Part shown: in pieces, positions 1 to 64,000 of the stretch
Layout of the letters: each line of letters opens with the position of its first letter
Numbering within the stretch: position 1 is the first letter of the stretch
Origin: Anaeropeptidivorans aminofermentans
Lineage (GTDB): Bacteria > Bacillota > Clostridia > Lachnospirales > UBA5962
Reading direction: 5' to 3'
NCBI RefSeq assembly: GCF_940670685.1
Contig: NZ_OW711693.1
Span: 868,001 to 932,000 of the forward strand
Length of the DNA: 64,000 bases
Position numbers and translations under genes: made by a program
The notes under the pieces: generated by a model
What the model was told of the DNA's origin: nothing
Database searches by the model: none
The model's input: only the letters and a program-made list of their open reading frames with translations

Positions 1-393
1 ACTGCCCAAGGTATTGAGATTGTCAGAAGAACGGATGAAAACAGCTTTAAAAAAAGCATCGCTCGTTTAAGAGAAATTATTAGAGAATATGAAATAAAAA
101 CCATCGTTTTGGGATATCCTAAGAACATGGACAACTCTGAGGGCATAAGATGTCAAAAGACTTTGGAATTTCGTGACAGGCTCCAAAGAAATTTTAAAAG
201 CATGGAAATAATATTATGGGATGAAAGGCTGTCAACAGTTGCAACTGAACGCAATTTAATTGCTTCCGGCATGAACTTTTTTGAAAGAAAAGAAGTAATT
301 GATAAAATTGCAGCAGTCTATATCCTTCAGGGCTATTTAGATTATTTAAATAATAAAAACGGTGAAGGTGGATATAATAATGGAAAAGAATAA
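1..393 (+). CDS. ruvX: RuvX/YqgF Holliday-junction resolvase-like protein, 3' part
   Basis: The frame is open from base 1 and the start lies outside the window. The visible 130 residues match the C-terminal part of RuvX/YqgF: the segment TAQGIEIVRR, then the core strand IVLGYP followed by KNMDNSEG, and the conserved WDERLST motif whose acidic residue belongs to the RNase H-like active site. The family cleaves branched DNA or matures the 16S rRNA 3' end; which role applies here cannot be told. The last codons overlap the next gene (DUF1292). The ruvX-DUF1292 order is common in Clostridia and Bacilli. Confidence 0.9.
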   Translation, partial: TAQGIEIVRRTDENSFKKSIARLREIIREYEIKTIVLGYPKNMDNSEGIRCQKTLEFRDRLQRNFKSMEIILWDERLSTVATERNLIASGMNFFERKEVIDKIAAVYILQGYLDYLNNKNGEGGYNNGKE

Positions 394-694
394 TGATGAT
401 TTTGATGAATTCGATGAATTTGACGATGAAGATGTAATTGAATCCATTACAGTAACAGACGAAGACGGAAATGAAATAGAGTTTTATATTTTAGATGTCG
501 TTGAGCATAAGGGCGGAACTTATCTTCTGGTAATAGAAGATATAGAAGACGACGATACGGAAGCCACCATCATAAAAGAGGTTGAAGTAGACGGAGACGA
601 CGTAGTTTACGAGCTTATCGAAGACGAAGAGGAATTTAATATTATTGCGGAGCTTTTTGAGAATAATAACGAGGATTACGATATAGAGCTATAA
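380..694 (+). CDS. DUF1292 family acidic protein (YrzB-like)
   Basis: This is a 104-residue, very acidic protein. A D/E-rich start (FDEFDEFDDED) leads into the DUF1292 core ITVTDEDGNEIEFYILDVVEHKGGTYLLV. I chose the ATG at 380 over a GTG at 362 because GGTGG at 367-371 is well placed for it and 362 has no site. It overlaps the ruvX end by 14 nt, so the two are translationally linked. The family has no established biochemical function; it usually sits with ruvX and alaS-type genes. The call is by family resemblance and position. Confidence 0.85.
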   Translation: MEKNNDDFDEFDEFDDEDVIESITVTDEDGNEIEFYILDVVEHKGGTYLLVIEDIEDDDTEATIIKEVEVDGDDVVYELIEDEEEFNIIAELFENNNEDYDIEL

Positions 695-702
695 TTTATT
701 TT

Positions 703-743
703 CGCTTAGGGTGTTCCAATTTTGCCTTAAGCGTTGTTTTTTG
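703..743 (+). terminator. Intrinsic terminator after the ruvX-DUF1292 operon
   Basis: CGCTTAGGG (703-711) pairs with CCTTAAGCG (725-733) in a 9-bp stem with one G.T pair, followed at once by a T-rich run. It lies 9 nt after the DUF1292 stop codon. Confidence 0.8.
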
Positions 744-1186
744 TTAAAGGATTTATGGTAGACGAGGCTTTTTATTAGGAAAAGACTTTTATTTTGATTA
801 AAAATCGGTTTTAGATTCGTTTAATATAAAATATGAAGATGATGCCTCTCGGCGGAAGAGGTTTTTATATATTCTTTAATTTAAAATGTCATGTTTATTC
901 AATAAACCTTAGAGCAATAATAAAATAATGAAAATTTTATTATTGATTAGGTTCTTATTTTAATGTTTATTTTGAGAAAATCTTACAAGGCTTTTATTTG
1001 CGAACGGAACTTTAAGCCTTTTAAAGCCTATGCTTATTTAGGCATAAAAGCAAATGGACGGTACATAACTTTGAAAAAAGTTTTAGCCTTTTATAAGGCT
1101 TGTTATTTGTGTGTTTTTAAAGCTGTATTAAAACGTGAATACAGAGAACATATACTATATTAGAATAATTCGGAGGTGCAATTTAT
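744..1186. other. Intergenic stretch before RNase J
   Basis: This 440-bp AT-rich gap holds a second small hairpin (CCTCT 845-849 with AGAGG 857-861, followed by TTTTTAT) that could be a weak terminator. A 66-codon reading frame at 963-1163 has no ribosome-binding site and a composition unlike a protein, so I do not call it. No RNA gene is recognisable. A promoter for RNase J is expected here but I could not pick one with confidence. Confidence 0.5.
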
Positions 1187-2875
1187 TTGGCAGAGAAAAA
1201 AATTAACAAAAGTCCTGGCAAGCTTAAGGTAATTGCCTTAGGCGGACTTCAGGAAATCGGAAAGAATATGACCATATTTGAATATGGGAACGAAATTATC
1301 ATAGTCGATTGCGGCGTTGCTTTCCCACAGGACGATATGCTCGGCATCGACCTTGTAATACCGGATTTCACTTATCTTCAGAAAAACAGGGATAAGATAA
1401 AGGGTTTGCTTCTTACCCATGGTCATGAGGACCATATCGGTTCAATACCCTATTTTTTAAAGGAATTTGATGTTCCCATCTATGGAACAAGGCTTACTTT
1501 AGGCCTTTTGGAAAATAAGCTTAGAGAGCACGGGCTTCTTGAAAAGACCACCCTGAACTGTGTTAAGGCAGGGGATACGGTTAAATTTAAGAATTTTAAG
1601 GTAGAATTTATTTGTACTACCCACAGCATAGCTGATTCGGTAGCTATGGCTATCTATACCCCGGCAGGCTTGGTAGTTCATTCAGGCGATTTTAAAATAG
1701 ACTATACCCCCATTCACGGGGACGCTATAGATTTACAGCGCTTTGCAGAGCTTGGAAAAGAAGGCGTTCTCCTTTTCCTGTGTGAAAGCACGAATTGTGA
1801 CCAGCCGGGATACACCATGAGCGAAAAAACCGTAGGGCAGATTTTTGAAAGAATATTTGAAGAAAGCCCTACCCAAAGAATTATGGTTGCTACATTCTCA
1901 TCAAATATCCATAGAATTCAGCAAATCGTAAATTCTGCAGTAAAACATCACAGAAAGATTGCCGTTATGGGCAGAAGCATGGAAAATTCCGTTCGTACTG
2001 CCAGTGAGCTGGGATATTTGGATATCCCCAAGAACGCTCTTATAGAAATAAGCGAGATTAAAAATTATACGGATAAACAGCTTGTTATTATAACCACCGG
2101 AAGCCAGGGAGAGCCTATGGCGGCCCTTTCAAGAATGGCCTCAAACGAGCATAGGCAGGTGGAAATAAAGCCGGGAGACAAAATAATCATTTCGGCTTCA
2201 CCGATACCCGGAAACGAAAAAACCATTTCCAAGGTTATCAATGAGCTTCTTAAAAAAGGAGCGGAGGTTGTATACGAAGGCGCTTTAAAAGAGGTTCACG
2301 TATCGGGGCATGCAAAGCAGGAAGAGCTTAAGCTTCTGCATGCGCTTGTAAAACCTAAATACCTTATGCCGGTACACGGAGAATATAAGCATCTTTTTAA
2401 GCATCAGGAACTTGCCATGTCCATGGGTATGAAGAAAAAGGACATCTTCATCATGGGCATAGGAGAAGTCCTTGAGGTTAATCAAAGGGGTGCTAAAATA
2501 AACGGAAGCGTTCCTTCAGGCCAGATATTTGTAGACGGCCTTGGGGTAGGCGATGTCGGAAATATCGTAATCAGAGACAGAAAGCATTTATCCCAGGACG
2601 GACTTATGATTGTTGTTGTAACGATGGAAAAGGAATCCAGCCAGATACTTGCAGGGCCTGATATTATATCGAGAGGCTTCGTTTACGTAAAAGAAAGCGA
2701 AAACCTTATAGAAGAGGCCAGGAACGTAGTAATGGAGGCCCTCGCAAAATGCGAAAGAAAGCAGATTTCAGACTGGTCTTATATAAAAAGCCTCATAAGA
2801 GACTCTCTCAGAGAGTATTTATGGCAGAAAACAAAGAGAAGGCCTATGATACTTCCTATTATCATGGAGGTATAG
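1187..2875 (+). CDS. rnj: Ribonuclease J
   Basis: RNase J is a zinc metallo-beta-lactamase ribonuclease with endonuclease and 5'-3' exonuclease activity, central to mRNA decay and rRNA maturation in Gram-positive bacteria. The 562 residues carry the metal-binding HGHEDHIG (about residues 75-82), the HSGDFK motif, the beta-CASP features ITTGSQGEP and HVSGHA, and the late PVHGEYKHL histidine motif, followed by the usual C-terminal domain. Length is normal for the family. The start is TTG at 1187, set by GGAGGTG at 1172-1178; no nearer ATG fits. Whether it is the J1 or J2 type cannot be decided here. Confidence 0.95.
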   Translation: MAEKKINKSPGKLKVIALGGLQEIGKNMTIFEYGNEIIIVDCGVAFPQDDMLGIDLVIPDFTYLQKNRDKIKGLLLTHGHEDHIGSIPYFLKEFDVPIYGTRLTLGLLENKLREHGLLEKTTLNCVKAGDTVKFKNFKVEFICTTHSIADSVAMAIYTPAGLVVHSGDFKIDYTPIHGDAIDLQRFAELGKEGVLLFLCESTNCDQPGYTMSEKTVGQIFERIFEESPTQRIMVATFSSNIHRIQQIVNSAVKHHRKIAVMGRSMENSVRTASELGYLDIPKNALIEISEIKNYTDKQLVIITTGSQGEPMAALSRMASNEHRQVEIKPGDKIIISASPIPGNEKTISKVINELLKKGAEVVYEGALKEVHVSGHAKQEELKLLHALVKPKYLMPVHGEYKHLFKHQELAMSMGMKKKDIFIMGIGEVLEVNQRGAKINGSVPSGQIFVDGLGVGDVGNIVIRDRKHLSQDGLMIVVVTMEKESSQILAGPDIISRGFVYVKESENLIEEARNVVMEALAKCERKQISDWSYIKSLIRDSLREYLWQKTKRRPMILPIIMEV

Positions 2876-2910
2876 AGATAAGCTTTTATATATAATATAA
2901 AATAAATAAA

Positions 2911-2968
2911 ATGCCGTGTTCCGTTATCAGTAGAAGCATTTGCTTTTGACGGAAGGCGGCTTTTTTAT
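2911..2968 (+). terminator. Intrinsic terminator after RNase J
   Basis: GCCGTGTTCCGT (2913-2924) pairs with ACGGAAGGCGGC (2949-2960), 11 of 12 positions including one wobble. An inner AGAAGCA/TGCTTTT stem caps it, and six T residues follow directly. Confidence 0.85.
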
Positions 2969-2999
2969 ATAAAAAGATTTAAGTTTGCTTCGTATAAAA

Positions 3000-3277
3000 A
3001 CACGGATTTCCTTCGGAAACATAGTAAAATTACCTTTACTAAGGCTTTCAATATATAAAATCAAATAAAAACAGTTTCACAAAAGGCCATTTATTTTATT
3101 TCTTCTAAAATATATTTTTGAGCCTAGGCATTGTCAATTTATTTTTATACCTTTATAAGCATTTAGTTTTAGAGGATATAAAGTTAGAAAAAATCAAATT
3201 GACAATGCTGCTATTTCATATAAATTCAAGCGATATACGGCTTTGCTGTTGTTTATTTTTAAATTTGCTATATCTTC
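3000..3277. repeat. Family I dispersed repeat, composite copy with nested insertions
   Basis: The segment carries family I hallmarks: CGGATTTCCTTCGGAAAC on the left, and TATACGGCTTTGCTG followed by AAATTTGCTATAT on the right. Between them is extra DNA. One block (about 3020-3120) is shared with the copy at 53972-54210. A second block is bounded by CATTGTCAATTT and AAATTGACAATG, and its right side recurs upstream of the creatininase-family gene. Reading frames in it are not gene-like. Confidence 0.7.
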
Positions 3278-3464
3278 CGCTATGTGGAAATCTCCACTAT
3301 TGTTTCAGTTTAAATCAACTATAAGCTTTAACTAATTACAGGCTGAGAAACCAATCTCATTTATTAAAAAACTGTTGGAAGATTCGGTATGTATATGTTA
3401 TAGTTTATACTGAGCGGTGAAAACAATTTATTCTATTAAAAAATCAATTATTAGTGAGGTTTTT

Positions 3465-4139
3465 ATGGAGCTTTTAAAAATTGATGAAAATGATTTAAGG
3501 CCTACAAGGGATATAGTATTTGAGATTTTGAGAAAAGCAATATTAGACGGAAAGCTTGCGCAAAATGAAAGAATTATGGAAACGGCTGTTGCAGAAGAGC
3601 TTAAAATAAGCCGTACGCCTGTTAGAGAGGCATTCAGGAAGCTTGAAGCGGAAGGCCTTGTTGAGTATCATCCGAAAAGAGGAACCGTAGTAAGAAGCAT
3701 AACGAAAGAATCAATAATAGAAATATATGACATGCGAGAGGTTTTAGAAGGTCTTGCCGTAAGGCTTGTCTGTATAAAAGGCGATAAAGTAGTTATTGCA
3801 TCTTTAAAAGATACTGTTGAGAATATGGAAAAGGCCAATGACGAAGGCGCGTATGAAACGCTTTATGCTCTCCACGACCAGTATAACAAAACAGTTTTAG
3901 AAGCGGCGGGAAGCAAAAGGCTTAAGGAAAATCTTCTTAATTTATATGAATATATAGTAAGCTTCAGAAAGATAACATTATCTCATAACCAAAGAAGAAG
4001 CATATCTGTTGCAGACCATAAAAAGATAGTGGATTTAATAGCAGAAGGCAATCCTGAAGCCGCCGAGGAATATTGCAGAAAGCATATTAGAAAGGCCAAA
4101 GAAACCCTTCTTAATAAATTAGGCATCAATAAGGATTAA
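3465..4139 (+). CDS. GntR-family (FCD) transcriptional regulator
   Basis: This 224-residue regulator has an N-terminal winged helix-turn-helix (about residues 10-75: LKISRTPVREAFRKLEAEGL, then PKRGTVVRSI). A helical FCD ligand-binding domain follows (EIYDMREVLEGLAVRLV, then ALHDQYNKTVLEAA, and VADHKKIVDLIAEG near the end). FCD histidines and acidic residues usually bind a metal and a carboxylate ligand. I place the start at ATG 3465, 5 nt after GTGAGG, rather than the GTG at 3417, which lacks a site. It faces citDEF in the same orientation, which recalls CitO, the GntR-type regulator of citrate fermentation in enterococci. Regulation of citDEF is inferred. Confidence 0.85.
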   Translation: MELLKIDENDLRPTRDIVFEILRKAILDGKLAQNERIMETAVAEELKISRTPVREAFRKLEAEGLVEYHPKRGTVVRSITKESIIEIYDMREVLEGLAVRLVCIKGDKVVIASLKDTVENMEKANDEGAYETLYALHDQYNKTVLEAAGSKRLKENLLNLYEYIVSFRKITLSHNQRRSISVADHKKIVDLIAEGNPEAAEEYCRKHIRKAKETLLNKLGINKD

Positions 4140-4304
4140 TATATTTTAAGGCCATTATTTTTAGAGATCAAAAATACGCGGATTATTCTTTACATGTTTT
4201 TGATTTTATCTTTAAAAAACCATTACAATAATGGCTTTTTTTATGCAAATCTACAGAAAAGCAAAGCAATAATATAATGCAATTTAACAAAATATCATAA
4301 ATGC

Positions 4305-4341
4305 TTGCGAAAGATTTTTTTTTGCTGTAATATGTATACAT
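4305..4341 (+). promoter_or_regulatory. Promoter and candidate GntR operator in front of citD
   Basis: TTGCGA (4305-4310) and TAATAT (4328-4333) are separated by 17 bp. The perfect palindrome ATGTATACAT (4332-4341) overlaps the -10 end and start region. GTATAC-centred palindromes are typical FCD-type GntR operators, so the adjacent regulator is the likely binder (inference). Confidence 0.6.
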
Positions 4342-4391
4342 GGATACACAAATACATACATACACAAAGATTCTTGTTAGGAGGCGGCAAT

Positions 4392-4658
4392 ATGTTTGGC
4401 GTAGCTGGAAAAGAGGCTAGGCAGGATTGTTTTGTCAAGGTTAATATAAAGGACTCAGGAGGCTTGAATATTACAGTTAACAGTAAGCTGAACAAGCTTT
4501 TCGGCAGGCATATGAAATCAGCGGCGGAAGAAGCGGCAGAAGAAATGGGAATTGAAAATGCCGAAATCGAAATAAATGACTTCAGCAGTCTGGATTTTAC
4601 AATAAAGGCCAGAACAAAAACTGCTATCAGGAGGGCTTTAAATGGAAAAAGTGAATAA
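4392..4658 (+). CDS. citD: Citrate lyase acyl carrier protein (gamma subunit)
   Basis: This 88-residue protein is the carrier subunit of a citrate-lyase-type complex. It holds the acyl-dephospho-CoA-type prosthetic group on a serine. Family landmarks are GKEARQDCFVKV (the serine region near residues 6-18), the glycine-rich turn KDSGGLNITVNSKLNKLFG, and a conserved helix ending in IRRALNG. ATG 4392 is used because TTAGGAGGCGG lies just upstream. The DCF segment has a cysteine where a serine is often written in this family; whether this is the modified site should be checked by alignment. It overlaps citE by 17 nt. Confidence 0.85.
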   Translation: MFGVAGKEARQDCFVKVNIKDSGGLNITVNSKLNKLFGRHMKSAAEEAAEEMGIENAEIEINDFSSLDFTIKARTKTAIRRALNGKSE

Positions 4659-5526
4659 GCTCAGAAGAACCATGCTTTTTTGCCCTGCAAACGAGCCGAA
4701 GCTTTATCAAAGCGCACCTGCTTATAATCCGGATTGCATCATATTTGATTTGGAAGACGCAATATCCTATACGGAAAAGGATGCCGCCAGAGATTTGCTC
4801 TGTGAGGCCTTAAAGGTTATCGATTTTGGAAACGTAGAGGTGTTTGCAAGAATAAATCCTCTATATACGGAATTCGGAAAGATTGACGTTACTCAAACTG
4901 TTGCAGCAGGGCTTAGAAATATAAGGCTTCCTATGTGTGAAAGTAAAAAAAATGTAGAGGAATTAGATGTTCTTCTTACAGAGGTTGAAAAAGTAAACGG
5001 AATTGAAGAAGGCTCCGTAAAAATTCAATGCGCCATAGAAACCCCAAAGGGAGTTTTCAATGCGGCTGAAATAGCATCTGCAAGTAAAAGGGTAATATCT
5101 ATATCCTTTGGCGCCGAGGATTATACGAATTCTCTTGGTACCGAGAGAGTGAAAGGGCATGAGCAGCTGGCATATGCCAGAGGATATGTGGCACTTGTTG
5201 CTTCTCTATACGGAGTTGATGCAATAGATACGGTATGGACAGATCTTGACGATCACGAAGGTTTTGAAAAGGAAACAAGAATGGCCAAAAGCCTTGGGTT
5301 TAAAGGCAAATCCTGTATCCATCCGGCCCAGATAAAAGTAGTAAAAGATATCTATACTCCTTCCGAAGAAGAGGCTGAAAAAGCCAGAGGAATCATAGAG
5401 GCTGCGGCGGAAGCCGAAAAAAATCATAAAGGAGTAATACTTTTTAACGGGAAGATGATAGATGCCCCGGTTATAAATAAAGCAAGGCGTATTTTAGAGC
5501 TTTGGGAAATGGAGAACAGGGAATGA
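4642..5526 (+). CDS. citE: Citrate lyase beta subunit (citryl-ACP lyase)
   Basis: CitE cleaves the citryl-carrier thioester to oxaloacetate and acetyl-carrier. The 294 residues show the HpcH/HpaI aldolase-type barrel: RRTMLFCPANEPKLYQSA at the N-terminus, the metal/substrate segment CIIFDLEDAISYTEK, ARINPLYTEFG, the catalytic-side IQCAIETPKGVFNA, and SISFGAEDYTNSLGTER. GFKGKSCIHPAQIK follows near the end. Length is normal. The start has AGGAGGG 5-7 nt upstream inside citD. The close paralogue citramalate lyase beta has the same architecture, so the substrate is not proven. Confidence 0.9.
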   Translation: MEKVNKLRRTMLFCPANEPKLYQSAPAYNPDCIIFDLEDAISYTEKDAARDLLCEALKVIDFGNVEVFARINPLYTEFGKIDVTQTVAAGLRNIRLPMCESKKNVEELDVLLTEVEKVNGIEEGSVKIQCAIETPKGVFNAAEIASASKRVISISFGAEDYTNSLGTERVKGHEQLAYARGYVALVASLYGVDAIDTVWTDLDDHEGFEKETRMAKSLGFKGKSCIHPAQIKVVKDIYTPSEEEAEKARGIIEAAAEAEKNHKGVILFNGKMIDAPVINKARRILELWEMENRE

Positions 5527-7067
5527 TTAATTTGAATTTTGTGAAAAACAAGGTTTCAAGGGATATTCCTGTATATATTGAGGGCATAGGAAATCTCAGG
5601 CCATACGGTTTGGATAAAGAAGGAAACAACATAGATTCAAAAAGATTACATAAAGAAAGCAAGGTTTTAGAAAGCATAAGGGAAGCTCTTGTTAAAGCAG
5701 ATATTAAAGACGGAATGACAATTTCCTTTCATCATCATTTGAGAAATGGCGATTATGTTCTTAACATGGTATTGGATGAAATTGCGGCTTATGGCGTGAG
5801 GGATTTGACTGTGTGTGCGTCTTCTCTTACAGATGCTCATGAGGGCGTTCTTGAGCATATCAAAAACGGTGTTGTAACGGGGATACAGACAAGCGGCTTA
5901 AGAGGGACTTTAGGAAGAGCCATCAGCGAGGACGGGATTCTTAAAAAGCCTGTAATATTCAGAAGCCATGGAGGAAGAGCAAGAGCAATAGAAGAAGGCG
6001 ACGTGAAAATAGATATAGCCTTTATCGGAGCGCCTTGCTGTGACGAAGCCGGAAACATGAACGGCCAGAAGGGGAAATCAGCTTTCGGTTCCATGGGCTA
6101 TGCCATGATGGATGCAAAATACGCAAAGAAGGTAGTTGCCATTACAGATAATCTTGTGGAATATCCCGCATGCCCTGTAAGTATACCTGAAAATCTTGTG
6201 GATTATGTAGTGGTTGTTGAATCTCTTGGGGATATTGAAAAAATCGGTGCCGGAGCAACGAGACTTACTAAAAATCCTACGGAGCTTTTGATTGCTGAAA
6301 ATGCAGCTAAGGTAATAATAGAGTCAGGTTATGTTAAAAACGGCTTTTCATTTCAGGCAGGAAGCGGCGGTGCTGCGCTTGCTGTTGCAAAATATTTAAG
6401 AGATTATATGAGGCAAAACAATATAAAAGGCTCCTTCGGATCCGGCGGAATTACTTCTTTTATGGTAGATATGCTTGAGGAAGGCCTGTTCTCCTATCTT
6501 CTTGATGTGCAGACATTTGATGCTCAGGCGGCTGCATCTTATTTAAAAAATGACAACCACATAGAAATGAGTGCCAGTATGTACGCAAATACGGCAGGAA
6601 AGAGCTGTGTTGCAGATAAACTTGATATCATGATATTATCCGCTACGGAAATAGATACGGATTTTAATGTAAATGTTCTTACTGCTTCTACGGGTGTTTT
6701 TATGGGAGCAATTGGGGGCCATCAAGATACGGCAGAAGGTGCAAAGCTTACTGTTGCCGTTGCTCCGCTTCTTAGAAAAAGGATACCTATCGTTGTTGAC
6801 AAGGTTACGACAATAGTTACTCCCGGAGAAAACATAGATATTGTAGTTACTGAAAGAGGAGTTGCTGTAAATCCCAGAAATAAAGAGCTAGCGGAAGCGC
6901 TAAAAGGGAAAGGCCTGCCTCTTGTTACGATAGAAGAACTTAAAAATACTGCGGAGAAATTGACAGGAAAGCCCGATCCGGCTCATTTTGGGGATAAGAT
7001 TATAGGCATAGTTGAAAGCGGAGACGGAAGCATAATCGATGTTGTTTACAATGTAATCAAAGATTAA
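5523..7067 (+). CDS. citF: Citrate lyase alpha subunit (citrate:acetyl-ACP transferase)
   Basis: CitF swaps the acetyl group on the carrier for citrate. The 514 residues show the CoA-transferase-like double fold: TISFHHHLRNGDYVLNMV near residue 70, IQTSGLRGTLGRAISEDG, and RSHGGRARAIEEGDVKID. FIGAPCCDEAGNMNG, FQAGSGGAALAVA and VNVLTASTGVFMGAIGGHQD follow. Length matches CitF. The ATG at 5523 overlaps the citE stop (ATGA) and GGAGAACAGGG precedes it. The genes citC, citX and citG, needed to charge and build the prosthetic group, are not in this window, so they must lie elsewhere or the complex may act on another 3-hydroxy acid such as citramalate. Confidence 0.9.
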   Translation: MINLNFVKNKVSRDIPVYIEGIGNLRPYGLDKEGNNIDSKRLHKESKVLESIREALVKADIKDGMTISFHHHLRNGDYVLNMVLDEIAAYGVRDLTVCASSLTDAHEGVLEHIKNGVVTGIQTSGLRGTLGRAISEDGILKKPVIFRSHGGRARAIEEGDVKIDIAFIGAPCCDEAGNMNGQKGKSAFGSMGYAMMDAKYAKKVVAITDNLVEYPACPVSIPENLVDYVVVVESLGDIEKIGAGATRLTKNPTELLIAENAAKVIIESGYVKNGFSFQAGSGGAALAVAKYLRDYMRQNNIKGSFGSGGITSFMVDMLEEGLFSYLLDVQTFDAQAAASYLKNDNHIEMSASMYANTAGKSCVADKLDIMILSATEIDTDFNVNVLTASTGVFMGAIGGHQDTAEGAKLTVAVAPLLRKRIPIVVDKVTTIVTPGENIDIVVTERGVAVNPRNKELAEALKGKGLPLVTIEELKNTAEKLTGKPDPAHFGDKIIGIVESGDGSIIDVVYNVIKD

Positions 7068-7120
7068 CGGCGTAAGCTTCCTGACAGGCGTATATGCATG
7101 CGCAGGGTCATTAATAAGCA

Positions 7121-7202
7121 GCTGATATTAATCAGCATCCTTAAAAGTTTATATATTTAATATAAATTTACAATCTTTCATAAGGCAACGGGCCTTATGA
7201 AA
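7121..7202 (+). promoter_or_regulatory. Two inverted repeats in the leader of the ABC importer operon
   Basis: GCTGATATTAATCAGC (7121-7136) is a perfect 6+6 palindrome and could be an operator. TTTCATAAGGC (7176-7186) pairs perfectly with GCCTTATGAAA (7192-7202), 11 bp, 20 nt before the start codon and without a T-run. It is more likely a 5' mRNA stabiliser or binding site than a terminator. Confidence 0.45.
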
Positions 7203-7221
7203 TAAAAACAGGAGGATAGAA

Positions 7222-8787
7222 ATGAAAAGAAAGATTAGTATAGTTTTAGCTATGGTAATGATAGCACTTTCTGTATTTTCCGGCTGTGGAAACAGCGCTT
7301 CCAGCGCGGAGAAGGGGGATCCGTCAGGTGCCGCCGGAAAAGATTCTCTTTTATGGGGCGTAAATGCTGAAGCATCGTCTCTTGACCCTGCCACAAGCAA
7401 GGATACTGTAACCCATATGATGATGTTCCAGATTTTTGACGCACTTGTTAAAGAGGATCCTACAGATTATACCAAGCTTGTTCCGGGCTTAGCAGAGTCA
7501 TGGGAATTCAGCGAAGATAATACAGAGATTACATTCCATTTAAGAGAAGGCGTTAAATTCCATAATGGTGACACCATGACAGCAGACGACGTCTTTTTTT
7601 CACTTCAGCGTTCATTGGAATCAAGCTATTCAAGCGGTATAAGCGAGCCTATAGACCATTTTGAAAAAGTTGACGACAAAACTGTAAAGTGCGTTCTTAA
7701 ATATCCCTATGGCCCTATTCTTGACGTTATGACAAATATGACATTTGGTATTGTAAGCAAAAGAGCGGTTGAAGAAGCTGAAGCAAACAAAATTGACTTT
7801 GCAAGAAACCCTGTGGGCACAGGCGCTTATAAAATGGCTGAATGGAGAAGCGGCGATGCGCTTGTTCTTGAAAAGTTCGATGATTATTATGACGGAGCCG
7901 CTAAAATTTCAAAGCTTACATATAAGCTTGTTCCCGATGCGGCATCAGGCGCTATAGCGCTTGAGGACGGCACACTGGATGCTTACTATAACGTTGCGCA
8001 GTCCGATTATCAGCATATGATGAACCTTGAAAATATAGGTTATGTTGAATGCCCTGGTGTTGGTCTTCACCATATTACATTTAACGTAACAGACGGTATA
8101 TTCAGTGATAAAAGAATACGTCAGGCAGTAGCGTATGCTCTTGACAGAGACGCTATCGTATTAGGCGGTGCTGAAGGATATGCTGAAGTTGCAAATTGCC
8201 TGTCACCTACATCTGTTTTTGGATATTTAGATGATTTTGAATGGTATGAGCAGGACCTTGACAAAGCAAAAGATTTACTTGCGGAAGCCGGATATCCAAA
8301 CGGCTTTGACGCAGTATTCAGCATGCAAGGATCTGATTTGTATATGAAGCCGGCAGAAGTTGTACAGGACCAGCTTAGGAAAATCGGAATAAATATTACA
8401 TTCAACAAAATGGAAAGAGCAGCTTATTTAGAGGATGTAGGCGGAAACAGAAACTTTGTTGCAAGCCTTAGAATGATTAACGCTACAGTAAGAGATGCCG
8501 ACAGTGTTGTTACAAGAAGGTTCCATACAGAGATGCTTGGCGGCGGAAATAACTATTCAGGTTACTCCAATCCTACAGTAGATGAGCTTATTGAAAAAGC
8601 CAGAATGACTATTGACAGCGAAGAAAGAATTAAGATATACAGAGAAATCAATGATATCTTAAAAGAAGATGTTCCTTTAATACCTATTTATACTACTAAG
8701 GTTTTCATGTTCTTCAGCTCAAGTCTTAAAAATGTGTATCCTCATCCTGTTTACAGATACAATGTTAGCAAGATGTATTTTGAATAA
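7222..8787 (+). CDS. ABC transporter substrate-binding lipoprotein, family 5 (DppA/OppA type)
   Basis: This is the binding protein of a dipeptide/oligopeptide/nickel-class importer. The N-terminus has a lipoprotein signal (MKRKISIVLAMVMIALSVFS then GC, Cys at about residue 21). Next come a short Ser/Gly linker and the family 5 core LLWGVNAEASSLDPATS, AESWEFSEDNTEITFHLREG, VKFHNGDTMTADDVFFS, and NPVGTGAYKMAEW. The 521-residue length is typical. GGAGG precedes ATG 7222. It heads a five-gene operon with both permeases and both ATPases. The ligand cannot be read from sequence; the downstream C45 hydrolases suggest an amide or acylated compound (inference). Confidence 0.9.
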   Translation: MKRKISIVLAMVMIALSVFSGCGNSASSAEKGDPSGAAGKDSLLWGVNAEASSLDPATSKDTVTHMMMFQIFDALVKEDPTDYTKLVPGLAESWEFSEDNTEITFHLREGVKFHNGDTMTADDVFFSLQRSLESSYSSGISEPIDHFEKVDDKTVKCVLKYPYGPILDVMTNMTFGIVSKRAVEEAEANKIDFARNPVGTGAYKMAEWRSGDALVLEKFDDYYDGAAKISKLTYKLVPDAASGAIALEDGTLDAYYNVAQSDYQHMMNLENIGYVECPGVGLHHITFNVTDGIFSDKRIRQAVAYALDRDAIVLGGAEGYAEVANCLSPTSVFGYLDDFEWYEQDLDKAKDLLAEAGYPNGFDAVFSMQGSDLYMKPAEVVQDQLRKIGINITFNKMERAAYLEDVGGNRNFVASLRMINATVRDADSVVTRRFHTEMLGGGNNYSGYSNPTVDELIEKARMTIDSEERIKIYREINDILKEDVPLIPIYTTKVFMFFSSSLKNVYPHPVYRYNVSKMYFE

Positions 8788-8818
8788 CAGCATATTTTTA
8801 TAATCATTTAACTTTAAA

Positions 8819-8850
8819 ACATCATAGGAGAAAAAATTCTCCTATGATGT
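8819..8850 (+). terminator. Strong hairpin between binding-protein and permease genes
   Basis: ACATCATAGGAGAA (8819-8832) and TTCTCCTATGATGT (8837-8850) form a perfect 14-bp stem with an AAAA loop, followed only by TTCT. This fits a partial terminator or 3'-end stabiliser that lets the binding protein outnumber the permeases, as in many importer operons. Confidence 0.65.
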
Positions 8851-8869
8851 TTCTAAGAAGGGAGTAAAA

Positions 8870-9823
8870 ATGTTTAAGTTCATTGGAAAGAGACTTCTTA
8901 TGATAATACCCGTTATACTGGGCGTTGTATTTATCATATTTTTTATAATGGATTTTACCCCTGGAGATCCAGCCATAATGATTTTGGGAGAAGGAGCAAA
9001 GCCTGAGGAATATGCGGCTTTAAGAGAAGAACTTGGCCTTAACGATAATCTTTTAATAAGATATGCGAAATATATAGGAGATGCTCTTCAGGGAGATTTC
9101 GGGCAGTCTTACAGAACCAACATTCCCGTATTTCAGGAAATAATGGCAAGGCTTCCATATACTCTTAACTTGGCGGTTGTAAGTACAATTATAGCTGTTC
9201 TCATAGGTATTCCCATCGGGGTGCTTTCTGCAGTAAAGCAGTATTCAGCGTCAGATAATATTTCATTGGGAGTATCGCTTCTTCTTACGTCTATGCCGTC
9301 ATTCTGGTTTGCCATGATGTGTGTTCTTTTGTTTTCATTAAAGCTAAGATGGCTCCCGTCTTTAGGGGTTGATTCATGGAAACACTTTATTCTTCCGGCG
9401 ATAGCAACTTCATCAAGTACCTTGGCTTCAACTTTAAGAATGACGCGCTCAACCATGCTTGAGGTTATCCGCCAGGATTATATAAGAACAGCAAGGGCAA
9501 AGGGGGCCGCTGAAAGAGCTATCGTATTCGGCCATGCTTTGAGAAATGCCCTTCTTCCGGTTATAACCATAGTAGGGGTTAACTTTGGGCATGCCTTAGG
9601 TGGTGCAATTGTAATTGAGCAGGTTTTTGCTATTCCCGGTCTTGGGCAGCTTATGATAAACGCTGTAAGGAGTAAAGACATACCTATGGTTACGGCTTCT
9701 ATTCTGTTCGCTTCTATAATAGCAAGCCTTGTAAATCTTTTGGTTGATATTGTATATACTTACGTTGACCCAAGGCTTAAATCAATGTATGCAAGCCCTA
9801 AAGCAAAGAAGGTGAAGGCATGA
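8870..9823 (+). CDS. dppB: ABC transporter permease, DppB/OppB type
   Basis: This 317-residue inner-membrane permease carries an N-terminal membrane segment (LLMIIPVILGVVFIIFFIMD), the family motif DFTPGDPA, and the periplasmic part LREELGLNDNLLIRYAKY. Further membrane helices follow. The ATPase-docking EAA loop is DYIRTARAKGAAERAIVFGHALRNALLPV at about residues 203-231. AAGGGAG precedes ATG 8870. The stop overlaps the next gene by 4 nt (ATGA), so it is translationally coupled to dppC. It forms the channel with the DppC-type partner. Confidence 0.92.
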   Translation: MFKFIGKRLLMIIPVILGVVFIIFFIMDFTPGDPAIMILGEGAKPEEYAALREELGLNDNLLIRYAKYIGDALQGDFGQSYRTNIPVFQEIMARLPYTLNLAVVSTIIAVLIGIPIGVLSAVKQYSASDNISLGVSLLLTSMPSFWFAMMCVLLFSLKLRWLPSLGVDSWKHFILPAIATSSSTLASTLRMTRSTMLEVIRQDYIRTARAKGAAERAIVFGHALRNALLPVITIVGVNFGHALGGAIVIEQVFAIPGLGQLMINAVRSKDIPMVTASILFASIIASLVNLLVDIVYTYVDPRLKSMYASPKAKKVKA

Positions 9824-10734
9824 GTGAGATGAATAGTTCAGTTATAAATGGCGGAGATGCCCTTAAAAAAGTACATCAATTTAAGAAAAAAAGTCAGCTT
9901 AAGGCCATATGGATGCGCCTTAAGAAAAATAAACTGGCAATGTTTGGTTTAATTGTATTTGCCGTTATGGCCATTATAGTTCTTTCGGCAGATTTATATC
10001 TTGATTATGAGCAGCAGGCCATAACTCAGGATCTTGCTAACAGGTTTGCTCTTCCTTCAGGCAAGCATCTGCTTGGAACGGATCATTACGGAAGAGATGT
10101 TATGGTAAGAATTATTTACGGAGGAAGAATATCAATGTTCGTAGGCCTTGCTACGATTTGCGTATCTCTTTCATTCGGAGCTGTTATTGGAGCAACGGCA
10201 GCATATTACGGAGGCAAGGTTGATAATATTTTAATGAGAATAATGGACATTTTCCTTGCTATACCCAATATGCTGATGGCCATAACCTTAGTTGCAGCTT
10301 TTGGTTCCAATGTATTTAATCTGATTATTGCCATGGGTATTGCTCAGGTTCCAAGAATGTCAAGAATCGTACGGTCTTCCGTATTAAGTGTTATGGGGCA
10401 GGACTATATTGAAGCGGCAAGATCCTGCGGAACAAGTGATGCAAGAATAATATTCAGGCATATACTTCCCAATGCAATGGGCCCTATTTTAGTTCAAGCA
10501 ACACAAACTGTTGCAAGAACTGTTATAACCGTTGCCTCATTAAGCTTCGTTGGCCTTGGGATATCAGAGCCTACGCCGGAATGGGGCTCTATGCTTTCTG
10601 AGTCAAAGAGCCAGTTAAGGCATTATCCTCACCTTGCCATAGCTCCGGGAGTTGCAATTGTAATGCTTGTTATGTCCCTTACATTATTTGGTGATGGCCT
10701 TAGAGACGCCCTTGATCCCAGATTGAAAAATTAA
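9820..10734 (+). CDS. dppC: ABC transporter permease, DppC/OppC type
   Basis: This is the second permease subunit, 304 residues. A basic cytoplasmic N-terminus (QFKKKSQLKAIWMRLKKNKL) precedes the first membrane helix. The family motif HLLGTDHYGRDVMVRIIYGGR follows it. The EAA loop reads DYIEAARSCGTSDARIIFRHILPNA, and the C-terminus ends FGDGLRDALDPRLKN as usual for DppC. The ATG overlaps the dppB stop. Length and order are normal. Confidence 0.92.
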   Translation: MSEMNSSVINGGDALKKVHQFKKKSQLKAIWMRLKKNKLAMFGLIVFAVMAIIVLSADLYLDYEQQAITQDLANRFALPSGKHLLGTDHYGRDVMVRIIYGGRISMFVGLATICVSLSFGAVIGATAAYYGGKVDNILMRIMDIFLAIPNMLMAITLVAAFGSNVFNLIIAMGIAQVPRMSRIVRSSVLSVMGQDYIEAARSCGTSDARIIFRHILPNAMGPILVQATQTVARTVITVASLSFVGLGISEPTPEWGSMLSESKSQLRHYPHLAIAPGVAIVMLVMSLTLFGDGLRDALDPRLKN

Positions 10735-10838
10735 ACGGCATCTCAGTGGATTTTAAAAATGCATTGGCGGGTTATTTATTAAAAGATAATGCCAATACAC
10801 ACTCTATAAACTAAAAAAGCTCATTTTGAATTTGCGCC

Positions 10839-10867
10839 CTCTGTCAGGGAAGCAAATTTGCTAAATG
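10839..10867 (+). other. Inverted repeat between dppC and dppD
   Basis: AATTTGC plus CCCT on the left pair with AGGG plus GCAAATT on the right around CTGTC, with small bulges. There is no T-run. The site lies just before the dppD ribosome-binding site (GGGAGG) and may be an mRNA-processing or translation-control hairpin. A weaker GCATTGGC/GCCAATAC pair lies at about 10770-10798. Confidence 0.4.
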
Positions 10868-10885
10868 GTTTTGGGAGGCAAATAA

Positions 10886-11848
10886 ATGTCGGAAAACTTA
10901 TTGGAGATAAAGAATTTAAACGTAATGTACCGAACAGACGATGATGATATTTATGCCCTAAACGGTGTAAATTTAAATGTCAGAAAAGGGGAAACGTTAG
11001 GCCTAGTAGGAGAAACAGGAGCAGGAAAGACAACAACAGCTTTGAGCATCATGCGCCTTCTTCCCGATAGAGTGGGAAAAGTAAAAGAGGGGGAAATCTT
11101 TCTCGAAGGAAAGAGTATTTTTTCCCTTTCAGAGCCGGAGATGAGAAAGCTCAGAGGAAACGATGTATCCATGATTTTTCAGGACCCTATGACGAGCCTG
11201 AACCCTATACATACTGTAGGTGACCAGATAGGAGAAGTAATAAGGTTGCATAATTTGGATTTAACTAAAGCAGAGGTGGAGCTTAAGGTAGATGAAATGA
11301 TGGAAATGGTTGGTATTCCAGCAGAAAGAAAAAATGAGTACCCCCACCAGTTTTCAGGCGGAATGAAGCAGAGAATCGTTATCGCTATCGCTTTGGCCTG
11401 TAACCCTAAGCTTCTTTTGGCTGACGAGCCTACTACGGCTCTTGATGTTACCATTCAGGCTCAGGTGCTTAAGATGATGGGAGAATTAAAGACTAAATTT
11501 GATACTTCCATGATACTAATTACCCATGACTTAGGGGTTGTGGCCCAAATATGCGATTCCGTAGCCATAATGTATGCAGGTGAAATCATAGAGCAGGGAA
11601 GAGTAGAAGATATATTTGAAGATGAAAATCATCATCCTTATACTATTGGTCTTTTTGGCTCTATCCCGGATATGACTAAAAAAACAAGGCGGTTAAGCCC
11701 CATAGACGGACTTATGCCAGACCCTACGGCTCTTCCCGTAGGATGCAGTTTTGCCCAAAGATGCCCTAAATGTATGGATATATGTAAAACGACCCCTCCA
11801 AAGATTCATAAAGAAGGTACCCATTCTATAAAATGCCACTTATACTAA
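10886..11848 (+). CDS. dppD: ABC transporter ATP-binding protein, DppD/OppD type
   Basis: This 320-residue ATPase has Walker A GETGAGKTT (about residues 39-47), Q-loop MIFQDPMTSLNP, signature FSGGMKQRIVIA, Walker B KLLLADEPTTALDV, and switch ITHDLGVV. The DppD/OppD C-terminal extension includes the cysteine-rich stretch GCSFAQRCPKCMDIC, which in this family can bind an iron-sulfur cluster. GGGAGGC precedes ATG 10886. It pairs with the dppF product to energise the importer. About 150 nt separate it from dppC. Confidence 0.92.
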   Translation: MSENLLEIKNLNVMYRTDDDDIYALNGVNLNVRKGETLGLVGETGAGKTTTALSIMRLLPDRVGKVKEGEIFLEGKSIFSLSEPEMRKLRGNDVSMIFQDPMTSLNPIHTVGDQIGEVIRLHNLDLTKAEVELKVDEMMEMVGIPAERKNEYPHQFSGGMKQRIVIAIALACNPKLLLADEPTTALDVTIQAQVLKMMGELKTKFDTSMILITHDLGVVAQICDSVAIMYAGEIIEQGRVEDIFEDENHHPYTIGLFGSIPDMTKKTRRLSPIDGLMPDPTALPVGCSFAQRCPKCMDICKTTPPKIHKEGTHSIKCHLY

Positions 11849-11998
11849 TCATACTGATTCAACTTATGCCATTTTATTATAAATTTAATTTGGTATAAAT
11901 TTTACAGTACCAGTATTTTTATAGAAAATATGGTTCTTTAAAAATTGTTTCGTATATTCGTATAGTTTTACTTTTAATATTACAGGGGAGGGAATCCA

Positions 11999-12946
11999 AT
12001 GAATACACCGATGATTCAAACAAAAGAGCTGAAAAAGTATTTCAGCACAAAAAAAGGCGAGCTTCACGCCGTTGACGGCGTTAATATATCCATTGAAAAA
12101 GGCGAAACTTTGGGTGTTGTAGGCGAGTCAGGATGCGGAAAGTCCACCTTGGGCAGGGTAATTTTAAAACTTCTTGAGCCTACCAGCGGGGAAATATATT
12201 TTGAAGGCAAGGATATATCAAATTTCAGCCGTTCTCAGATGAAACAGATGAGAAAAGAAATGCAAATCATATTTCAGGACCCTTTCGGTTCGCTAAATCC
12301 AAGAATGACCGTAAGTGAAATCATAGCGGAGCCTATGAAGGTTACAAAAATGTATACCAAAGATAGCGATATAATGGAAAAAGTGTTTGACCTTATGGGT
12401 ACCGTAGGCCTTGCTGAAAGATTTGTAAACACATATCCCCATGAGCTTGACGGCGGCAGGCGCCAGAGAATCGGCGTTGCCAGAGCGCTTTCCGTAAATC
12501 CCAAGTTTATCGTGTGTGATGAACCGGTTTCGGCCCTTGATGTTTCAATTCAGGCGCAGATACTGAATCTTATGATGGATTTGCAGGAGAACATGAACCT
12601 TACTTATATGTTTATAACGCATGATTTAAGCGTCGTTAAGCATATAAGCAATAATATTGCCGTGATGTATCTTGGCCAATGTGTTGAGTTTGCGCCTACG
12701 AATGAGCTTTTTAAAAATCCTGCCCATCCATATACAAAGGCGCTTCTTGAGGCTATACCCATACCCAGCTTAAAACATAAAAAAGAATTAAGCGTAATAA
12801 GCGGAGAGGTTACGAGCCCTATAAATCCAAAGCCGGGATGCAGATTTGCTCTTAGATGCCCTTATGCCAAGCCTCAATGCATCGAGCCCGGGCTTAAGCT
12901 TAAAGAAATAGGACCAAGGCATTCGGTTGCTTGCGTATTATATTAA
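11999..12946 (+). CDS. dppF: ABC transporter ATP-binding protein, DppF/OppF type
   Basis: This is the second ATPase, 315 residues. Walker A is GESGCGKST, the Q-loop MQIIFQDPFGSLNP, Walker B KFIVCDEPVSALDV, and the switch ITHDLSVV. A C-terminal cysteine cluster (GCRFALRCPYAKPQC) is present. The signature reads LDGGRRQRIG instead of LSGGQRQRIG; the D/R form recurs in clostridial OppF-type proteins, so I read it as a family variant rather than damage. GGGGAGGG lies before ATG 11999. The 150-nt gap after dppD holds no clear terminator. Confidence 0.9.
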   Translation: MNTPMIQTKELKKYFSTKKGELHAVDGVNISIEKGETLGVVGESGCGKSTLGRVILKLLEPTSGEIYFEGKDISNFSRSQMKQMRKEMQIIFQDPFGSLNPRMTVSEIIAEPMKVTKMYTKDSDIMEKVFDLMGTVGLAERFVNTYPHELDGGRRQRIGVARALSVNPKFIVCDEPVSALDVSIQAQILNLMMDLQENMNLTYMFITHDLSVVKHISNNIAVMYLGQCVEFAPTNELFKNPAHPYTKALLEAIPIPSLKHKKELSVISGEVTSPINPKPGCRFALRCPYAKPQCIEPGLKLKEIGPRHSVACVLY

Positions 12947-13033
12947 TTGCCTTATTTGTTAAAGCACATTGAACAATCCATTGTGAATTTGCTTTTGTTC
13001 CGTTTATGATAAGTTTTATGCCATATTTGCAGT

Positions 13034-13171
13034 ACAGTAAATTTAAAATTAAACAGTAACAAAACTGTATATTCCTGCAGGCTCAAAAATGTACTGTTTC
13101 CGAAGGAAACTCATGTTTTTGAGTCTTTAATGAATCGGTCTTTGTTACTTCTTTATAAAAAATTTACTATA
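13034..13171. repeat. Family I dispersed fold-back repeat
   Basis: The copy starts ACAGTAAATTT and ends AAATTTACTATAA. Inner arms are AACAGTAACAAAA and CTTTGTTACTTC, with a CCGAAGG core. It fills most of the 410-bp gap between dppF and the first C45 gene, in which I see no other gene. Confidence 0.85.
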
Positions 13172-13357
13172 ATATTTGCATGAAGCAGTAAAGAGGTAAC
13201 TATGAAGATGGCTGTGCCTCAAAGAAATTTCTATCCATGATAATTATTGTAGGCCATAAGTGTTTTCGATGGACATACATATTATTATAAAAGGAATATG
13301 GAGCTTATCTTTAAAGAACAAAAGTGAATTCATTATAAATAAGCGGAGGTAGCAAAA

Positions 13358-14407
13358 ATGAGAAAATTTCAGCTGATAGAGGTAAAGGCCAAAACGGCTT
13401 ATGAAAGGGGATTCCAATACGGTGAGCAAGCGAAGGACAAAATAAAGGCTTCCGTAGAAGATTATAGAATTCTTTTTGGCGAAACCAGTACCATGAGCTG
13501 GAGTGAAATACAAAACTACGCTCTTGATTTCGTTCCTATATCGGAAAAGTTTATTCCCGAAGTTGTTGAAGAAGCAAAGGGGATTGCCGCCGGTGCAGGC
13601 GTAAGCCTTGAAGATGTAATGGTTCTTAACGCCAGATACGAAATTACAAAGTTTCCAAAGCCTAACGAATGTACATCTTTTTCTGTTCTTCCCGAAGCGA
13701 CAAAGCATAAAGGAACTTATGTAGGGCAGAACTGGGACTACAGAGTAGGCATAATGGATAATATCGTTATGGTTCATATAGAAGAGGAAAACGGAACGAG
13801 AATATTCGGCCTTGCGGAGGCAGGGCAAGTCATAAGAAACGGATTTAATTCAAACGGAATAGGCCTGTGTGCCAACAATCTTCAGTCTTGCTATGATAAA
13901 AAGGGCCTTGGTATACCCGTTACCTTTTTAAGAAGACAAGTGCTGTCCAGCAAAACTTTTGAAGAAGCAAAGGACTGGCTGGTTAATGCTGAAAGGTCCG
14001 TATCCTGTAATTTCATGCTTGCGTCCAAAGACGGAAAAGCCATAGATGTGGAAGCCTATCCAAAAGGCGCAGATATTCTGGAGCCTAAGGCAGGAATCCT
14101 TACCCATGCAAACCATTTTGTTCACAGGCCGGAAATACACGCCCTTGAGTTCAGCCCGAGAGGAAATAGGCTTTATGAAAAGCTTGCAGAAAAGACCGGA
14201 GAAATAGATATCGCTTATATCGCTGAATGCTTAAGCGATCATGAAAACTATCCCAAAGCTTTATGCAGGCATCCTTCGGATGTTTCTGTAAGGCTTGGAC
14301 GAAGAGGCATCACCGTGGCTGGAGTTATATATGATTTTGAAAACGAAACGGCCTATGTATGTGCAGGTCCGCCATGTGAAGGAGAGTTTATTCCCTATAA
14401 GCTTTAG
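13358..14407 (+). CDS. C45 family acyltransferase/amidohydrolase (copy 1)
   Basis: The 349 residues resemble the acyl-CoA:6-aminopenicillanic-acid acyltransferase family (peptidase C45, Ntn-hydrolase fold). Landmarks are ERGFQYGEQAKDKI near residue 20, EAKGIAAGAGVSLEDVMVLNARYE, and NECTSF with Cys105 as the likely autoproteolytic nucleophile. QNWDYR, AGQVIRNGFNSNGIG and a GPPCEGEF end follow. Family members hydrolyse or transfer amides after self-cleavage before the cysteine. ATG 13358 follows CGGAGGT. It is about 59% similar by eye to the next gene and follows a peptide-type importer, so an imported amide is a reasonable substrate guess. No signal peptide is seen, so it is cytoplasmic. Confidence 0.85.
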   Translation: MRKFQLIEVKAKTAYERGFQYGEQAKDKIKASVEDYRILFGETSTMSWSEIQNYALDFVPISEKFIPEVVEEAKGIAAGAGVSLEDVMVLNARYEITKFPKPNECTSFSVLPEATKHKGTYVGQNWDYRVGIMDNIVMVHIEEENGTRIFGLAEAGQVIRNGFNSNGIGLCANNLQSCYDKKGLGIPVTFLRRQVLSSKTFEEAKDWLVNAERSVSCNFMLASKDGKAIDVEAYPKGADILEPKAGILTHANHFVHRPEIHALEFSPRGNRLYEKLAEKTGEIDIAYIAECLSDHENYPKALCRHPSDVSVRLGRRGITVAGVIYDFENETAYVCAGPPCEGEFIPYKL

Positions 14408-14464
14408 TGCTTCAGTAAAGTTTCGGACTGGTCATTACCCAATACAGATATACGGAGGTATAAG

Positions 14465-15526
14465 ATGTTAAGCTTTCAAGTTGTAAAATTAACTGCCGAC
14501 ACGCCCTTTGAAAGAGGCGTACAGTATGGGGAGCAGGCAAAGGAAAAGATTATAGCAGGAGTAGATTCCTATAGGGAGATATTCCGCCAGACAATGGATT
14601 CGAGCTGGGAAAGCATAAAAAAATATACAAGGCATTTTATTGAATATCTTGAGAAAGAGCTTCCGGATATACTTATGGAAGCCAAAGGAATTGCCAAAGG
14701 CGCCGAGGTTGATTTAGAGGATATCATGGTGCTCAATTGCAGATATGAGATTACAAAGTTTCCTTTTATTCCGGAATGTACCACCTGCGCAGTGCTTCCG
14801 GAGGCGGCGGAAGGAAATAAGACCTATCTTGTTAAGAATTGGGATTATCGCGCAGGCATAATAGATAATATCGTAATCCTTCATATTGAAAACAGCAACG
14901 GAACAGAGATTATAGGTCTTGCAGAAGCAGGGCAGCTTATCAGAGAAGGCTTTAATTCAAACGGAGTGGGCATCGTAAATAATGCCTTAAAATCTAAAAA
15001 CGACAATACGAAGATAGGAATACCCGTTACCTTTTTAAGGCGCAGGGTGTTAGACTCAAAGACTTATGCCGAAGCCAAGGAATATATAGAAAACGCAAAA
15101 AGAGAGGTTTCCAATAATATCCTTATTGCTTCAAAAGACGGAGAAGCGCTTGATATGGAAGTCCATCCCCTTGGGGTTGAAAAAATAGAGCCGGTAAAGG
15201 GAATTATTACCCATGCAAATCATTTTGTAGCTAAAAGAGAAATAAACGACGGAGAGGAAAGCCCGAGAGACGAGAGGCTCAAAGCGCTTTTAATGAAGCA
15301 TCATGGGTCCATAAATGTGGATATAATAAAACAGGCTCTTGCAGACCATGAGAATTATCCAAAAGCTATCTGCAGGCATCCCGCAGATGCAAGCCTTCCC
15401 CTTTTCAGAAGAAGCATGACGGTTGCGGCAATGATAGTGGACTTTGAAGAATCTACTGTTCATATATGCGCAGGGCCTCCGTGTGAAGGAGAATTTAAAG
15501 CGTTTAAGCTTAATAAAAAGATGTAA
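14465..15526 (+). CDS. C45 family acyltransferase/amidohydrolase (copy 2)
   Basis: This is a tandem paralogue of the preceding gene (353 residues). It shows the same landmarks at the same positions: YGEQAKEKI, EAKGIAKGAEVDLEDIMVLN, PECTTC with Cys105 as predicted nucleophile, KNWDYRAGI, EAGQLIREGFNSNGVG, HANHFV and AGPPCEGEF. CGGAGG precedes ATG 14465. The gap of 57 nt to copy 1 suggests one transcript. Divergence between the copies (for example TSF against TTC after the nucleophile) suggests different acyl groups. The stop codon lies inside the left end of a family I repeat. Confidence 0.85.
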   Translation: MLSFQVVKLTADTPFERGVQYGEQAKEKIIAGVDSYREIFRQTMDSSWESIKKYTRHFIEYLEKELPDILMEAKGIAKGAEVDLEDIMVLNCRYEITKFPFIPECTTCAVLPEAAEGNKTYLVKNWDYRAGIIDNIVILHIENSNGTEIIGLAEAGQLIREGFNSNGVGIVNNALKSKNDNTKIGIPVTFLRRRVLDSKTYAEAKEYIENAKREVSNNILIASKDGEALDMEVHPLGVEKIEPVKGIITHANHFVAKREINDGEESPRDERLKALLMKHHGSINVDIIKQALADHENYPKAICRHPADASLPLFRRSMTVAAMIVDFEESTVHICAGPPCEGEFKAFKLNKKM

Positions 15527-15654
15527 AGTAAATTTTGCAGAAGGAAGCAATAAAAATCTATTTTTCATAAACGGCTTAAACATATAGAATCCCTATGTTT
15601 AAGTCATTCAAAATATACGATTTTTATTACTGTTTCATTTGAAATTTACTATAG
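15524..15654. repeat. Family I dispersed fold-back repeat overlapping a stop codon
   Basis: The left end TAAAGTAAATTTT begins at the TAA stop of C45 copy 2, and the right end is GAAATTTACTATA. The core belongs to the variant with TTCATAAACGGCTTAA and TTTAAGTCATTCAAAATATACG. The remaining 200 bp to the next terminator hold small hairpins but no gene. Confidence 0.85.
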
Positions 15655-15863
15655 TTCGTAAACACGAAAGCATAGGTAGCGTAAGAAAATTTTAAATCGT
15701 TTCAATCTTTGCCTTAAAAGCTTAAGGCCGGCAGTTTCGAGTTATGTTTTTAAATTGCCTTAAAAAAGTATCGCTATAGCTTATAAATATGCTTGCAAAG
15801 AAACATAAGATGCTTTTGACGGCTTTTTAAGTCTTCCTATTGCCAATCTTTTTAATCTTATAA

Positions 15864-15906
15864 CATAAAGAAGTGCCGAAGACTTTGTCTTCGGCACTTC
15901 TTTATG
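15864..15906. terminator. Bidirectional terminator between convergent genes
   Basis: A perfect 19-bp palindrome arm (15864-15882, containing GAAGTGCCGAAGA) pairs with 15888-15906 around CTTTG. AAAG and CTTT flank it on either side, giving a T-rich tail for both directions. It separates the C45 genes (+) from the binding-protein gene (-). The 200 bp between it and 16115 contain nothing I can name. Confidence 0.85.
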
Positions 15907-16114
15907 GCGATTTAGCCCAATAAATTTCAAGGTCTGATGATGAAATTAAAGGCTTATAGGGCGGTTTTAATTATTTTAAACTAGATTTACATTATTTCTG
16001 TAGGAGTATAGACACTACGAAGCATAATGCAATTGATAGTTTTCTGGCGCTATGCCGGTAATAAGCCCTTCTGGGAATGATGCAAACCATAGGTTTAACA
16101 GATGGTTTTGATTT

Positions 16115-17728
16115 TTACTCCCAGCTTACCTCGTTAAGCCTCATCATACCTACCGGTGTTACGTCAAAGTTTTTAAGATTTGCGTTATATGCTCTTTTTA
16201 CTGTGTTCTGGTAAAGAGGCACGAGAGGAGTAAGGTTATTTACAAAGCTTGAACACTGATTTAAGAGACTTTCTCTTTCTACTGGGTCTATGGTGATGCT
16301 TGCGGTGTCGATGAAATTATCTATTTCAGGTACGACTGTACGGGTTCTGTTAGAGGCATTATATTGACGGGAATGGAATACGCCGCCTAAATAAGAAAGC
16401 AGTGAAAAAGTTGTATAGCTTCCGATGGCGCCTACATAATTACCTGCGAATTCATTTTGGAGTGCTGTTGCATTATCCATATTGGTGATGTTTATCGTTA
16501 CGCCGAATTCAATAAGGTTTGACTGAATAACTTCCGCCGCCCTTCTTGTTTCATCGCCGGTAACTATAATTTCAAGCTCTATGGTCTTAGGGTCTACGCC
16601 GGATTCTTCAAAATAGGCTTTGGCTTTTTCAGGGTCATAAGTATCTGTGTGCTCTAAAGAAGTACCTTTAAATATTGGAGGGGTCTGGCTTACGGCAGGG
16701 TCTGCAAGACCCTCAAGGGCAACGGCAACAATGGCGTCCTTATCTATTCCGGCGTTTAAGGCCTTTCTTACAAGAACATTATCAAAAGGCGGCTTCTCAT
16801 TATTAAGCATTAAGAAAAAGTAACCTGTTCCGGGCTTTACAATTACTTCAACCTCGGGGTTTTCCTGAAGCCTTTTAATATCGCTTGAGCCTACTTCTAT
16901 AATTAAATCTGCAAGGCCGGATTCAAGGGCAATGGTTCTTGAGGAAGCCTCGGGAACTACCTTCCACTCTATTTTAGGAATAGAGGCCTTTTTTTCGGTA
17001 TCGAAATAATCGTCAAAAGCTTCAAGCTCGATTACTTCACCGTAAGTCCATTTTACAAATTTATAAGGGCCGGTTCCTATGGGATTTTTATTAAAGTCAT
17101 TGCCTGAGTCGATGAGTTGTTTTGGAAGAATATAGTTGGCGTGGTGGGCAAGGTCGGATAAAAGCTGTGCCTTAGGCCCGTCGGTGATGATTTTTACAGT
17201 AAGGTCGTCTATGACCTCAACGCTTACGATAGAACTTGTATAGAGCTTGCATTCGGGAAATGTTTTAGTAAAATCAAGGGTTGCCTTTACGTCCTCGGCG
17301 GTTACTACGGAACCATCATGGAATTTAATTCCTTCTTTAAGCTTCATAATCCATTCAATATCTGTAACCGCTTCATATGTATCTACCATATCGGGAACAG
17401 GTTCTAATTCCATATTCCTTCTAAAAAGACCGTTATGGGTCATTTCATTTATGTAGTCGGAAGCGAGGATATTATGGTCATGAGTGCTTACTTTGGAAGG
17501 CTCGTTTTCAGTAACTACAATAAGGGTATCTTTTGCTGTGCTTTCCTTTTTGGTATCTTCCTTCTTTCCAGCAGGGCTTTCAGAAGGCTTTTCGGCTTGG
17601 GCTTGCGGAGAAGATGAGGCGCTTTCCTTGTTTGCTTCTGATTGTTTATTTCCGCAGCCGGCCAGAGAAGAAACAATCATAATAAGAACCAAAAACATGC
17701 TTGAAAATCTTAAACTATTCTTTTTCAT
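16115..17728 (-). CDS. Solitary ABC substrate-binding lipoprotein, family 5
   Basis: This is a second peptide-type binding protein (537 residues) with no permease or ATPase beside it. A lipoprotein signal ends VSSLAGC (Cys about residue 25). A 40-residue Ser/Glu/Lys-rich linker follows, then the family 5 core IEWIMKLKEGIKFHDGSVVTAEDVKATL, NPIGTGPYKFVKW and the late LTPLVPLYQN. It probably feeds the importer at 7.2-12.9 kb or another DppBCDF set (inference). It is transcribed alone from the promoter at 17806-17835 and ends near the bidirectional terminator. Confidence 0.9.
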   Translation of the reverse strand: MKKNSLRFSSMFLVLIMIVSSLAGCGNKQSEANKESASSSPQAQAEKPSESPAGKKEDTKKESTAKDTLIVVTENEPSKVSTHDHNILASDYINEMTHNGLFRRNMELEPVPDMVDTYEAVTDIEWIMKLKEGIKFHDGSVVTAEDVKATLDFTKTFPECKLYTSSIVSVEVIDDLTVKIITDGPKAQLLSDLAHHANYILPKQLIDSGNDFNKNPIGTGPYKFVKWTYGEVIELEAFDDYFDTEKKASIPKIEWKVVPEASSRTIALESGLADLIIEVGSSDIKRLQENPEVEVIVKPGTGYFFLMLNNEKPPFDNVLVRKALNAGIDKDAIVAVALEGLADPAVSQTPPIFKGTSLEHTDTYDPEKAKAYFEESGVDPKTIELEIIVTGDETRRAAEVIQSNLIEFGVTINITNMDNATALQNEFAGNYVGAIGSYTTFSLLSYLGGVFHSRQYNASNRTRTVVPEIDNFIDTASITIDPVERESLLNQCSSFVNNLTPLVPLYQNTVKRAYNANLKNFDVTPVGMMRLNEVSWE

Positions 17729-17805
17729 AGTCCACCCCTATTCTGTTTTTGTATTTATATTACTTTTTATTGTAATATATGAGTAAAAATATTCCAGTTG
17801 CTTAT

Positions 17806-17835
17806 ATAATACATGAATATATATGACGAGGTCAA
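17806..17835 (-). promoter_or_regulatory. Promoter of the solitary binding-protein gene
   Basis: On the minus strand TTGACC (17830-17835) and TATTAT (17806-17811) are 18 bp apart, about 80 nt upstream of the start codon. Confidence 0.6.
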
Positions 17836-18056
17836 TGCTATATTCAGAAAAATAAGAATATAATATGCCGAAATATCCTTGAATAGTAAAAAAATCACTT
17901 AATAATATGAATTTTTTTATGTATAAAAATTCTAATCCTGATTAAGTCCCTGGATATTCAATTTTAATTTGTATAATTATCCTTTATAATATAAAATAAG
18001 TATATGTATAGCAAAGAAGGCCTTATACCGTGAAAATTTCCGAAGGGAGCAAAACA

Positions 18057-18563
18057 ATGAGCTTAAATAAAATAATGGGTATTATGATTGATTATTATAA
18101 GGATGTAAGATATATAGAACATGCCCTTAAGGTTTATTCTTATTCCGCAGGAATAGGCGGTTCTGAAAACTTAGATGATGATGAAATGCTGATGCTCCTT
18201 TCCGCCGCCTTATTGCATGATATAGGCATACCCAATGCAATAAAGATTCACGGTTCAGGGAAAGGGCCTTATCAGGAAAAGGAAGGGGCATTGCTTGTGC
18301 CGGGCATGCTGAAAGAAGCAGGGGTGGAAAATCCGGTGGCCATAGAAAGAATAAAATGGCTTGTAGGCCATCACCATACGGAAGAGCTTGCAGAAACAGA
18401 TAAGCTTCTTCAGATACTTATGGAAGCCGATTATCTTGTAAACATCGCTGAGGGCAGGCATCCGGAATATGACCCTTATGAAATAAGAGAGCGGTTCTTT
18501 AAAACCGCCGCAGGAAAGGAATATATAACAAATATATTTAATTTGGAAAATAAGAACATATAA
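18057..18563 (+). CDS. HD-domain phosphohydrolase
   Basis: This 168-residue protein has the HD metal ligands: an early histidine in IEHALKVYSYS, the pair in AALLHDIGIP, and GHHHTEE followed by MEADYLVN with a late aspartate. HD proteins are metal-dependent phosphomonoesterases or phosphodiesterases acting on nucleotides; the substrate is not apparent. I use ATG 18057, 7 nt after GAAGGGAGC, rather than the GTG at 18030. It is monocistronic, with a terminator directly after it. Confidence 0.8.
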   Translation: MSLNKIMGIMIDYYKDVRYIEHALKVYSYSAGIGGSENLDDDEMLMLLSAALLHDIGIPNAIKIHGSGKGPYQEKEGALLVPGMLKEAGVENPVAIERIKWLVGHHHTEELAETDKLLQILMEADYLVNIAEGRHPEYDPYEIRERFFKTAAGKEYITNIFNLENKNI

Positions 18564-18590
18564 AAAAGCCGCGAAAGCGGCTTTTTTAGA
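18562..18590 (+). terminator. Intrinsic terminator after the HD gene
   Basis: AAAAAAGCCGC (18562-18572), a GAAA loop, and GCGGCTTTTTT (18577-18587) form a textbook terminator overlapping the stop codon. Confidence 0.95.
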
Positions 18591-18616
18591 AGAGACTTTT
18601 AAGTATTTAGTCTACT

Positions 18617-18826
18617 TATAGTAAAAAATTAAATTAGAGCAACAAAAATCGTATATTTTATACTTAGTGAAACTGAAAACACTTACAGGGTAGGTGAACG
18701 TTCTCTCATAATCAACAAAGTTTTTTTCATCTTTGTTGACTATGAATGGCTTAATGTTAGCGCTTCTATTATATTTAAGCCATTTATAAAAATAGGTTTT
18801 TGTTGCTGCCTTATAGTAAATTTACT
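18617..18826. repeat. Family I dispersed repeat, longer variant
   Basis: The left end is TATAGTAAAAAATTAAA with AGAGCAACAAAAATCGTATATTT. The right side is AATAGGTTTTTGTTGCTGCC then TTATAGTAAATTTAC. An inner inverted repeat (AACAAAGTTTTTTTCATCTTTGTTG) sits in the middle. Confidence 0.75.
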
Positions 18827-18827
18827 T

Positions 18828-18923
18828 TTCTGCCACAGGAAATAATGGGCTTCAAGAAGGCATAAAATCTGGGGAAAGCAAATTTACAACACTATATTTT
18901 ACTTTAATTCGAGTATAGAGCTA
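18828..18923. repeat. Family III dispersed repeat (reverse copy)
   Basis: Read on the minus strand this matches 51875-51955: ACTCGAATTAAAGTAAAA, GTTGTAAATTTGCTTT, TATGCCTTCTTG, and a purine-rich AGAAAAG end. Two copies in opposite orientation, each fused to family I ends, define the family. Its edge supplies the TAG stop of aroA. Confidence 0.65.
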
Positions 18924-20219
18924 TTTTACTGTAATTACATTTTCCAATATCCCATAAAAACCAGGGAAGGAGATATCCGTACAGCTTCCGTTTATGATTG
19001 TTGATGCACCTTGGGCTTTCAGGGCGGCAATGGCAAGGCTCATGGCGATACGGTGGTCGTTATAGCTTTCCACAGAAGCTCCTTTAAGATTAAAACCGCC
19101 TTCTATTATCATGCCGTCAGGGGTTTCTTCTATATTTGCACCCATTTTTTTAAGCTCCGTAACCATTGCGGCTATTCTATTGGATTCCTTTACTTTAAGC
19201 TCCTGAGCATCTTTTATTATGGTTTTTCCTTCTGCAAAAAGAGCCGCAACAGCAAATACAGGGATTTCGTCTATCATAAGGGGAATGATGTCTCCTGAAA
19301 GGGTAATACCCTTTAAAGGCGTATATCTTACCCGAATATCTGCAACGGCTTCGCCCGAAAGATTTCTTTCGTTTAAAAGGGATATATCTGCGCCCATTTC
19401 TTTAAGGGCTTTGATTATACCTGTTCTTGTAGGATTTACGCCTACATTTTTTATAAGGACATCGGAGCCTTCCAGGATAGAAGCCGCAGCAATAAAGTAA
19501 GCCGCCGATGAAATATCCCCGGGAACGGAAATCTTCTGCCCTGTAAGCTCTTCGGCAGGGTTTACAATTATTTTATTGCCTTCCCGGCCAATAGAAGCAC
19601 CAAAGGAAGAAAGCATGATTTCCGTATGGTCTCTTGTAAGGCTTGGCTCAGTAATTATAGTTTTTTCCTGGGCATAGATGCCGGCAAGGATAATGCTGCT
19701 TTTTACCTGGGCGCTTGCAACAGGCAAAGTGTATTCTATCCCCTTTAAAGGAGCGCCTTCTATAGTGAGGGGGGCAAGGGTTGTATTACCTTTTCCTATA
19801 ATTTTCGCTCCCATTTCCTTAAGAGGAATAGCTACCCTATCCATAGGGCGTTTTTGAATGGAGCTATCTCCAGTGATTACCGAAGTGAAATTCTGAGCGG
19901 ATAAAATACCCATTATAAGCCGTATGGTTGTTCCGCTGTTGCCTACGTCAAGAATGGATTCAGGCGCTTTTAAGCCCTTCATTCCATTGCCCTTTACAAT
20001 TACCTTTTCAGGGGTAATATGGATATCTATTCCCATTTTTTTAAAACAGCTTATGGTAGAAAGACAGTCCTCGCCCATGAGAAAGCCTTCGATTTCAGTT
20101 ATGCCCTTGGCGATTGCGCCAAGCATAATGCTTCTATGGGATATGCTTTTATCTCCTGGAATGTTTATGCTGCCTTTTATAGTTTTTCCTGGATGAATCC
20201 TAATGTCCAATAGTATCAC
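18921..20219 (-). CDS. aroA: 5-enolpyruvylshikimate-3-phosphate synthase
   Basis: EPSP synthase joins shikimate 3-phosphate and phosphoenolpyruvate in the sixth shikimate-pathway step. The 432 residues contain PGDKSISHRSIMLG near residue 22 (substrate lysine, serine and arginine), the PEP-binding loop LDVGNSGTTIRL near residue 93, QKRPMDR, GDISSAAYF, LKVKESNR, and the late YNDHRIAMS. Length is normal. Start choice is uncertain: GTG 20217-20219 is very close to GAGGG, and the TTG three codons in has better spacing. It is the last gene of hisC-tyrA-aroA. Its stop codon is formed at the edge of a repeat. Confidence 0.95.
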   Translation of the reverse strand: MILLDIRIHPGKTIKGSINIPGDKSISHRSIMLGAIAKGITEIEGFLMGEDCLSTISCFKKMGIDIHITPEKVIVKGNGMKGLKAPESILDVGNSGTTIRLIMGILSAQNFTSVITGDSSIQKRPMDRVAIPLKEMGAKIIGKGNTTLAPLTIEGAPLKGIEYTLPVASAQVKSSIILAGIYAQEKTIITEPSLTRDHTEIMLSSFGASIGREGNKIIVNPAEELTGQKISVPGDISSAAYFIAAASILEGSDVLIKNVGVNPTRTGIIKALKEMGADISLLNERNLSGEAVADIRVRYTPLKGITLSGDIIPLMIDEIPVFAVAALFAEGKTIIKDAQELKVKESNRIAAMVTELKKMGANIEETPDGMIIEGGFNLKGASVESYNDHRIAMSLAIAALKAQGASTIINGSCTDISFPGFYGILENVITVK

Positions 20220-20234
20220 AGCCCTCTATATTGA

Positions 20235-20268
20235 TGTAAGTTCGATAGATTTAAAAATCTAACGAACT
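20235..20268. other. Inverted repeat between tyrA and aroA
   Basis: TAAGTTCG with AGATTT pairs with AATCT and CGAACTTA around AAA, a 13-14 bp interrupted stem. It lies between two co-directional genes and lacks a strong T-run, so a processing or attenuation hairpin is more likely than a full terminator. Confidence 0.45.
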
Positions 20269-20326
20269 TATGAAATTTGCGGAAAAGCACTGCAAATTGA
20301 TATTTAATGAATCTGTAAAAGCATTT

Positions 20327-21208
20327 TCACGTTATATGATTAAAACTGTCTTCCTGTTCTGAAATAAACTTATCTCGGTACGCCTTTGCTTTGCTGAAGA
20401 AGGTTTCCACCTCGGTGTAATTATCATTAGCAAGAAAATTCTTATACAGATGAATTTCCTTCTCAAATTCGTCTAAAAGCGCTATTATTTTTTCTTTATT
20501 TTCCATGGATATGGAGGCCCATACCAAGGGGCTTGAAGAGGCTATTCTGGTAATATCCTTAAAGCCGCCTGCCGCAAGGGTACGGATTGTACCGTCATTA
20601 TCAAGTCTTTCCACTGTATTTACGATGGAAGAGGCAATCACATGGGGAACGTGGCTTATGGCCCCCACCGCGTAATCATGAATATCAGGGTTTAAAGTCA
20701 CAGGAACAGCCCCAATGGTTTCTATAAAAGCTTTAAGCAGCTCTATATGAGAAGAAAGCGTACTTTCCATAGGCGTAATGATATAACGGGCATTTTTAAA
20801 AAGGTCGGCATTTGCGGCGCCGTATCCTATTTTTTCAGAGCCTGCCATGGGGTGGCCCCCAATGTAATTGATACCTTCTATAGCGGATATTTCCTTAAAC
20901 ACATTTGCTTTTGTGCTTCCTACGTCGGTTATAATGCAGTCTTTGCCTGCATAAGAGAATAATGCGCCGGCTATTTCTTTAAGGGTTCCTACGGGAGTGC
21001 ATATAAATATAATATTGCAGCCTGAAAAGCTATAATCTATAGAAGTTGTATACTGATCGATGATTCCTTCCTTTAAGGCGGCTATAAGCGGCTCAGGGTT
21101 TCTGTTATAGGCGACGATTTCAGCTCCTGTTATGTATTTTTTCACGGCCTTTGCCAAAGAGCCGCCAATAAGCCCAAGGCCGGCGATTCCGATTTTATTT
21201 ATTTTCAT
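20327..21208 (-). CDS. tyrA: Prephenate dehydrogenase
   Basis: TyrA oxidatively decarboxylates prephenate to 4-hydroxyphenylpyruvate for tyrosine synthesis. The 293 residues begin with the NAD(P)-binding Rossmann motif IAGLGLIGGSLAKA. They continue with FICTPVGTLKEI, TDVGSTKANV and the substrate-binding GGHPMAGSEKIGYG, and the helical domain has AVGAISHVPHVIASS. There is no fused chorismate mutase or ACT domain, so it is the short monofunctional form. It starts 4 nt after hisC. Confidence 0.93.
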   Translation of the reverse strand: MKINKIGIAGLGLIGGSLAKAVKKYITGAEIVAYNRNPEPLIAALKEGIIDQYTTSIDYSFSGCNIIFICTPVGTLKEIAGALFSYAGKDCIITDVGSTKANVFKEISAIEGINYIGGHPMAGSEKIGYGAANADLFKNARYIITPMESTLSSHIELLKAFIETIGAVPVTLNPDIHDYAVGAISHVPHVIASSIVNTVERLDNDGTIRTLAAGGFKDITRIASSSPLVWASISMENKEKIIALLDEFEKEIHLYKNFLANDNYTEVETFFSKAKAYRDKFISEQEDSFNHIT

Positions 21209-21212
21209 ATGA

Positions 21213-22310
21213 TTACCTTCTCAATACAATTTTTAATGCTTCTATAAAGCCTTTCATGTCCTCGATTTTTCCAATGCTTATTCTTAGATAGCTTTTCATA
21301 TTGTTAAATACTGCCCCCGGGCGAACTAAATAGCCTTTTTTCATAAGCTCTTTTGTTACTTCTACACCATCGTCTTTAATATCTATCATCATAAAGTTGG
21401 TATTTGTAGGTATGTAGGAAAGGCCCATTTCATCAAGAGCGGAATATAAATAGTCAAGAGTTTTATTGTTATTTTCTCTTACCATGGCTATAAAATTTTG
21501 GTCCTTGATTGCTGCGGCAGCGGCGGAGAAAGCAGAGGAGCTTACGTTGAAGACGGTTCTTGTTTTGTGGATAAGTTCTGCTATTTCAGGAGAGGAAATG
21601 GCATAGCCTATTCTTAAAGATGCAAGGCCGTAAATCTTTGAAAAGGTTTTTAATATAATAATGTTTTTATATTTAGGAAGCATTTTAAATGAATCCGGAA
21701 ACTGCTTTTCATCGGTAAATTCTCCGTAAGCCTCGTCTAAAACAACAGGAATATGCGCAGGTATTTTATCAAGGAATTTAATCTGCTCCTCTTCTGTATA
21801 GATGGTTCCTGTTGGATTATTTGGGTTGCAGAGGAATATAAGCCTGGTGTTTTCATTTACGCTTTCTGCGATTTTTTCAAGGTCAAATTTATGGTCTTTC
21901 AGGGGGACTCTGATAATTTCTCCGTCCATAAGGGCGGCCCCTGCCTCATAGGCAAAAAATGTATTATCGGCCGTAATCATATTTGTGCCTTTATCAATAA
22001 ATACTTTGGAAAGAAGATATATCAGCTCTTCCGTTCCGTTTCCGAATACAATCTGTTCTCTGTTTACTCCGTATTTTTCAGAGATTATCTTAATTAATTC
22101 TTGGTCTTTTCCGTCAGGATAAGAAGAGATATCGCTTATGGCGGATATGATAGCGTCCTTTACCCCTTCAGATGAGCCATAGGGGTTTTCGTTGGCCATA
22201 AGGCGATAAAGCCTTTCTAAATGATATTCTTTCTTTATGTCTTCCATGGTTTTTCCGAAGGCATAAGGGCTTATTCTATCCAAGGCCTTGCGATATTTCA
22301 TATTTTCCAT
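21213..22310 (-). CDS. hisC: Histidinol-phosphate/aromatic aminotransferase
   Basis: This PLP-dependent class I/II aminotransferase has 365 residues. Features are LMANENPYGSS, FGNGTEELIYLL, the cofactor aspartate region FLCNPNNPTGTIY and VVLDEAYGEF, the Schiff-base lysine in LKTFSKIYGLASLRIGY, and the terminal YLRISIG arginine. HisC-fold enzymes act on histidinol phosphate or on aromatic keto acids. Position first in an operon with tyrA and aroA argues for an aromatic role (inference). The ATG at 22308-22310 follows a GGGG-type site. Confidence 0.88.
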   Translation of the reverse strand: MENMKYRKALDRISPYAFGKTMEDIKKEYHLERLYRLMANENPYGSSEGVKDAIISAISDISSYPDGKDQELIKIISEKYGVNREQIVFGNGTEELIYLLSKVFIDKGTNMITADNTFFAYEAGAALMDGEIIRVPLKDHKFDLEKIAESVNENTRLIFLCNPNNPTGTIYTEEEQIKFLDKIPAHIPVVLDEAYGEFTDEKQFPDSFKMLPKYKNIIILKTFSKIYGLASLRIGYAISSPEIAELIHKTRTVFNVSSSAFSAAAAAIKDQNFIAMVRENNNKTLDYLYSALDEMGLSYIPTNTNFMMIDIKDDGVEVTKELMKKGYLVRPGAVFNNMKSYLRISIGKIEDMKGFIEALKIVLRR

Positions 22311-22347
22311 TTTTCATAACCCCATTTCACAATAATCTGTTTTTATT

Positions 22348-22376
22348 ATTTTACAGTTAATCATATCTTTGGTCAA
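22348..22376 (-). promoter_or_regulatory. Promoter of the hisC-tyrA-aroA operon
   Basis: On the minus strand TTGACC (22371-22376) and TAAAAT (22348-22353) lie 17 bp apart, 40 nt before the hisC start. Confidence 0.7.
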
Positions 22377-22435
22377 TATAAACAAATGCGGAATATGATT
22401 AGTCAATTTTAAATTAAAATATAGATTTGTTGGAA

Positions 22436-22464
22436 TTGACCAAAATAAAAAAATTTGTTATCAT
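22436..22464 (+). promoter_or_regulatory. Promoter of the EF-G-like gene
   Basis: TTGACC (22436-22441) and TATCAT (22459-22464) lie 17 bp apart. A leader of about 230 nt follows; it contains no structure I recognise. Confidence 0.65.
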
Positions 22465-22701
22465 ATAAAGGTATGAAAAAACGAAATAAAAATATTTGCA
22501 TAATTTTTATTTTTCAAAATTTATAAAAATAACTATTTTCAAATGAAGGAAGGACTTTTTTACTATAAAATTTGTATATGTCCGCCTTGAAGAGCCGGAC
22601 TTGACAAAGAAAAACAGTATAAAGACTTAACTTTATTCTTTTAAAACCTCAATTCCAGTTTTAAAAGAGCTCAAATATATCAGAATGTAGGAGGTATTTT
22701 T

Positions 22702-24789
22702 ATGAAGGTTTATTCTGCCAACCAAATCAGAAACATTGTTGTGCTTGGACATAGCGGCAGCGGAAAGACGACTCTTGTTGAAGCGGCCCTTAACGTATCC
22801 GGTGTAACAAGCCGTATAGGTAAGGTAGACGAAGGAAACACTGTAAGTGATTATGAAGCTGAAGAAATTCGCAGAAAAGTTTCTATAAACACATCAATTA
22901 TTCCTATAGAATGGAAGGAGAATAAAATCAATTTTATTGATACTCCGGGATATTTTGACTTTGCTGGAGAGGTTAAGGAAGCTCTTGCCGCGGCAGATTT
23001 GGCTCTTATTGTTGTTTCCGCAAAATCTGGAATAGAGGTAGGGACCGAAAAAGCATGGGAATATGCAACCGAAGCTGGAATCCCTAAAATAATATTCGTA
23101 AACAATATGGACGACGAAAACGCCGATTTTGATAAAGTAGTTGAAGATATGAAAGAAGCATTCGGAAAGAGCGTAGCGCCTTTGCAGGTTCCCTTTAAGG
23201 AAAACGGCAAATTCACAGGTTTCGTTAATGCTATAAAGAAGGCCGGCAGAAAGTATGTTGAAGGAAGAACACAGGAATGTGACGTTCCTGCCGGCATGGA
23301 AGGCGAAGTTGAATTAATGCATTCCATGATTTCCGAGGCTGTTGCAGAAACAGACGATGCCCTTTTGGAAAAATTCTTTGAAGAAGAGCCCTTTACTGTA
23401 GAAGAAATTGAAGCTGGGGTTAAAGCCGGTCTTTTAGACGGAAGCGTTACTCCTGTATTCTGCGGTGTTGCAAACGCTACCTTAGGCGTAAGAGTGCTTC
23501 TGAACTCTATTTTACAGTTTGCTCATTCACCGGAAGAATTCAGACCTGAAATGACGGTTGTAAATCCTAAAAATGATGAAGAAATAACCATTCAATGTAA
23601 CGACAAGGAGCCCTTTGCGGCTTTCGTATTTAAAACTATTGCAGACCCTTATGTAGGTCGTTTAAGTCTTTTAAGAGTATTCTCAGGAAAGCTTAAAAAA
23701 GACGATATTATGTATAACACTAAAAAAGACAGTACGGAAAAAGCAGGCCAGCTTTTTGTTATGAGGGGTAAAGAGCAGCTTCCCGTAGAGGAATTAAAAG
23801 CCGGAGATATCGGTGCCATAGCAAAGCTTAACAGCGCCGAAACCCAGGATACGCTCTGCGCTAAGGATAGGCCTGTGTTATTCCCTGATATAGTATTTCC
23901 CCCTTCACTTCTTTCCATGGCCCTTGCTCCTAAGGCCAAAGGCGACGAAGATAAAATATCTCAGGCTTTTGCAAAGCTTCTGGAAGAAGATAAAACCCTT
24001 AAGCTTGAGGTGAATCCGGAGACAAAGCAGACGGTGGTATCCGGCATCGGCGATACCCATCTTGATGTTCTCGTGAATAAGCTCAGAACGAAATATAAAC
24101 TTGAAGTGGAGCTTTCCGACCCTATCATTCCTTTCAGGGAAATGATTAAAGGCAAGGTTAAAGTTCAAGGCAAATATAAAAAGCAATCCGGCGGCCATGG
24201 CCAGTATGGTGATGTTCATATTGAATTCGAGCCTTCAGGGGACCTTACGAAGGATTATATTTTCGAAGAAAAGATATTCGGCGGTGCCGTTCCTCGCCAG
24301 TATTTCCCGGCTGTTGAAAAAGGAATACAAGAGTCTGTTAAAGCAGGCCCTATGGCAGGCTATCCCGTTGTAGGCCTTAAGGCTACCCTTGTAGACGGAA
24401 GCTATCATGCCGTAGACTCTTCTGAAATGGCCTTTAAAATGGCTACCAGCATGGCTTTTAAAGATGGTTTCATGAAGGCGAAGCCAGCCATCTTAGAGCC
24501 TATTGCCAAAGTTATAATTACCGTTCCGGACGATTATACGGGAGATGTAATGGGCGATATGAATAAGCGCAGAGGCCGTATCCTCGGTATGGAGAAGGTA
24601 GGCAAGAAGCAGGTGATTTCCGCTGAGGCGCCTATGGCTGAAATGTTTAAATATTCCACAGACCTTAGAAGCATGACTCAGGGCAGGGGAGAATATACCC
24701 TTGAATTTGACAGATATGAAGAAGCTTCTAAAGAGGTTCAGGATAAGATTGTTGCCCAAAGAAAAGCTGAAATGGAAAAAGAGAAGTAA
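22702..24789 (+). CDS. Elongation factor G-like GTPase (EF-G paralogue)
   Basis: The 695 residues cover the five EF-G domains, but the GTPase motifs differ from housekeeping EF-G. The P-loop is GHSGSGKTT (about residues 17-25) in place of GHIDAGKTT, G3 is DTPGYFDF, and G4 is FVNNMDDENADF where canonical EF-G has NKMD. Domain IV shows SGGHGQYGDVHIEFEP, and the end has MNKRRGRILGMEKVG with a Lys/Glu-rich tail. This is the divergent EF-G paralogue common in Clostridia, whose exact role is unsettled. GGAGG precedes ATG 22702. It is monocistronic, with its own promoter and terminator. Confidence 0.88.
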   Translation: MKVYSANQIRNIVVLGHSGSGKTTLVEAALNVSGVTSRIGKVDEGNTVSDYEAEEIRRKVSINTSIIPIEWKENKINFIDTPGYFDFAGEVKEALAAADLALIVVSAKSGIEVGTEKAWEYATEAGIPKIIFVNNMDDENADFDKVVEDMKEAFGKSVAPLQVPFKENGKFTGFVNAIKKAGRKYVEGRTQECDVPAGMEGEVELMHSMISEAVAETDDALLEKFFEEEPFTVEEIEAGVKAGLLDGSVTPVFCGVANATLGVRVLLNSILQFAHSPEEFRPEMTVVNPKNDEEITIQCNDKEPFAAFVFKTIADPYVGRLSLLRVFSGKLKKDDIMYNTKKDSTEKAGQLFVMRGKEQLPVEELKAGDIGAIAKLNSAETQDTLCAKDRPVLFPDIVFPPSLLSMALAPKAKGDEDKISQAFAKLLEEDKTLKLEVNPETKQTVVSGIGDTHLDVLVNKLRTKYKLEVELSDPIIPFREMIKGKVKVQGKYKKQSGGHGQYGDVHIEFEPSGDLTKDYIFEEKIFGGAVPRQYFPAVEKGIQESVKAGPMAGYPVVGLKATLVDGSYHAVDSSEMAFKMATSMAFKDGFMKAKPAILEPIAKVIITVPDDYTGDVMGDMNKRRGRILGMEKVGKKQVISAEAPMAEMFKYSTDLRSMTQGRGEYTLEFDRYEEASKEVQDKIVAQRKAEMEKEK

Positions 24790-24826
24790 AACCGAATAAA
24801 AAGGCAATATTAGAGCCATAGCATAA

Positions 24827-24868
24827 AAAGCAGCAAAGCCAGAAGAAAAATGGTTTTGCTGCTTTATT
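24827..24868 (+). terminator. Intrinsic terminator after the EF-G-like gene
   Basis: AAAGCAGCAAAGCC (24827-24840) pairs with GGTTTTGCTGCTTT (24852-24865), 14 bp with one G.T, followed by a short T-rich tail. Confidence 0.75.
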
Positions 24869-24882
24869 CATAATAAAGCAAG

Positions 24883-24929
24883 TATAGTAAAATAGGTCTT
24901 TGTTACTGCCTTAAAGCTATTTTACTATA
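24883..24929. repeat. Truncated family I repeat (end fragment)
   Basis: TATAGTAAAATAGGTCTTTGTTACTGCC leads straight into TTAAAGCTATTTTACTATA, so both termini are kept but the centre is deleted. Confidence 0.7.
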
Positions 24930-25088
24930 AATAAATATTATAAAAGACTTATATATCAGAATAAGCTTTCGTTATTTTTTATGAGAAATTTACGATATCC
25001 GGTTAAGATTTATGAAATGAAGCTCTATTTTGTTATATAAGAAAAAATAAAATATGAATACTATTTTATAAAACAGGAGGTGAGAAAA

Positions 25089-25436
25089 ATGACGGGTAGT
25101 TTTTCTGAAATTAAGTTATTTCAGGTCAAACCCGATAAGCTGGCTGAGTTTGAAGACCTAATAGCAAGTGTTGCAGAGGCGCAAAAGCAGCAGCCAGGTT
25201 GTCTTGGCGTAAAATATATGAAGCGGTTTTTTACGATTGATGGAATTGAAATGGGGAACCCCCCGAGAGAATTGACAAGGATTGTAAAATGCGTCAAATA
25301 TTTTTCCTATTGGGAGTTTGATAATAAAGAAAGCTATGGAAAAGCAATTAAATGGTTCTTTGATGATTATGGGAAAGAAATTCAAAGGCTGCTTATTATG
25401 CCATTTGATATCAACTGCGGAAATACCGTTTATTAA
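25089..25436 (+). CDS. Small antibiotic-biosynthesis-monooxygenase-like (ABM) protein
   Basis: This 115-residue protein has the dimeric alpha-beta barrel pattern: FSEIKLFQVKPDKLAEFEDLIASVAEAQ, GCLGVKYMKRFF, VKYFSYWEFDNKESYGKAIKWFFDDYG. ABM-fold proteins include quinone or flavin-independent monooxygenases and haem-degrading enzymes, and many are only structural relatives. ATG 25089 is preceded by CAGGAGGTG. A flavin-reductase-fold gene lies downstream but with 250 bp of repeat between, so no operon is claimed. Function unknown. Confidence 0.6.
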   Translation: MTGSFSEIKLFQVKPDKLAEFEDLIASVAEAQKQQPGCLGVKYMKRFFTIDGIEMGNPPRELTRIVKCVKYFSYWEFDNKESYGKAIKWFFDDYGKEIQRLLIMPFDINCGNTVY

Positions 25437-25451
25437 TGAAATGAAATTTAG

Positions 25452-25582
25452 AGGAAATTTATTATAAAGAAGCAGAAAAAACAATTCATGAGAGACTTGA
25501 AACGTGAATTTCCTTGGGAAACGGTATATTTTTGAGCCTTTAGGATACGGCTTTGCTGCTGTTTTACTTTAAGTTTATTATA
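25452..25582. repeat. Family I dispersed fold-back repeat
   Basis: GAAATTTATTATAAAGAAGCAG on the left and CGGCTTTGCTGCTG with AAGTTTATTATA on the right, with the CCTTGGGAAAC core. It begins 15 nt after the ABM stop codon. Confidence 0.8.
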
Positions 25583-25691
25583 GTGGTCTTTGCTTCAAAT
25601 AGCAGTAAGATAATTTCATTTTATGACAGAGCCCCAGCTCATTTGCTGCTTGAAATGAATTGTCTATACATTAAGAAAGGAACGAGATTTT

Positions 25692-26258
25692 ATGCAAAAG
25701 CATTCATTAGCACCACAAAGGGGCTTTTTCCCCCAGCCATCATATTTAATCGGTACTTTTAAAGATGACGGCGCTCCTAATTTTGCCTTAATCACCTGGA
25801 TAACATTCTGTTCGGCTAATCCTCCAATGCTGATGTTTGCGTCAAGAGGGAGAAAGCTTACTCGTGAACTTGTCGAAAAAAATGGGGTGTTTTCAGCAAA
25901 TCTTGTTACAACTAAAATGATGTACTTAGCAGATTATTTTGGAAATACCTCAGGATATGAGAGAAATAAATGTGAAGATATTGGCGTTAATTATACAAAA
26001 GGGAATGTTTTGCGTATTCCGGTATTAGAAGAATCTCCATGGGTATATGAATGTAAGCTTGTTGAAACGATAAGAAATAATGATGGATGCATATACATAG
26101 GGGAGGTTAAAAATATATTGGTAGATGAAGCCGTAGAAGATATTTCTTATGGCAAAATTGACATGATTTCAATGGACCCTTTAATATATGCTCCCGGCCA
26201 ATATTATAATTTATCGTCAAGCGTCGGTTCTGTTGGATATTCTAAAAACAATCAATAA
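25692..26258 (+). CDS. Flavin reductase-like domain protein
   Basis: The 188 residues resemble the FMN-binding split-barrel flavoreductase family: PQPSYLIGTF, APNFALITWITFCSANPPMLMFASRGRKLT, GVFSANLVTTKMM, then the later GEVKNILVDEAV and a DPLIYAPGQYYNL end. Clostridial relatives are FMN-binding reductases of unknown partner. AAGGAACG before ATG 25692 is the ribosome-binding site. There is no signal peptide. A family II repeat follows its stop codon. Confidence 0.8.
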   Translation: MQKHSLAPQRGFFPQPSYLIGTFKDDGAPNFALITWITFCSANPPMLMFASRGRKLTRELVEKNGVFSANLVTTKMMYLADYFGNTSGYERNKCEDIGVNYTKGNVLRIPVLEESPWVYECKLVETIRNNDGCIYIGEVKNILVDEAVEDISYGKIDMISMDPLIYAPGQYYNLSSSVGSVGYSKNNQ

Positions 26259-26279
26259 ATGATAGTTTCTGTTTATGTA

Positions 26280-26400
26280 TCATAATCGTAAGTTATGCTC
26301 ATACATTTTCCAAGGGGAATGTATTCGTGGATAAAACTAAGCTCTGCTTAGTTTTATCCATGTCATAATTACAATTATGCTTATACTTTTTCCTTCGGTA
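26280..26400. repeat. Family II dispersed double-hairpin repeat (copy A)
   Basis: The copy starts TCATAATCGTAAGTTATGC, then ACATTTTCC/GGGAATGT, then a perfect 14-bp hairpin GGATAAAACTAAGC, TCT, GCTTAGTTTTATCC. The same layout recurs at 44010-44100. Here it lies between convergent genes (flavin reductase and cbiO) and may act as a two-way terminator. Confidence 0.75.
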
Positions 26401-26407
26401 AATATAT

Positions 26408-27232
26408 TTACATACTATTCTTAAGCTCCTGTATATTTCTCGGGTAATTTGAGCCTTCTTTTAATATGCCTTCTGCAATTAATATTTCTGTCATTTCAAG
26501 GACTAAAGGCTTCCTGATAGCGGCTTTTTCAAGCAAGCCTTTATTTGTAAAAATATCAGAAGGGGTACCGTCCCCTATGATTTCTCCTTCATGGAATACA
26601 AGAATTCTGTCGGCCCATTTATAGGCGAAATCCAAGTCATGAGTGGAAACAAGAAGCGTAATGCCGTCATGATGGAGGCTATGAAGAATGTCTTCAAAGT
26701 TTTCGATGCCTTTACAGTCCATATTTGCCGTAGGCTCATCAAAAAGGATTAATTCAGGTTCCATGGCAATAACATCTGCTATGGTAACCCGCCTTTTCTC
26801 CCCGCCGCTTAAATATTGAGGGGAGCGGTCTGAAAGATGTTCTATTTCCATATAGGAAAGGGCCTTATTTGTCTTTTCAAAAACTTCTTCTTTGGGAAGC
26901 TTAAGATTCATAGGACCAAAGGATACTTCCTTAAATACAGTAGGGCCTATAATTTGTATTTCAGGCTCCTGAAATACAATGCCTGTTTTCTTTCTGAGGT
27001 CAATAAGAGAATTTTTCGAATAGTCCATAATTCTGCCCTTGATTTTAATGCTTCCGGAGTCGGGCTTTATAATGCCGTTTAAGGAGAGAAAAAAGGTGGT
27101 TTTTCCTGCACCGTTAGCCCCTATCAGGGCTATTTTTTCGTTTTTGCATATATTTAAATTTATGTTTTTTAATGCATATTTTTCTTCGTCATAGGAATAG
27201 AAAAGAGAAGAAATTTCTATTAAAGCATTCAA
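26408..27232 (-). CDS. cbiO: Cobalt ECF transporter ATPase
   Basis: The 274-residue ATPase energises the CbiMNQO cobalt importer. Walker A is GANGAGKTT, the Q-loop IVFQEPEIQIIG, the signature YLSGGEKRRVTIA, Walker B LILFDEPTANMD, and the switch STHDLDFA. I take TTG 27230-27232 as the start because GGTGG lies 5 nt upstream and the product then begins NALIEISSLFYSY, as CbiO proteins do. Longer in-frame extension adds unrelated sequence inside cbiQ. It starts only a few bases after the cbiQ stop. Confidence 0.9.
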   Translation of the reverse strand: MNALIEISSLFYSYDEEKYALKNINLNICKNEKIALIGANGAGKTTFFLSLNGIIKPDSGSIKIKGRIMDYSKNSLIDLRKKTGIVFQEPEIQIIGPTVFKEVSFGPMNLKLPKEEVFEKTNKALSYMEIEHLSDRSPQYLSGGEKRRVTIADVIAMEPELILFDEPTANMDCKGIENFEDILHSLHHDGITLLVSTHDLDFAYKWADRILVFHEGEIIGDGTPSDIFTNKGLLEKAAIRKPLVLEMTEILIAEGILKEGSNYPRNIQELKNSM

Positions 27233-27234
27233 TA

Positions 27235-28023
27235 TTACCACCAGCCTTGTATTTTTATGGTTAGGAAAAGCGCAATAAGCAATAGGACGTAGAAAAATCC
27301 AAGTGCTGTATGAAGAGGAGATGCTTTTGTTCTTTCTTCGTAGAAGTAAATGCTTCCGGTATAGCATCTTGATTCCATAGCGTCATATATCATATTTGAT
27401 TTTCTAAGGGATATGGCCAATAAATTTGCCGCTATCCAGCCGAAGGAATTCCATGATGCCTTATAGCCGTTATTTCCAAGGCGCACCTTGGAAGAGAGGA
27501 GCATATTATTTTTTGTATCTGTAAGCACGAATATAAAACGGTAAATTAAAATCATAAGCTCGGTAAAAAGCTTAGGTACACGGAATTTTGAAAGAATATG
27601 TGTCACCTCATAGGAAGGTGTGGAAAATGTAAGAAGATATAAGCAGCAGACGGCCCCCATCGCCCTGAAAAATAATGTGATGGATTTTATAAGGCTTATT
27701 TCTGTTATATAAAGTGTGTAAGAAAATACTTTTAGTTCAAAAAGAGCGCTTCCGTTATAAGCATAGCCCACGTTTATCAATATGGCTGCAGAGCTTAAAA
27801 AAAGAAAGAAAAAAGGTATTTTAAGGGCACTAAAATATACTTTATAGGGTATTTTTCCTATAAAAATGATGATAGATGAAGTAACGGCAAAGATAAATAT
27901 TGAAAACAAAATAGAATCCGCCCCTATGCAAAATAGAAGAGAAGCCATAGCAATAAAAAATTTCAGCCCGTCATTATATTTGCGAAGGCCGGAAACAGAT
28001 GCATAATAATCCATGGAAATCAT
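27235..28023 (-). CDS. cbiQ: Cobalt ECF transporter transmembrane (T) component
   Basis: This 262-residue membrane protein has several hydrophobic helices and the CbiQ coupling motifs: DAMESRC near the C-terminus (the Ala-Arg-Gly type motif that contacts the ATPase) and LTELMILIYRFIFVLTDT. GAGGTAT precedes ATG 28021-28023. It follows cbiN after 218 bp, most of which is a family I repeat. Confidence 0.88.
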   Translation of the reverse strand: MISMDYYASVSGLRKYNDGLKFFIAMASLLFCIGADSILFSIFIFAVTSSIIIFIGKIPYKVYFSALKIPFFFLFLSSAAILINVGYAYNGSALFELKVFSYTLYITEISLIKSITLFFRAMGAVCCLYLLTFSTPSYEVTHILSKFRVPKLFTELMILIYRFIFVLTDTKNNMLLSSKVRLGNNGYKASWNSFGWIAANLLAISLRKSNMIYDAMESRCYTGSIYFYEERTKASPLHTALGFFYVLLLIALFLTIKIQGWW

Positions 28024-28091
28024 AAATATACCTCGATATTCAGTAAGGAAGCATTTATATTAAGATATAAATGCTTCCTTAAAATTTATAT

Positions 28092-28231
28092 TATAGTAAA
28101 TTTCTTATAAAGAAGTAACAAAGACCGATTCATTAGAGGCTTAAAAATACGGATTTCCTTCGGAAACGGTACATTTTTGGAGTCTCCATGAATATACGGT
28201 TTCGTTACTGTTTAACGCTAAATTTACTATA
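28092..28231. repeat. Family I repeat inside the cbi operon
   Basis: This is one of the most complete copies. The left end is TATAGTAAATTTC then TTATAAAGAAGTAACAAAG, the core CTTCGG with its arms, and the right end CGTTACTG then CTAAATTTACTATA. It sits 10 nt from the cbiN stop codon and separates cbiMN from cbiQO. Confidence 0.9.
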
Positions 28232-28241
28232 TGCCGTTTTC

Positions 28242-28541
28242 TTAAACATTTTCCGAGGGCTTGTATTTATTCCTTGCGATAAGAAAGCCGAAGCCAAAGC
28301 CTAAAACAGCCGCGCCTATTCCTGCCTGAATACAGAAAAGAAGGCTTTCCGTTTCTCCCCCTGGAGGCTCTAAAATGCTTTCAAACCATGGTTCGTAGGA
28401 AGGGTTGATTTCAGTTATAACTTCTTCTGCCATACCGTCGGCTCCGCCGAATTCACTGTCTTTAATGAAAAGCAAAGGAATAATTGTAATTATTACGACT
28501 AATGCTAAAAGCAGCCATATGAGTTTAACATTCTTACTCAA
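28242..28541 (-). CDS. cbiN: Cobalt ECF transporter accessory protein
   Basis: This 99-residue protein has two membrane helices (LIWLLLALVVIITIIPLLF and AGIGAAVLGFGFGFLIA) flanking an extracytoplasmic loop with SEFGGADGMAEEVI and PWFESILEPP, the CbiN pattern. CbiN helps CbiM load cobalt. The start is TTG 28539-28541, right after the cbiM stop, with GAAGGAGG inside the cbiM end. Confidence 0.9.
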   Translation of the reverse strand: MSKNVKLIWLLLALVVIITIIPLLFIKDSEFGGADGMAEEVITEINPSYEPWFESILEPPGGETESLLFCIQAGIGAAVLGFGFGFLIARNKYKPSENV

Positions 28542-29294
28542 TTAAACCGCCTCCTTCTGGAAATACTTTAATTCTTTTAATTCCGGCTTTGCATAGGTTT
28601 CAAAGCCGATGATGATGATAACTGTCAATATACCTTCTATTATGGCAAGGGGCACTTGAGTTACGGCAAAGATGCTGAGGAATTTATAGAATGATTCCAT
28701 AAAGCCCCCGGCTTCCGCAGGGTGGGCCAAGGCAAGCTGAAAGCTTGTAACGCAATATGTAAATAAATTTCCAAGGCTTGCGGCAAGGAATATGCCTAAT
28801 TTGCGGTTAACCTTTAATTTATTGCAGAGCTTGTAAATTCCGAAAGAGAGGAAAGGCCCTGCGATAGCCATTGAAAAGGTATTGGCGCCTAAGGTGGTTA
28901 GTCCTCCGTGAGCAAGTAAAATTGCCTGGAAAAGAAGAACGATAACGCCTACCACGGACATTACTGAAGGCCCGAAAAGGATTGCGCCTAAGCCTGTTCC
29001 CGTAGGGTGGGAGGAAGAGCCTGTAACGCTTGGTATTTTTAAAGCGCTTAAAACAAAGGTATATGCGCCTATCATAGCTAAGAGAATAATTGTTTTTTTG
29101 TGGTCCCGAACGATTGTGTTAAGGGATTTAAAGCCGAATACAAGAAAAGGTATGCATAAGGCAAACCAAGCGATACAATGGCCCAGCTGTAAATAACCTT
29201 CCATTATGTGCATGGCGAATACATCATTGGGTATTCCCATAATAAATGAGAAGGAAATTAATAAAATCCATAAAATTTGCTTATTTTTAGACAT
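28542..29294 (-). CDS. cbiM: Cobalt ECF transporter substrate-binding (S) component
   Basis: This 250-residue integral membrane protein has an N-terminal segment processed before [13 protein letters not shown]; the Met-His start is the cobalt-binding end of CbiM. Helices and the conserved [24 protein letters not shown] and [21 protein letters not shown] motifs follow. AGGAGGT precedes the ATG. The gene is probably governed by the cobalamin riboswitch on the same strand, but about 630 nt of repeat-filled DNA lies between. Confidence 0.93.
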
Positions 29295-29312
29295 TTCTTA
29301 CCTCCTGTTTAA

Positions 29313-29521
29313 TTAGGGCGTGTTTGAAAAGTTCAAAACCTAGCCTATTTTGCCGTAGAAATATGGCTCCTCATTGAAAATATAATGAATTCATATTTTT
29401 ATGTAAACAATACACTTTAAGCTTTATTTTAAAGTGTAAAATATATTTTCAATGATTACTAAATAAACTTTCTAAGCTTATTTAATATGTTCAGTTTGAC
29501 TGTTTTCAGACACTGCCTAAC
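29313..29521. mobile_element. MITE-like element with imperfect terminal repeats
   Basis: The left end TTAGGGCGTGTTTGAAAA and the inverted right end TTAGGCAGTGTCTGAAAA match at about 15 of 18 positions. The inside has long complementary tracts (ATTGAAAATATA and TATATTTTCAAT) and no gene. A third solitary end (AGACACGCCCTAA) is at 30283-30295. The parent transposase is not in the window. Confidence 0.55.
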
Positions 29522-29633
29522 ATACAAAATATTATTGAAGAATATGACAGTATCCTAATTTTAGGTATAAACATATTCTCCCCTCTCTATTTTGAAGCTT
29601 TTGCTCCATTGCCAAATAAATAATGCCGCTACG

Positions 29634-29771
29634 TATAGTAAATTTAAAGCGCAAGAGCAACAAAACCATATATGGACGCTCTCTCAAAGATATACTGTTT
29701 TCGAAGGAAGACCGTATTTTTGAGCCCATAGGAAACAGGTTTTGCTACTTCTTTATAAGAAATTTACTATG
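29634..29771. repeat. Family I dispersed fold-back repeat
   Basis: TATAGTAAATTTAAAG with GAGCAACAAAACC on the left, TTTTGCTACTTC with AAATTTACTATG on the right, core TTCGAAGG. It lies between cbiM and its presumed riboswitch. Confidence 0.85.
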
Positions 29772-29846
29772 ATGCATATTGAATTTTAATTTTTATTCCG
29801 CTTTCGGCTTTGCTATGGCAAATTTATATTAAGAAGATGCTTATTT

Positions 29847-29888
29847 TATAGTAAATAATTTTTTGCTGCCTTAAAGCTATTTTACTAA
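29847..29888. repeat. Truncated family I repeat
   Basis: TATAGTAAATAATTTTTTGC joins directly to TGCCTTAAAGCTATTTTACTA; only the two ends remain. Confidence 0.65.
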
Positions 29889-29919
29889 AAAAACATTTCC
29901 AAGCACGCTTAGTATAAAT

Positions 29920-30150
29920 TTGAGCAAATAAAAAACTGCAACACAAGGCCACAGTCGATTTTAAATATATCTCCCCTCCAATCTTCGTCTGTGTTCCGCA
30001 GAAAAGAATGCAATCTTATAAGCAGGTCTTCTGACTCACATATCCTAACCATATCAGCCTTCCCAGTATATCCAGTGGCATTTTGATATGATTCCATGTT
30101 TACAGCGGCGGCACCGTGCAAGAATTTCACTTGGCTTCCCTTTGCATATA
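29920..30150 (-). ncRNA. Cobalamin riboswitch with expression platform
   Basis: Read on the minus strand, the conserved elements occur in order: GGGAAGCCAAGTGAAATTC, GCACGGTGCCGCCGCTGTAA, the B12 box GCCACTG, GGGAAGG, then GTCAGAAGACCTGC. The aptamer is about 30015-30150. A T-rich run (GCAGTTTTTTATT, near 29925-29935) downstream suggests a terminator-based switch. The first gene downstream on this strand is cbiM, over 600 nt away, consistent with repression of cobalt uptake by cobalamin. Confidence 0.92.
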
Positions 30151-30186
30151 AGAGTGTATTTAATTAAATCAGGCAGTATCTGACAA

Positions 30187-30260
30187 CATAGTAAAAAACT
30201 AAACCGCTACAAAAGATTATTATGAATCTGTGTTTTTGCAGCATTTATTTGTTTTACTAT
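30187..30260. repeat. Short family I repeat
   Basis: ATAGTAAAAAACTAAACCGC with TACAAAAGAT on the left and GCAGCATTTATTTG with TTTTACTATC on the right. It lies just upstream of the riboswitch. The rest of 30260-30700 shows the stray MITE end at 30283 and a likely TATAAT at 30595-30600 in front of mreB. Confidence 0.7.
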
Positions 30261-30711
30261 CGTCTAAGGTTCGGACCCTTTAGACACGCCCTAAGCAGAA
30301 TAAAGAAAATTCCCTATACAAGTAAATAATATATTACAAAGATTATTATGTCAACACTTACAATGGAAATCATTTATATGTCTATAGATACCGTTTTTTT
30401 ATACAATGTAAGCCTTAGTAAACATAATCAAATGTACAAAAATGTTAAAAAGTTAAATCTTTATTCTAAAATATGAATTCCTATCCATAAGAAGGAAAAG
30501 ACTAGTTTTCCTGCATTTATTTCTATGGAAAAAACTGGACAAAAAACAAGGGAATTTTAAGAAAATAGCACTTTTATTCATATGTCTTTTTATGTATAAT
30601 ATAGTAAGAATAAATATGCTTATTTTGAAAAATTATATGTTTACATAGATGTTTAGCGCAAATAGCTAAACAAATTCGGATTAATTGACGATAATTAGAA
30701 GGAGATATATT

Positions 30712-31749
30712 ATGTTTGGTGCGGATATGGGTATTGATTTAGGCACTGCCTCAATTGTAGTTTACATTAAAGGGCAGGGGATTGTGCTTCAGGAGCCGTC
30801 TGTTGTTGCAATAGACAAAAATAACAGTACGATTTTAGCTGTAGGAGAAGATGCAAGGCGTATGCTGGGAAGAACCCCCGGCTATATTGTGGCCATAAGG
30901 CCTCTGAAAGAAGGCGTAATTTCAGATTATGAGGTTACGGAGAAAATGCTTAAAGCCTTTATACAAAAGGCTGTAGGAAAGCCTCTTCTTTTAAAACCGA
31001 GGATTGCCGTATGTGTTCCTTCCGGTGTTACGGAAGTTGAGAGAAGAGCCGTTGAAGATGCTACAAGGCAGGCCGGAGCAAGGAAAGTTCTTATTATAGA
31101 AGAACCTATTGCCGCCGCCATCGGTGCAGGAATAGACATCGCCAGAGCCAAAGGAAGCATGGTAGTAGATATCGGCGGCGGAACTACAGACGTTGCCGTA
31201 ATCTCTCTTGGCGGTACTGTAGTAAGCACTTCTTTAAAGGTTGCCGGAGATAATTTTGACGAAGCAATTGTACGTTATATGCGCAAAAAACATAATGTTC
31301 TTATAGGTGAAAGATCTGCCGAGGATTTAAAAATAAATATCGGTACAGCTTTTGAAAGAACCGTTCCCGTATCTATGGATGTTAGAGGAAGAAACCTCAT
31401 AAGCGGCCTTCCAAAGACTATAACTGTAACATCAGATGAAATGCAGGAAGCTTTAAGCGAGTCTGTTGACGCAATCATTGAAACCGTTCATTCCGTTTTG
31501 GAAAAGACGCCGCCGGAGCTTGCGGCAGACATTGCAGACAGGGGAATCGTAATGACAGGCGGCGGAAGCCTTCTTTACGGCCTTGATAAATTAATTAAAC
31601 AAAGAACGGGAATCAATGCCATCATAGCAGAGGAAGCAATTTCCTGCGTTGCGATAGGCACAGGAAAATATATCGAATATGCCACCGGCTCAAGCAGCTC
31701 TCAAAACAGTGGCAAAAGCCGCCAAAAACGGAGGAGAAGCGATGATTAG
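30712..31749 (+). CDS. mreB: Rod-shape-determining actin homologue (MreB/Mbl)
   Basis: MreB-family actins form membrane filaments that guide cell-wall synthesis. The 345 residues show the phosphate-1 loop MGIDLGTASIVVYIKG, VAVGEDARRMLGRTP-like segments, CVPSGVTEVERRAV, IIEEPIAAAIGAGID, the phosphate-2 loop VVDIGGGTTDVAVISLGG, and the adenosine motif TGGGSLLYGLD. A basic tail (RQKRRRSDD) is present. ATG 30712 follows AAGGAG. It overlaps the next flagellar gene by 8 nt; the order matches Bacillus mbl-flhO-flhP, so Mbl is the closest parallel. Confidence 0.93.
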   Translation: MFGADMGIDLGTASIVVYIKGQGIVLQEPSVVAIDKNNSTILAVGEDARRMLGRTPGYIVAIRPLKEGVISDYEVTEKMLKAFIQKAVGKPLLLKPRIAVCVPSGVTEVERRAVEDATRQAGARKVLIIEEPIAAAIGAGIDIARAKGSMVVDIGGGTTDVAVISLGGTVVSTSLKVAGDNFDEAIVRYMRKKHNVLIGERSAEDLKINIGTAFERTVPVSMDVRGRNLISGLPKTITVTSDEMQEALSESVDAIIETVHSVLEKTPPELAADIADRGIVMTGGGSLLYGLDKLIKQRTGINAIIAEEAISCVAIGTGKYIEYATGSSSSQNSGKSRQKRRRSDD

Positions 31750-32521
31750 AGGTCTTTATACATCTGCTTTGGGTATGACTACCCAGATGAATAAAATGGA
31801 CATTATATCCAATAATATTGCCAACGTAAACACTACAGGCTATAAAAAGGACGGCGTAATCACCCAGTCCTTTTCAGAAGAGCTTATGAAGTTTATGGAC
31901 AGCGCCGAAGGCAAAAAAAGTATGCTGAGCGGCGTACAGTCTGTAGGTAAATTTTCTCACGGGCTTTTTGTGGATAATATATATACGAATTTCAGTAACG
32001 GCTCTTTGAAGGGAACCAGCGGTCCTCTCGACTGTGCGGTTTCGGGAAGCGGCTTCTTCGTTATAGAAAAATTAAACGATAACGGCGAAGCTACGGAAAA
32101 ATATACAAGAGACGGCGCCTTTACCATAGGCGCAGAGGGCTATTTATCCACCAAAGACGGTGACGCCGTAATGGGCATGAATGGAAAAATAGCCATTCCA
32201 AACGGAAACATCAGTATAACGGATAATGGCGATGTTTATGTTAATTCCGAGCTGATAGACAGACTTAAGCTTGTGGATTTTGAAGATAAAACGGCTTTAA
32301 GAAAAGAAGGAAGCAATCTTTACTCTACTTTAGAAGGAACGGAAGCTTCCGCCTTTAAAGGTAAAATTGAGCAGGGCTTTCTTGAAGCTTCCAATGTAAA
32401 CAGCGTAAATGAAATGATAGAACTTATAAATATATCAAGAACCTATGAGGCAAATCAGAAAATGATTCAGTCCCATGATTCGACTCTTTCAAAAGCAGTG
32501 AATGAGATTGGTTCGAGATAA
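31742..32521 (+). CDS. flhO: Flagellar hook-basal body protein (FlgF/FlhO type)
   Basis: This 259-residue rod protein begins IRGLYTSALGMTTQMNKMDIIS and has the NNIANVNTTGYKKDG motif of the flagellar axial family. A central GSGFFVIEKL segment and the C-terminal FLEASNVNSVNEMIELINISRTYEANQKMIQ helix complete it. I use ATG 31742 (GGAGGAG upstream), which overlaps the mreB stop. It is probably the proximal/outer rod component exported by the flagellar type III apparatus. Confidence 0.9.
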   Translation: MIRGLYTSALGMTTQMNKMDIISNNIANVNTTGYKKDGVITQSFSEELMKFMDSAEGKKSMLSGVQSVGKFSHGLFVDNIYTNFSNGSLKGTSGPLDCAVSGSGFFVIEKLNDNGEATEKYTRDGAFTIGAEGYLSTKDGDAVMGMNGKIAIPNGNISITDNGDVYVNSELIDRLKLVDFEDKTALRKEGSNLYSTLEGTEASAFKGKIEQGFLEASNVNSVNEMIELINISRTYEANQKMIQSHDSTLSKAVNEIGSR

Positions 32522-32542
32522 GGCAAATAGGAGGTTAAGCTT

Positions 32543-33364
32543 ATGATGCGAGCTCTTTGGACGGCTGCAAGCGGTATGACAAGCCAGCAGCTTAACGTTG
32601 ATACGATTTCAAACAATCTTTCAAACGTAAACACCACGGGATATAAAAAGGAAAGAATGGAGTTTAAATCTCTTCTTTACGAAACAATGAAAAGGGCAGA
32701 TGAAGACCCTGCCAATGCTCCTGCAAGACCTGTTAATTTACAGGTAGGCCACGGTGTAAGGCCGATAGCCACAGCAAGAATTTTTGACCAGGGAAATATA
32801 ACCGCAACCAGCAGCAATTTGGACTTTGCCGTTGAAGGCCAGGGCTTTTTCGCTGTTCAAAGAGGAGAAGACGATATCGTATACACAAAAGACGGCTCCT
32901 TTAAATTAAGCATTCAGGAAAACGGAGATCAAATGATTGTTACAGGAGAAGGCTATCCTGTTCTCGGCATAGATGATGAGCCTATTTACATACCGGAAGA
33001 AGTTAAAATTTCAGGATTAAACGTGGATCAGGACGGGAACCTTACTTATACAAACGCTGACGGTGAAACAGAGGATTTGGATTTAAGGCTTGATATGGTT
33101 CAGTTTTCAAATGTTCAGGGCCTTGAGGCTTTAGGCGGCAACTTCTACGGAGCGACTCCTGCTTCAGGCGTTGCCATGAAAGAATCCGACGGCGAAGTAA
33201 ATTCTTTAAGTAAAATTGTCCAGGGCTATCTGGAACGCTCCAACGTATCCGTAGCCGATGAAATGGTTGACCTGATTGTTGCCCAGAGAGCATATGAGCT
33301 TAATTCAAAGGCCATTCAAACAGCCGACGATATGCTTCAAAATGCCAATAACCTTAAAAGATAG
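32543..33364 (+). CDS. flgG: Flagellar distal rod protein (FlgG/FlhP type)
   Basis: The 273 residues have the MRALWTAASGMTSQQLNVDTIS start, NNLSNVNTTGYKKERMEFKSL, the LQVGHGVRP segment typical of FlgG, VEGQGFFAVQ, and the C-terminal YLERSNVSVADEMVDLIVAQRAYELNSKAIQTADDML. These are strong FlgG signatures. GGAGG precedes the ATG, 21 nt after the previous stop. There is no signal peptide, as expected for type III export. Confidence 0.94.
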   Translation: MMRALWTAASGMTSQQLNVDTISNNLSNVNTTGYKKERMEFKSLLYETMKRADEDPANAPARPVNLQVGHGVRPIATARIFDQGNITATSSNLDFAVEGQGFFAVQRGEDDIVYTKDGSFKLSIQENGDQMIVTGEGYPVLGIDDEPIYIPEEVKISGLNVDQDGNLTYTNADGETEDLDLRLDMVQFSNVQGLEALGGNFYGATPASGVAMKESDGEVNSLSKIVQGYLERSNVSVADEMVDLIVAQRAYELNSKAIQTADDMLQNANNLKR

Positions 33365-33381
33365 TGTAAGGAGCCTTTCAT

Positions 33382-33738
33382 ATGGATATTAATTCGATAA
33401 ACAGCCTTACCAATGCCAATATCGGTTCAAGCTACGGCGAGATTTATAAAGAGGACGCAAAGATAAACTCTTTTAAAGATATTTTAGAAGAAGCCTCAAA
33501 GGACCAAAGCGATAAGGAAATCAGAACCGCCGCAAAGGAAATGGAAAGTTATTTCATCAATATGCTTTTTAAACAGATGAGAAAATCCGTTAAAAGTACC
33601 GGCGGGCTTTTTGAAAAAAGCTTTGCCCAAGAAACCTTCGAGGAAATGCTTGATGAGCAATATGCAAATCTTGCCACCGAAAGCGGCGGTATCGGCCTTG
33701 CGGATGCCATTTATGAACAGATGAAAAACGGGAATTAA
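33382..33738 (+). CDS. flgJ: Flagellar rod-binding protein (FlgJ N-terminal domain only)
   Basis: This 118-residue protein matches the rod-binding domain of FlgJ: KEMESYFINMLFKQMRKSVK, GGLFEKSFAQETFEEMLDEQYANLA, GGIGLADAIYEQM. The muramidase domain of enteric FlgJ is absent, as in many Firmicutes. AAGGAG lies before the ATG. It is the last gene of the mreB-flagellar operon. Confidence 0.88.
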   Translation: MDINSINSLTNANIGSSYGEIYKEDAKINSFKDILEEASKDQSDKEIRTAAKEMESYFINMLFKQMRKSVKSTGGLFEKSFAQETFEEMLDEQYANLATESGGIGLADAIYEQMKNGN

Positions 33739-33768
33739 AAAAACAGCCCTTTAAGGGCTGTTTTTTAT
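33738..33768 (+). terminator. Terminator of the mreB-flagellar operon
   Basis: AAAACAGCCCT (33740-33750), a TTA loop, AGGGCTGTTTT (33754-33764) and more T form a strong terminator at the flgJ stop codon. Confidence 0.93.
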
Positions 33769-33830
33769 TTATATAGCTTTAGGATATAAAAACTTATAGA
33801 ATTTGCTTTTACTAAAACACGGCGAGTAAA

Positions 33831-34038
33831 TCTTAATGGGGAGGTTCTGCTTCTGCCTGACGGCAGTGAAGGCAGGGATTGCCGTTATAGGGCGGATTCT
33901 TCAAACCACTCTCTATGCAGGAGGCATTGATTGAATCGGAACTATAATAGGATTAACCTGAAGCTGAAGTCTGCCGGGAAGTGCCCAGGCATATTTTGGG
34001 TTTTAGCCCCGGCCTCTTTAGAGTGAAATAGTTCCGCC
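33831..34038. ncRNA. Candidate structured non-coding RNA, class not identified
   Basis: A clearly GC-richer island of about 208 bp sits in AT-rich intergenic DNA, with no open frame worth calling. Plus-strand pairings include GGCG (33831) with CGCC (34035) as an outer closure and the hairpin CTTCTGCC/GGCAGTGAAG (33850-33871). A long arm closed by CGGAACTA (33937-33944) with TAGTTCCG (34029-34036) contains GCCGGG/CCCGGC. Size and phylum fit large orphan RNAs of Clostridia such as the raiA class, but I cannot match a consensus from memory. Strand is undecided. Confidence 0.5.
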
Positions 34039-34088
34039 AAGGCCAATTCAGTTTAAAACCGCTATAAATATTTGAATATAGCAGACAT

Positions 34089-34137
34089 AAAAAGACAAAA
34101 GCAAATTGTCTTTAAACCGCCTTCTATGAAGGCGACA
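34089..34137 (-). terminator. Double-hairpin terminator of the M20 peptidase gene
   Basis: On the minus strand CGCCTTC/GAAGGCG (34119-34134) is followed by AAAGACAA/TTGTCTTT (34091-34113) and a T-rich tail. It lies about 75 nt after the peptidase stop. Confidence 0.65.
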
Positions 34138-34209
34138 CTGATTCAGATAAAAATGAAATAAATTTAAAAACTTACTTTGAATAAAATCTACTTTGGATAA
34201 AATCATATG

Positions 34210-35340
34210 TTAATATAGCATTTCTTCTAAAATTTCTAATGTCCTGATGGAAAGCTTAATTTTAGGCTCAACAGAGGAGATGACCATGACTTCGTCGCTG
34301 CTGTGGGCTCTGTCTCCTGTGGGGCCTATGCCGTCAAGAACGGGGCAGCCCATATAGGAAATAAAGTTTGCGTCGGAGCCGCCGCCGGTACTTACCCATT
34401 TTACCTGAAAGCCCGTTTCTTCTCCTGCCTTTTCTACTATTTTCATAAGGTTTTTAGCCTTTTCATCCAATGCCATAGGAGGCCTTTTTCCGTCGTATAT
34501 GATTTCTGCCTGAATCCCTTCAAGAAATGGAGTATTCTTAAGCCTTTCAAGGGTATCCTCGATTTTCTTATTTTCGCTCATATGAACAAATCTTGTGTCT
34601 ATATGGCATTCGGCATAATCGGGAACAACGTTTGTTGCCGTGCCGCCTTTCACGATGCCGACGCTTAAAGAGGTTCCGATGTCATAATTATTAAGCTTCA
34701 TAAGCTCACTTATCCATAGGCTTATTTCATGAACAGCGTTTATGCCGTCTTGAGGAGCAACCCCTGCATGGGCGGCTCTTCCCTTTATTTTTACTATGTA
34801 GCTTGCGACGCCTTTTCTGCTGTTTACAAGTTCTCCGCCTTTTCTGCCGGGCTCCATTACGAAGGCATATTTGCTTATTTTAGCAAGCTCCGTAAGCCAG
34901 TCCTTCGAGGAAAGGGAATGGATTTCCTCATCGTTATTCATGGCTACGCATATTTTAAGCTTGCTGTTTTTTTCCAATAAGCTTTTTACAATATAAAATA
35001 TGGAAAGAAGCCCTGATTTCATATCCATTACCCCCGGGCCGTAAGCGGAATCGCCTTTTATGGAAAATGGGCGGTCTTTTACGGTTCCTTCGGGAAAAAC
35101 CGTATCCATATGGCCTACGAGAAGAACGTCGATATCTTCTCCCGGATGCGTGCGTACTTCGAGGCAGGGCCCGGCTTCAGAAGAAAAATCATGCCTTATA
35201 ACATTTAAACCAAGGCTTTTGTATTTTTCTTCCATGACATGGGCAACCTTTGCGACTCCGCCGGAGATGTAGCTTCCGCTGTCAATATTTACGATTTCCT
35301 CAAGTTCTTTTAAAAATCCGTCAATTGAAAAGTTTTGCAT
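34210..35340 (-). CDS. M20 family metallopeptidase (carboxypeptidase G2/ArgE type)
   Basis: This 376-residue zinc peptidase has LLVGHMDTVFPEG (His and Asp ligands), GPGVMDMKSGLLSI (bridging Asp), NNDEEIHS (catalytic Glu and ligand), KGRAAHAGVAPQDGINAVHE in the dimerisation domain, and a late THis-type DRAHSSDE. The two-domain layout and length match glutamate carboxypeptidases and related amidohydrolases. GAGGC precedes the ATG. It lacks a signal peptide, so it works in the cytoplasm, probably on imported peptides or acyl-amino acids. Confidence 0.88.
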   Translation of the reverse strand: MQNFSIDGFLKELEEIVNIDSGSYISGGVAKVAHVMEEKYKSLGLNVIRHDFSSEAGPCLEVRTHPGEDIDVLLVGHMDTVFPEGTVKDRPFSIKGDSAYGPGVMDMKSGLLSIFYIVKSLLEKNSKLKICVAMNNDEEIHSLSSKDWLTELAKISKYAFVMEPGRKGGELVNSRKGVASYIVKIKGRAAHAGVAPQDGINAVHEISLWISELMKLNNYDIGTSLSVGIVKGGTATNVVPDYAECHIDTRFVHMSENKKIEDTLERLKNTPFLEGIQAEIIYDGKRPPMALDEKAKNLMKIVEKAGEETGFQVKWVSTGGGSDANFISYMGCPVLDGIGPTGDRAHSSDEVMVISSVEPKIKLSIRTLEILEEMLY

Positions 35341-35493
35341 AATAGCCTCCTTTACAAAAATAAGTATATCTACAGTATATCATAAGCATAGCCTTACTCA
35401 TACAGTTGTCTTGGAGAAATATATTTATGAACAAAGTTTGTTTTTGATTGACTTTACCCTCAATATATCATAAATTATCTTAATATTAGATGA

Positions 35494-35549
35494 TATAGTA
35501 AATTTACTATAGTAAACAGGTTTACTTCTTTATAAGAAATTTGCTGTAC
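35494..35549. repeat. Truncated family I repeat
   Basis: TATAGTAAATTTACTATAGTAAACAGG followed by TTTACTTCTTTATAAGAAATTTGC; two ends are joined without the core. Confidence 0.6.
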
Positions 35550-35578
35550 AATCTATGAGGAAAAACTATAAATAGGAT

Positions 35579-35605
35579 ATAAAAAAGCCCCTGAGGGCTT
35601 TTTAA
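35579..35605 (-). terminator. Terminator of mgtA
   Basis: Plus-strand AAAAAAGCCC, CTGA, GGGCTTTTT; on the minus strand the stem is followed by TTTTTTT. It overlaps the mgtA stop codon. Confidence 0.9.
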
Positions 35606-38247
35606 AACCATTGTCCGAAACGGCGGATATAGGCTTTTTTAATTAACTGAACGGCTACACAGTAAGATAAAAGTATCAATATGAGCCATGGGGCAAAGGT
35701 AAGGGGTAGCCTCATCATGTCGATTCCTACGGCAATGTTTGTAAAACCGATAAAAATCGCTGCAATAGTTACCAGAGCAGTTGAAACAACAAGGGGCATA
35801 GAGGCTCTGCTTTGAATAAAAGGTATTTTAGCGGTACGGATCATATGGATTATGATAATCTGAGAGGTTGTTCCGAAAACAAACCAGCCGCATTGGAAAA
35901 GGGGAGAAAGCTCTTTTGTATTTGCTCCTATAACATACCACATGATGCCAAAACAAAGTATATCAAAGAGTGAGCCAAGGGGCCCCATGGTCATCATAAA
36001 GCTTAATATAGAGGAAGTTTCCCATTTTCTTGGCATTTCAATATATTCTTCATCTACGGAATCAAAAGGCATTCCCAATTGGGAAAAATCGCAGAGAAGG
36101 TTTTGAACCAATATCTGAACCGGAAGCATAGGCAGAAAGGGCAGGAATATACTTGCGGCTACCACCGAAAGCATATTGCTGAAATTTCCGCTTACAGCCA
36201 TTTTAATGTATTTTGTAATATTACCGAAGGTTTTACGGCCTTCGATAACTCCTTCTTCAAGAACCATAAGGTCTTTTTTCAAAAGGATAATATCGGCGGT
36301 TTCCTTGGCTATATCAACGGCGGAATCTACAGAAATTCCTACGTCTGCCTGATGAAGGGCAGGCGCATCGTTTATTCCGTCGCCCATGTAGCCTACGGTA
36401 TGGCCGTTTTCCTGAAAGGCTTTTACTACCCGCTGTTTTTCGATGGGAGAAAGCTTTGAAAAGAGATTGCAGATCTTTACGGCATTTAAAAGCGCCGTAT
36501 CGGTCATTTCAGAAACATCTTTTCCCGAAAGGCGGTTAGATACGTTTATTCCTACCTTATTGCATACCTTTACGGCAACGCCTTCGCTGTCTCCCGTTAA
36601 AACTACGGTTCTTACGCCGTGCTGTTTTAATGCTGTGACTGCGCTTTTGGCGCTTTCTTTCGGGGGATCAAGAAAACCGATAAATCCCAGAAGGACCATA
36701 TCACTTTCATGCGCTACGCTAAAGGCATTGGTATCCGGAACATGGTTTTTCTGCGCTACGGCAATCATTCTTAAGCCTTCGGCATTATGCTTTTCGTAGG
36801 TTCTCAAGGCATCGTTTTTAATTTCTTCGCTTAAAGGCGAAACCTCGCCGTTATATTCCGCGTAGGAGCATATGGCGATAATTTCTTCCACGGCACCTTT
36901 TGTGATAAGCTGGCGCTTACCGTTTTTATCTTCAAGAACAACACTCATTCTCCTTCTGGAAAAATCAAAGGGGATTTCGTCTATGATTTTATAGCTTTCT
37001 TTCAGCGAATCCAGTTCATTTTCATGAGCTCTGTTGATGATGGCAAGGTCGATAAGGTTTTTAAGGCCCGTCTGAAAATAACTGTTTAAAAAACCATGGC
37101 GAAGCACCCTTAAATCATCTTCTCCATGAGAATTCATATATTTTTCAAGGATAATCTTGTCTTCTGTCAATGTGCCCGTTTTATCTGTGCAGAGAATATC
37201 CATTTCCCCGAAGGATTGGATAGAGCCTAAGGATTTGACGATAACTTCATGTTTAGACATATTGATTGCGCCTTTTGCCAAGGTAGAAGTCATAATCACC
37301 GGAAGCATTTCAGGGGTAAGGCCTACGGCGATACTGATGGCAAAAAGCAGAGAGCTAATCCAATCGCCTTTTGTAATGCCGTTTATTATAAATATTGCAG
37401 GGATCATAATCAGCATAAACTTTATCAGCAAAGAGCTTACCGAATCCACTCCCCGCTCGAAGCTGTTTTTTGCTCTGTTTCCTGAAAGGCTTTCCGCCAT
37501 GGAGCCAAAGTAGGTTTCGTTTCCGATGGATAGTACAACAGCCGTTGCGCTTCCGCTTACCATATTGGAGCCCATGAAGCCGATATTTGATAAATCCGTA
37601 AGGGAAGCTTCGGCAGCAGATTTTAAATCCTTGAATTTTTCCACGGGATTTGATTCTCCCGTAAGAGCGGATTGGGCGACAAAAGCGTCTTTTGCTGATA
37701 TAAAACGGATATCAGCAGGAATGATATCCCCTGCGGATAGCTTTACAATATCGCCTTTTACCACTTCTTCTAAAAGAACCTCTATTAATTTTCCGTCCCT
37801 GATAACGTCCACCTTATTGGAAATCATTTTGGAAAGCCCTGCTGCGGCTGCATTGGAACGCTCGCTTTGTATAAATGCTACAAGGCTTGAAACTACTACA
37901 AGGGCAAGGATAATGGATATGGTAAGATAATCAGGCCGATAGGATAAAACAACATCGGTAAAAAATGTAATGGCGGCGATTATAATCAGAACAATATTAA
38001 AGGGATTTATAATAGCCTCCTTAAGCCTTATGAGAGAGCTGTTGGACTTTCCCGATGTAATGATATTAAGCCCGTCTTCCTCCTGCCTTTTTTCGGCTTC
38101 CTCCTGAGAAATGCCCTGAAGCCCTGTCTCAAGTTTCTCAAGAACGCTGTCAATGGGCATTCCCGAATACTCTTTAAGTAAAGATTCGCTTAATTTTCTG
38201 TTTTGAATTTTAAGGTTTTCTGTCTTTCCGTTTTTAAATAACTTCAT
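35602..38247 (-). CDS. mgtA: Magnesium-importing P-type ATPase
   Basis: This 881-residue P3B-type ATPase imports Mg2+ at the cost of ATP. Landmarks are ALTGES (actuator, about residues 195-199), AVGLTPEMLPVIMTSTLAKGA, the phosphorylated aspartate in CTDKTGTLTED (about Asp355), and KGAVEEII. TGDSEGVAVKVC and MGDGINDAPALHQADVGISVD follow, then six C-terminal helices. TPEMLP identifies the MgtA/MgtB class. I use ATG 38245-38247 (AAAGGGTG upstream); a GTG three codons earlier is less likely. Expression is probably set by the upstream leader ORF and terminator. Confidence 0.94.
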   Translation of the reverse strand: MKLFKNGKTENLKIQNRKLSESLLKEYSGMPIDSVLEKLETGLQGISQEEAEKRQEEDGLNIITSGKSNSSLIRLKEAIINPFNIVLIIIAAITFFTDVVLSYRPDYLTISIILALVVVSSLVAFIQSERSNAAAAGLSKMISNKVDVIRDGKLIEVLLEEVVKGDIVKLSAGDIIPADIRFISAKDAFVAQSALTGESNPVEKFKDLKSAAEASLTDLSNIGFMGSNMVSGSATAVVLSIGNETYFGSMAESLSGNRAKNSFERGVDSVSSLLIKFMLIMIPAIFIINGITKGDWISSLLFAISIAVGLTPEMLPVIMTSTLAKGAINMSKHEVIVKSLGSIQSFGEMDILCTDKTGTLTEDKIILEKYMNSHGEDDLRVLRHGFLNSYFQTGLKNLIDLAIINRAHENELDSLKESYKIIDEIPFDFSRRRMSVVLEDKNGKRQLITKGAVEEIIAICSYAEYNGEVSPLSEEIKNDALRTYEKHNAEGLRMIAVAQKNHVPDTNAFSVAHESDMVLLGFIGFLDPPKESAKSAVTALKQHGVRTVVLTGDSEGVAVKVCNKVGINVSNRLSGKDVSEMTDTALLNAVKICNLFSKLSPIEKQRVVKAFQENGHTVGYMGDGINDAPALHQADVGISVDSAVDIAKETADIILLKKDLMVLEEGVIEGRKTFGNITKYIKMAVSGNFSNMLSVVAASIFLPFLPMLPVQILVQNLLCDFSQLGMPFDSVDEEYIEMPRKWETSSILSFMMTMGPLGSLFDILCFGIMWYVIGANTKELSPLFQCGWFVFGTTSQIIIIHMIRTAKIPFIQSRASMPLVVSTALVTIAAIFIGFTNIAVGIDMMRLPLTFAPWLILILLSYCVAVQLIKKAYIRRFGQWF

Positions 38248-38320
38248 TGTTATCACCCTTTCTATTATTTTTGCCGTTTTGAAAGTTCTTTAAGCTTCAA
38301 CATTAAAAATATAAAAGGGC

Positions 38321-38345
38321 AATAAAAAAACGCCTCTAAAGGCGC
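38321..38345 (-). terminator. Attenuator-type terminator in the mgtA leader
   Basis: On the minus strand CGCCT, TTAG, AGGCG forms a short GC-rich stem followed by seven T residues. It lies after the leader ORF stop and about 75 nt before the mgtA start, so it would cut transcription before mgtA unless prevented. Confidence 0.75.
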
Positions 38346-38358
38346 ACGGTATTAAATC

Positions 38359-38472
38359 CTATGATAAAAAGCCCATGGAATTTAAGCCTACGGTCCGCCT
38401 ATAGGTTATATTTTTAAATATGAAGCTCTTATAAGCCCTAGTATACTGACTACTGACAGGGTATTCTTCCAT
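38359..38472 (-). CDS. Putative 37-residue leader peptide of mgtA
   Basis: A short ORF begins at ATG 38470-38472 behind a strong AAGGAG site 8 nt upstream. It starts MEEYPVSSQYTRAYKSF and ends GLNSMGFLS, with tandem rare-type arginine codons AGG CGG near codons 25-26. It is read from the promoter at 38517-38545 and stops 14 nt before the terminator stem. No protein family is recognised. Its placement between promoter and attenuator argues for a regulatory leader peptide, analogous in logic to mgtL of enteric bacteria but without sequence similarity. Confidence 0.6.
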   Translation of the reverse strand: MEEYPVSSQYTRAYKSFIFKNITYRRTVGLNSMGFLS

Positions 38473-38516
38473 GGTTTCATCTCCTTCTTAATATGAAATA
38501 TATCGGCATCACCTTA

Positions 38517-38545
38517 AGCATAGCACGGCCCGGCTATAGTGTCAA
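38517..38545 (-). promoter_or_regulatory. Strong promoter of the mgtA leader
   Basis: On the minus strand TTGACA (38540-38545) and TATGCT (38517-38522) are exactly 17 bp apart. Transcription would begin near 38510, giving a leader of about 260 nt before mgtA. Confidence 0.8.
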
Positions 38546-39050
38546 GACTAAGCGGTTATCGGTATGGGAGAAACGTTTTAAGTGTTCCTCTTTACTGAAA
38601 ATAGGGTTTTTGCGGAAATCTTTGTAAGAACAAAGTAAAAATCCCTTTGAAATTCTTGTCCTGTTTACCATATGACGGAAGTAAATCCTGTTAAATTAAT
38701 TAAAGCCTGGGTTGCTAAAATTAAAACATTGTTAGGTGTCTTTTCATGGGTTTGCCGTAAATATCAGTAAGTTTTAAATTATAAGCTCAGTATATTTATA
38801 TGCTTATTTAAAGTTTCTGATTATTAAGAATTAATATTAATAAAACGAAAGGCTGTTTATTAGCTTGGCGTATTTTTTTACATTAGCGTTTTTCTAAAAA
38901 GAATACAATGAGAGAGCTTAAACAAAATAAAAGAACTTTAAAACAGATTTATCCGTTTTAAAGTTCTTTCAGGTTAAAACATGGAGGAGTGATTGAATTC
39001 ATTTGATTGAAGTTTAAGGAGTTTTAAACTATAGAAATTAATTTTTAATT
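38546..39050. other. Intergenic stretch with one strong hairpin
   Basis: About 500 bp without a recognisable gene. AAAGAACTTTAAAAC (38930-38944) pairs perfectly with GTTTTAAAGTTCTTT (38955-38969), a 15-bp AT-rich stem. A 17-codon ORF (MRELKQNKRTLKQ start, 38909) runs into it but has no good ribosome-binding site. I name neither. Confidence 0.4.
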
Positions 39051-39177
39051 TATAGTAAAACAAGATTAGGGTAAGCACAAAAACCTATTTTTCATAAACG
39101 GCTTAAAATATAGAATCGCTATTTTAAGCCATTCAAAATATACGGTTTTTGTTATGCTAATTCATTGTTTTGCTATA
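39051..39177. repeat. Family I dispersed repeat (TTCATAAACGG variant)
   Basis: TATAGTAAAACAAG on the left, TTTGCTATAG on the right. The inner arms TTCATAAACGGCTTAAAATA and TTTTAAGCCATTCAAAATA match the copies at 57762 and 58022. Confidence 0.85.
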
Positions 39178-39274
39178 GTTATTACAGATTGATACAAAAT
39201 TATATAGGAATGGTTTTAAATTTTTATATGTATTCTCTTTAGGTAAGATATCCGGATAAAAATAATCAAAGACA

Positions 39275-39442
39275 TTAATTTTGATTTTCTTCATTATTTT
39301 CCGGGGTTACGAAAATCATTTTCTGTTCTTGTTTAGCCGATATGTAAAGCGCTTCACGTTCTTTCTGAGCAGATATTATTATGTTTGTAGCTTCTTCGCA
39401 AGCCGGCAGCATTTTAAAATACATTTCTTTATAATCCGGCAT
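39275..39442 (-). CDS. Small hypothetical protein divergent from XRE remnants
   Basis: This 55-residue ORF begins MPDYKEMYFKMLPACEEATN and continues as a single amphipathic, probably coiled helix (IISAQKEREALYISAKQEQK). AGGTGA lies 7 nt before the ATG. It resembles the small YKEMY-type proteins often found divergently beside Cro/CI-like regulators in Lachnospiraceae-type genomes (recollection, not a search). Function unknown. Confidence 0.6.
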   Translation of the reverse strand: MPDYKEMYFKMLPACEEATNIIISAQKEREALYISAKQEQKMIFVTPENNEENQN

Positions 39443-39511
39443 TGACTTCACCTAACATATGACCCTAGATGTCAATAGGACTTATGGGCCTATTATATAC
39501 TTTGGTTGGTG

Positions 39512-39652
39512 ATGAAAATGCGTTTAAGAATAAGGGATCAGCGAGAAGAAAGGGATATTCCCCTAAGTATTATAATTAATCTCGCGAAGTTTTATAAAAC
39601 CAGTATTGACTATTTAGTCGGCCTTACGGAGAATCAAAAGCCTTATGGTTAA
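39512..39652 (+). pseudogene. XRE-family regulator with internal deletion
   Basis: The 46-codon frame starts MKMRLRIRDQREERD and jumps straight to IPLSIIINLAKFYKTSIDYL, then VGLTENQKPYG. These are the two ends of a Cro/CI-like protein. The middle with the recognition helix is missing, probably by recombination between similar RExRD stretches. It is not expected to bind DNA. Confidence 0.7.
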
Positions 39653-39700
39653 CTAAAAAATATAGATAGGCAATATTGCTTTTATACTAGGGTGATGCGA

Positions 39701-39917
39701 ATGCAAAAATATAAACGCATTCGTGAACTGCGGAAGGACGCAGATTTAACTCAAAAAAGGGTAGGGAATGGAATTTAGTGTTCCCCAGAGAACCTATACT
39801 TATTACGAAAGCGGCCAGAGAATGGTTCCACCTTGGATTCTTTATGTTTTGGGAGACTCTTGCGACGTAAGCGCAGATTATATCCTTAGGCGAACCGATA
39901 GCAAAAAAAACAGATGA
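39701..39917 (+). pseudogene. Frameshifted XRE-family regulator
   Basis: The first frame reads MQKYKRIRELRKDADLTQKR then meets a TAG at 39776. The remaining XRE sequence (VPQRTYTYYESGQRMVPPWI, then DVSADYILRRTDSKKNR) continues in another frame to a TGA at 39915. A single frameshift in the helix-turn-helix region explains it. AGGGTG precedes the ATG. Confidence 0.75.
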
Positions 39918-39984
39918 ATAAAGAAACAATGCCGAAAGAGATTCAATTATATCTTATCTATCTGCTTGTGTAAGAACAAAGGGA

Positions 39985-40015
39985 GCGGCGTGGCATTTAT
40001 ACCATGCCGCTGTTT
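39985..40015 (+). terminator. Possible terminator after the XRE remnants
   Basis: GCGGCGTGG (39985-39993) pairs with CCATGCCGC (40002-40010) in a 9-bp stem, followed by TGTTTAT. The T-run is weak. Confidence 0.45.
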
Positions 40016-40067
40016 ATCCTTAATATTAATCTCTTCTAGAGGGGAAGGATTCAATTTTATTCAATGT

Positions 40068-40376
40068 TTAAAGCATACTGAGCACATCGGCTTTATCTTT
40101 AACCCCAACGCTTCTTGAAGCTATTTTTCCGTCTTTAACTACCATAAGGGTCGGAATGCTGAAAACCTTAAATGCTTTTGCAAGCTCTGGATTTTCTGAT
40201 ACATCTATTTTAACTACTTTAATGTCTGTTTTTTCTTTTTCAATTTCTTCTATGGTTGGCGCAAACTCTTTGCATGGGCCGCACCAAGGTGCCCAGAAGT
40301 CTATCAGAACCGTCTTATCGGAACTCATAATTTCAGTTTGGAAATTTGCTATATTTACAGTTGAAGCGTTTGACAT
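40068..40376 (-). CDS. trxA: Thioredoxin
   Basis: This 102-residue protein has the redox motif FWAPWCGPCKEFAP (Cys pair about residues 31 and 34) and the cis-proline region FSIPTLMVVKDGK of thioredoxin. It reduces protein disulfides in the cytoplasm and in Stickland fermenters also feeds glycine reductase. AAGGAAG precedes the ATG. It is monocistronic. About 300 bp upstream show no further gene. Confidence 0.94.
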   Translation of the reverse strand: MSNASTVNIANFQTEIMSSDKTVLIDFWAPWCGPCKEFAPTIEEIEKEKTDIKVVKIDVSENPELAKAFKVFSIPTLMVVKDGKIASRSVGVKDKADVLSML

Positions 40377-40680
40377 AATAATCTTCCTTTCAATCTATAT
40401 TTACTATGCTGGGTAAATTTTTAAAGAGTGTATTTTCTTTGACTATGGCTGAATTATACAGTAAATAAAATATTTATTCTGTAACCATATCACATATTGA
40501 GAAGTTTTTATAAAATAAAAAAATTATAAAAGTAATGATTTTTTACATAGGGTAAATTGAACTTTGCACTTTCAGTAATGTGCGGCGGGATAAGGCTTAA
40601 AATTGAAAAATTTTAGTGAGCGCCTCTACTATCCGCATTATTTTTATTTTATGGACTTTCACGTAAAATAGTGACAAACC

Positions 40681-40952
40681 ATAGTAAATTTAAAATGAAA
40701 CAGCAACAAAGCCGTATATTCACACAAACTAAAAATACGCTTTAGAAGAAATATAATAAATTTTATTATGTTTCTTGTAAAAATCTGCATTTTTCGAGTA
40801 GCGTAAAAACGCACACCCTTAGAGCACAGGTAAGTGGTTTAAAGATAGCCTGTGAGCTTAGGAACAGCGGGCCAGGATTTATGTAAATAAATCTATATAT
40901 TATTCTTTAATGAATAGGCTTTTGTTACTTCTTTTTGAAAAATTTACTGTAA
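40681..40952. repeat. Family I dispersed repeat, expanded copy
   Basis: The ends are ATAGTAAATTTAAAATG with AACAGCAACAAAGCCG, and TTTTGTTACTTC with AAATTTACTGTA. The centre is about 130 bp longer than usual and holds further hairpins (TTTCTTGTAA / AAATATAATAAATTTTATTA region). Confidence 0.75.
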
Positions 40953-40955
40953 AAT

Positions 40956-40982
40956 AAAAAATCCCCCGAAGGGGATTTTTTA
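40956..40982 (-). terminator. Terminator of the DUF4438 gene
   Basis: AAAAAATCCCC, CGAA, GGGGATTTTTT; T-rich on both sides, placed right at the DUF4438 stop. Confidence 0.9.
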
Positions 40983-40986
40983 TGAA

Positions 40987-41838
40987 CTATATAAAATACT
41001 TTGCCAAATTTGCATTTTCGTCTATGAAAGGCTCTATCAGGCCGTTTTTTGCAGACATAAGGCATGTGACGCCCGGGCCGTGGCCGGGGATATAGCAGTC
41101 TCCGTGAACAACTACGCCTATGGTTACGGCTCCGGAAACATAAGTGTGCCCGTGCCTGCTGTCAGAATCCATAATGGCTACAATATCGCCGAAACGAAGG
41201 TCCTTCAAAGAATATTCTGAAACAAGAGCGGCATCATGAAGGGAAATGTCATAATCGCCCATTACGCTGTGTACTGCGCCGAGGCCTGATGACATAAGGG
41301 CGCCGGGAACGATTTTGGAAACCCCAATTTTAATTTTTCCGGAAAGCTCTTTGATATTCATCTTATGTAAAAGTTCAGGGCTTAAATTTCTTAAAACAAT
41401 GTCCTTATGTTCAATTAAAGAAAGACCCTGCCCCTTGGAATGAACCTGAATTTTATCCCCTATAGAAAGATTTCTAAGGGTATCGTCATCAAAATAGATC
41501 ATTACATGGTCACAGCCTCCGTGTTTTCCTGTTACAAAGCCCTTTGCACCTTTTGCATCTCCCGAAACTACGTAAGCGTCGTTTCCGATGCAGCTATAGG
41601 CAAGATAAGCATTGTTAAGCTCTCCCACAGGGTTTCTCGTGCTTGCCCCAGGCTCCAAATGGTCGGAAAGCCAGCCCGTGGCCTTATCGCCTATTTTTAC
41701 ATTAAGGGTTATGCCGCCGGTAGAAGGCAGATAGAAGGTAAAACCTTCCGTATCCATTTTCCCTCTGCTGTTTGCCTTAGACGGGGTAACTTCTCCCTGA
41801 ACCACAAGAACAGGAAGCTTTTCTTCGTTGGTTTTCAT
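40987..41838 (-). CDS. DUF4438 domain protein
   Basis: The 283 residues match the DUF4438 type: LVVQGEVTPSK start, FYLPSTGGITLNVKIGDKATGW, EPGASTRNP, GDAKGAKGFVTGKHGGCDHVMIYFDDD, DIVAIMDSDSRHGHTYVSGAVTIGVVVHGD, and GHGPGVTCLMS. Conserved His and Asp residues suggest a metal site, but I know of no assigned activity. AGGCTCC-type site AAGGAGCC precedes the ATG. There are no co-directional partners; a family I repeat lies upstream. Confidence 0.75.
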   Translation of the reverse strand: MKTNEEKLPVLVVQGEVTPSKANSRGKMDTEGFTFYLPSTGGITLNVKIGDKATGWLSDHLEPGASTRNPVGELNNAYLAYSCIGNDAYVVSGDAKGAKGFVTGKHGGCDHVMIYFDDDTLRNLSIGDKIQVHSKGQGLSLIEHKDIVLRNLSPELLHKMNIKELSGKIKIGVSKIVPGALMSSGLGAVHSVMGDYDISLHDAALVSEYSLKDLRFGDIVAIMDSDSRHGHTYVSGAVTIGVVVHGDCYIPGHGPGVTCLMSAKNGLIEPFIDENANLAKYFI

Positions 41839-41860
41839 AATAAGGCTCCTTTCATAGCTC

Positions 41861-41980
41861 TATAGTAAAACAAAGTAAAGCAGCTACAAAGATGATTCTT
41901 TATAATTCGCGCTGAAAACGGTGCATTTTTGAATTATTCCGAATTTATCTTTTTTGCGGCATTTATTTGTTTTGCTCTAT
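41861..41980. repeat. Family I dispersed repeat upstream of DUF4438
   Basis: TATAGTAAAACAAAG with GCAGCTACAAAG on the left and GCGGCATTTATTTG with TTTTGCTCTAT on the right. The next 200 bp to 42190 hold one small hairpin (ACGCTTTT/GAAAAGCGT, 42113-42136) and no gene. Confidence 0.7.
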
Positions 41981-42190
41981 TGGTATCGTACATTTCCTAC
42001 TTATACGGTGTTGTTCCTGCTTAAGTTCAGATTTCCTATATATGGTTAGAAATTTATGTTCTAAAGTAATAAAAAGCTGGTTTTAAAATCGTAAGGCTTC
42101 AGTAAAGAAGGAGAACGCTTTTATCAGAAAAGCGTACATTTAAAATAAGCAGTAGAAAATCTGCCTGAGAAAACAGAAGGCATAAAGGCG

Positions 42191-43258
42191 CTATTCACTC
42201 CTTAGCCTTACAGCCTTTGCAGCCTGCCGTTTTTTCATATCTTCCATGGCGGCATAGTGGGTTTTTGTGGTGTTTACGTCGCTATGGCCTAAAACTTCTG
42301 CAACAAGGTAAATATCACCGGTTTCGTTATAGAGGTTTGTGCCGTAGGTGCTTCTAAGCTTATGGGGGGATATATTTTTTACAGGGGTAACAAGCTTGGC
42401 ATATTTTTTTACAAGGTTTTGAACGGCCCTTGTTGTGATTCGTCTGTTTTGCATGGAAAGGAAAAAGGCTTCCGCATGGCCTTCCAAGGGAGAAATCTCC
42501 TTTCGTTCTTCAAAATACAAAAGAAGGGCTTCCTTAACCTCGTCGCCGAAATAGACGATGGATTCATTTCCGCCTTTTCTTGTTACTTTTACGCCGCTTA
42601 TGTCAAAATCAATGTCATTTATATTGATTCCTACACATTCCGATACGCGAAGGCCGGTGCCAAGAAGCAAAGTAACGATGGCAAGGTCTCTTGCCTTGGT
42701 TTTTTCATGGAATGATTTTTGGCCTTTTGTAAGGCTTTCACCTTTTTCTATTTCGTCTAAAAGATTGGCGGCTTCGTTTACCTCAAGGCGGATGATATTT
42801 TTCTTATGGGCCTTTGGAAAATCCATCAGCTGAGAAGGGTCGGAAGGGATTTTTCCTTTTTTATAAAAATAGACAAAAAGGGTTCTGATGGAAGAAAGCT
42901 TTCTTGATTTTCCTTTTTCCTTATTTTGATAAGTGGTTATGGAATCCTTTTCATCTTTTTCGTAAAAGCTTAGATAGCCCATGTATCTTTCAATATGGTC
43001 TATATTTATTTTTTTAAAATCTTCCAAAGTAAAGCCTCTTACGGTTTTACCGGAAAAGTCCTCCTCATATTCCGTAAGATAAGTAAAAAATACGGAAAAG
43101 TCATAAGCATAGGCCCTTTTTGTGTTTGAAGAAAGGGTATCAGCCTTGCCGACGAAAAATTCCGACAGAAAAACAGGAAGGGTTTTAAGCCTTTCATTCA
43201 ACAGCCGTGCATTTTTTATTTGGAGGCTCTCATGATAGCCGGCCAATTGGATCACCAA
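42191..43258 (-). CDS. Tyrosine recombinase/integrase
   Basis: This 355-residue protein has an N-terminal SAM-like core-binding domain and a catalytic domain with the full active-site set: Arg in LLGTGLRVSECVG, Lys in VTRKGGNE, HxxR in SPHKLRSTYG, His in LGHSDVNTTKTHY, and the nucleophile Tyr in the same stretch. It resembles XerC/XerD-like recombinases, but no dif-like site or mobile-element cargo is visible, so a housekeeping or domesticated role is possible. The TTG at 43256-43258 gives a 29-nt overlap with the TtcA-like gene; a slightly later GTG is an alternative. Confidence 0.88.
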   Translation of the reverse strand: MVIQLAGYHESLQIKNARLLNERLKTLPVFLSEFFVGKADTLSSNTKRAYAYDFSVFFTYLTEYEEDFSGKTVRGFTLEDFKKINIDHIERYMGYLSFYEKDEKDSITTYQNKEKGKSRKLSSIRTLFVYFYKKGKIPSDPSQLMDFPKAHKKNIIRLEVNEAANLLDEIEKGESLTKGQKSFHEKTKARDLAIVTLLLGTGLRVSECVGININDIDFDISGVKVTRKGGNESIVYFGDEVKEALLLYFEERKEISPLEGHAEAFFLSMQNRRITTRAVQNLVKKYAKLVTPVKNISPHKLRSTYGTNLYNETGDIYLVAEVLGHSDVNTTKTHYAAMEDMKKRQAAKAVRLRSE

Positions 43259-43970
43259 CTTTCCAACCTTTGATTTCGGAGCGCTGTATGGCGCCGAATA
43301 ATTTTTCTTCCAGATTATTGTATATTAAAGCATTCTCTAATATAAACTCCTTGATTTGCTGGCGTTTGGTATTTCCGTTGGCCGGGCAGGGATTTTTAAC
43401 GATAGGAAGATTATTTGCTTTTATAAATCCCTTAATGTCATCCTCGGGAACATATATCAAAGGGCGTATGCATGTAAGGTCGGTCCTGTCAAGATAAGTA
43501 ACAGGAGAAAAGCAGTACATGCGCCCTTCATAAAACATGGAAAGAAAAAGGGTTTCTATAACATCGTTTTTATTATGGCCGTAAGCCAGCTTATTGCAGT
43601 TAAGCTCCTTCACTTTTGCGTTAAAGGCGCCTTTTCTAAGCTTTGCACAAAGAGAGCAAGGGTTTGATTCTTTTCTTATATCAAAAAGGATTTCTCCTAT
43701 ATCTGTTTCAATAACGGTATGGCGCACCCCTAAGCTTTCGCAAAGCTTCGTAAGAGGAGTAAAGTCAGAACCGGGAAGGCCTAAAGACACGGTTATTGCC
43801 TCAAGCTCAAATTTCTTAGGGTAAAACCTTTTTAAATTAGCGAGGGCCATAAGCATTGTTGTGCTGTCTTTTCCGCCGGAAGCGCCGATGGCGATTCTGT
43901 CCCCGTCTTCTATCATAGTATAATCGTCTACAGTGCGTCTTACATAACTGAGAAGTCTTTGAAGTTTCAT
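43230..43970 (-). CDS. TtcA/TilS-type PP-loop tRNA-thiolation protein
   Basis: This 246-residue ATP pyrophosphatase has the PP-loop IGASGGKDSTTMLMAL. The cysteine pair of TtcA-type enzymes sits in NPCSLCAKLRKGA with AYGHNKNDVIETL following. NPCPANGNTKRQ comes later. TtcA thiolates C32 of some tRNAs using an iron-sulfur cluster; the clostridial group may modify another position. ATG 43970 is taken because AAGGTGAG precedes it. It is co-transcribed with the recombinase, an odd pairing. Confidence 0.85.
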   Translation of the reverse strand: MKLQRLLSYVRRTVDDYTMIEDGDRIAIGASGGKDSTTMLMALANLKRFYPKKFELEAITVSLGLPGSDFTPLTKLCESLGVRHTVIETDIGEILFDIRKESNPCSLCAKLRKGAFNAKVKELNCNKLAYGHNKNDVIETLFLSMFYEGRMYCFSPVTYLDRTDLTCIRPLIYVPEDDIKGFIKANNLPIVKNPCPANGNTKRQQIKEFILENALIYNNLEEKLFGAIQRSEIKGWKVGDPIGRLS

Positions 43971-44009
43971 TAAACACTCACCTTTTATATAGTTTACTTC
44001 ATTAAGTAT

Positions 44010-44100
44010 ATCATAATTATGGTTTCTGCTCATACATTTTCCTTCATAAAATGTATTCGTGAATCAAACTAAGCTCTGCTTAGTTTGATTCATATTATGG
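44010..44100. repeat. Family II dispersed double-hairpin repeat (copy B)
   Basis: TCATAATTATGGTTTCTGC, then ACATTTTCC/AAAATGT, then GAATCAAACTAAGC, TCT, GCTTAGTTTGATTC. Compared with copy A the second stem differs at two positions per arm with compensating changes. The IS200-type element starts at its right edge. Confidence 0.75.
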
Positions 44101-44180
44101 GTCGTGACCCAGTTGAGCACGCAAAGCGTGCGAAATAATAACCACCCGCTATGCGGGTGCGCGGTGTTTGTTATACAAAA

Positions 44181-44243
44181 AAATCACCTTTCCGTTATAA
44201 TAAGGTTGTTCAAGCCAGATTATAACGAAAGGAAAGGTGATTT
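44181..44243 (+). promoter_or_regulatory. Hairpin sequestering the tnpA ribosome-binding site
   Basis: AAATCACCTTTCC plus GTTATAA (44181-44200) pair with TTATAAC plus GGAAAGGTGATTT (44220-44243) with only a GAAA bulge. The Shine-Dalgarno GGAAAGGTG is inside the stem, just before ATG 44246. This matches the known strategy of IS200 to keep transposase translation low. Confidence 0.8.
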
Positions 44244-44245
44244 TC

Positions 44246-44701
44246 ATGGCCAACAAGGCAAATAGTTTAGCCCACACCAAGTGGATGTGTAAGTACCACA
44301 TAGTGTTCACTCCTAAGTATAGGAGAAAAATTATTTATAATCAATACAAAGAAAGTGTCAGAGATATTTTAAAACAACTTTGCAGATACAAAGGAGTAGA
44401 GATTATCGAAGGGCATCTCATGCGCGACCATGTACACATGCTGGTCAGCATACCACCGAAGCTGAGTGTTTCTCAGTTTATGGGATATTTAAAAGGGAAA
44501 AGTGCACTCATAATTTTTGACCAGCACGCAAACTTAAAGTATAAGTTCGGGAATAGACACTTTTGGGCAGAAGGTTATTACGTGAGCACAGTAGGACTGA
44601 ATGAGGCAACCATAAAGAAATACATTCAGGAACAAGAAAACTATGATATAGCGATGGATAAACTGAGTGTGAAAGAGTATGAGGACCCCTTCAAGGGGTA
44701 G
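44246..44701 (+). CDS. tnpA: IS200-type Y1 transposase
   Basis: This 151-residue HUH transposase has KYHIVFTPKYRRK, the HUH metal motif in MRDHVHMLVSIPPKLS (about residues 58-65), FMGYLKGKSALI, RHFWAEGYYVSTVG and the catalytic tyrosine in AEGYY or the nearby IKKYIQEQENYD. It moves single-stranded DNA between hairpin ends. I use ATG 44246 rather than the GTG at 44237 because IS200 TnpA proteins begin MANK. Intact, so possibly active. Confidence 0.92.
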   Translation: MANKANSLAHTKWMCKYHIVFTPKYRRKIIYNQYKESVRDILKQLCRYKGVEIIEGHLMRDHVHMLVSIPPKLSVSQFMGYLKGKSALIIFDQHANLKYKFGNRHFWAEGYYVSTVGLNEATIKKYIQEQENYDIAMDKLSVKEYEDPFKG

Positions 44702-44850
44702 CCAGTATTACGGACACCCTTTTAGGGGTGGCGACGAGTCAAGGGCAATAAAGGCTTGAACGAAAGTGAAAGCCAGCGTCTTTAGGCGCTGGCCGGTAAC
44801 AGCCCCTTATAGGGGCGAGCAAACCACCCGTTTGACGGGTGGTCATGATT
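44702..44850 (+). other. Right-end hairpin array of the IS element
   Basis: Four to five hairpins follow tnpA: ACACCCTTTTAGGGGTG, GCCAGCGTCTTTAGGCGCTGGC, GCCCCTTATAGGGGC, and ACCACCCGTTTGACGGGTGGT. This is more structure than transposition alone needs. The 250 bp after it, up to dnaE, contain no gene. Confidence 0.6.
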
Positions 44851-45019
44851 ATATCTCATTATTTGTTTTTTCACCATAGGAGAGAAGGCAATTTTACTCT
44901 AAAACGTAAAAGCATTTGCTCCTATATTAGAATTTAAAAAATAATAAACTTTCAGATTAAATTTCAGGATAAAAGACAGTTGTTTTTAAAGAAAAGCACA
45001 TTAAATATTTGTAAAAGAT

Positions 45020-45048
45020 TTGAACTAACCTTAAAAAGATGATAAAAT
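45020..45048 (+). promoter_or_regulatory. Promoter of the dnaE-pfkA-pyk operon
   Basis: TTGAAC (45020-45025) and TAAAAT (45043-45048) are 17 bp apart, 54 nt before the dnaE start. Confidence 0.6.
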
Positions 45049-45101
45049 TCAATATATAATTACTGGTTTCAGTAAAGAATGAATAGTTCAGGAGCAGTTC
45101 A

Positions 45102-48100
45102 ATGACTGATGATTTGAAATTTACTCATCTCCACGTACATACGGAATATAGCCTTTTAGACGGCTCTGCCAAAATCGGAGGCCTCATAAAAAGGGCCAAG
45201 GAGCTTGGCATGGACAGCCTTGCCATAACCGACCACGGTGTTATGTACGGGGTAATTGATTTTTATAAAAAAGCGAAAGAAGAGGGCATAAAGCCAATTA
45301 TCGGCTGTGAAGTCTATGTTGCCAATACTTCAAGGTTCGATAAAGCGCCGTCAAGAGATAATTTTTATTATCATCTTGTTCTTCTTGCGGAAAACGATGA
45401 AGGCTACCATAATTTAATTAAGCTTGTAAGCTATGGCTTTCTTGACGGCTTTTACTATAAGCCGAGAGTAGACATTGAGCTTTTAAAAAAATATCATAAG
45501 GGCATCATTGCCCTTAGTGCCTGTCTGTCGGGGCCTGTGCCCTATCATATTCTCAATTCCTCTTATGAGAAAGCAAGAGACGTTGCTCTTTTATATAAGG
45601 AAATTTTCGGTGAAGGAAATTTCTTTCTTGAAATGCAGGACCATGGGATTTCTGAACAAAAACATGTAAATAAGCAGATTGTGGCCATAAGCAAAGAAAC
45701 GGGCATTCCGCTTGTGGCTACAAACGACTCTCATTATATATATAAAGAAGACGCGGAATCCCATGATATTCTCCTTTGTGTTCAGACCCTTAAAACTGTA
45801 GACGATGAAGACAGAATGCGTTATGAAGGCAGCGAATTTTATTTAAAAAGCCCTGAGGAAATGTATGCTCTTTTTCCTGAACATAAAGAAGCCCTCAGAA
45901 ATACTTATGAAATAAGTAAACGCTGTAATGTGGAGTTCGAGTTCCATAATTACAAGCTTCCGAAATTTGAGCTTCCGGAAGGAGAAGACGACGCTTTTGC
46001 ATTCCTTCAGAAGCTATGCAGACAGGGTCTTTGCGAGCGCTACGGAGAAAACCCCGACGAAGCCCTTTGGGACAGGCTTAATTATGAGCTTGGTGTAATC
46101 AATTCCATGGGCTTTAATGATTATTTTCTTATAACATGGGATTTTATCCGGTTTGCCAGAGAAAAAAATATCATTGTCGGTCCGGGAAGAGGCTCGGGAG
46201 CAGGGAGTATTGTCGCCTACAGCCTTAAAATAACCAATATAGACCCGATTAAATATAATCTGATATTTGAAAGGTTTTTGAACCCTGAAAGAGTTTCCAT
46301 GCCGGATTTCGATATTGATTTCTGCTATGAAAGAAGGCAGGAAGTCATCGATTACGTTATAGAAAAATACGGGGCAGACCACGTGGCCCAAATTATTACC
46401 TTCGGAACCATGGCCGCAAGAAACGCCATAAGAGACGTGGGCAGAGCCCTTGCCTACGGATACGGCGAGGTCGACAGAATCGCCAAAATGATCCCCTTTG
46501 CCGTAGGAATGACCATAGAAAAGGCCCTTGAAATGAATCCCGAGCTTAAAAAGGCCTATCTTGAAGAAGATGATACAAAATATCTTATTGATATGTCTAT
46601 GAAGCTTGAAGGCCTGCCAAGGCATGCTTCCACCCATGCGGCGGGGGTTGTTATCAGTAATTTACCCGTGATGGAATACGTGCCTTTAAATTTAAACGAC
46701 GGCGTCGTCACCACTCAGTTTCCCATGACCACCTTGGAGGAGCTGGGGCTTCTTAAGATGGATTTTCTGGGGCTCAGGACATTGACCATTATGCAGCATG
46801 CGGTATTTCAGATTAAAAAAAGCTTCGGCATCGATATTGATATTGATAGTCTGGATTTTGCCGATCCCAAGGTCTATAATATGATTTCCCAGGGGAAAAC
46901 AGAAGGGGTTTTCCAGCTTGAAAGTTCCGGCATGAAAAGCTTTATGAAGGAACTGAAACCGCAGTGCTTTGACGATATTATTGCGGGGATTTCTCTTTAC
47001 AGGCCCGGCCCTATGGACTTTATCCCTAAATATATCGCAGGGAAAAATTCAGGAAAAGAAGTAAAATATCTTACGCCGAAGCTTAAGCCAATTTTAGAGA
47101 CGACCTATGGCTGTATCGTTTATCAGGAACAGGTTATGCAGATTGTTCGGGACCTTGGAGGCTATTCCCTCGGCAGAAGCGACCTTGTAAGAAGGGCCAT
47201 GAGTAAGAAAAAGGCCGACGTTATGGAAGAAGAAAGAAAGAACTTCATCTACGGTCTTGGAGACGATGTGCCCGGCTGTATTAAAAACGGCATACCCAAA
47301 GAAACTGCCGAGGCCATATTTGAAGAAATGACGGATTTCGCCAAATATGCCTTTAGCAAAAGCCATGCGGCGGCCTACGCCGTCATCGGTTATCAGACGG
47401 CTTGGCTTAAATACTATTATCCTGTTCAGTTTATGGCGGCTTTAATGAGTTCCGTAATGGATTCTTCTTCAAAAATTGCCGAATATATAGACGAATGCAA
47501 GAAAATAAATATAAAGCTTCTTCCGCCGGATATCAACAAAGGCTACGGTACATTCAGCGTAGAAGGCAGTTCTATCCGGTTCGGCCTTGCGGCAATTAAA
47601 AACGTCGGAAGAAATGTGATTTCAAGCATCGTAAAAGATAGGGAAGAAAAGGGAGAATATACAAGCCTTACGGAGTTTATTAACCGTATGAGCCAAGGAG
47701 ATATTAATAAAAGATGCCTTGAAAGCCTGATAAAGGCAGGAGCATTTGATTCCTTTGGCGGCAGGCGCTCCCAATACCTTGAAGTTTACCAGCAGATATT
47801 AAACGGCATAGGCCAGAACAAAAAGAAGAATATAGAAGGGCAAATCAGTCTTTTTGAGCTTAGTTCCGACGATATGGAAGAAGTTTATAAGGATAATCTT
47901 CCTGATTTACCGGAATTCAGAGAGGCCGATATGCTGGATATGGAAAAGGAAGTTCTGGGCATATACGTAAGCGGCCACCCTCTTTCGGGATATACGGAGA
48001 TTCTGGACCAATACGTGAATTCCTACAGCAGGGATTTTATAAATAACGAAGAAGAGGAAGAGGGGAAAATAACTGCCGGCGTATATGACGGCAAGGAACT

Positions 48101-48593
48101 GATTGTGGGCGGCATCATAGCGGATAAATCTGTTATTTACACTAAAAACAATAAGCCCATGGCCTTTTTAACCCTTGAAGATATTTACGGAACCGTTGAA
48201 ATCATTGTTTTTACAAATATCTATGAAAAGCTTTTAAGCAGGCTTTCAGAAGATAAGGTTATCGTCGTGTGGGGAAGAGCAACCGTAAGAGAAGGAGAAA
48301 ACGCCAAGGTCATTGCCAACGAAATAAGATTTGTTGAAGATTTAGGAAGACCTGCCATAGAATATAAAAGTCTTTGGCTTAAAATCCCAAGGGAAAGCAG
48401 CCTTGCAGATTCACAGATAATCAATGTATTAAAAATGCATAAAGGCAGCATTCCTGTTTATATATTTAAAGAGAAAGACAGACAAAAAATGCGGCTGAAT
48501 TCCTCCTTTTGGGTAAATCCTGAAAAAGGGCTTATAAAAGATTTGGAAGGAATTTTGCCATCTGACTGCATCGTTTTAAAGGAGGAAGCTTAA
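45102..48593 (+). CDS. dnaE: DNA polymerase III alpha subunit
   Basis: This 1163-residue replicative polymerase subunit has the PHP domain at the N-terminus (FTHLHVHTEYSLLDG). The polymerase motifs GPGRGSGAGSIVAY and the catalytic aspartates in SMPDFDIDFCYERR are present, with KMDFLGLRTLTIM and YRPGPMDFIPKYI following. The helix-hairpin-helix region is next, and a late OB-fold (GGIIADKSVIYTKNNKPMAFLTLEDIYGTVEIIVF) completes it. Length is typical for DnaE1-type enzymes. AGGAGC lies before the ATG. The stop overlaps pfkA (TAATG). Confidence 0.96.
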   Translation: MTDDLKFTHLHVHTEYSLLDGSAKIGGLIKRAKELGMDSLAITDHGVMYGVIDFYKKAKEEGIKPIIGCEVYVANTSRFDKAPSRDNFYYHLVLLAENDEGYHNLIKLVSYGFLDGFYYKPRVDIELLKKYHKGIIALSACLSGPVPYHILNSSYEKARDVALLYKEIFGEGNFFLEMQDHGISEQKHVNKQIVAISKETGIPLVATNDSHYIYKEDAESHDILLCVQTLKTVDDEDRMRYEGSEFYLKSPEEMYALFPEHKEALRNTYEISKRCNVEFEFHNYKLPKFELPEGEDDAFAFLQKLCRQGLCERYGENPDEALWDRLNYELGVINSMGFNDYFLITWDFIRFAREKNIIVGPGRGSGAGSIVAYSLKITNIDPIKYNLIFERFLNPERVSMPDFDIDFCYERRQEVIDYVIEKYGADHVAQIITFGTMAARNAIRDVGRALAYGYGEVDRIAKMIPFAVGMTIEKALEMNPELKKAYLEEDDTKYLIDMSMKLEGLPRHASTHAAGVVISNLPVMEYVPLNLNDGVVTTQFPMTTLEELGLLKMDFLGLRTLTIMQHAVFQIKKSFGIDIDIDSLDFADPKVYNMISQGKTEGVFQLESSGMKSFMKELKPQCFDDIIAGISLYRPGPMDFIPKYIAGKNSGKEVKYLTPKLKPILETTYGCIVYQEQVMQIVRDLGGYSLGRSDLVRRAMSKKKADVMEEERKNFIYGLGDDVPGCIKNGIPKETAEAIFEEMTDFAKYAFSKSHAAAYAVIGYQTAWLKYYYPVQFMAALMSSVMDSSSKIAEYIDECKKINIKLLPPDINKGYGTFSVEGSSIRFGLAAIKNVGRNVISSIVKDREEKGEYTSLTEFINRMSQGDINKRCLESLIKAGAFDSFGGRRSQYLEVYQQILNGIGQNKKKNIEGQISLFELSSDDMEEVYKDNLPDLPEFREADMLDMEKEVLGIYVSGHPLSGYTEILDQYVNSYSRDFINNEEEEEGKITAGVYDGKELIVGGIIADKSVIYTKNNKPMAFLTLEDIYGTVEIIVFTNIYEKLLSRLSEDKVIVVWGRATVREGENAKVIANEIRFVEDLGRPAIEYKSLWLKIPRESSLADSQIINVLKMHKGSIPVYIFKEKDRQKMRLNSSFWVNPEKGLIKDLEGILPSDCIVLKEEA

Positions 48594-49561
48594 TGGGAGA
48601 TGTAAAGAGAATCGGTGTTCTTACAAGCGGCGGAGACGCGCCGGGAATGAATGCTGCCATCAGAGGCGTAGTCCGTACGGCTCTTAACAGAGGCCTTTCT
48701 GTTGTAGGCATAAAGAGAGGGTATGAAGGCCTTCTTGCCTGTGATATTTCAGAGCTTAACGGAAAATCTGTATCGGATATTATACATAGGGGAGGGACCA
48801 GCCTTTTAACCGCCAGATGCCCTGAAATGCTTGAAAAAAAATATCAGGAAAAAGCTGCGGACATATGCCGTATCATGAAAATAGACGCCCTTATAACCAT
48901 AGGCGGGGACGGCACCTTTAGAGGGGCGGCGGCCCTTTCAGAGCTTGGCGTAAATGTGATGGGTATCCCCGCCACAATAGATTTGGACTTGGCTTATACA
49001 GATTATACAATTGGTTTCGATACGGCAGTCAATACGGCTATGGAAGCAATCAATAAAATAAGAGACACCTCAAGCTCCCATGAAAGATGCTCCGTGGTTG
49101 AGGTTATGGGAAGAAGATGCGGCAATATTGCCTTATGGTGTTCTATAACCGGCGGAGCGGAAGCCGTGATTATACCGGAGCACCCTGTTTCAACAGAAGA
49201 CGTTATAAAAGAAATTATCCAAAACAGGGCTAAAGGAAAAAGTCATAATCTCATTGTAGTAGCCGAAGGCAGAGGAGGAAGTGAAGCCCTTGCAAAGGAA
49301 ATAGAAAAGGTTACGGGCATAGTGACCAGAGCTACAATCCTCGGCTATCTTCAAAGAGGGGGAAGCCCATCGGCCCGTGATAGAATGGAAGGCTCATTAA
49401 TGGGCTATAATTGTGTAGAAGCCATTATGAATGGGGAAAGAAACAGAGCAATGGGCGTAATAAACGGTGCCCGTATCAGCATGGATATAAAAGAAGCATT
49501 AAGCTGCACAAAAGAATATAACGATACATTATACAATGTCATAAAAGTACTGTCTGTTTAG
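48593..49561 (+). CDS. pfkA: 6-phosphofructokinase
   Basis: PFK phosphorylates fructose 6-phosphate in glycolysis. The 322 residues show VLTSGGDAPGMNAAIRG, GYEGLL, the nucleotide motif TIGGDGTFRGA (Asp-Gly, typical of ATP use) and the catalytic loop. In the catalytic loop the usual GTIDNDIAGTDYTIGF reads ATIDLDLAYTDYTIGF, so Asn and Gly positions next to the catalytic Asp are replaced. VVEVMGRRCGNIA and YLQRGGSPSARDR follow. The catalytic TID residues are kept. The start overlaps the dnaE stop. The dnaE-pfk-pyk order is common in Firmicutes. Confidence 0.94.
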   Translation: MGDVKRIGVLTSGGDAPGMNAAIRGVVRTALNRGLSVVGIKRGYEGLLACDISELNGKSVSDIIHRGGTSLLTARCPEMLEKKYQEKAADICRIMKIDALITIGGDGTFRGAAALSELGVNVMGIPATIDLDLAYTDYTIGFDTAVNTAMEAINKIRDTSSSHERCSVVEVMGRRCGNIALWCSITGGAEAVIIPEHPVSTEDVIKEIIQNRAKGKSHNLIVVAEGRGGSEALAKEIEKVTGIVTRATILGYLQRGGSPSARDRMEGSLMGYNCVEAIMNGERNRAMGVINGARISMDIKEALSCTKEYNDTLYNVIKVLSV

Positions 49562-49571
49562 GAGAGATCAT

Positions 49572-51332
49572 ATGAAACGAACGAAGATTTTGGCAACATT
49601 AGGCCCGTCAACAGCAAGTTATGAAATCATAAAAGAGCTTATTAAAGAAGGAATCAACGGGGCCAGGCTTAATTTCTCCCACGGGGATTATGAAAGCCAC
49701 GGCAAAATGATCGATATGCTTAAGGCGGCAAGGGAAGAGCTTGACGAGCCGGTTGCTCTTGTTTTAGACACAAAGGGACCGGAAATAAGGCTTAAGTCAT
49801 TTAAAGAAGGAACGGCCTTTCTTGAAAAGGGTTCAGAATTTGTATTAACCACCGACGATATAGAAGGGGACGAAAAAAGAGCCTCTGTAACTTATAAAGA
49901 CCTTCCAAAGGATATGGGGCCGGGAGGAAAAATACTCCTTGATGACGGCCTGATAGAGCTTAAGGTAAAGGAAGTAAAGGGCAATAACATTATATGTACC
50001 GTTGTAAACGGGGGCCTTATTAAAAATAATAAAGGCATCAATATCCCGGATGTTCACACAAGCCTTCCTTCTCTTACCCAGAAGGATGTAGACGATATTG
50101 TATTCGGCATTGAAAAGGGCGTGGACTTTATCGCCGCTTCTTTTATAAGATCAGCCGCCGATATAAGGAATATAAGAAGGGTGCTGGATAAAAACGGCGG
50201 AGAAAAAGTAAAAATCATAGCCAAAATAGAAAACAGAGAAGGCGTAATGAATTTCGACTCTATTCTTGACGAGACCGACGGCATTATGGTTGCCAGAGGA
50301 GATATGGGGGTTGAAATAAATCCCGAAGAGGTTCCCATTATTCAAAAGGAGCTTATAAGAAAATGCAATCTGAAAGGCAAGCTCGTAATAACCGCAACAC
50401 AGATGCTTGAATCTATGATAAATAATCCAAGGCCCACAAGAGCAGAAGCAAATGACGTTGCAAACGCCATATTTGACGGAACTGATTGTATCATGCTTTC
50501 GGGAGAAACGGCGGGAGGCAAATATCCTGTGGAAGCCGTAAAAATGATGGCCCGTATTGCCTGCGCCACGGAAAATGCCGTAGATTATTATAAAAAATCA
50601 GGAAGCCATACCCATATGGAGCCTAAAACAAGCACTACAGATTCCATTGCATACGCTTCCTGTACAATTGCGGCAGATATAAAGGCGTCCTGCATCGTGG
50701 CCGTAAGCCGCTCCGGCTTCACCCCAAGGATGGTATCACGCTTTAAGCCGGAATGCCTTATTGTTGCATTTACCCATGATGAAACAGTATGCAGACAGTT
50801 AAACTTAAGTTGGGGTATAAAACCGTTCTACTATGAAAGCGTTGGTATGGTTGAGGAAACCGGAAAGCTTACACTTAAAATAGTAGAAGAAAAACAGCTT
50901 GTAAAAAGCGGAGATGCAGTGGTAATGGTTGCAGGTTTCCCTATAGGAATTGTGGGAACCACGAATACCATTAAGGTTTTAACCGTAGGCGACGTACTCT
51001 TAAGAGGCAAATCTACGATGGATATTAATGTAACCGGCAGATGTTGTGTGATAAGAACTGTGGAAGATGCAAAAAATAATTTTAAAAAAGGCGATATTAT
51101 CATTGCCCAGAATGTAAATCATGAAATTATGCCCTATATAAGAAAGGCTTCCGCCCTCATTATCGGAAGAGCAGGAGACGACGATTACGATATGGCGATA
51201 ACCGCAGGTCAGGCCCTTGAAATCCCTGTTGTTATCTGCAAAGAAGAGGTTGTAGGCAGGATACAGAATGCCGCCATGATAACAATTGACAGTAAAAGCG
51301 GCATAATATATAATGGTGTGAGGGAATTATAA
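49572..51332 (+). CDS. pyk: Pyruvate kinase with C-terminal PEP-utiliser domain
   Basis: The 586 residues contain RTKILATLGPSTASYE, RLNFSHGDYESH, LVLDTKGPEIRL, KIENREGVMNFD, MVARGDMGVEI and MLSGETAGGKYPVEAV of pyruvate kinase. About 110 extra residues at the end resemble the PEP-utiliser swivelling domain (CVIRTVEDAKNNFKKGDIIIAQNVNHEIMPYIRKASALI), as in Bacillus-type enzymes. Pyruvate kinase makes ATP and pyruvate from PEP. AGGAGAG precedes ATG 49572, 10 nt after pfkA. Confidence 0.96.
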   Translation: MKRTKILATLGPSTASYEIIKELIKEGINGARLNFSHGDYESHGKMIDMLKAAREELDEPVALVLDTKGPEIRLKSFKEGTAFLEKGSEFVLTTDDIEGDEKRASVTYKDLPKDMGPGGKILLDDGLIELKVKEVKGNNIICTVVNGGLIKNNKGINIPDVHTSLPSLTQKDVDDIVFGIEKGVDFIAASFIRSAADIRNIRRVLDKNGGEKVKIIAKIENREGVMNFDSILDETDGIMVARGDMGVEINPEEVPIIQKELIRKCNLKGKLVITATQMLESMINNPRPTRAEANDVANAIFDGTDCIMLSGETAGGKYPVEAVKMMARIACATENAVDYYKKSGSHTHMEPKTSTTDSIAYASCTIAADIKASCIVAVSRSGFTPRMVSRFKPECLIVAFTHDETVCRQLNLSWGIKPFYYESVGMVEETGKLTLKIVEEKQLVKSGDAVVMVAGFPIGIVGTTNTIKVLTVGDVLLRGKSTMDINVTGRCCVIRTVEDAKNNFKKGDIIIAQNVNHEIMPYIRKASALIIGRAGDDDYDMAITAGQALEIPVVICKEEVVGRIQNAAMITIDSKSGIIYNGVREL

Positions 51333-51489
51333 TTCCATTAGTTTTGATTATGATGAAACGGCGCGAACTTAGAGAACGGGGTAATTATGTTTCAAAGATG
51401 CCCTGTGAACTCAGTAAGCGGCGGTTTGGATTTGTGAAGCAAATCCAAGTTTTATCAGTTCAAATAAATAATTAGCGAGGAGGTTTTTC

Positions 51490-51648
51490 ATGGATAAATA
51501 TGTATGCGTAGTATGCGGATATGTTTATGATCCGGAGGTAGGCGATCCTGACAGCGGGATAGCTCCGGGAACAGCTTTCGAGGATATACCTGATGATTGG
51601 GTTTGCCCCCTTTGCGGTGTAAGCAAAGACGATTTTGAAAAACAATAG
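51490..51648 (+). CDS. Rubredoxin
   Basis: A 52-residue ORF too short for most gene finders' cut-offs. The two CxxC iron ligands are in [12 protein letters not shown] and [14 protein letters not shown], with the usual [12 protein letters not shown] between. It is a one-iron electron carrier used in oxygen and peroxide detoxification in anaerobes. GCGAGGAGG lies before ATG 51490. It stands 157 nt after pyk; its electron partner is not adjacent. Confidence 0.95.
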
Positions 51649-51659
51649 GATACCCTGTC

Positions 51660-51752
51660 ATAGTAAATTTCTTGCAAAGAAGGAATAAAACCTATTTGTT
51701 ATAGACTCACAAAATATACAGTTTTATTCCTGTTGAACTCTAAATTTACTAA
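51660..51752. repeat. Family I dispersed fold-back repeat (short copy)
   Basis: ATAGTAAATTTCTTGC with AAGAAGGAATAAAACC and AGTTTTATTCCTG with CTAAATTTACTA. It begins 11 nt after the rubredoxin stop. Confidence 0.85.
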
Positions 51753-51769
51753 ATATGGGTATCATAAGC

Positions 51770-51806
51770 AAAAAGGCGAATAACTTTAGTTATTCGCCTT
51801 TTTATA
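51770..51806. terminator. Bidirectional terminator after rubredoxin
   Basis: AAAAAGGCGAATAAC (51770-51784) pairs perfectly with GTTATTCGCCTTTTT (51789-51803) around TTTA, with A/T tails usable from either strand. The minus-strand gene converging on it is DUF1177. Confidence 0.85.
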
Positions 51807-51829
51807 TATAAAGAGAAAGCAAATTGAGA

Positions 51830-52017
51830 ATGCTGGGATTTCAGATGAATCCGGGCATACTCGAATTAAAGTAAAACAGTAGCGTTGTAAATTTGCTTTT
51901 CCTAGACTGTATGCCTTCTTGGAGTCCGTTACTTACTGCGGAAGAAAAGCAAATTACTATATCGCTTCTATTATAAGTAAAATAATTTATTACTAGCTTA
52001 AAGCTATTTTACTATAT
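51830..52017. repeat. Family III repeat fused to family I end
   Basis: AAATTGAGAATGCTG (as near 3210 and 58325) is followed by ACTCGAATTAAAGTAAAA, GTTGTAAATTTGCTTT and TATGCCTTCTTGG, which match 18828-18923 in reverse. A family I end follows (CTTAAAGCTATTTTACTATA), stopping just before the DUF1177 stop codon. Confidence 0.65.
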
Positions 52018-52953
52018 TTATTCGTTTCCCTTCGTCTGCAAATGATGCATATTTCCGTATCTTTTTACTATTTTTCCGAACTCATCTTCATCGTAGAAGG
52101 GGCATTTATTCTGGCCGAAGTATTTTGCAACCTCCACTGCAAATCTGCCGCAGCATTCCAAATCGGAAAAATGAGTCGCTCCCGTTGCGCAGCCGGCAAC
52201 AGCTGTTTCAGTGGTTATGGCTACACCCACAACAGGGGCATTGGTTGCCGTGGCGGGCTGGAGAATGCTGTTTAAATGGTAAAGCTCGTTTCCGTAAGGG
52301 GTAATATCCTGCATGGTAATAGGAAATACATAGGGAAGCTTTCCGGTAACGGTCTGCATAATTTCGAGAAGGTCATTGCTTATTTTTAAAATATAGCCTT
52401 CCTTAACGGTAGGAGATATGGCAAAGCCTCTGGTATTGATTACTCTGTTTCCCTTTGTTGTGTCTATGGAAAGGATTGCATCAAGGTCTCCGCTTACTTC
52501 TTCGGCGTTAACCGTTGCCATATCTACAGGAGAACCCATAAAAGGCACAGGCTCATGAGGCGATGTAGGTGCATTGGGGCATATATGGGTATGGATTACT
52601 ACGTCTCCAAAGAGAAAATCGCCTTTGTTTTGCATATCAATAAGCTTTAAGGCGGTGGCAAGAGATACTAAAGCGCCGTCTCCGTCTGAAACAAAGCCGA
52701 TCATTTCAGGTCTTGCACCTAATCCCCCAAGCCTTCCTAAAATACCGAGCGTAGGTGCGTTTCCGCCGTTGGATTTTCCGTTTTTACCGGCTATTTTTAT
52801 TTTTATAAAATCGGTAGAGCCTTTTTCACCTGTAAATTTCTTTACTGTAACATCTTTTGCGCCGTAGTTTTCAAAGAATTCCTTGACCATTGCACCGCTG
52901 GCGTCTGCTCTGTCAAGTAAGTCGTAAACTTCCATGATTTGTTTGATTAACAT
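52018..52953 (-). CDS. DUF1177 family protein
   Basis: This 311-residue protein matches the DUF1177 type: IMEVYDLLDRADASG, APTLGILGRLGGLGARPEMIGFVSDGDGALVSLA, GDVVIHTHICPNAPTSPHEPVPFMGSPVDM, and a Gly/Ala/Thr-rich segment with TATNAPVVGVAITTETAVAGCATGATH. Conserved His/Cys/Asp positions suggest an enzyme, but no activity is established. It is usually found beside AroM-family and oligopeptide-transporter genes, as with the AroM gene upstream here. AAAGGAG precedes the ATG. Confidence 0.82.
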   Translation of the reverse strand: MLIKQIMEVYDLLDRADASGAMVKEFFENYGAKDVTVKKFTGEKGSTDFIKIKIAGKNGKSNGGNAPTLGILGRLGGLGARPEMIGFVSDGDGALVSLATALKLIDMQNKGDFLFGDVVIHTHICPNAPTSPHEPVPFMGSPVDMATVNAEEVSGDLDAILSIDTTKGNRVINTRGFAISPTVKEGYILKISNDLLEIMQTVTGKLPYVFPITMQDITPYGNELYHLNSILQPATATNAPVVGVAITTETAVAGCATGATHFSDLECCGRFAVEVAKYFGQNKCPFYDEDEFGKIVKRYGNMHHLQTKGNE

Positions 52954-52990
52954 GAGTAAATCTCCTTTGCTTTAGTTTATGTAGCATACC

Positions 52991-53117
52991 TATAGCAAAA
53001 CAATAAATCAGCGTAACAAAAACCGTATATTTTGAATGGCTTAAAATAGTGATTTTATATTTTAAGCCGTTTATAAAAAATAGGTTTTTATTACTGCCTT
53101 AATCTTGTTTTGCTGTA
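52991..53117. repeat. Family I dispersed repeat between AroM and DUF1177 genes
   Basis: TATAGCAAAACAATAAATCAGC with GTAACAAAAACCG on the left and GGTTTTTATTACTGCC with TTGTTTTGCTGTA on the right. The inner arms are TGGCTTAAAATA and TATTTTAAGCCG. It ends 2 nt from the AroM stop codon. Confidence 0.85.
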
Positions 53118-53118
53118 A

Positions 53119-53787
53119 TTAAAAAATCTCTCCCAAAAGCCTTGCAAGAACAGAACGAGCAGTCATAACCGGGATATTTGTCATTTCCTTAAGGGTATTT
53201 TGCATTTCAAGGTTATAGCCTATACAGTCCAATACAATAAGGTCACAGCTTTCTTTAGGGATTTGCTTTCCTGCGTTTATGATGCCTTCCATACCCTTAT
53301 AGGGGTTTGCGGCTATGGTTTTTACATTATCGATATGCTTCCATTTGTTTTTGGAATATTCCATCTGCTTTTCATCAGGGGTAAACACTGTAAGGCCCTT
53401 ATGGAAAACGAAAGGGGTTGCAGCGGACCTAAGAACCTCCGACGGGAATATAATAGGAACATTTGATTGAAATTTCCATGGGAAATCGCCTGTGCATATG
53501 AATGCAATAAGGTCGGCACCCTCCTCTTCCAGCTTGTAAATACAGTCTTGAAGCCTGTCTTTAATATACTTTTCAGCAAAGACAACCGCTGTTCCGTCTC
53601 TTAAGGTAGAGGCAAGAACAAGGTCCCCTTCTTCAGGCTTAAACTCTTCAATTTCTGCAAGGGTAAGACCGTCTAAGGCTCCGGCTTCGAGAATTTCAAT
53701 ATCTTTTCCTAAATGTATGGCCATTTCAGGAACAACATCTTTTCTCGGTGACTGTCCTACGGTTATGAAACCGATTTTCTTAAGCAT
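53119..53787 (-). CDS. AroM family protein
   Basis: This 222-residue protein begins KKIGFITVGQSPRKDVVPEM, the AroM family start. It continues with EAGALDGLTLAEIEEF, LVASTLRDGT-like text, LIAFICTGDFP, and a C-terminal DLIVLDCIGY and PVMTARSVLARLLGEI. The fold is aspartate/hydantoin racemase-like with paired cysteines (ICTGD and DCIGY). The name comes from linkage to aroL in E. coli; the function is unknown. With DUF1177 it forms a recurring pair. GGAGGT precedes the ATG. Confidence 0.85.
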   Translation of the reverse strand: MLKKIGFITVGQSPRKDVVPEMAIHLGKDIEILEAGALDGLTLAEIEEFKPEEGDLVLASTLRDGTAVVFAEKYIKDRLQDCIYKLEEEGADLIAFICTGDFPWKFQSNVPIIFPSEVLRSAATPFVFHKGLTVFTPDEKQMEYSKNKWKHIDNVKTIAANPYKGMEGIINAGKQIPKESCDLIVLDCIGYNLEMQNTLKEMTNIPVMTARSVLARLLGEIF

Positions 53788-53971
53788 TGCAAACCTCCTT
53801 TGGCATATTCTGATACTTTTGAACTATATTTTAACCTTATCGGTATGTTTTTTCAATACAAGGCCTTAATATATTTAGGCAATCATGATTATTATTACAG
53901 AAGCGGAATAGACTGAAAATATGTGTTTTATACAAAGTTAACTTAAAAATGATACAAGCCGAGCTTATAAC

Positions 53972-54210
53972 TAGAGTAAATTTCATATAAAGAAGCAGCA
54001 AAAGCCTATTCCCATCAGGCCCCAAAACACGGATTTCCTTCGGAAACATAATGAAATTGCCTTTATACCATAATAGGCCATAAGGCTTTTAATATATAAA
54101 TCAAATAAAGGCAGTTTCACAAAGGCGATTTACTATATTTCTTTTAAAGCGCATTTTTGAGCCTGTGTGAATATACGGTTTTGCTGATGTTTAACTTTAA
54201 ATTTACTATA
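53972..54210. repeat. Family I composite repeat with nested block
   Basis: The ends are GAGTAAATTTC with AAGAAGCAGCAAAAGCC and GGTTTTGCTGATG with TAAATTTACTATA. Between CTTCGGAAAC and TTTTTGAGCCTG lies an extra block of about 100 bp (AATATATAAATCAAATAAA, CAGTTTCACAAAGG) shared with 3000-3277. Confidence 0.8.
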
Positions 54211-54510
54211 CAATCTCTGTTCGCTATAACTTAAAAAAGCAGCTTTTTATGGATAGATGAAGGGCAAGCCTATGAAGCTATGAACAAATTTTTAACACCG
54301 CAGAGGTTAATTATTTTGGCAGAATTTACTTCCGCAAGAATACAAAGATTTTTTGGGGATTTTGAAAACCTTCCTATAAAAATACGTCGAAAACCTGTTT
54401 TTGGGGAAGTGGCAAAGGCTTTTCGATCTTTATCAATGATTTTACTGTACAAAAGGGATTTTTTATTTTAAACTTTATATAACGATAAACTATATACAGG
54501 AGGGATTTAA
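54211..54510. other. Intergenic stretch before the hydroxyacid dehydrogenase
   Basis: A 63-codon plus-strand frame (54280-54471) and an overlapping minus-strand frame exist. Neither has a ribosome-binding site or a recognisable product. I see no convincing gene. Confidence 0.4.
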
Positions 54511-55467
54511 ATGGCAGAAATAAAAAACGTACTCGTATTATTTGAAATGGATGAGGACAGGCGCAAATCGCTTGAGGAGATACTGCCTTCGGCTGACTAC
54601 TCTTACATGGACAGAAAAGATTTGAAAGATGAGGATCTTGAAAAAGCCGATGTTATCCTCGGAAGCCTTTCGCCGTCAAAGGTGAGAAACCTTAAAAGGC
54701 TTCAATGGATGCAGCTTTCTTCCGCAGGCTCCGATTTGTTTCAAAAAGAGGGCTTTCCGGAACAGGCTATACTTACAAACGCCACAGGCGGATATGGCCC
54801 TGCTATTTCCGAGCATATGATAGGAATGCTTTTTATGCTTGTAAGAAAACTCCATCTTTATAGGGACAATCAGAGCAATGAGCTTTGGCAGAGCGAAGGC
54901 GATGTGCTTCAAGTAGCAGGCTCTACCGCTTTAGTCATTGGAATGGGTGATATAGGAACAGAATTTGCCAAAAGAATGAAGGCAATGGGAAGCTATGTAA
55001 TAGGTGTAAGAAGAAGCAATACGAAAAAATCAGAATATGCCGATGAAATTCATTTAATAGACGACCTTGATGAACTTATAAAAAGAGCGGATATCATCTC
55101 TCTTTCCGTGCCTGAAACGGAAGATACAAAGCAGATTCTTTCAAAGGAAAGAATAGGGCTTTTGAAAGAAAACGCCATAATAATAAACGTAGGCAGGGGA
55201 ACGGCAATCGATACCGAGGCCCTTTGCGACGCTCTTTATGAAAACAAAATATGGGGTGCCGGCCTTGACGTTACAGACCCTGAGCCTCTTCCGGAGGGCC
55301 ATAGGCTTTGGAAGGCAAAAAATCTTGTTTTAACTCCTCATGTATCCGGCGGGTATAGCTTAAAATCTACTTATAACAGAATACTGGATATTTGCATCAA
55401 TAATTACAAGGCTTTTGTAAATGGAGAAGAAATGAAAAACGTAGTTGATTTTAAGAGGGGATATTAA
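54511..55467 (+). CDS. D-2-hydroxyacid dehydrogenase family protein
   Basis: This 318-residue NAD-dependent dehydrogenase has a catalytic domain start (NVLVLFEMDEDRRKSLEEI), WMQLSSAGSDLF, and the Rossmann motif ALVIGMGDIGTEFAKRM with VGVRR-like basic residues after the second strand. The catalytic trio is Arg in INVGRGTAID, Glu in DPEPLPEGH and His in LTPHVSGG. The family reduces 2-keto acids or oxidises hydroxyacids; the substrate is unknown. GGAGGG precedes the ATG. It may be co-transcribed with the following methyltransferase (31-nt gap). Confidence 0.9.
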   Translation: MAEIKNVLVLFEMDEDRRKSLEEILPSADYSYMDRKDLKDEDLEKADVILGSLSPSKVRNLKRLQWMQLSSAGSDLFQKEGFPEQAILTNATGGYGPAISEHMIGMLFMLVRKLHLYRDNQSNELWQSEGDVLQVAGSTALVIGMGDIGTEFAKRMKAMGSYVIGVRRSNTKKSEYADEIHLIDDLDELIKRADIISLSVPETEDTKQILSKERIGLLKENAIIINVGRGTAIDTEALCDALYENKIWGAGLDVTDPEPLPEGHRLWKAKNLVLTPHVSGGYSLKSTYNRILDICINNYKAFVNGEEMKNVVDFKRGY

Positions 55468-55498
55468 TTTCCTATCTTTCTTAGACGGGAGCTGTTAA

Positions 55499-56287
55499 AT
55501 GGAAGAAGAGAAAATCATATCGGACTTTTACAATTCCAGAAATGAGAACGAGCGTTTTTCATCAAAGCATGGCATGGTAGAATATATTATTACCCGAAAA
55601 TATATAGATAAATATCTTCATAAAGAGTGCAGGATACTTGAAGTAGGCGCCGGAACGGGAAGATATGCTCTCCACTATGCTCATTTAGGCTATGAAGTAG
55701 ATGCGGTGGAGCTTGTTCAGTCAAATTTGGATATTTTAAACCGGCAGATACTTCCGACAGATAACATTAGAGCGGTTAGAGGAAACGGACTGGACCTTTC
55801 CGTATATAAAGACGATACTTTTGACAGAACTCTCGTACTCGGCCCCATGTATCATTTATTTACTTATGAGGATAAAATGAAATGCCTTAACGAAGCCCTT
55901 CGGGTAACTAAAAAAGGCGGTCTTATTTTCGTTTCCTATTGCCAGTTTGATGCGTCTATGATGCAGGCAGGCTTCATAAGAAATATGTATGATTTTTTAA
56001 CCGATAATGAATTGCTGGACGAGGAGAGCTTTTTGCCTATAAGCAATCCCAAAGGCATTTTTGAACTGTACAGAAAAAAACAGATTGATGTTTTAAACGA
56101 AGGATTAAGCGTTAAGCGCTTGAACTACGTGGGTACAGATATGTTTACTTGTTATTACAAGCTTGAAATAGACAACATGGAAGATAGTCTATATGAAAAA
56201 TACCTTGCATACACAATGAGTATTTGCGAAAACCAAAACCTTGTAGGGCTTTCTAACCATACACTGGACATTCTGGAAAAGATATAA
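55499..56287 (+). CDS. Class I SAM-dependent methyltransferase
   Basis: This 262-residue protein has SAM motif I CRILEVGAGTGRYALHYAHLGYEVDAVEL (about residues 46-75), an acidic motif in VRGNGLDLSVYKDDTFD, TLVLGPMYHLF, and LRVTKKGGLIFVSY. The C-terminal half is substrate-specific and not recognised. GGGAGC lies before the ATG. It pairs with the dehydrogenase upstream; the target is unknown. Confidence 0.85.
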   Translation: MEEEKIISDFYNSRNENERFSSKHGMVEYIITRKYIDKYLHKECRILEVGAGTGRYALHYAHLGYEVDAVELVQSNLDILNRQILPTDNIRAVRGNGLDLSVYKDDTFDRTLVLGPMYHLFTYEDKMKCLNEALRVTKKGGLIFVSYCQFDASMMQAGFIRNMYDFLTDNELLDEESFLPISNPKGIFELYRKKQIDVLNEGLSVKRLNYVGTDMFTCYYKLEIDNMEDSLYEKYLAYTMSICENQNLVGLSNHTLDILEKI

Positions 56288-56429
56288 GAGCCAATAGGTT
56301 CCAGAAGAAGATTTTGCAGGGGTAATTACAAGGCTTTATTTTTATTACTTATTCTAATCTATCTATCCAAATAGATGGAAGCAGAAAGGACTATTTTCTG
56401 GTTTAATGGTTTTCTAAGACAAAAAGGCT

Positions 56430-56458
56430 AAAGAGCCTGATTTTCAGGCTCTTTTTTC
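56430..56458 (+). terminator. Terminator after the methyltransferase
   Basis: AAGAGCCTGA (56431-56440), TTT loop, TCAGGCTCTT (56444-56453), then T-rich. Confidence 0.92.
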
Positions 56459-56554
56459 TAAAGAATAAAAAATATACTTAATAAATTTATAGTAGAATAA
56501 TTAGGACAAAATGTTTGCCTCGTTTAGGTCTAAGATAATAAAGGAGAAATCTCA

Positions 56555-57160
56555 ATGAAAAAGCGATTCTCATATATGCTTATTTTACTTATGGTAGTAT
56601 TGAGGTCTGTATTATGCTATGCAGGCGATGTACCGGAGGGCCTTCTTAATACTGATTCTTCTCAGGTGTATTTTGGAGAAGTTAAAAGCATAGAAGAAAA
56701 TAGTATTACGGTAATTCAAAAGAAAAATATCAAAGGGGAATTTTCTGAAAACAAGGAGTATACTTATTCTGATTATGTCTTTACGGATTCTCCAGAAGCA
56801 GGCGAGGTATATCTCTGCGGATTTTATGATGAAAATAACCCCCTCTATATATGGGAAGTAACAAGCCTTGAAACAGACAGCTTAGAGATAAAAAATACCG
56901 ATGATATGTCTAAGCGGATGCAAAAATACTTAAATGAAGGAAAATTTGAGGAAAAAGAAGCGGAAAGGCTTTCAAAAACAAATATCAATAATGATGCCCA
57001 ATCTCCCAGTGCAGCAGCTCCGTCGGAAATATCTGCTGCTCATGAAGTACAAAAAGATAATGAACCGGACAGGCAGTATTTTTCATTTGTTTTAATTCCG
57101 CTGGCAATTGTATTCATAGGTATATGTGCCTTTATATTCCGCAGGAAAAGAAGAAATTAA
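56555..57160 (+). CDS. Hypothetical secreted/membrane-anchored protein
   Basis: This 201-residue protein has an N-terminal signal peptide (KKRFSYMLILLMVVLRSVLCYAG). An extracellular segment with beta-rich YFGEVKSIEENSITVIQ follows, then a low-complexity Ser/Ala/Glu linker, one C-terminal membrane helix (FVLIPLAIVFIGICAFIF) and a basic RRKRRN end. The YFGEVKSI...ITV...KGE pattern resembles small OB-like export-linked domains, but I do not recognise a family. AAGGAG precedes the ATG. It is alone on its transcript. Confidence 0.7.
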   Translation: MKKRFSYMLILLMVVLRSVLCYAGDVPEGLLNTDSSQVYFGEVKSIEENSITVIQKKNIKGEFSENKEYTYSDYVFTDSPEAGEVYLCGFYDENNPLYIWEVTSLETDSLEIKNTDDMSKRMQKYLNEGKFEEKEAERLSKTNINNDAQSPSAAAPSEISAAHEVQKDNEPDRQYFSFVLIPLAIVFIGICAFIFRRKRRN

Positions 57161-57175
57161 TGCTTTAAATAGCTT

Positions 57176-57295
57176 GCAGGCAGTAACAAAAACCTATCAC
57201 TATGGATTCAAAAACACAGATTTTTCGGAAACAGTACATTTCTGAACCCTCATGAATATACGGTTTTGTTGCTGTAATTAAATTATTTTACTATA
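57176..57295. repeat. Family I dispersed repeat
   Basis: The left end is degenerate (GCAGGCAGTAACAAAAACC). The core is TTTTTCGGAAAC and the right end GGTTTTGTTGCTGTAATT with ATTTTACTATA. It starts about 15 nt after the preceding stop codon. Confidence 0.75.
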
Positions 57296-57395
57296 AGTTG
57301 TTTAGGACTATGTTTGTTGCTATAATAGGGTTTGTATTACTATAGAAAGATAGCGGTTGGATTTAATATCCACAAAGAGGAGCAGATTAAATTTA

Positions 57396-57785
57396 ATGTT
57401 TGAACCGTTTAATATGATGATGATTTCTTTTGTAACTGTTATTTTATTTTCTGTTATAACAACAGTTATATTTAAAATAACAAAGGAATTATCAAGCAAT
57501 TCTTTAAAAACAGCAATCCTTTCACAAGCAAAGGTTTTAGAGCTTAATCGGGGCTTTGACAGGAAAGGGCCAGGTATAAGGCTATTTAACAAAAGGCCTT
57601 TTGCGAAATGCTTTGCCCTGTTTGAGCTTGAAGGCAGGGAGCTAAAGGAGTTTCTCATTCCTTCAAAAGACTATAAATATATGTCTGAAGGAGACGAGGG
57701 GAACCTGCTTTATTCTGAAAATAATTATATCAATTTCTCTAAAAAAATAAAAAGCCATATGTATAGTAAAACAACTTTAAAGTAG
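57396..57785 (+). CDS. DUF2500-like small membrane protein
   Basis: The 129 residues have one N-terminal membrane helix (MMMISFVTVILFSVITTVIF) and a soluble part with FALFELEGRELKEFLIPSKDYKYMSEGDEGNLLY, the pattern of DUF2500 proteins. Function unknown. ATG 57396 is preceded by GAGGAGC. The final codons (SKTTLK and the TAG) are encoded by the left end of a family I repeat, so the native C-terminus has been altered by repeat insertion. Confidence 0.7.
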   Translation: MFEPFNMMMISFVTVILFSVITTVIFKITKELSSNSLKTAILSQAKVLELNRGFDRKGPGIRLFNKRPFAKCFALFELEGRELKEFLIPSKDYKYMSEGDEGNLLYSENNYINFSKKIKSHMYSKTTLK

Positions 57786-57889
57786 TAACAAAAGCCCATT
57801 TTTCATAAACGGCTTAATATATAGAACCCTGTATTTAAACCATTCAAAATATAAGGTTTTTGTTGCTGTAATTTAATTGTTTTACTATA
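57762..57889. repeat. Family I repeat encoding the end of a gene
   Basis: TATAGTAAAACAACTTTAAAG with TAGTAACAAAAGCC on the left, and GGTTTTTGTTGCTG with TTGTTTTACTATA on the right. It belongs to the TTCATAAACGGCTTAA variant. It supplies the last codons of the DUF2500-like gene. Confidence 0.9.
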
Positions 57890-58021
57890 GTCCAATAAAG
57901 GCAGAAGCGGTAAGTTAAAGTTTCCCATGTTTTTTAACTGTATTTATAGCATTTTATAGTTTAATACATACAGGCTAATAATCTTATATTGTATATAAAT
58001 TTGCTTTTATTTCCCTGCAAG

Positions 58022-58150
58022 TAAGCAAAATAAGATTAAGGAGGTAACAAAAGCCCATTTTTCATAAACGGCTTAATATAATAGAACCCCTTTTATTAAG
58101 CCATTCAAAATATACGGTTTTTGTTGCTGTGATTAATTTGTTTTACTATA
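58022..58150. repeat. Family I repeat, tandem copy 1
   Basis: TAAGCAAAATAAGATTAAGG with AGGTAACAAAAGCC, and GGTTTTTGTTGCTG with TTTGTTTTACTATA. It is close in sequence to the copy at 57762, and directly abuts the next copy. Confidence 0.9.
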
Positions 58151-58287
58151 TCGTAAATTTTATATAAAGAAGTAGCAAAAGCCTATTCCCACTAGGCTCA
58201 AAAACACGATTTTTCTTCGGAAACGGTACATTTTTGAGCCTGTGTGCATATACGGCTTTGCTGCTGTTTAACTTTAAATTTACTATA
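58150..58287. repeat. Family I repeat, tandem copy 2
   Basis: ATCGTAAATTTTATATAAAG with AAGTAGCAAAAGCC, core TTCTTCGGAAAC, right arm GGCTTTGCTGCTG and TTAAATTTACTATA. It belongs to the CTTCGG variant, unlike its tandem neighbour. Confidence 0.9.
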
Positions 58288-58378
58288 TTTGGCGTTAGAG
58301 GGTATAAAACAAGAGCAAAGTAAATTGACAATACTGCTATTTCATATGAATTCAAGTATATATATGGGAGGTTATTTT

Positions 58379-59134
58379 ATGAGACTTGAAATGATAAGTT
58401 GGGCAATAGCAAAGGAGTATTTTGAAAGAAAAGATATTGTTGTACTTCCTGTGGGAAGCATAGAAAACCACGGTGCTCACTTAGCTTTGGGCACAGATTA
58501 TCTTGTGCCTGTGAAGCTTGTGGAAATGCTTGAAAAAAGACTGGATGTTTTATTTGCTCCTGCGCTTCCTTATGGAAATGCAGATAATCATATGAGTTTT
58601 CCCGGAACTGTTTCTTTAGGAGAAGAAGGCCTTTATCAGACAGTAAAATCCATTGTCATGAGCCTTTATAACCACGGGGCAAGAAAGGTTGTTTTCTTAA
58701 ACGGGCACGGCGGAAACATTAACGCTTTATCAAGAGTAGGCATAGACCTTAACAGAAAAGGCGGTCTTTCTGCCATATTAAACTGGTGGCTTATAACACC
58801 TGCTTTAAATGAAAAATGGGCAGGGGGGCATGCAGGGGCTCATGAAGCTTCTACAGTGATGGCCATAAACGAAAATTACGTGTATTTAGATAGAGCCGAG
58901 GATACGGAGCTTATAAATTTAAGTGAAAATTTAATCTCTAATAATTTAAACGGGGTATTTTATAAAAATATCAATATTCCTGTTCCGCGGTTTACGGAAA
59001 ACATTACAAAAACCGGCTGGGCAGGAAGCGACCACCCGAAAGAGGCAAATGCTCAATGGGGGCAGGATATGCTGAATGGTCTCTGTGATTTTTATGCGGA
59101 TTTTATAGAGGAATTTGAAAAGATAAAACTTTAA
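58379..59134 (+). CDS. Creatininase family amidohydrolase
   Basis: This 251-residue metal-dependent amidohydrolase has the family markers VVLPVGSIENHGAHLALGTDYLVP (Glu and His ligands), LPYGNADNHMSFPGTVSL, FLNGHGGN, and AGGHAGAHEASTVMA. Family members hydrolyse cyclic amides (creatinine, formamides in riboflavin/F420 synthesis); the actual substrate is unknown. ATG 58379 is preceded by GGGAGG. The region just upstream carries the AAATTGACAAT repeat segment also seen at 3200. Confidence 0.88.
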   Translation: MRLEMISWAIAKEYFERKDIVVLPVGSIENHGAHLALGTDYLVPVKLVEMLEKRLDVLFAPALPYGNADNHMSFPGTVSLGEEGLYQTVKSIVMSLYNHGARKVVFLNGHGGNINALSRVGIDLNRKGGLSAILNWWLITPALNEKWAGGHAGAHEASTVMAINENYVYLDRAEDTELINLSENLISNNLNGVFYKNINIPVPRFTENITKTGWAGSDHPKEANAQWGQDMLNGLCDFYADFIEEFEKIKL

Positions 59135-59189
59135 TATTATCTGGAAATTAAGACATTGCCGAATTACTTTAATAGATAGAGGGATAGAA

Positions 59190-60584
59190 ATGTCAAAGGA
59201 ATTATTGAAAAAGCTTCCTAAAATGGATCAGCTTTTATCCGATGAGAAGGTTATTTTGGAAATTAAAAAGGGTAACCGTGTCATGATGACCGACGCTCTG
59301 AGGAAATCTCTGGATTATTTCCGAAACGAGATTTTATCAGGAAACATGACCGAAGAAGTATTAAAAGAAGACATTATAGGAAAGGCATTTTCCATATTTG
59401 AAGACGATATGGAAATGAACCTTAAGCCTGTTATCAATGCCACGGGAACAATACTTCATACAAATCTCGGAAGAAGCAGGCTTTCAAAAGCCGCCTGCGA
59501 AGCCGTATATAATATAAGTTCAAGCTATTCAAACCTTGAATACGATATTGAAAAGGGCGAAAGAGGAGAACGCTACGATGCCGTTACAGATATTATTTTG
59601 AAGCTTACGGGAGCCGAAAGCGCTCTTGTAGTAAATAATAATGCTGCTGCGGTGCTTCTTATTTTATCTGCTCTTGCGAAGGATAAGGACGTTATTGTTT
59701 CAAGGGGAGAGCAGGTGGAAATAGGGGGCAAGTTCCGTGTTCCGGATATCATGGAGCAAAGCGGAAGCAGGCTTGTAGAAGTAGGAACCACCAATAAAAC
59801 CCATCTTTCGGATTATGAAGATAAAATAAATGAAAATAGTGTATTGCTAAAGGTACACACAAGTAATTTTAAGCTCATAGGCTTTACGGAAGAAGTAGAG
59901 CTTAAGGAGCTTTCAAAACTTTCAAAAAAACACGGGATTCCTCTTGTATATGACCTTGGAAGCGGAGCGATGATAGATTTTGAAGCCTACGGCATTTACG
60001 GAGAGCCCTGTGTGAGAAAATCCGTGGAAGATGATCCGGATGTAATATGTTTCAGCGGAGATAAGCTTTTAGGCGGCCCCCAGGCGGGAATCATCATAGG
60101 AAGAAAAAAATATATAGACATAATGAAAAAGCATCCGCTTACAAGAGCTTTCAGAATAGATAAAATGACCCTTGCCGCACTAGAGGCAACCTTAAAAGAA
60201 TATATCGACGAGAAAAATGCCATAAAAAACATTCCTATTTTATCAAGAATACTTGCAAATAAAAATGAGCTTCACGAAAGAGCAAAAAGGCTTTATGAGA
60301 TTATAGCTTTAAAATCTCCGGAGCTTAATTTATCCATAGAAGAGGATAAAGGCCAAATTGGGGGAGGCTCTATGCCGGGGCTTACAATTGATACGGCAGT
60401 TATCTCCATAAACCATGCCATATTAAGCCCCAATGAAATAGAAAGGCGCTTAAGGCATTTTGAAAAGCCTATTATATGCCGTATATCGAGAGAAAGTGTT
60501 ATTCTGGACCTTCTTACCATAGACGATGAGGATTTTGACTATATAGCAGATTGCATAATGAAGATGAATCAGGATGTGAAATAA
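59190..60584 (+). CDS. selA: L-seryl-tRNA(Sec) selenium transferase
   Basis: SelA, a PLP enzyme, converts seryl-tRNA(Sec) to selenocysteinyl-tRNA using selenophosphate. The 464 residues include INATGTILHTNLGRSRLS, SNLEYDIEKGERGERYD, VVNNNAAAVLL, and VEVGTTNKTHLSDYE. DLGSGAMIDFE, the PLP-lysine motif CFSGDKLLGGPQAGII and a C-terminal GGGSMPG segment complete it. The stop overlaps selB (TAATG). The sel genes lie next to tRNA-Sec and the glycine reductase start, which uses selenocysteine. Confidence 0.97.
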   Translation: MSKELLKKLPKMDQLLSDEKVILEIKKGNRVMMTDALRKSLDYFRNEILSGNMTEEVLKEDIIGKAFSIFEDDMEMNLKPVINATGTILHTNLGRSRLSKAACEAVYNISSSYSNLEYDIEKGERGERYDAVTDIILKLTGAESALVVNNNAAAVLLILSALAKDKDVIVSRGEQVEIGGKFRVPDIMEQSGSRLVEVGTTNKTHLSDYEDKINENSVLLKVHTSNFKLIGFTEEVELKELSKLSKKHGIPLVYDLGSGAMIDFEAYGIYGEPCVRKSVEDDPDVICFSGDKLLGGPQAGIIIGRKKYIDIMKKHPLTRAFRIDKMTLAALEATLKEYIDEKNAIKNIPILSRILANKNELHERAKRLYEIIALKSPELNLSIEEDKGQIGGGSMPGLTIDTAVISINHAILSPNEIERRLRHFEKPIICRISRESVILDLLTIDDEDFDYIADCIMKMNQDVK

Positions 60585-62482
60585 TGAAAAATGTTATTAT
60601 GGGAACGGCCGGCCATGTGGATCACGGAAAGACAAGCCTTATAAAGGCCCTTACAGGTATTGATACGGATAGGCTTAAAGACGAGAAAAAAAGAGGAATA
60701 ACCATAGAGCTTGGCTTTGCCCATCTGGATTTTGAAGGCGGCAGGAAAATAGGCATCATAGATGTTCCCGGCCATGAACGGTTTGTCAAAAATATGCTTG
60801 CCGGCTCCGGTGGAATCGATATAGCCCTTCTTGTTGTAGCGGCAAATGAAGGCGTTATGCCTCAAACAAAAGAACATATGGAAATACTCAAGCTTCTGGG
60901 CATAAAAAGCGGCATCATTACCATAACCAAAATAGACATGGCGGACCGTGACTGGATAGAGATGGTAAAAGAAGATATCAAAGAGCTTGTGAAAGGCTCT
61001 TTCCTTGAAGATGCGCCTATTTACGAAACTTCAGTATATAATAACGAAGGCCTTGAAGAGCTTAAAAAGGGTATCTTTGAATTAAGCGAAAAGGCTATAG
61101 AAAAGGATTTAAATAAAGGCTTTCGTCTTCCTGTAGACAGGGTGTTTTCTATTGACGGCTTTGGAACCGTCGTAACGGGAACTTTAATAGAGGGCATGAT
61201 AAATAAGGGAGACAGCGCCGTTATTTATACACCTGAGCTGGAAACAAAGGTCAGGAATATCCAAGTACATGATATGAATGTAGATACTGCCTATACTGGC
61301 CAGCGGGTTGCCATAAATCTTTCTTCCGTTAAAAAAGAGGAGATTCAGAGAGGTTTTGTTATTGCAAAGCCTGGAAGCCTTGAAAATACTTACATGGTTG
61401 ACGTTAAGCTGAATCTGCTTGCAGACACGGAAAGAACCATTAAAAATAACAGCAGAGTGCATTTTTATCACGGTTCATCGGAAGTACTTGCAAAAGTTAT
61501 CCTTCTTGATAAAGAAGAAATCAAAAAAGGGGAGCAGGCTTATGCCCAGCTAAGGCTTGAAGAAGAGATTGCACTGAAATACGCAGACAGATATATCGTG
61601 AGATTTTATTCTCCTATGGAAACCATAGGAGGGGGCTTTGTTCTTAATCCCAATCCTAAAAAGCATTCAAGAAATAAAAAGGAAATAATCCAAAGCCTTG
61701 AAATTCTTGAAAAAGGAGACAGTGAAAAAAGAACGGAAGAATTTATCAAGGAAAGAAGCAAAGAATACCCCAAACTTTCTGAAATAAAAGGAAAAGCAAA
61801 TCTAAGCGATGAAGAATTTTCAAATGCCGTTTCTGCTCTTATAAATAAGAAGCTTATTGTGGAGCTTCCCGAAGAAACCGTTATTTCAAAAGACCATTAT
61901 GATTTTATATGGAAAAAGGCCATTGCCGCCCTTAAGGAATTTCATTCGGGAAATATGTATAAAAAGGGAATGAACCTTGAGGAATTTAAAAGCAGGGTAT
62001 TTAGAGGAACCCCCGATTTATCCGCCAACGCAATAATATCAGCCCTTACGGAAAATAAAAAAATAATTCTTGCTGATGGATTAGTATCTGATGCTTCTTT
62101 TAAAGTACAGTTTGACCCTCTCCATTCAAAACTTGCAGACGAAATAGAAAAGGCCTATATGGATGCAGGCGTTTTAGTGCCGAATAAAGATGATATTTTA
62201 AACCCCATAAAAGACAGGAATAAAATAAAGATATTTGAGGCCCTTGTGGAAGCGGGAACCCTTGTAATGATAGATAAGCAAATGTTTTTTCATAAAGATG
62301 TGTATGAAAACTGTCTTAAAATAATGAAGGAACACATTGAAAAAAACGGTACAATAACGTTAGGAGAATTCAGGGATTTAATAGGAGCTTCCAGAAAATA
62401 TGCCGTGGCTCTTTTAGAATACTGGGATTCTAAAAAAATAACGAAAAAGGTCGGAGACGCAAGGGTTTTAACTAAAAAGTAA
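60584..62482 (+). CDS. selB: Selenocysteine-specific elongation factor
   Basis: SelB delivers Sec-tRNA to UGA codons at SECIS hairpins. The 632 residues have P-loop GTAGHVDHGKTSL, RGITIELGFAHLD (switch 1), DVPGHERFVKNMLAG, and TKIDMADRDW-type G4. EF-Tu-like domains II-III carry RVFSIDGFGTVVTGTL. The C-terminal winged helices (from about residue 400) end YAVALLEYWDSKKITKKVGD, the part that reads SECIS RNA. I use ATG 60584, coupled to the selA stop, over an earlier in-frame ATG inside selA. Confidence 0.96.
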   Translation: MKNVIMGTAGHVDHGKTSLIKALTGIDTDRLKDEKKRGITIELGFAHLDFEGGRKIGIIDVPGHERFVKNMLAGSGGIDIALLVVAANEGVMPQTKEHMEILKLLGIKSGIITITKIDMADRDWIEMVKEDIKELVKGSFLEDAPIYETSVYNNEGLEELKKGIFELSEKAIEKDLNKGFRLPVDRVFSIDGFGTVVTGTLIEGMINKGDSAVIYTPELETKVRNIQVHDMNVDTAYTGQRVAINLSSVKKEEIQRGFVIAKPGSLENTYMVDVKLNLLADTERTIKNNSRVHFYHGSSEVLAKVILLDKEEIKKGEQAYAQLRLEEEIALKYADRYIVRFYSPMETIGGGFVLNPNPKKHSRNKKEIIQSLEILEKGDSEKRTEEFIKERSKEYPKLSEIKGKANLSDEEFSNAVSALINKKLIVELPEETVISKDHYDFIWKKAIAALKEFHSGNMYKKGMNLEEFKSRVFRGTPDLSANAIISALTENKKIILADGLVSDASFKVQFDPLHSKLADEIEKAYMDAGVLVPNKDDILNPIKDRNKIKIFEALVEAGTLVMIDKQMFFHKDVYENCLKIMKEHIEKNGTITLGEFRDLIGASRKYAVALLEYWDSKKITKKVGDARVLTKK

Positions 62483-63020
62483 AGAAAGTATAATCTTTTA
62501 GGTTTTATAATTTAATTATCGGAAATAATAATAGGAAAATATAAACATTAATGCCGAAGGTAACATAGTATAAAAAAGGATAGTTTTTCTAAAGTATATT
62601 TTTTAAATGGATAAAAGGCTTAGAATATCTTTAGTAATGGTATACTAAGCCTTTTAAAGTAAATACTTAATTAAAAAATAGTATATATGCCGATAATTTT
62701 TAGAGTACGATTTTGGTCGACTATCATACTAGCTGCGGTATACAGAACACTGTCTACAAGATGCATCACAAAATTACACTATTTTTTATATCTATGAATA
62801 TTTTGCATAGTAGAAAATATAATTTGCAGGATTTTTTAATAATTTGTCATAAGAAGAAAAATTGTGAAGTTTTTGTCTAAAATTAGGAGGCTATTACTTT
62901 ACAAAAAAATATAAATATGTTATTGTTACATTGCATATGAGTGCAGTTTTTCTATCAATAAAACTTATGGAAAACCCTATAGTTAAAGGTATATCTATAA
63001 CTTAAACCATATAGTTCGTG
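62483..63020. other. Intergenic stretch between selB and tRNA-Sec, with likely terminator
   Basis: AAAAGGCTTAG (about 62614-62624) pairs with CTAAGCCTTTT (about 62647-62657), 11 bp with a long loop and AT-rich tail, which probably ends the selAB transcript. The rest is AT-rich, with no gene or recognised RNA. Confidence 0.5.
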
Positions 63021-63049
63021 TTGACAAATATAACAAAACATGATACCAT
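63021..63049 (+). promoter_or_regulatory. Promoter of tRNA-Sec
   Basis: TTGACA (63021-63026) and TACCAT (63044-63049) are 17 bp apart, placing the start about 8 nt before the tRNA. Confidence 0.75.
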
Positions 63050-63064
63050 TATTATATATGATAT

Positions 63065-63162
63065 GGGGGTAGAAGGGTCGCTGGTGTGCCCTCCGGTCTT
63101 CAAAACCGGTAATAGCGGCTTATACCCGCTTAGGTGGGTTCGATTCCCACATACCTCCGCCA
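63065..63162 (+). tRNA. selC: Selenocysteine tRNA (anticodon TCA)
   Basis: The 98-nt tRNA has an 8-nt acceptor arm (GGGGGTAG with ATACCTCC, last pair mismatched), a D arm AGGG/CCCT, and an anticodon stem CCGGT/ACCGG with TCA at 63100-63102. A long variable arm (GCGG/CCGC), a T arm GTGGG/CCCAC, discriminator G and encoded CCA are also present. The long extra arm and TCA anticodon are diagnostic. No terminator follows before the glycine riboswitch. Confidence 0.97.
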
Positions 63163-63197
63163 ATTAGAGGTTAAAATTAAATATGTTTTGGATGAAA

Positions 63198-63320
63198 GCT
63201 ATGGGAGAGACTATTTCATATAGCGCCGAAGGTTTAAGCTTATAGTTTGCCGACTATAAGTGATAATCTCAGGCAAAAGAACCATAGCGGGACAACACTC
63301 TGAAGGGTTCCAACAGAGAA
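63198..63320 (+). ncRNA. Glycine riboswitch (single aptamer)
   Basis: Conserved elements occur in order: GGGAGAGAC, GCGCCGAAGG, a variable stem with CTTATAGTTTGCCGACTATAAG, then CTCAGGCAAAAGAACC and GGGACAACACTCTG. P1 is GCTATGG (63198-63204) with CCATAGC (63282-63288). It sits in front of grdX, so glycine probably turns on the glycine reductase operon. Confidence 0.92.
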
Positions 63321-63368
63321 GGCATCGGGTATACTTTTATATGTTTGTATACTGGGATGCTTTTTATT
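63321..63368 (+). terminator. Terminator of the glycine riboswitch
   Basis: GCATC and GTATAC pair with GTATAC and GATGC around a loop, with a GG/TGG inner bulge, followed by TTTTTATT. It is the regulated terminator expected for an ON-type glycine switch. The 300 bp after it to grdX hold no gene. Confidence 0.85.
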
Positions 63369-63686
63369 ATGTTTTTTTACTTGAAGCATTAGCCAAAAAT
63401 TTACAAATATAAAATTTTTACTGCAAAAAACTGGTTTTTGTTAAAAAACAAAGAGGCAGAACTTCCTTGTTTTGAGGCGAAAAAATGCTGATGTTTGAGT
63501 TTAAAAGACATTTTAAGTTCAAATAATACATTAAATGGCATAAATCGTATATTTGAACAATTGTTAATAATAAAAAAATAGGATATACTTATAGTGGGCT
63601 TGTAGCACAATATTTATACGGCTATTAGAATTAGGGTTTTTACCGTATAACAAGGCCTTAAGTAATAATCTGGAAGCAGGGATATA

Positions 63687-64000
63687 GTGGACTTTATCTG
63701 TGTTACGAATAATGAAACACTCTACAACAAGTATAAAGATGATTTTGAAATAAGATTTTATAATATCCCTTTAAGGGATATTATGGTTAAGGTAAGAGAT
63801 ATGGTTCATGACGGCCATAAGATACTTACCCACCCCCTATCAGGAAGTGTAAAACCCGGCGAAACTACAATAAAAAGCATATTTGTCACCAAGAAAAAAA
63901 GCGGGCTTGACCACGAAAGTCTTATTTTAATTGAAACTAGCATAGAAGTCTGCGATAAGTTTGTTAAAAGACATTTTACTTATAAGAAAAGCAGAGAGGA
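63687..64000 (+). CDS. grdX: GrdX family protein, 5' part
   Basis: The frame opens with GTG 63687 behind GGAAGCAGGG and runs off the window. It reads MDFICVTNNETLYNKYKDDF, then RDIMVKVRDMVHDGHKILTH, PLSGSVKPGETTIKSIFV and SGLDHESLILIETSIEVCDKF, a clear match to GrdX. GrdX is the small first gene of many glycine, sarcosine or betaine reductase operons (role unproven). The position after a glycine riboswitch and tRNA-Sec indicates that selenoprotein grd genes follow beyond the window. Confidence 0.9.
   Translation, partial: MDFICVTNNETLYNKYKDDFEIRFYNIPLRDIMVKVRDMVHDGHKILTHPLSGSVKPGETTIKSIFVTKKKSGLDHESLILIETSIEVCDKFVKRHFTYKKSRE

Follow-up and report, generated by a model that had tools for sequence, protein, structure and literature searches.

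A putative leader-peptide attenuator upstream of mgtA in Anaeropeptidivorans aminofermentans

The mgtA leader and its parts

What controls transcription of the magnesium pump gene mgtA in Anaeropeptidivorans aminofermentans? We examined this question in a 64-kb stretch of the genome, the whole of which we call the window. The mgtA product scores 1115.5 bits against TIGR01524 (cut-off 610.75), and the gene is preceded, as a preliminary description of the sequence had claimed, by a promoter, a Shine-Dalgarno (SD) sequence, a 37-codon open reading frame (ORF) and an intrinsic terminator, all of which we found (Table 1). On the minus strand, the -35 element TTGACA (38545-38540) lies 17 nt from a TG-extended -10 element, TATGCT (38522-38517), transcription is predicted to start at about 38510, and relatives have comparable promoter sequences at the same position. 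The leader ORF begins with an ATG at 38472. Its codons 25-26 are AGG CGG, within which AGGCG (38400-38396) is identical to the 3' arm of the terminator, a 6-bp stem with four G-C pairs.

Table 1. Features of the mgtA leader in the window
Feature	Position	Strand	Basis
Promoter, sigma-70 type, TTGACA-17-TATGCT with extended TG	38517..38545	-	scan, 10/12 consensus
Shine-Dalgarno AAGGAG of the leader ORF	38481..38486	-	sequence
S, CCATGGAA, start-codon region, pairs with A	38467..38474	-	complementarity and partner-swap test
Leader peptide ORF, 37 codons, MEEYPVSSQYTRAYKSFIFKNITYRRTVGLNSMGFLS	38359..38472	-	sequence; family comparison; model match
Codons 2-8, EEYPVSS, proposed ribosome-pausing or destabilising segment	38449..38469	-	leader alignment
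Putative antiterminator, P2 plus AGGCG (codons 25-26):CGCCT; predicted -20.0 kcal/mol	38340..38400	-	folding
P2 hairpin astride the leader stop codon, TTAAATTC/GGATTTAA plus inner ATGG/TCAT	38352..38385	-	folding and covariation
A, TTCCATGG, 5' strand of the stop-codon hairpin; partner is S or the 3' strand	38373..38380	-	partner-swap test
Intrinsic terminator, GCGCCT-TTAG-AGGCGT plus T7; predicted -7.9 kcal/mol	38324..38345	-	scan, folding
mgtA, magnesium-translocating P-type ATPase	35602..38247	-	TIGR01524 above cut-off

Taken alone, the promoter and terminator matches in a scan of the window leader are barely above shuffles, and the total folding energy of this leader is ordinary (z = -0.07). 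It is because the leader is conserved, and not from its own sequence statistics, that we judge it to be above chance. The preliminary description had also seen no M-box riboswitch here, and covariance-model searches agree: RF00380 was not found in the window at the gathering threshold, a permissive M-box search of the leader gave no match, and the whole 3.76-Mb genome is without one. The leader RNA matches no Rfam family, and the leader peptides have no match in Pfam or NCBIfam. Elsewhere in the window, a cobalamin riboswitch (30004-30164, minus strand), a selenocysteine tRNA (63065-63158, plus strand) and a glycine riboswitch (63192-63294, plus strand) score above their Rfam gathering thresholds.

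Conservation among relatives and at other MgtA loci

MgtA genes 63-70% identical to that of the window, from several Clostridia and MAGs, have a leader at the same place. The peptides of these relatives include MDSNPRSRLCDF (Scatolibacter, L082), MDGNPRSRLNDL (L051), MDSCPRSQMYGF (L042), MDGKPRSPLCGF (L083) and MEDSPRRLNLDN (L091), of which the window peptide, MEEYPVSSQYTRAY, is a divergent version. Common to the relatives are a peptide start of the form M-[D/E]-x-x-P-R-S, a covarying stop-codon hairpin and a terminator; in the leader alignment, EEYPVSS (codons 2-8) of the window corresponds to M-D-x-x-P-R-S. A covariance model, R1, built from seven other mgtA leaders with the window excluded, matches the window leader at 38488-38325 (35.4 bits, E = 1.5e-8), its sole match in the 64 kb. 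It also matches L210, L211, L091, L084, L089 and L086, all of them mgtA leaders, L089 being without a clear ORF. A scan of 246 genomes of the order, with a strict filter that missed the window leader found by direct search, gave strong matches only to the mgtA leaders of G092 and G192. In the genomes searched the leader is specific to mgtA. The weak R1 matches in the 246 genomes (E above 6e-4) look like chance, and a gapped DNA pattern, SD-ATGGA-GAAGT, run over 391 genomes proved uninformative, returning mainly the starts of ordinary proteins.

The window has the family's stop-codon hairpin followed by a terminator. It has lost the CGA AGT codons that follow Pro in the relatives' PRS, reading CCT GTC AGT AGT instead, and L210 and L211 likewise match R1 without CGA AGT. 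Judged from these sequences, CGA AGT after Pro is a common but not a defining feature of the R1 leader family. Where Arg precedes Ser or Arg in the motif it is encoded by CGA in 20 of 27 cases (some unrelated ORFs included); in the corresponding mgtA genes CGA makes up 4.7% of the Arg codons (p = 1.6e-21). The following codon is usually AGT. A near-invariant CGA AGT (or GGA AGT) lies at about codons 4-8 in L003, L005, L033, L041, L042, L051, L082, L117, L127 and others, and is kept even where the neighbouring residues and the P1 helix vary.

A wider family is visible in the starts of the ORFs. A short, SD-preceded ORF with Asp or Glu at residue 2 is present in 54 of 146 distinct MgtA upstream regions, against 4.0 in dinucleotide shuffles, and ahead of only one of 23 other P-type ATPase genes. 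Asp or Glu occupies residue 2 in 41 of the 55 ATG ORFs with a strong SD, and acidic-pair starts occur at 29 loci (1.7 shuffled). Because the combination of SD, ATG and acidic residue is enriched in this way, we take the leader ORF to be translated. Typical starts are MDSDGSP, MDSDSSPRS, MDADGSPRR, MEPESS, METDAKP and MDAGSSG, and the hosts include Trichococcus, Bacillus sp. FJAT-27264, Romboutsia, Tissierella, Peptostreptococcus, Gemmiger and a Spirochaetales MAG. Many MgtA loci have no recognisable leader.

An M-box aptamer lies upstream of the leader ORF at about 19 loci (18 leader-bearing loci and L099). The order M-box, leader-peptide ORF and then a single mgtA is seen at L005, L006, L033, L046, L099, L102-L104, L112, L113, L129, L131, L132, L135, L192, L195 and L206, and possibly amounts to two-sensor control by Mg2+. 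The suggestion in the preliminary description of an independent, peptide-based switch therefore holds in part: the window leader is a candidate translation-controlled attenuator without an M-box, but it is not unique, belonging to a widespread family often found downstream of one. At six loci (L063, L115, L117, L124, L127 and L151), ORFs beginning MDSDGSP, MDSDSSPRS or MDADGSPRR lie about 110 nt upstream of mgtA with little space for a terminator, and may be a variant in which the same sensor acts on translation. Another six (L051, L082, L042, L083, L065 and L210) have a hairpin with apparent compensatory changes in the last 45 nt or so before mgtA, its loop containing the mgtA SD and its 3' arm including the start codon. 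This is perhaps a translational layer of control; such a hairpin is not evident in the window.

Constraint on the peptide appears to be confined to its start. In the leader alignment, residues 1-8 (acidic, Pro, Ser) are conserved and recall the start of enteric MgtL, which destabilises ribosomes; Arg25-Arg26 and the peptide body are not conserved, the C-terminal two thirds being of varied composition. An in-frame block of 18 nt distinguishes the leader ORF of L210 from that of L211, and the two show six synonymous against three nonsynonymous changes; the Pro-Asp within the start motif accounts for two of the six. Between L042 and L056 there are 12 nonsynonymous and two synonymous differences, and since these are mostly nonsynonymous the peptide body is unconstrained. 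What appears to count, from such comparisons, is how the peptide starts and that the ORF is translated, and not the rest of the peptide. The proposal that a ribosome positioned on the Arg codons acts as the sensor thus finds no support, the two residues not being conserved as amino acids; the stretch matters as RNA.

RNA pairings and a three-state model

For nine leaders RNAalifold predicts three elements: a helix P1 (GAAGUC/GGCUUC), the stop-codon hairpin P2, whose apical part holds the stop codon in the aligned leaders, and the terminator. This structure has 12 pairs with changes on both sides, a count reached by none of 500 shuffles, which leave shared ancestry in, and slid controls collapse. 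The pairing of AGGCG with CGCCT, put forward earlier as an antiterminator, extends this conserved P2. Pairing of the window's terminator 5' arm to the ORF is 0.95, against 0.41 with shuffled flanks (p = 0.007); for L051 p = 0.013, and for eight leaders combined p = 0.001. This test used a curated set of eight leaders in place of a cruder statistic over 19 loci, which was not significant (p = 0.22-0.42) and had taken the wrong ORF for L051.

The second pairing foreseen from the sequence, CCATGGAA with TTCCATGG (S:A), is likewise a conserved, covarying and competing helix. S pairs with A in all nine leaders, and its own partner is on average better than a swapped one (p = 0.0018, with shared ancestry left in by the swaps); the control pairing of S with the other P2 strand (S:B) gave no signal (p = 0.38). 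Compensated changes are found in the window (CCAUGGAA/UUCCAUGG), L065 (UAAUGGAUA/UAUCCAUUA) and L042 (GACAUGGAC/GUCCUAUGUC). The parts of the leader are conserved, P2 and S:A covary, and on this comparative evidence S:A emerges as the central competing helix of the putative switch.

We consider it rather likely that the mgtA leader is a leader-peptide transcription attenuator that works like enteric MgtL, in which early translation of the tiny peptide probably decides whether mgtA is transcribed. The model has three mutually exclusive RNA states. With no ribosome engaged, S would pair with A and the terminator would form (off). If a ribosome lingers on the first eight or so codons, or ribosomes keep entering them and being lost, S would be covered and A would not; P2 would then form and its extension would take the 5' arm of the terminator (on). 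Finally, a ribosome at the stop codon would melt P2, and the terminator would form again (off). Codons 2-8 would be the sensor: their acidic residues, Pro and Ser would weaken the first steps of elongation, presumably when Mg2+ is low. In E. coli, ribosomes drop off the EPDP start of MgtL at low Mg2+ and mgtA is transcribed, and acidic repeats early in an ORF make ribosomes pause (PMC11282234). This parallel and the gene regulated suggest Mg2+ as the signal.

Equilibrium folding of the window leader gives a terminator probability of 0.86 when free, 0.00 with a ribosome on the first codons and 0.94 with a ribosome at the stop codon, the ribosome-free value ranging over 0.86-0.91 in two computations. 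Masking by an early ribosome lowers the probability in five of nine leaders (window, L042, L056, L083 and L210), produces no drop in L051, L082 and L065, and leads to a rise in L093. How an RNA folds during transcription is poorly represented by the equilibrium fold of the finished molecule, and so we treat these folds as support for the predicted antitermination, not as proof of it. Weighing against the model, besides the mixed folds of the relatives, are the negative statistic over 19 loci, the loss of CGA AGT in the window, the nonsynonymous excess between L042 and L056, and the many MgtA loci with no recognisable leader.

Alternative readings

Ribosome drop-off alone might suffice. At low Mg2+, ribosomes would leave at codons 2-6, the ORF would be ribosome-free, and P2 and the antiterminator would form, with S:A merely limiting re-initiation. 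Such drop-off is documented for the EPDP start of E. coli MgtL (PMC11282234), and the acidic-pair and Pro starts of the leaders resemble it, the acidic pair being far more frequent than in shuffles. However, because S pairs with A, a ribosome-free window leader is predicted to terminate, and the conserved CGA AGT codons of the relatives hint at pausing. We regard pure drop-off as unlikely. A new riboswitch, in which the RNA structure itself would sense Mg2+ and the ORF would be incidental, would fit the conserved covarying helices and the match of L089 to R1 without a clear ORF. It sits poorly with the excess of SD, ATG and acidic residue 2 over shuffles, with the in-frame indel and synonymous excess between L210 and L211, with the stop codon in the apical part of P2 and with the lack of an Rfam match, and strikes us as quite improbable.

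A ribosome stalled for want of Arg (codons 25-26) or of some other amino acid might instead switch mgtA, and AGG CGG does sit exactly in the antiterminator arm. Yet no amino acid forms a run in the leader ORF, the Arg of these codons is not conserved, and what lies downstream is a gene for a Mg2+ pump rather than an amino-acid gene, so we hold amino-acid attenuation to be very improbable. We give almost no credence to the ORF encoding a functional small protein such as a pump partner, of which E. coli MgtS is an example. The conserved N-terminus would suit such a protein, but the C-terminal two thirds are unconserved, varied and overlapped by conserved RNA elements, and neither Pfam nor NCBIfam has a match.

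Relation to known systems

A literature search among open-licence papers for a Gram-positive mgtA leader peptide found no description, and the element appears to be a so far undescribed Gram-positive counterpart of the enterobacterial MgtL switch. On a more general reading we are evenly divided: it holds that the leaders form a widespread and so far undescribed group of peptides that sense Mg2+ in Clostridia and certain other Gram-positives. Their conserved acidic-Pro-Arg(CGA)-Ser start would stall ribosomes or destabilise them when Mg2+ is low, and they would act either by themselves through a three-state attenuator, as in the window, or behind an M-box as two-sensor control. If right, control of Mg2+ import through an acidic leader peptide would recur across Gram-positives and not only in enterobacteria, and would offer a second system for asking how nascent acidic and Pro sequences sense Mg2+, one that the intrinsic terminator makes easy to assay. 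It would also present a natural tandem of riboswitch and ribosome sensor before a single gene.

Like enterobacterial mgtL-mgtA, the window has a short, SD-led leader ORF with an acidic/Pro start (MEEYP) directly upstream of mgtA, and in both the outcome of translation is predicted to select the RNA fold and hence mgtA transcription. The shared element would be the working principle, the likeness of MEEYP to EPDP being one of kind and not of alignment. The systems differ in termination, which is Rho-dependent in enterics whereas a conserved intrinsic terminator is found here; in the RNA, with its hairpin on the leader stop codon; in the PRS with CGA AGT conserved in the window's relatives; and in the hosts, here Clostridia and some other groups. 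The M-box (ykoK leader) controls Mg2+ transporter genes in Gram-positives, as the present leader precedes a Mg2+ pump, and lies just upstream of the ORF in some relatives while being absent here; unlike the proposed switch, it is not ribosome-dependent. With the trp and his attenuators the leader shares an ORF, competing helices, an intrinsic terminator and a ribosome whose position would be the switch, but in place of repeated sensor codons it has eight conserved first codons, and its target is a metal pump.
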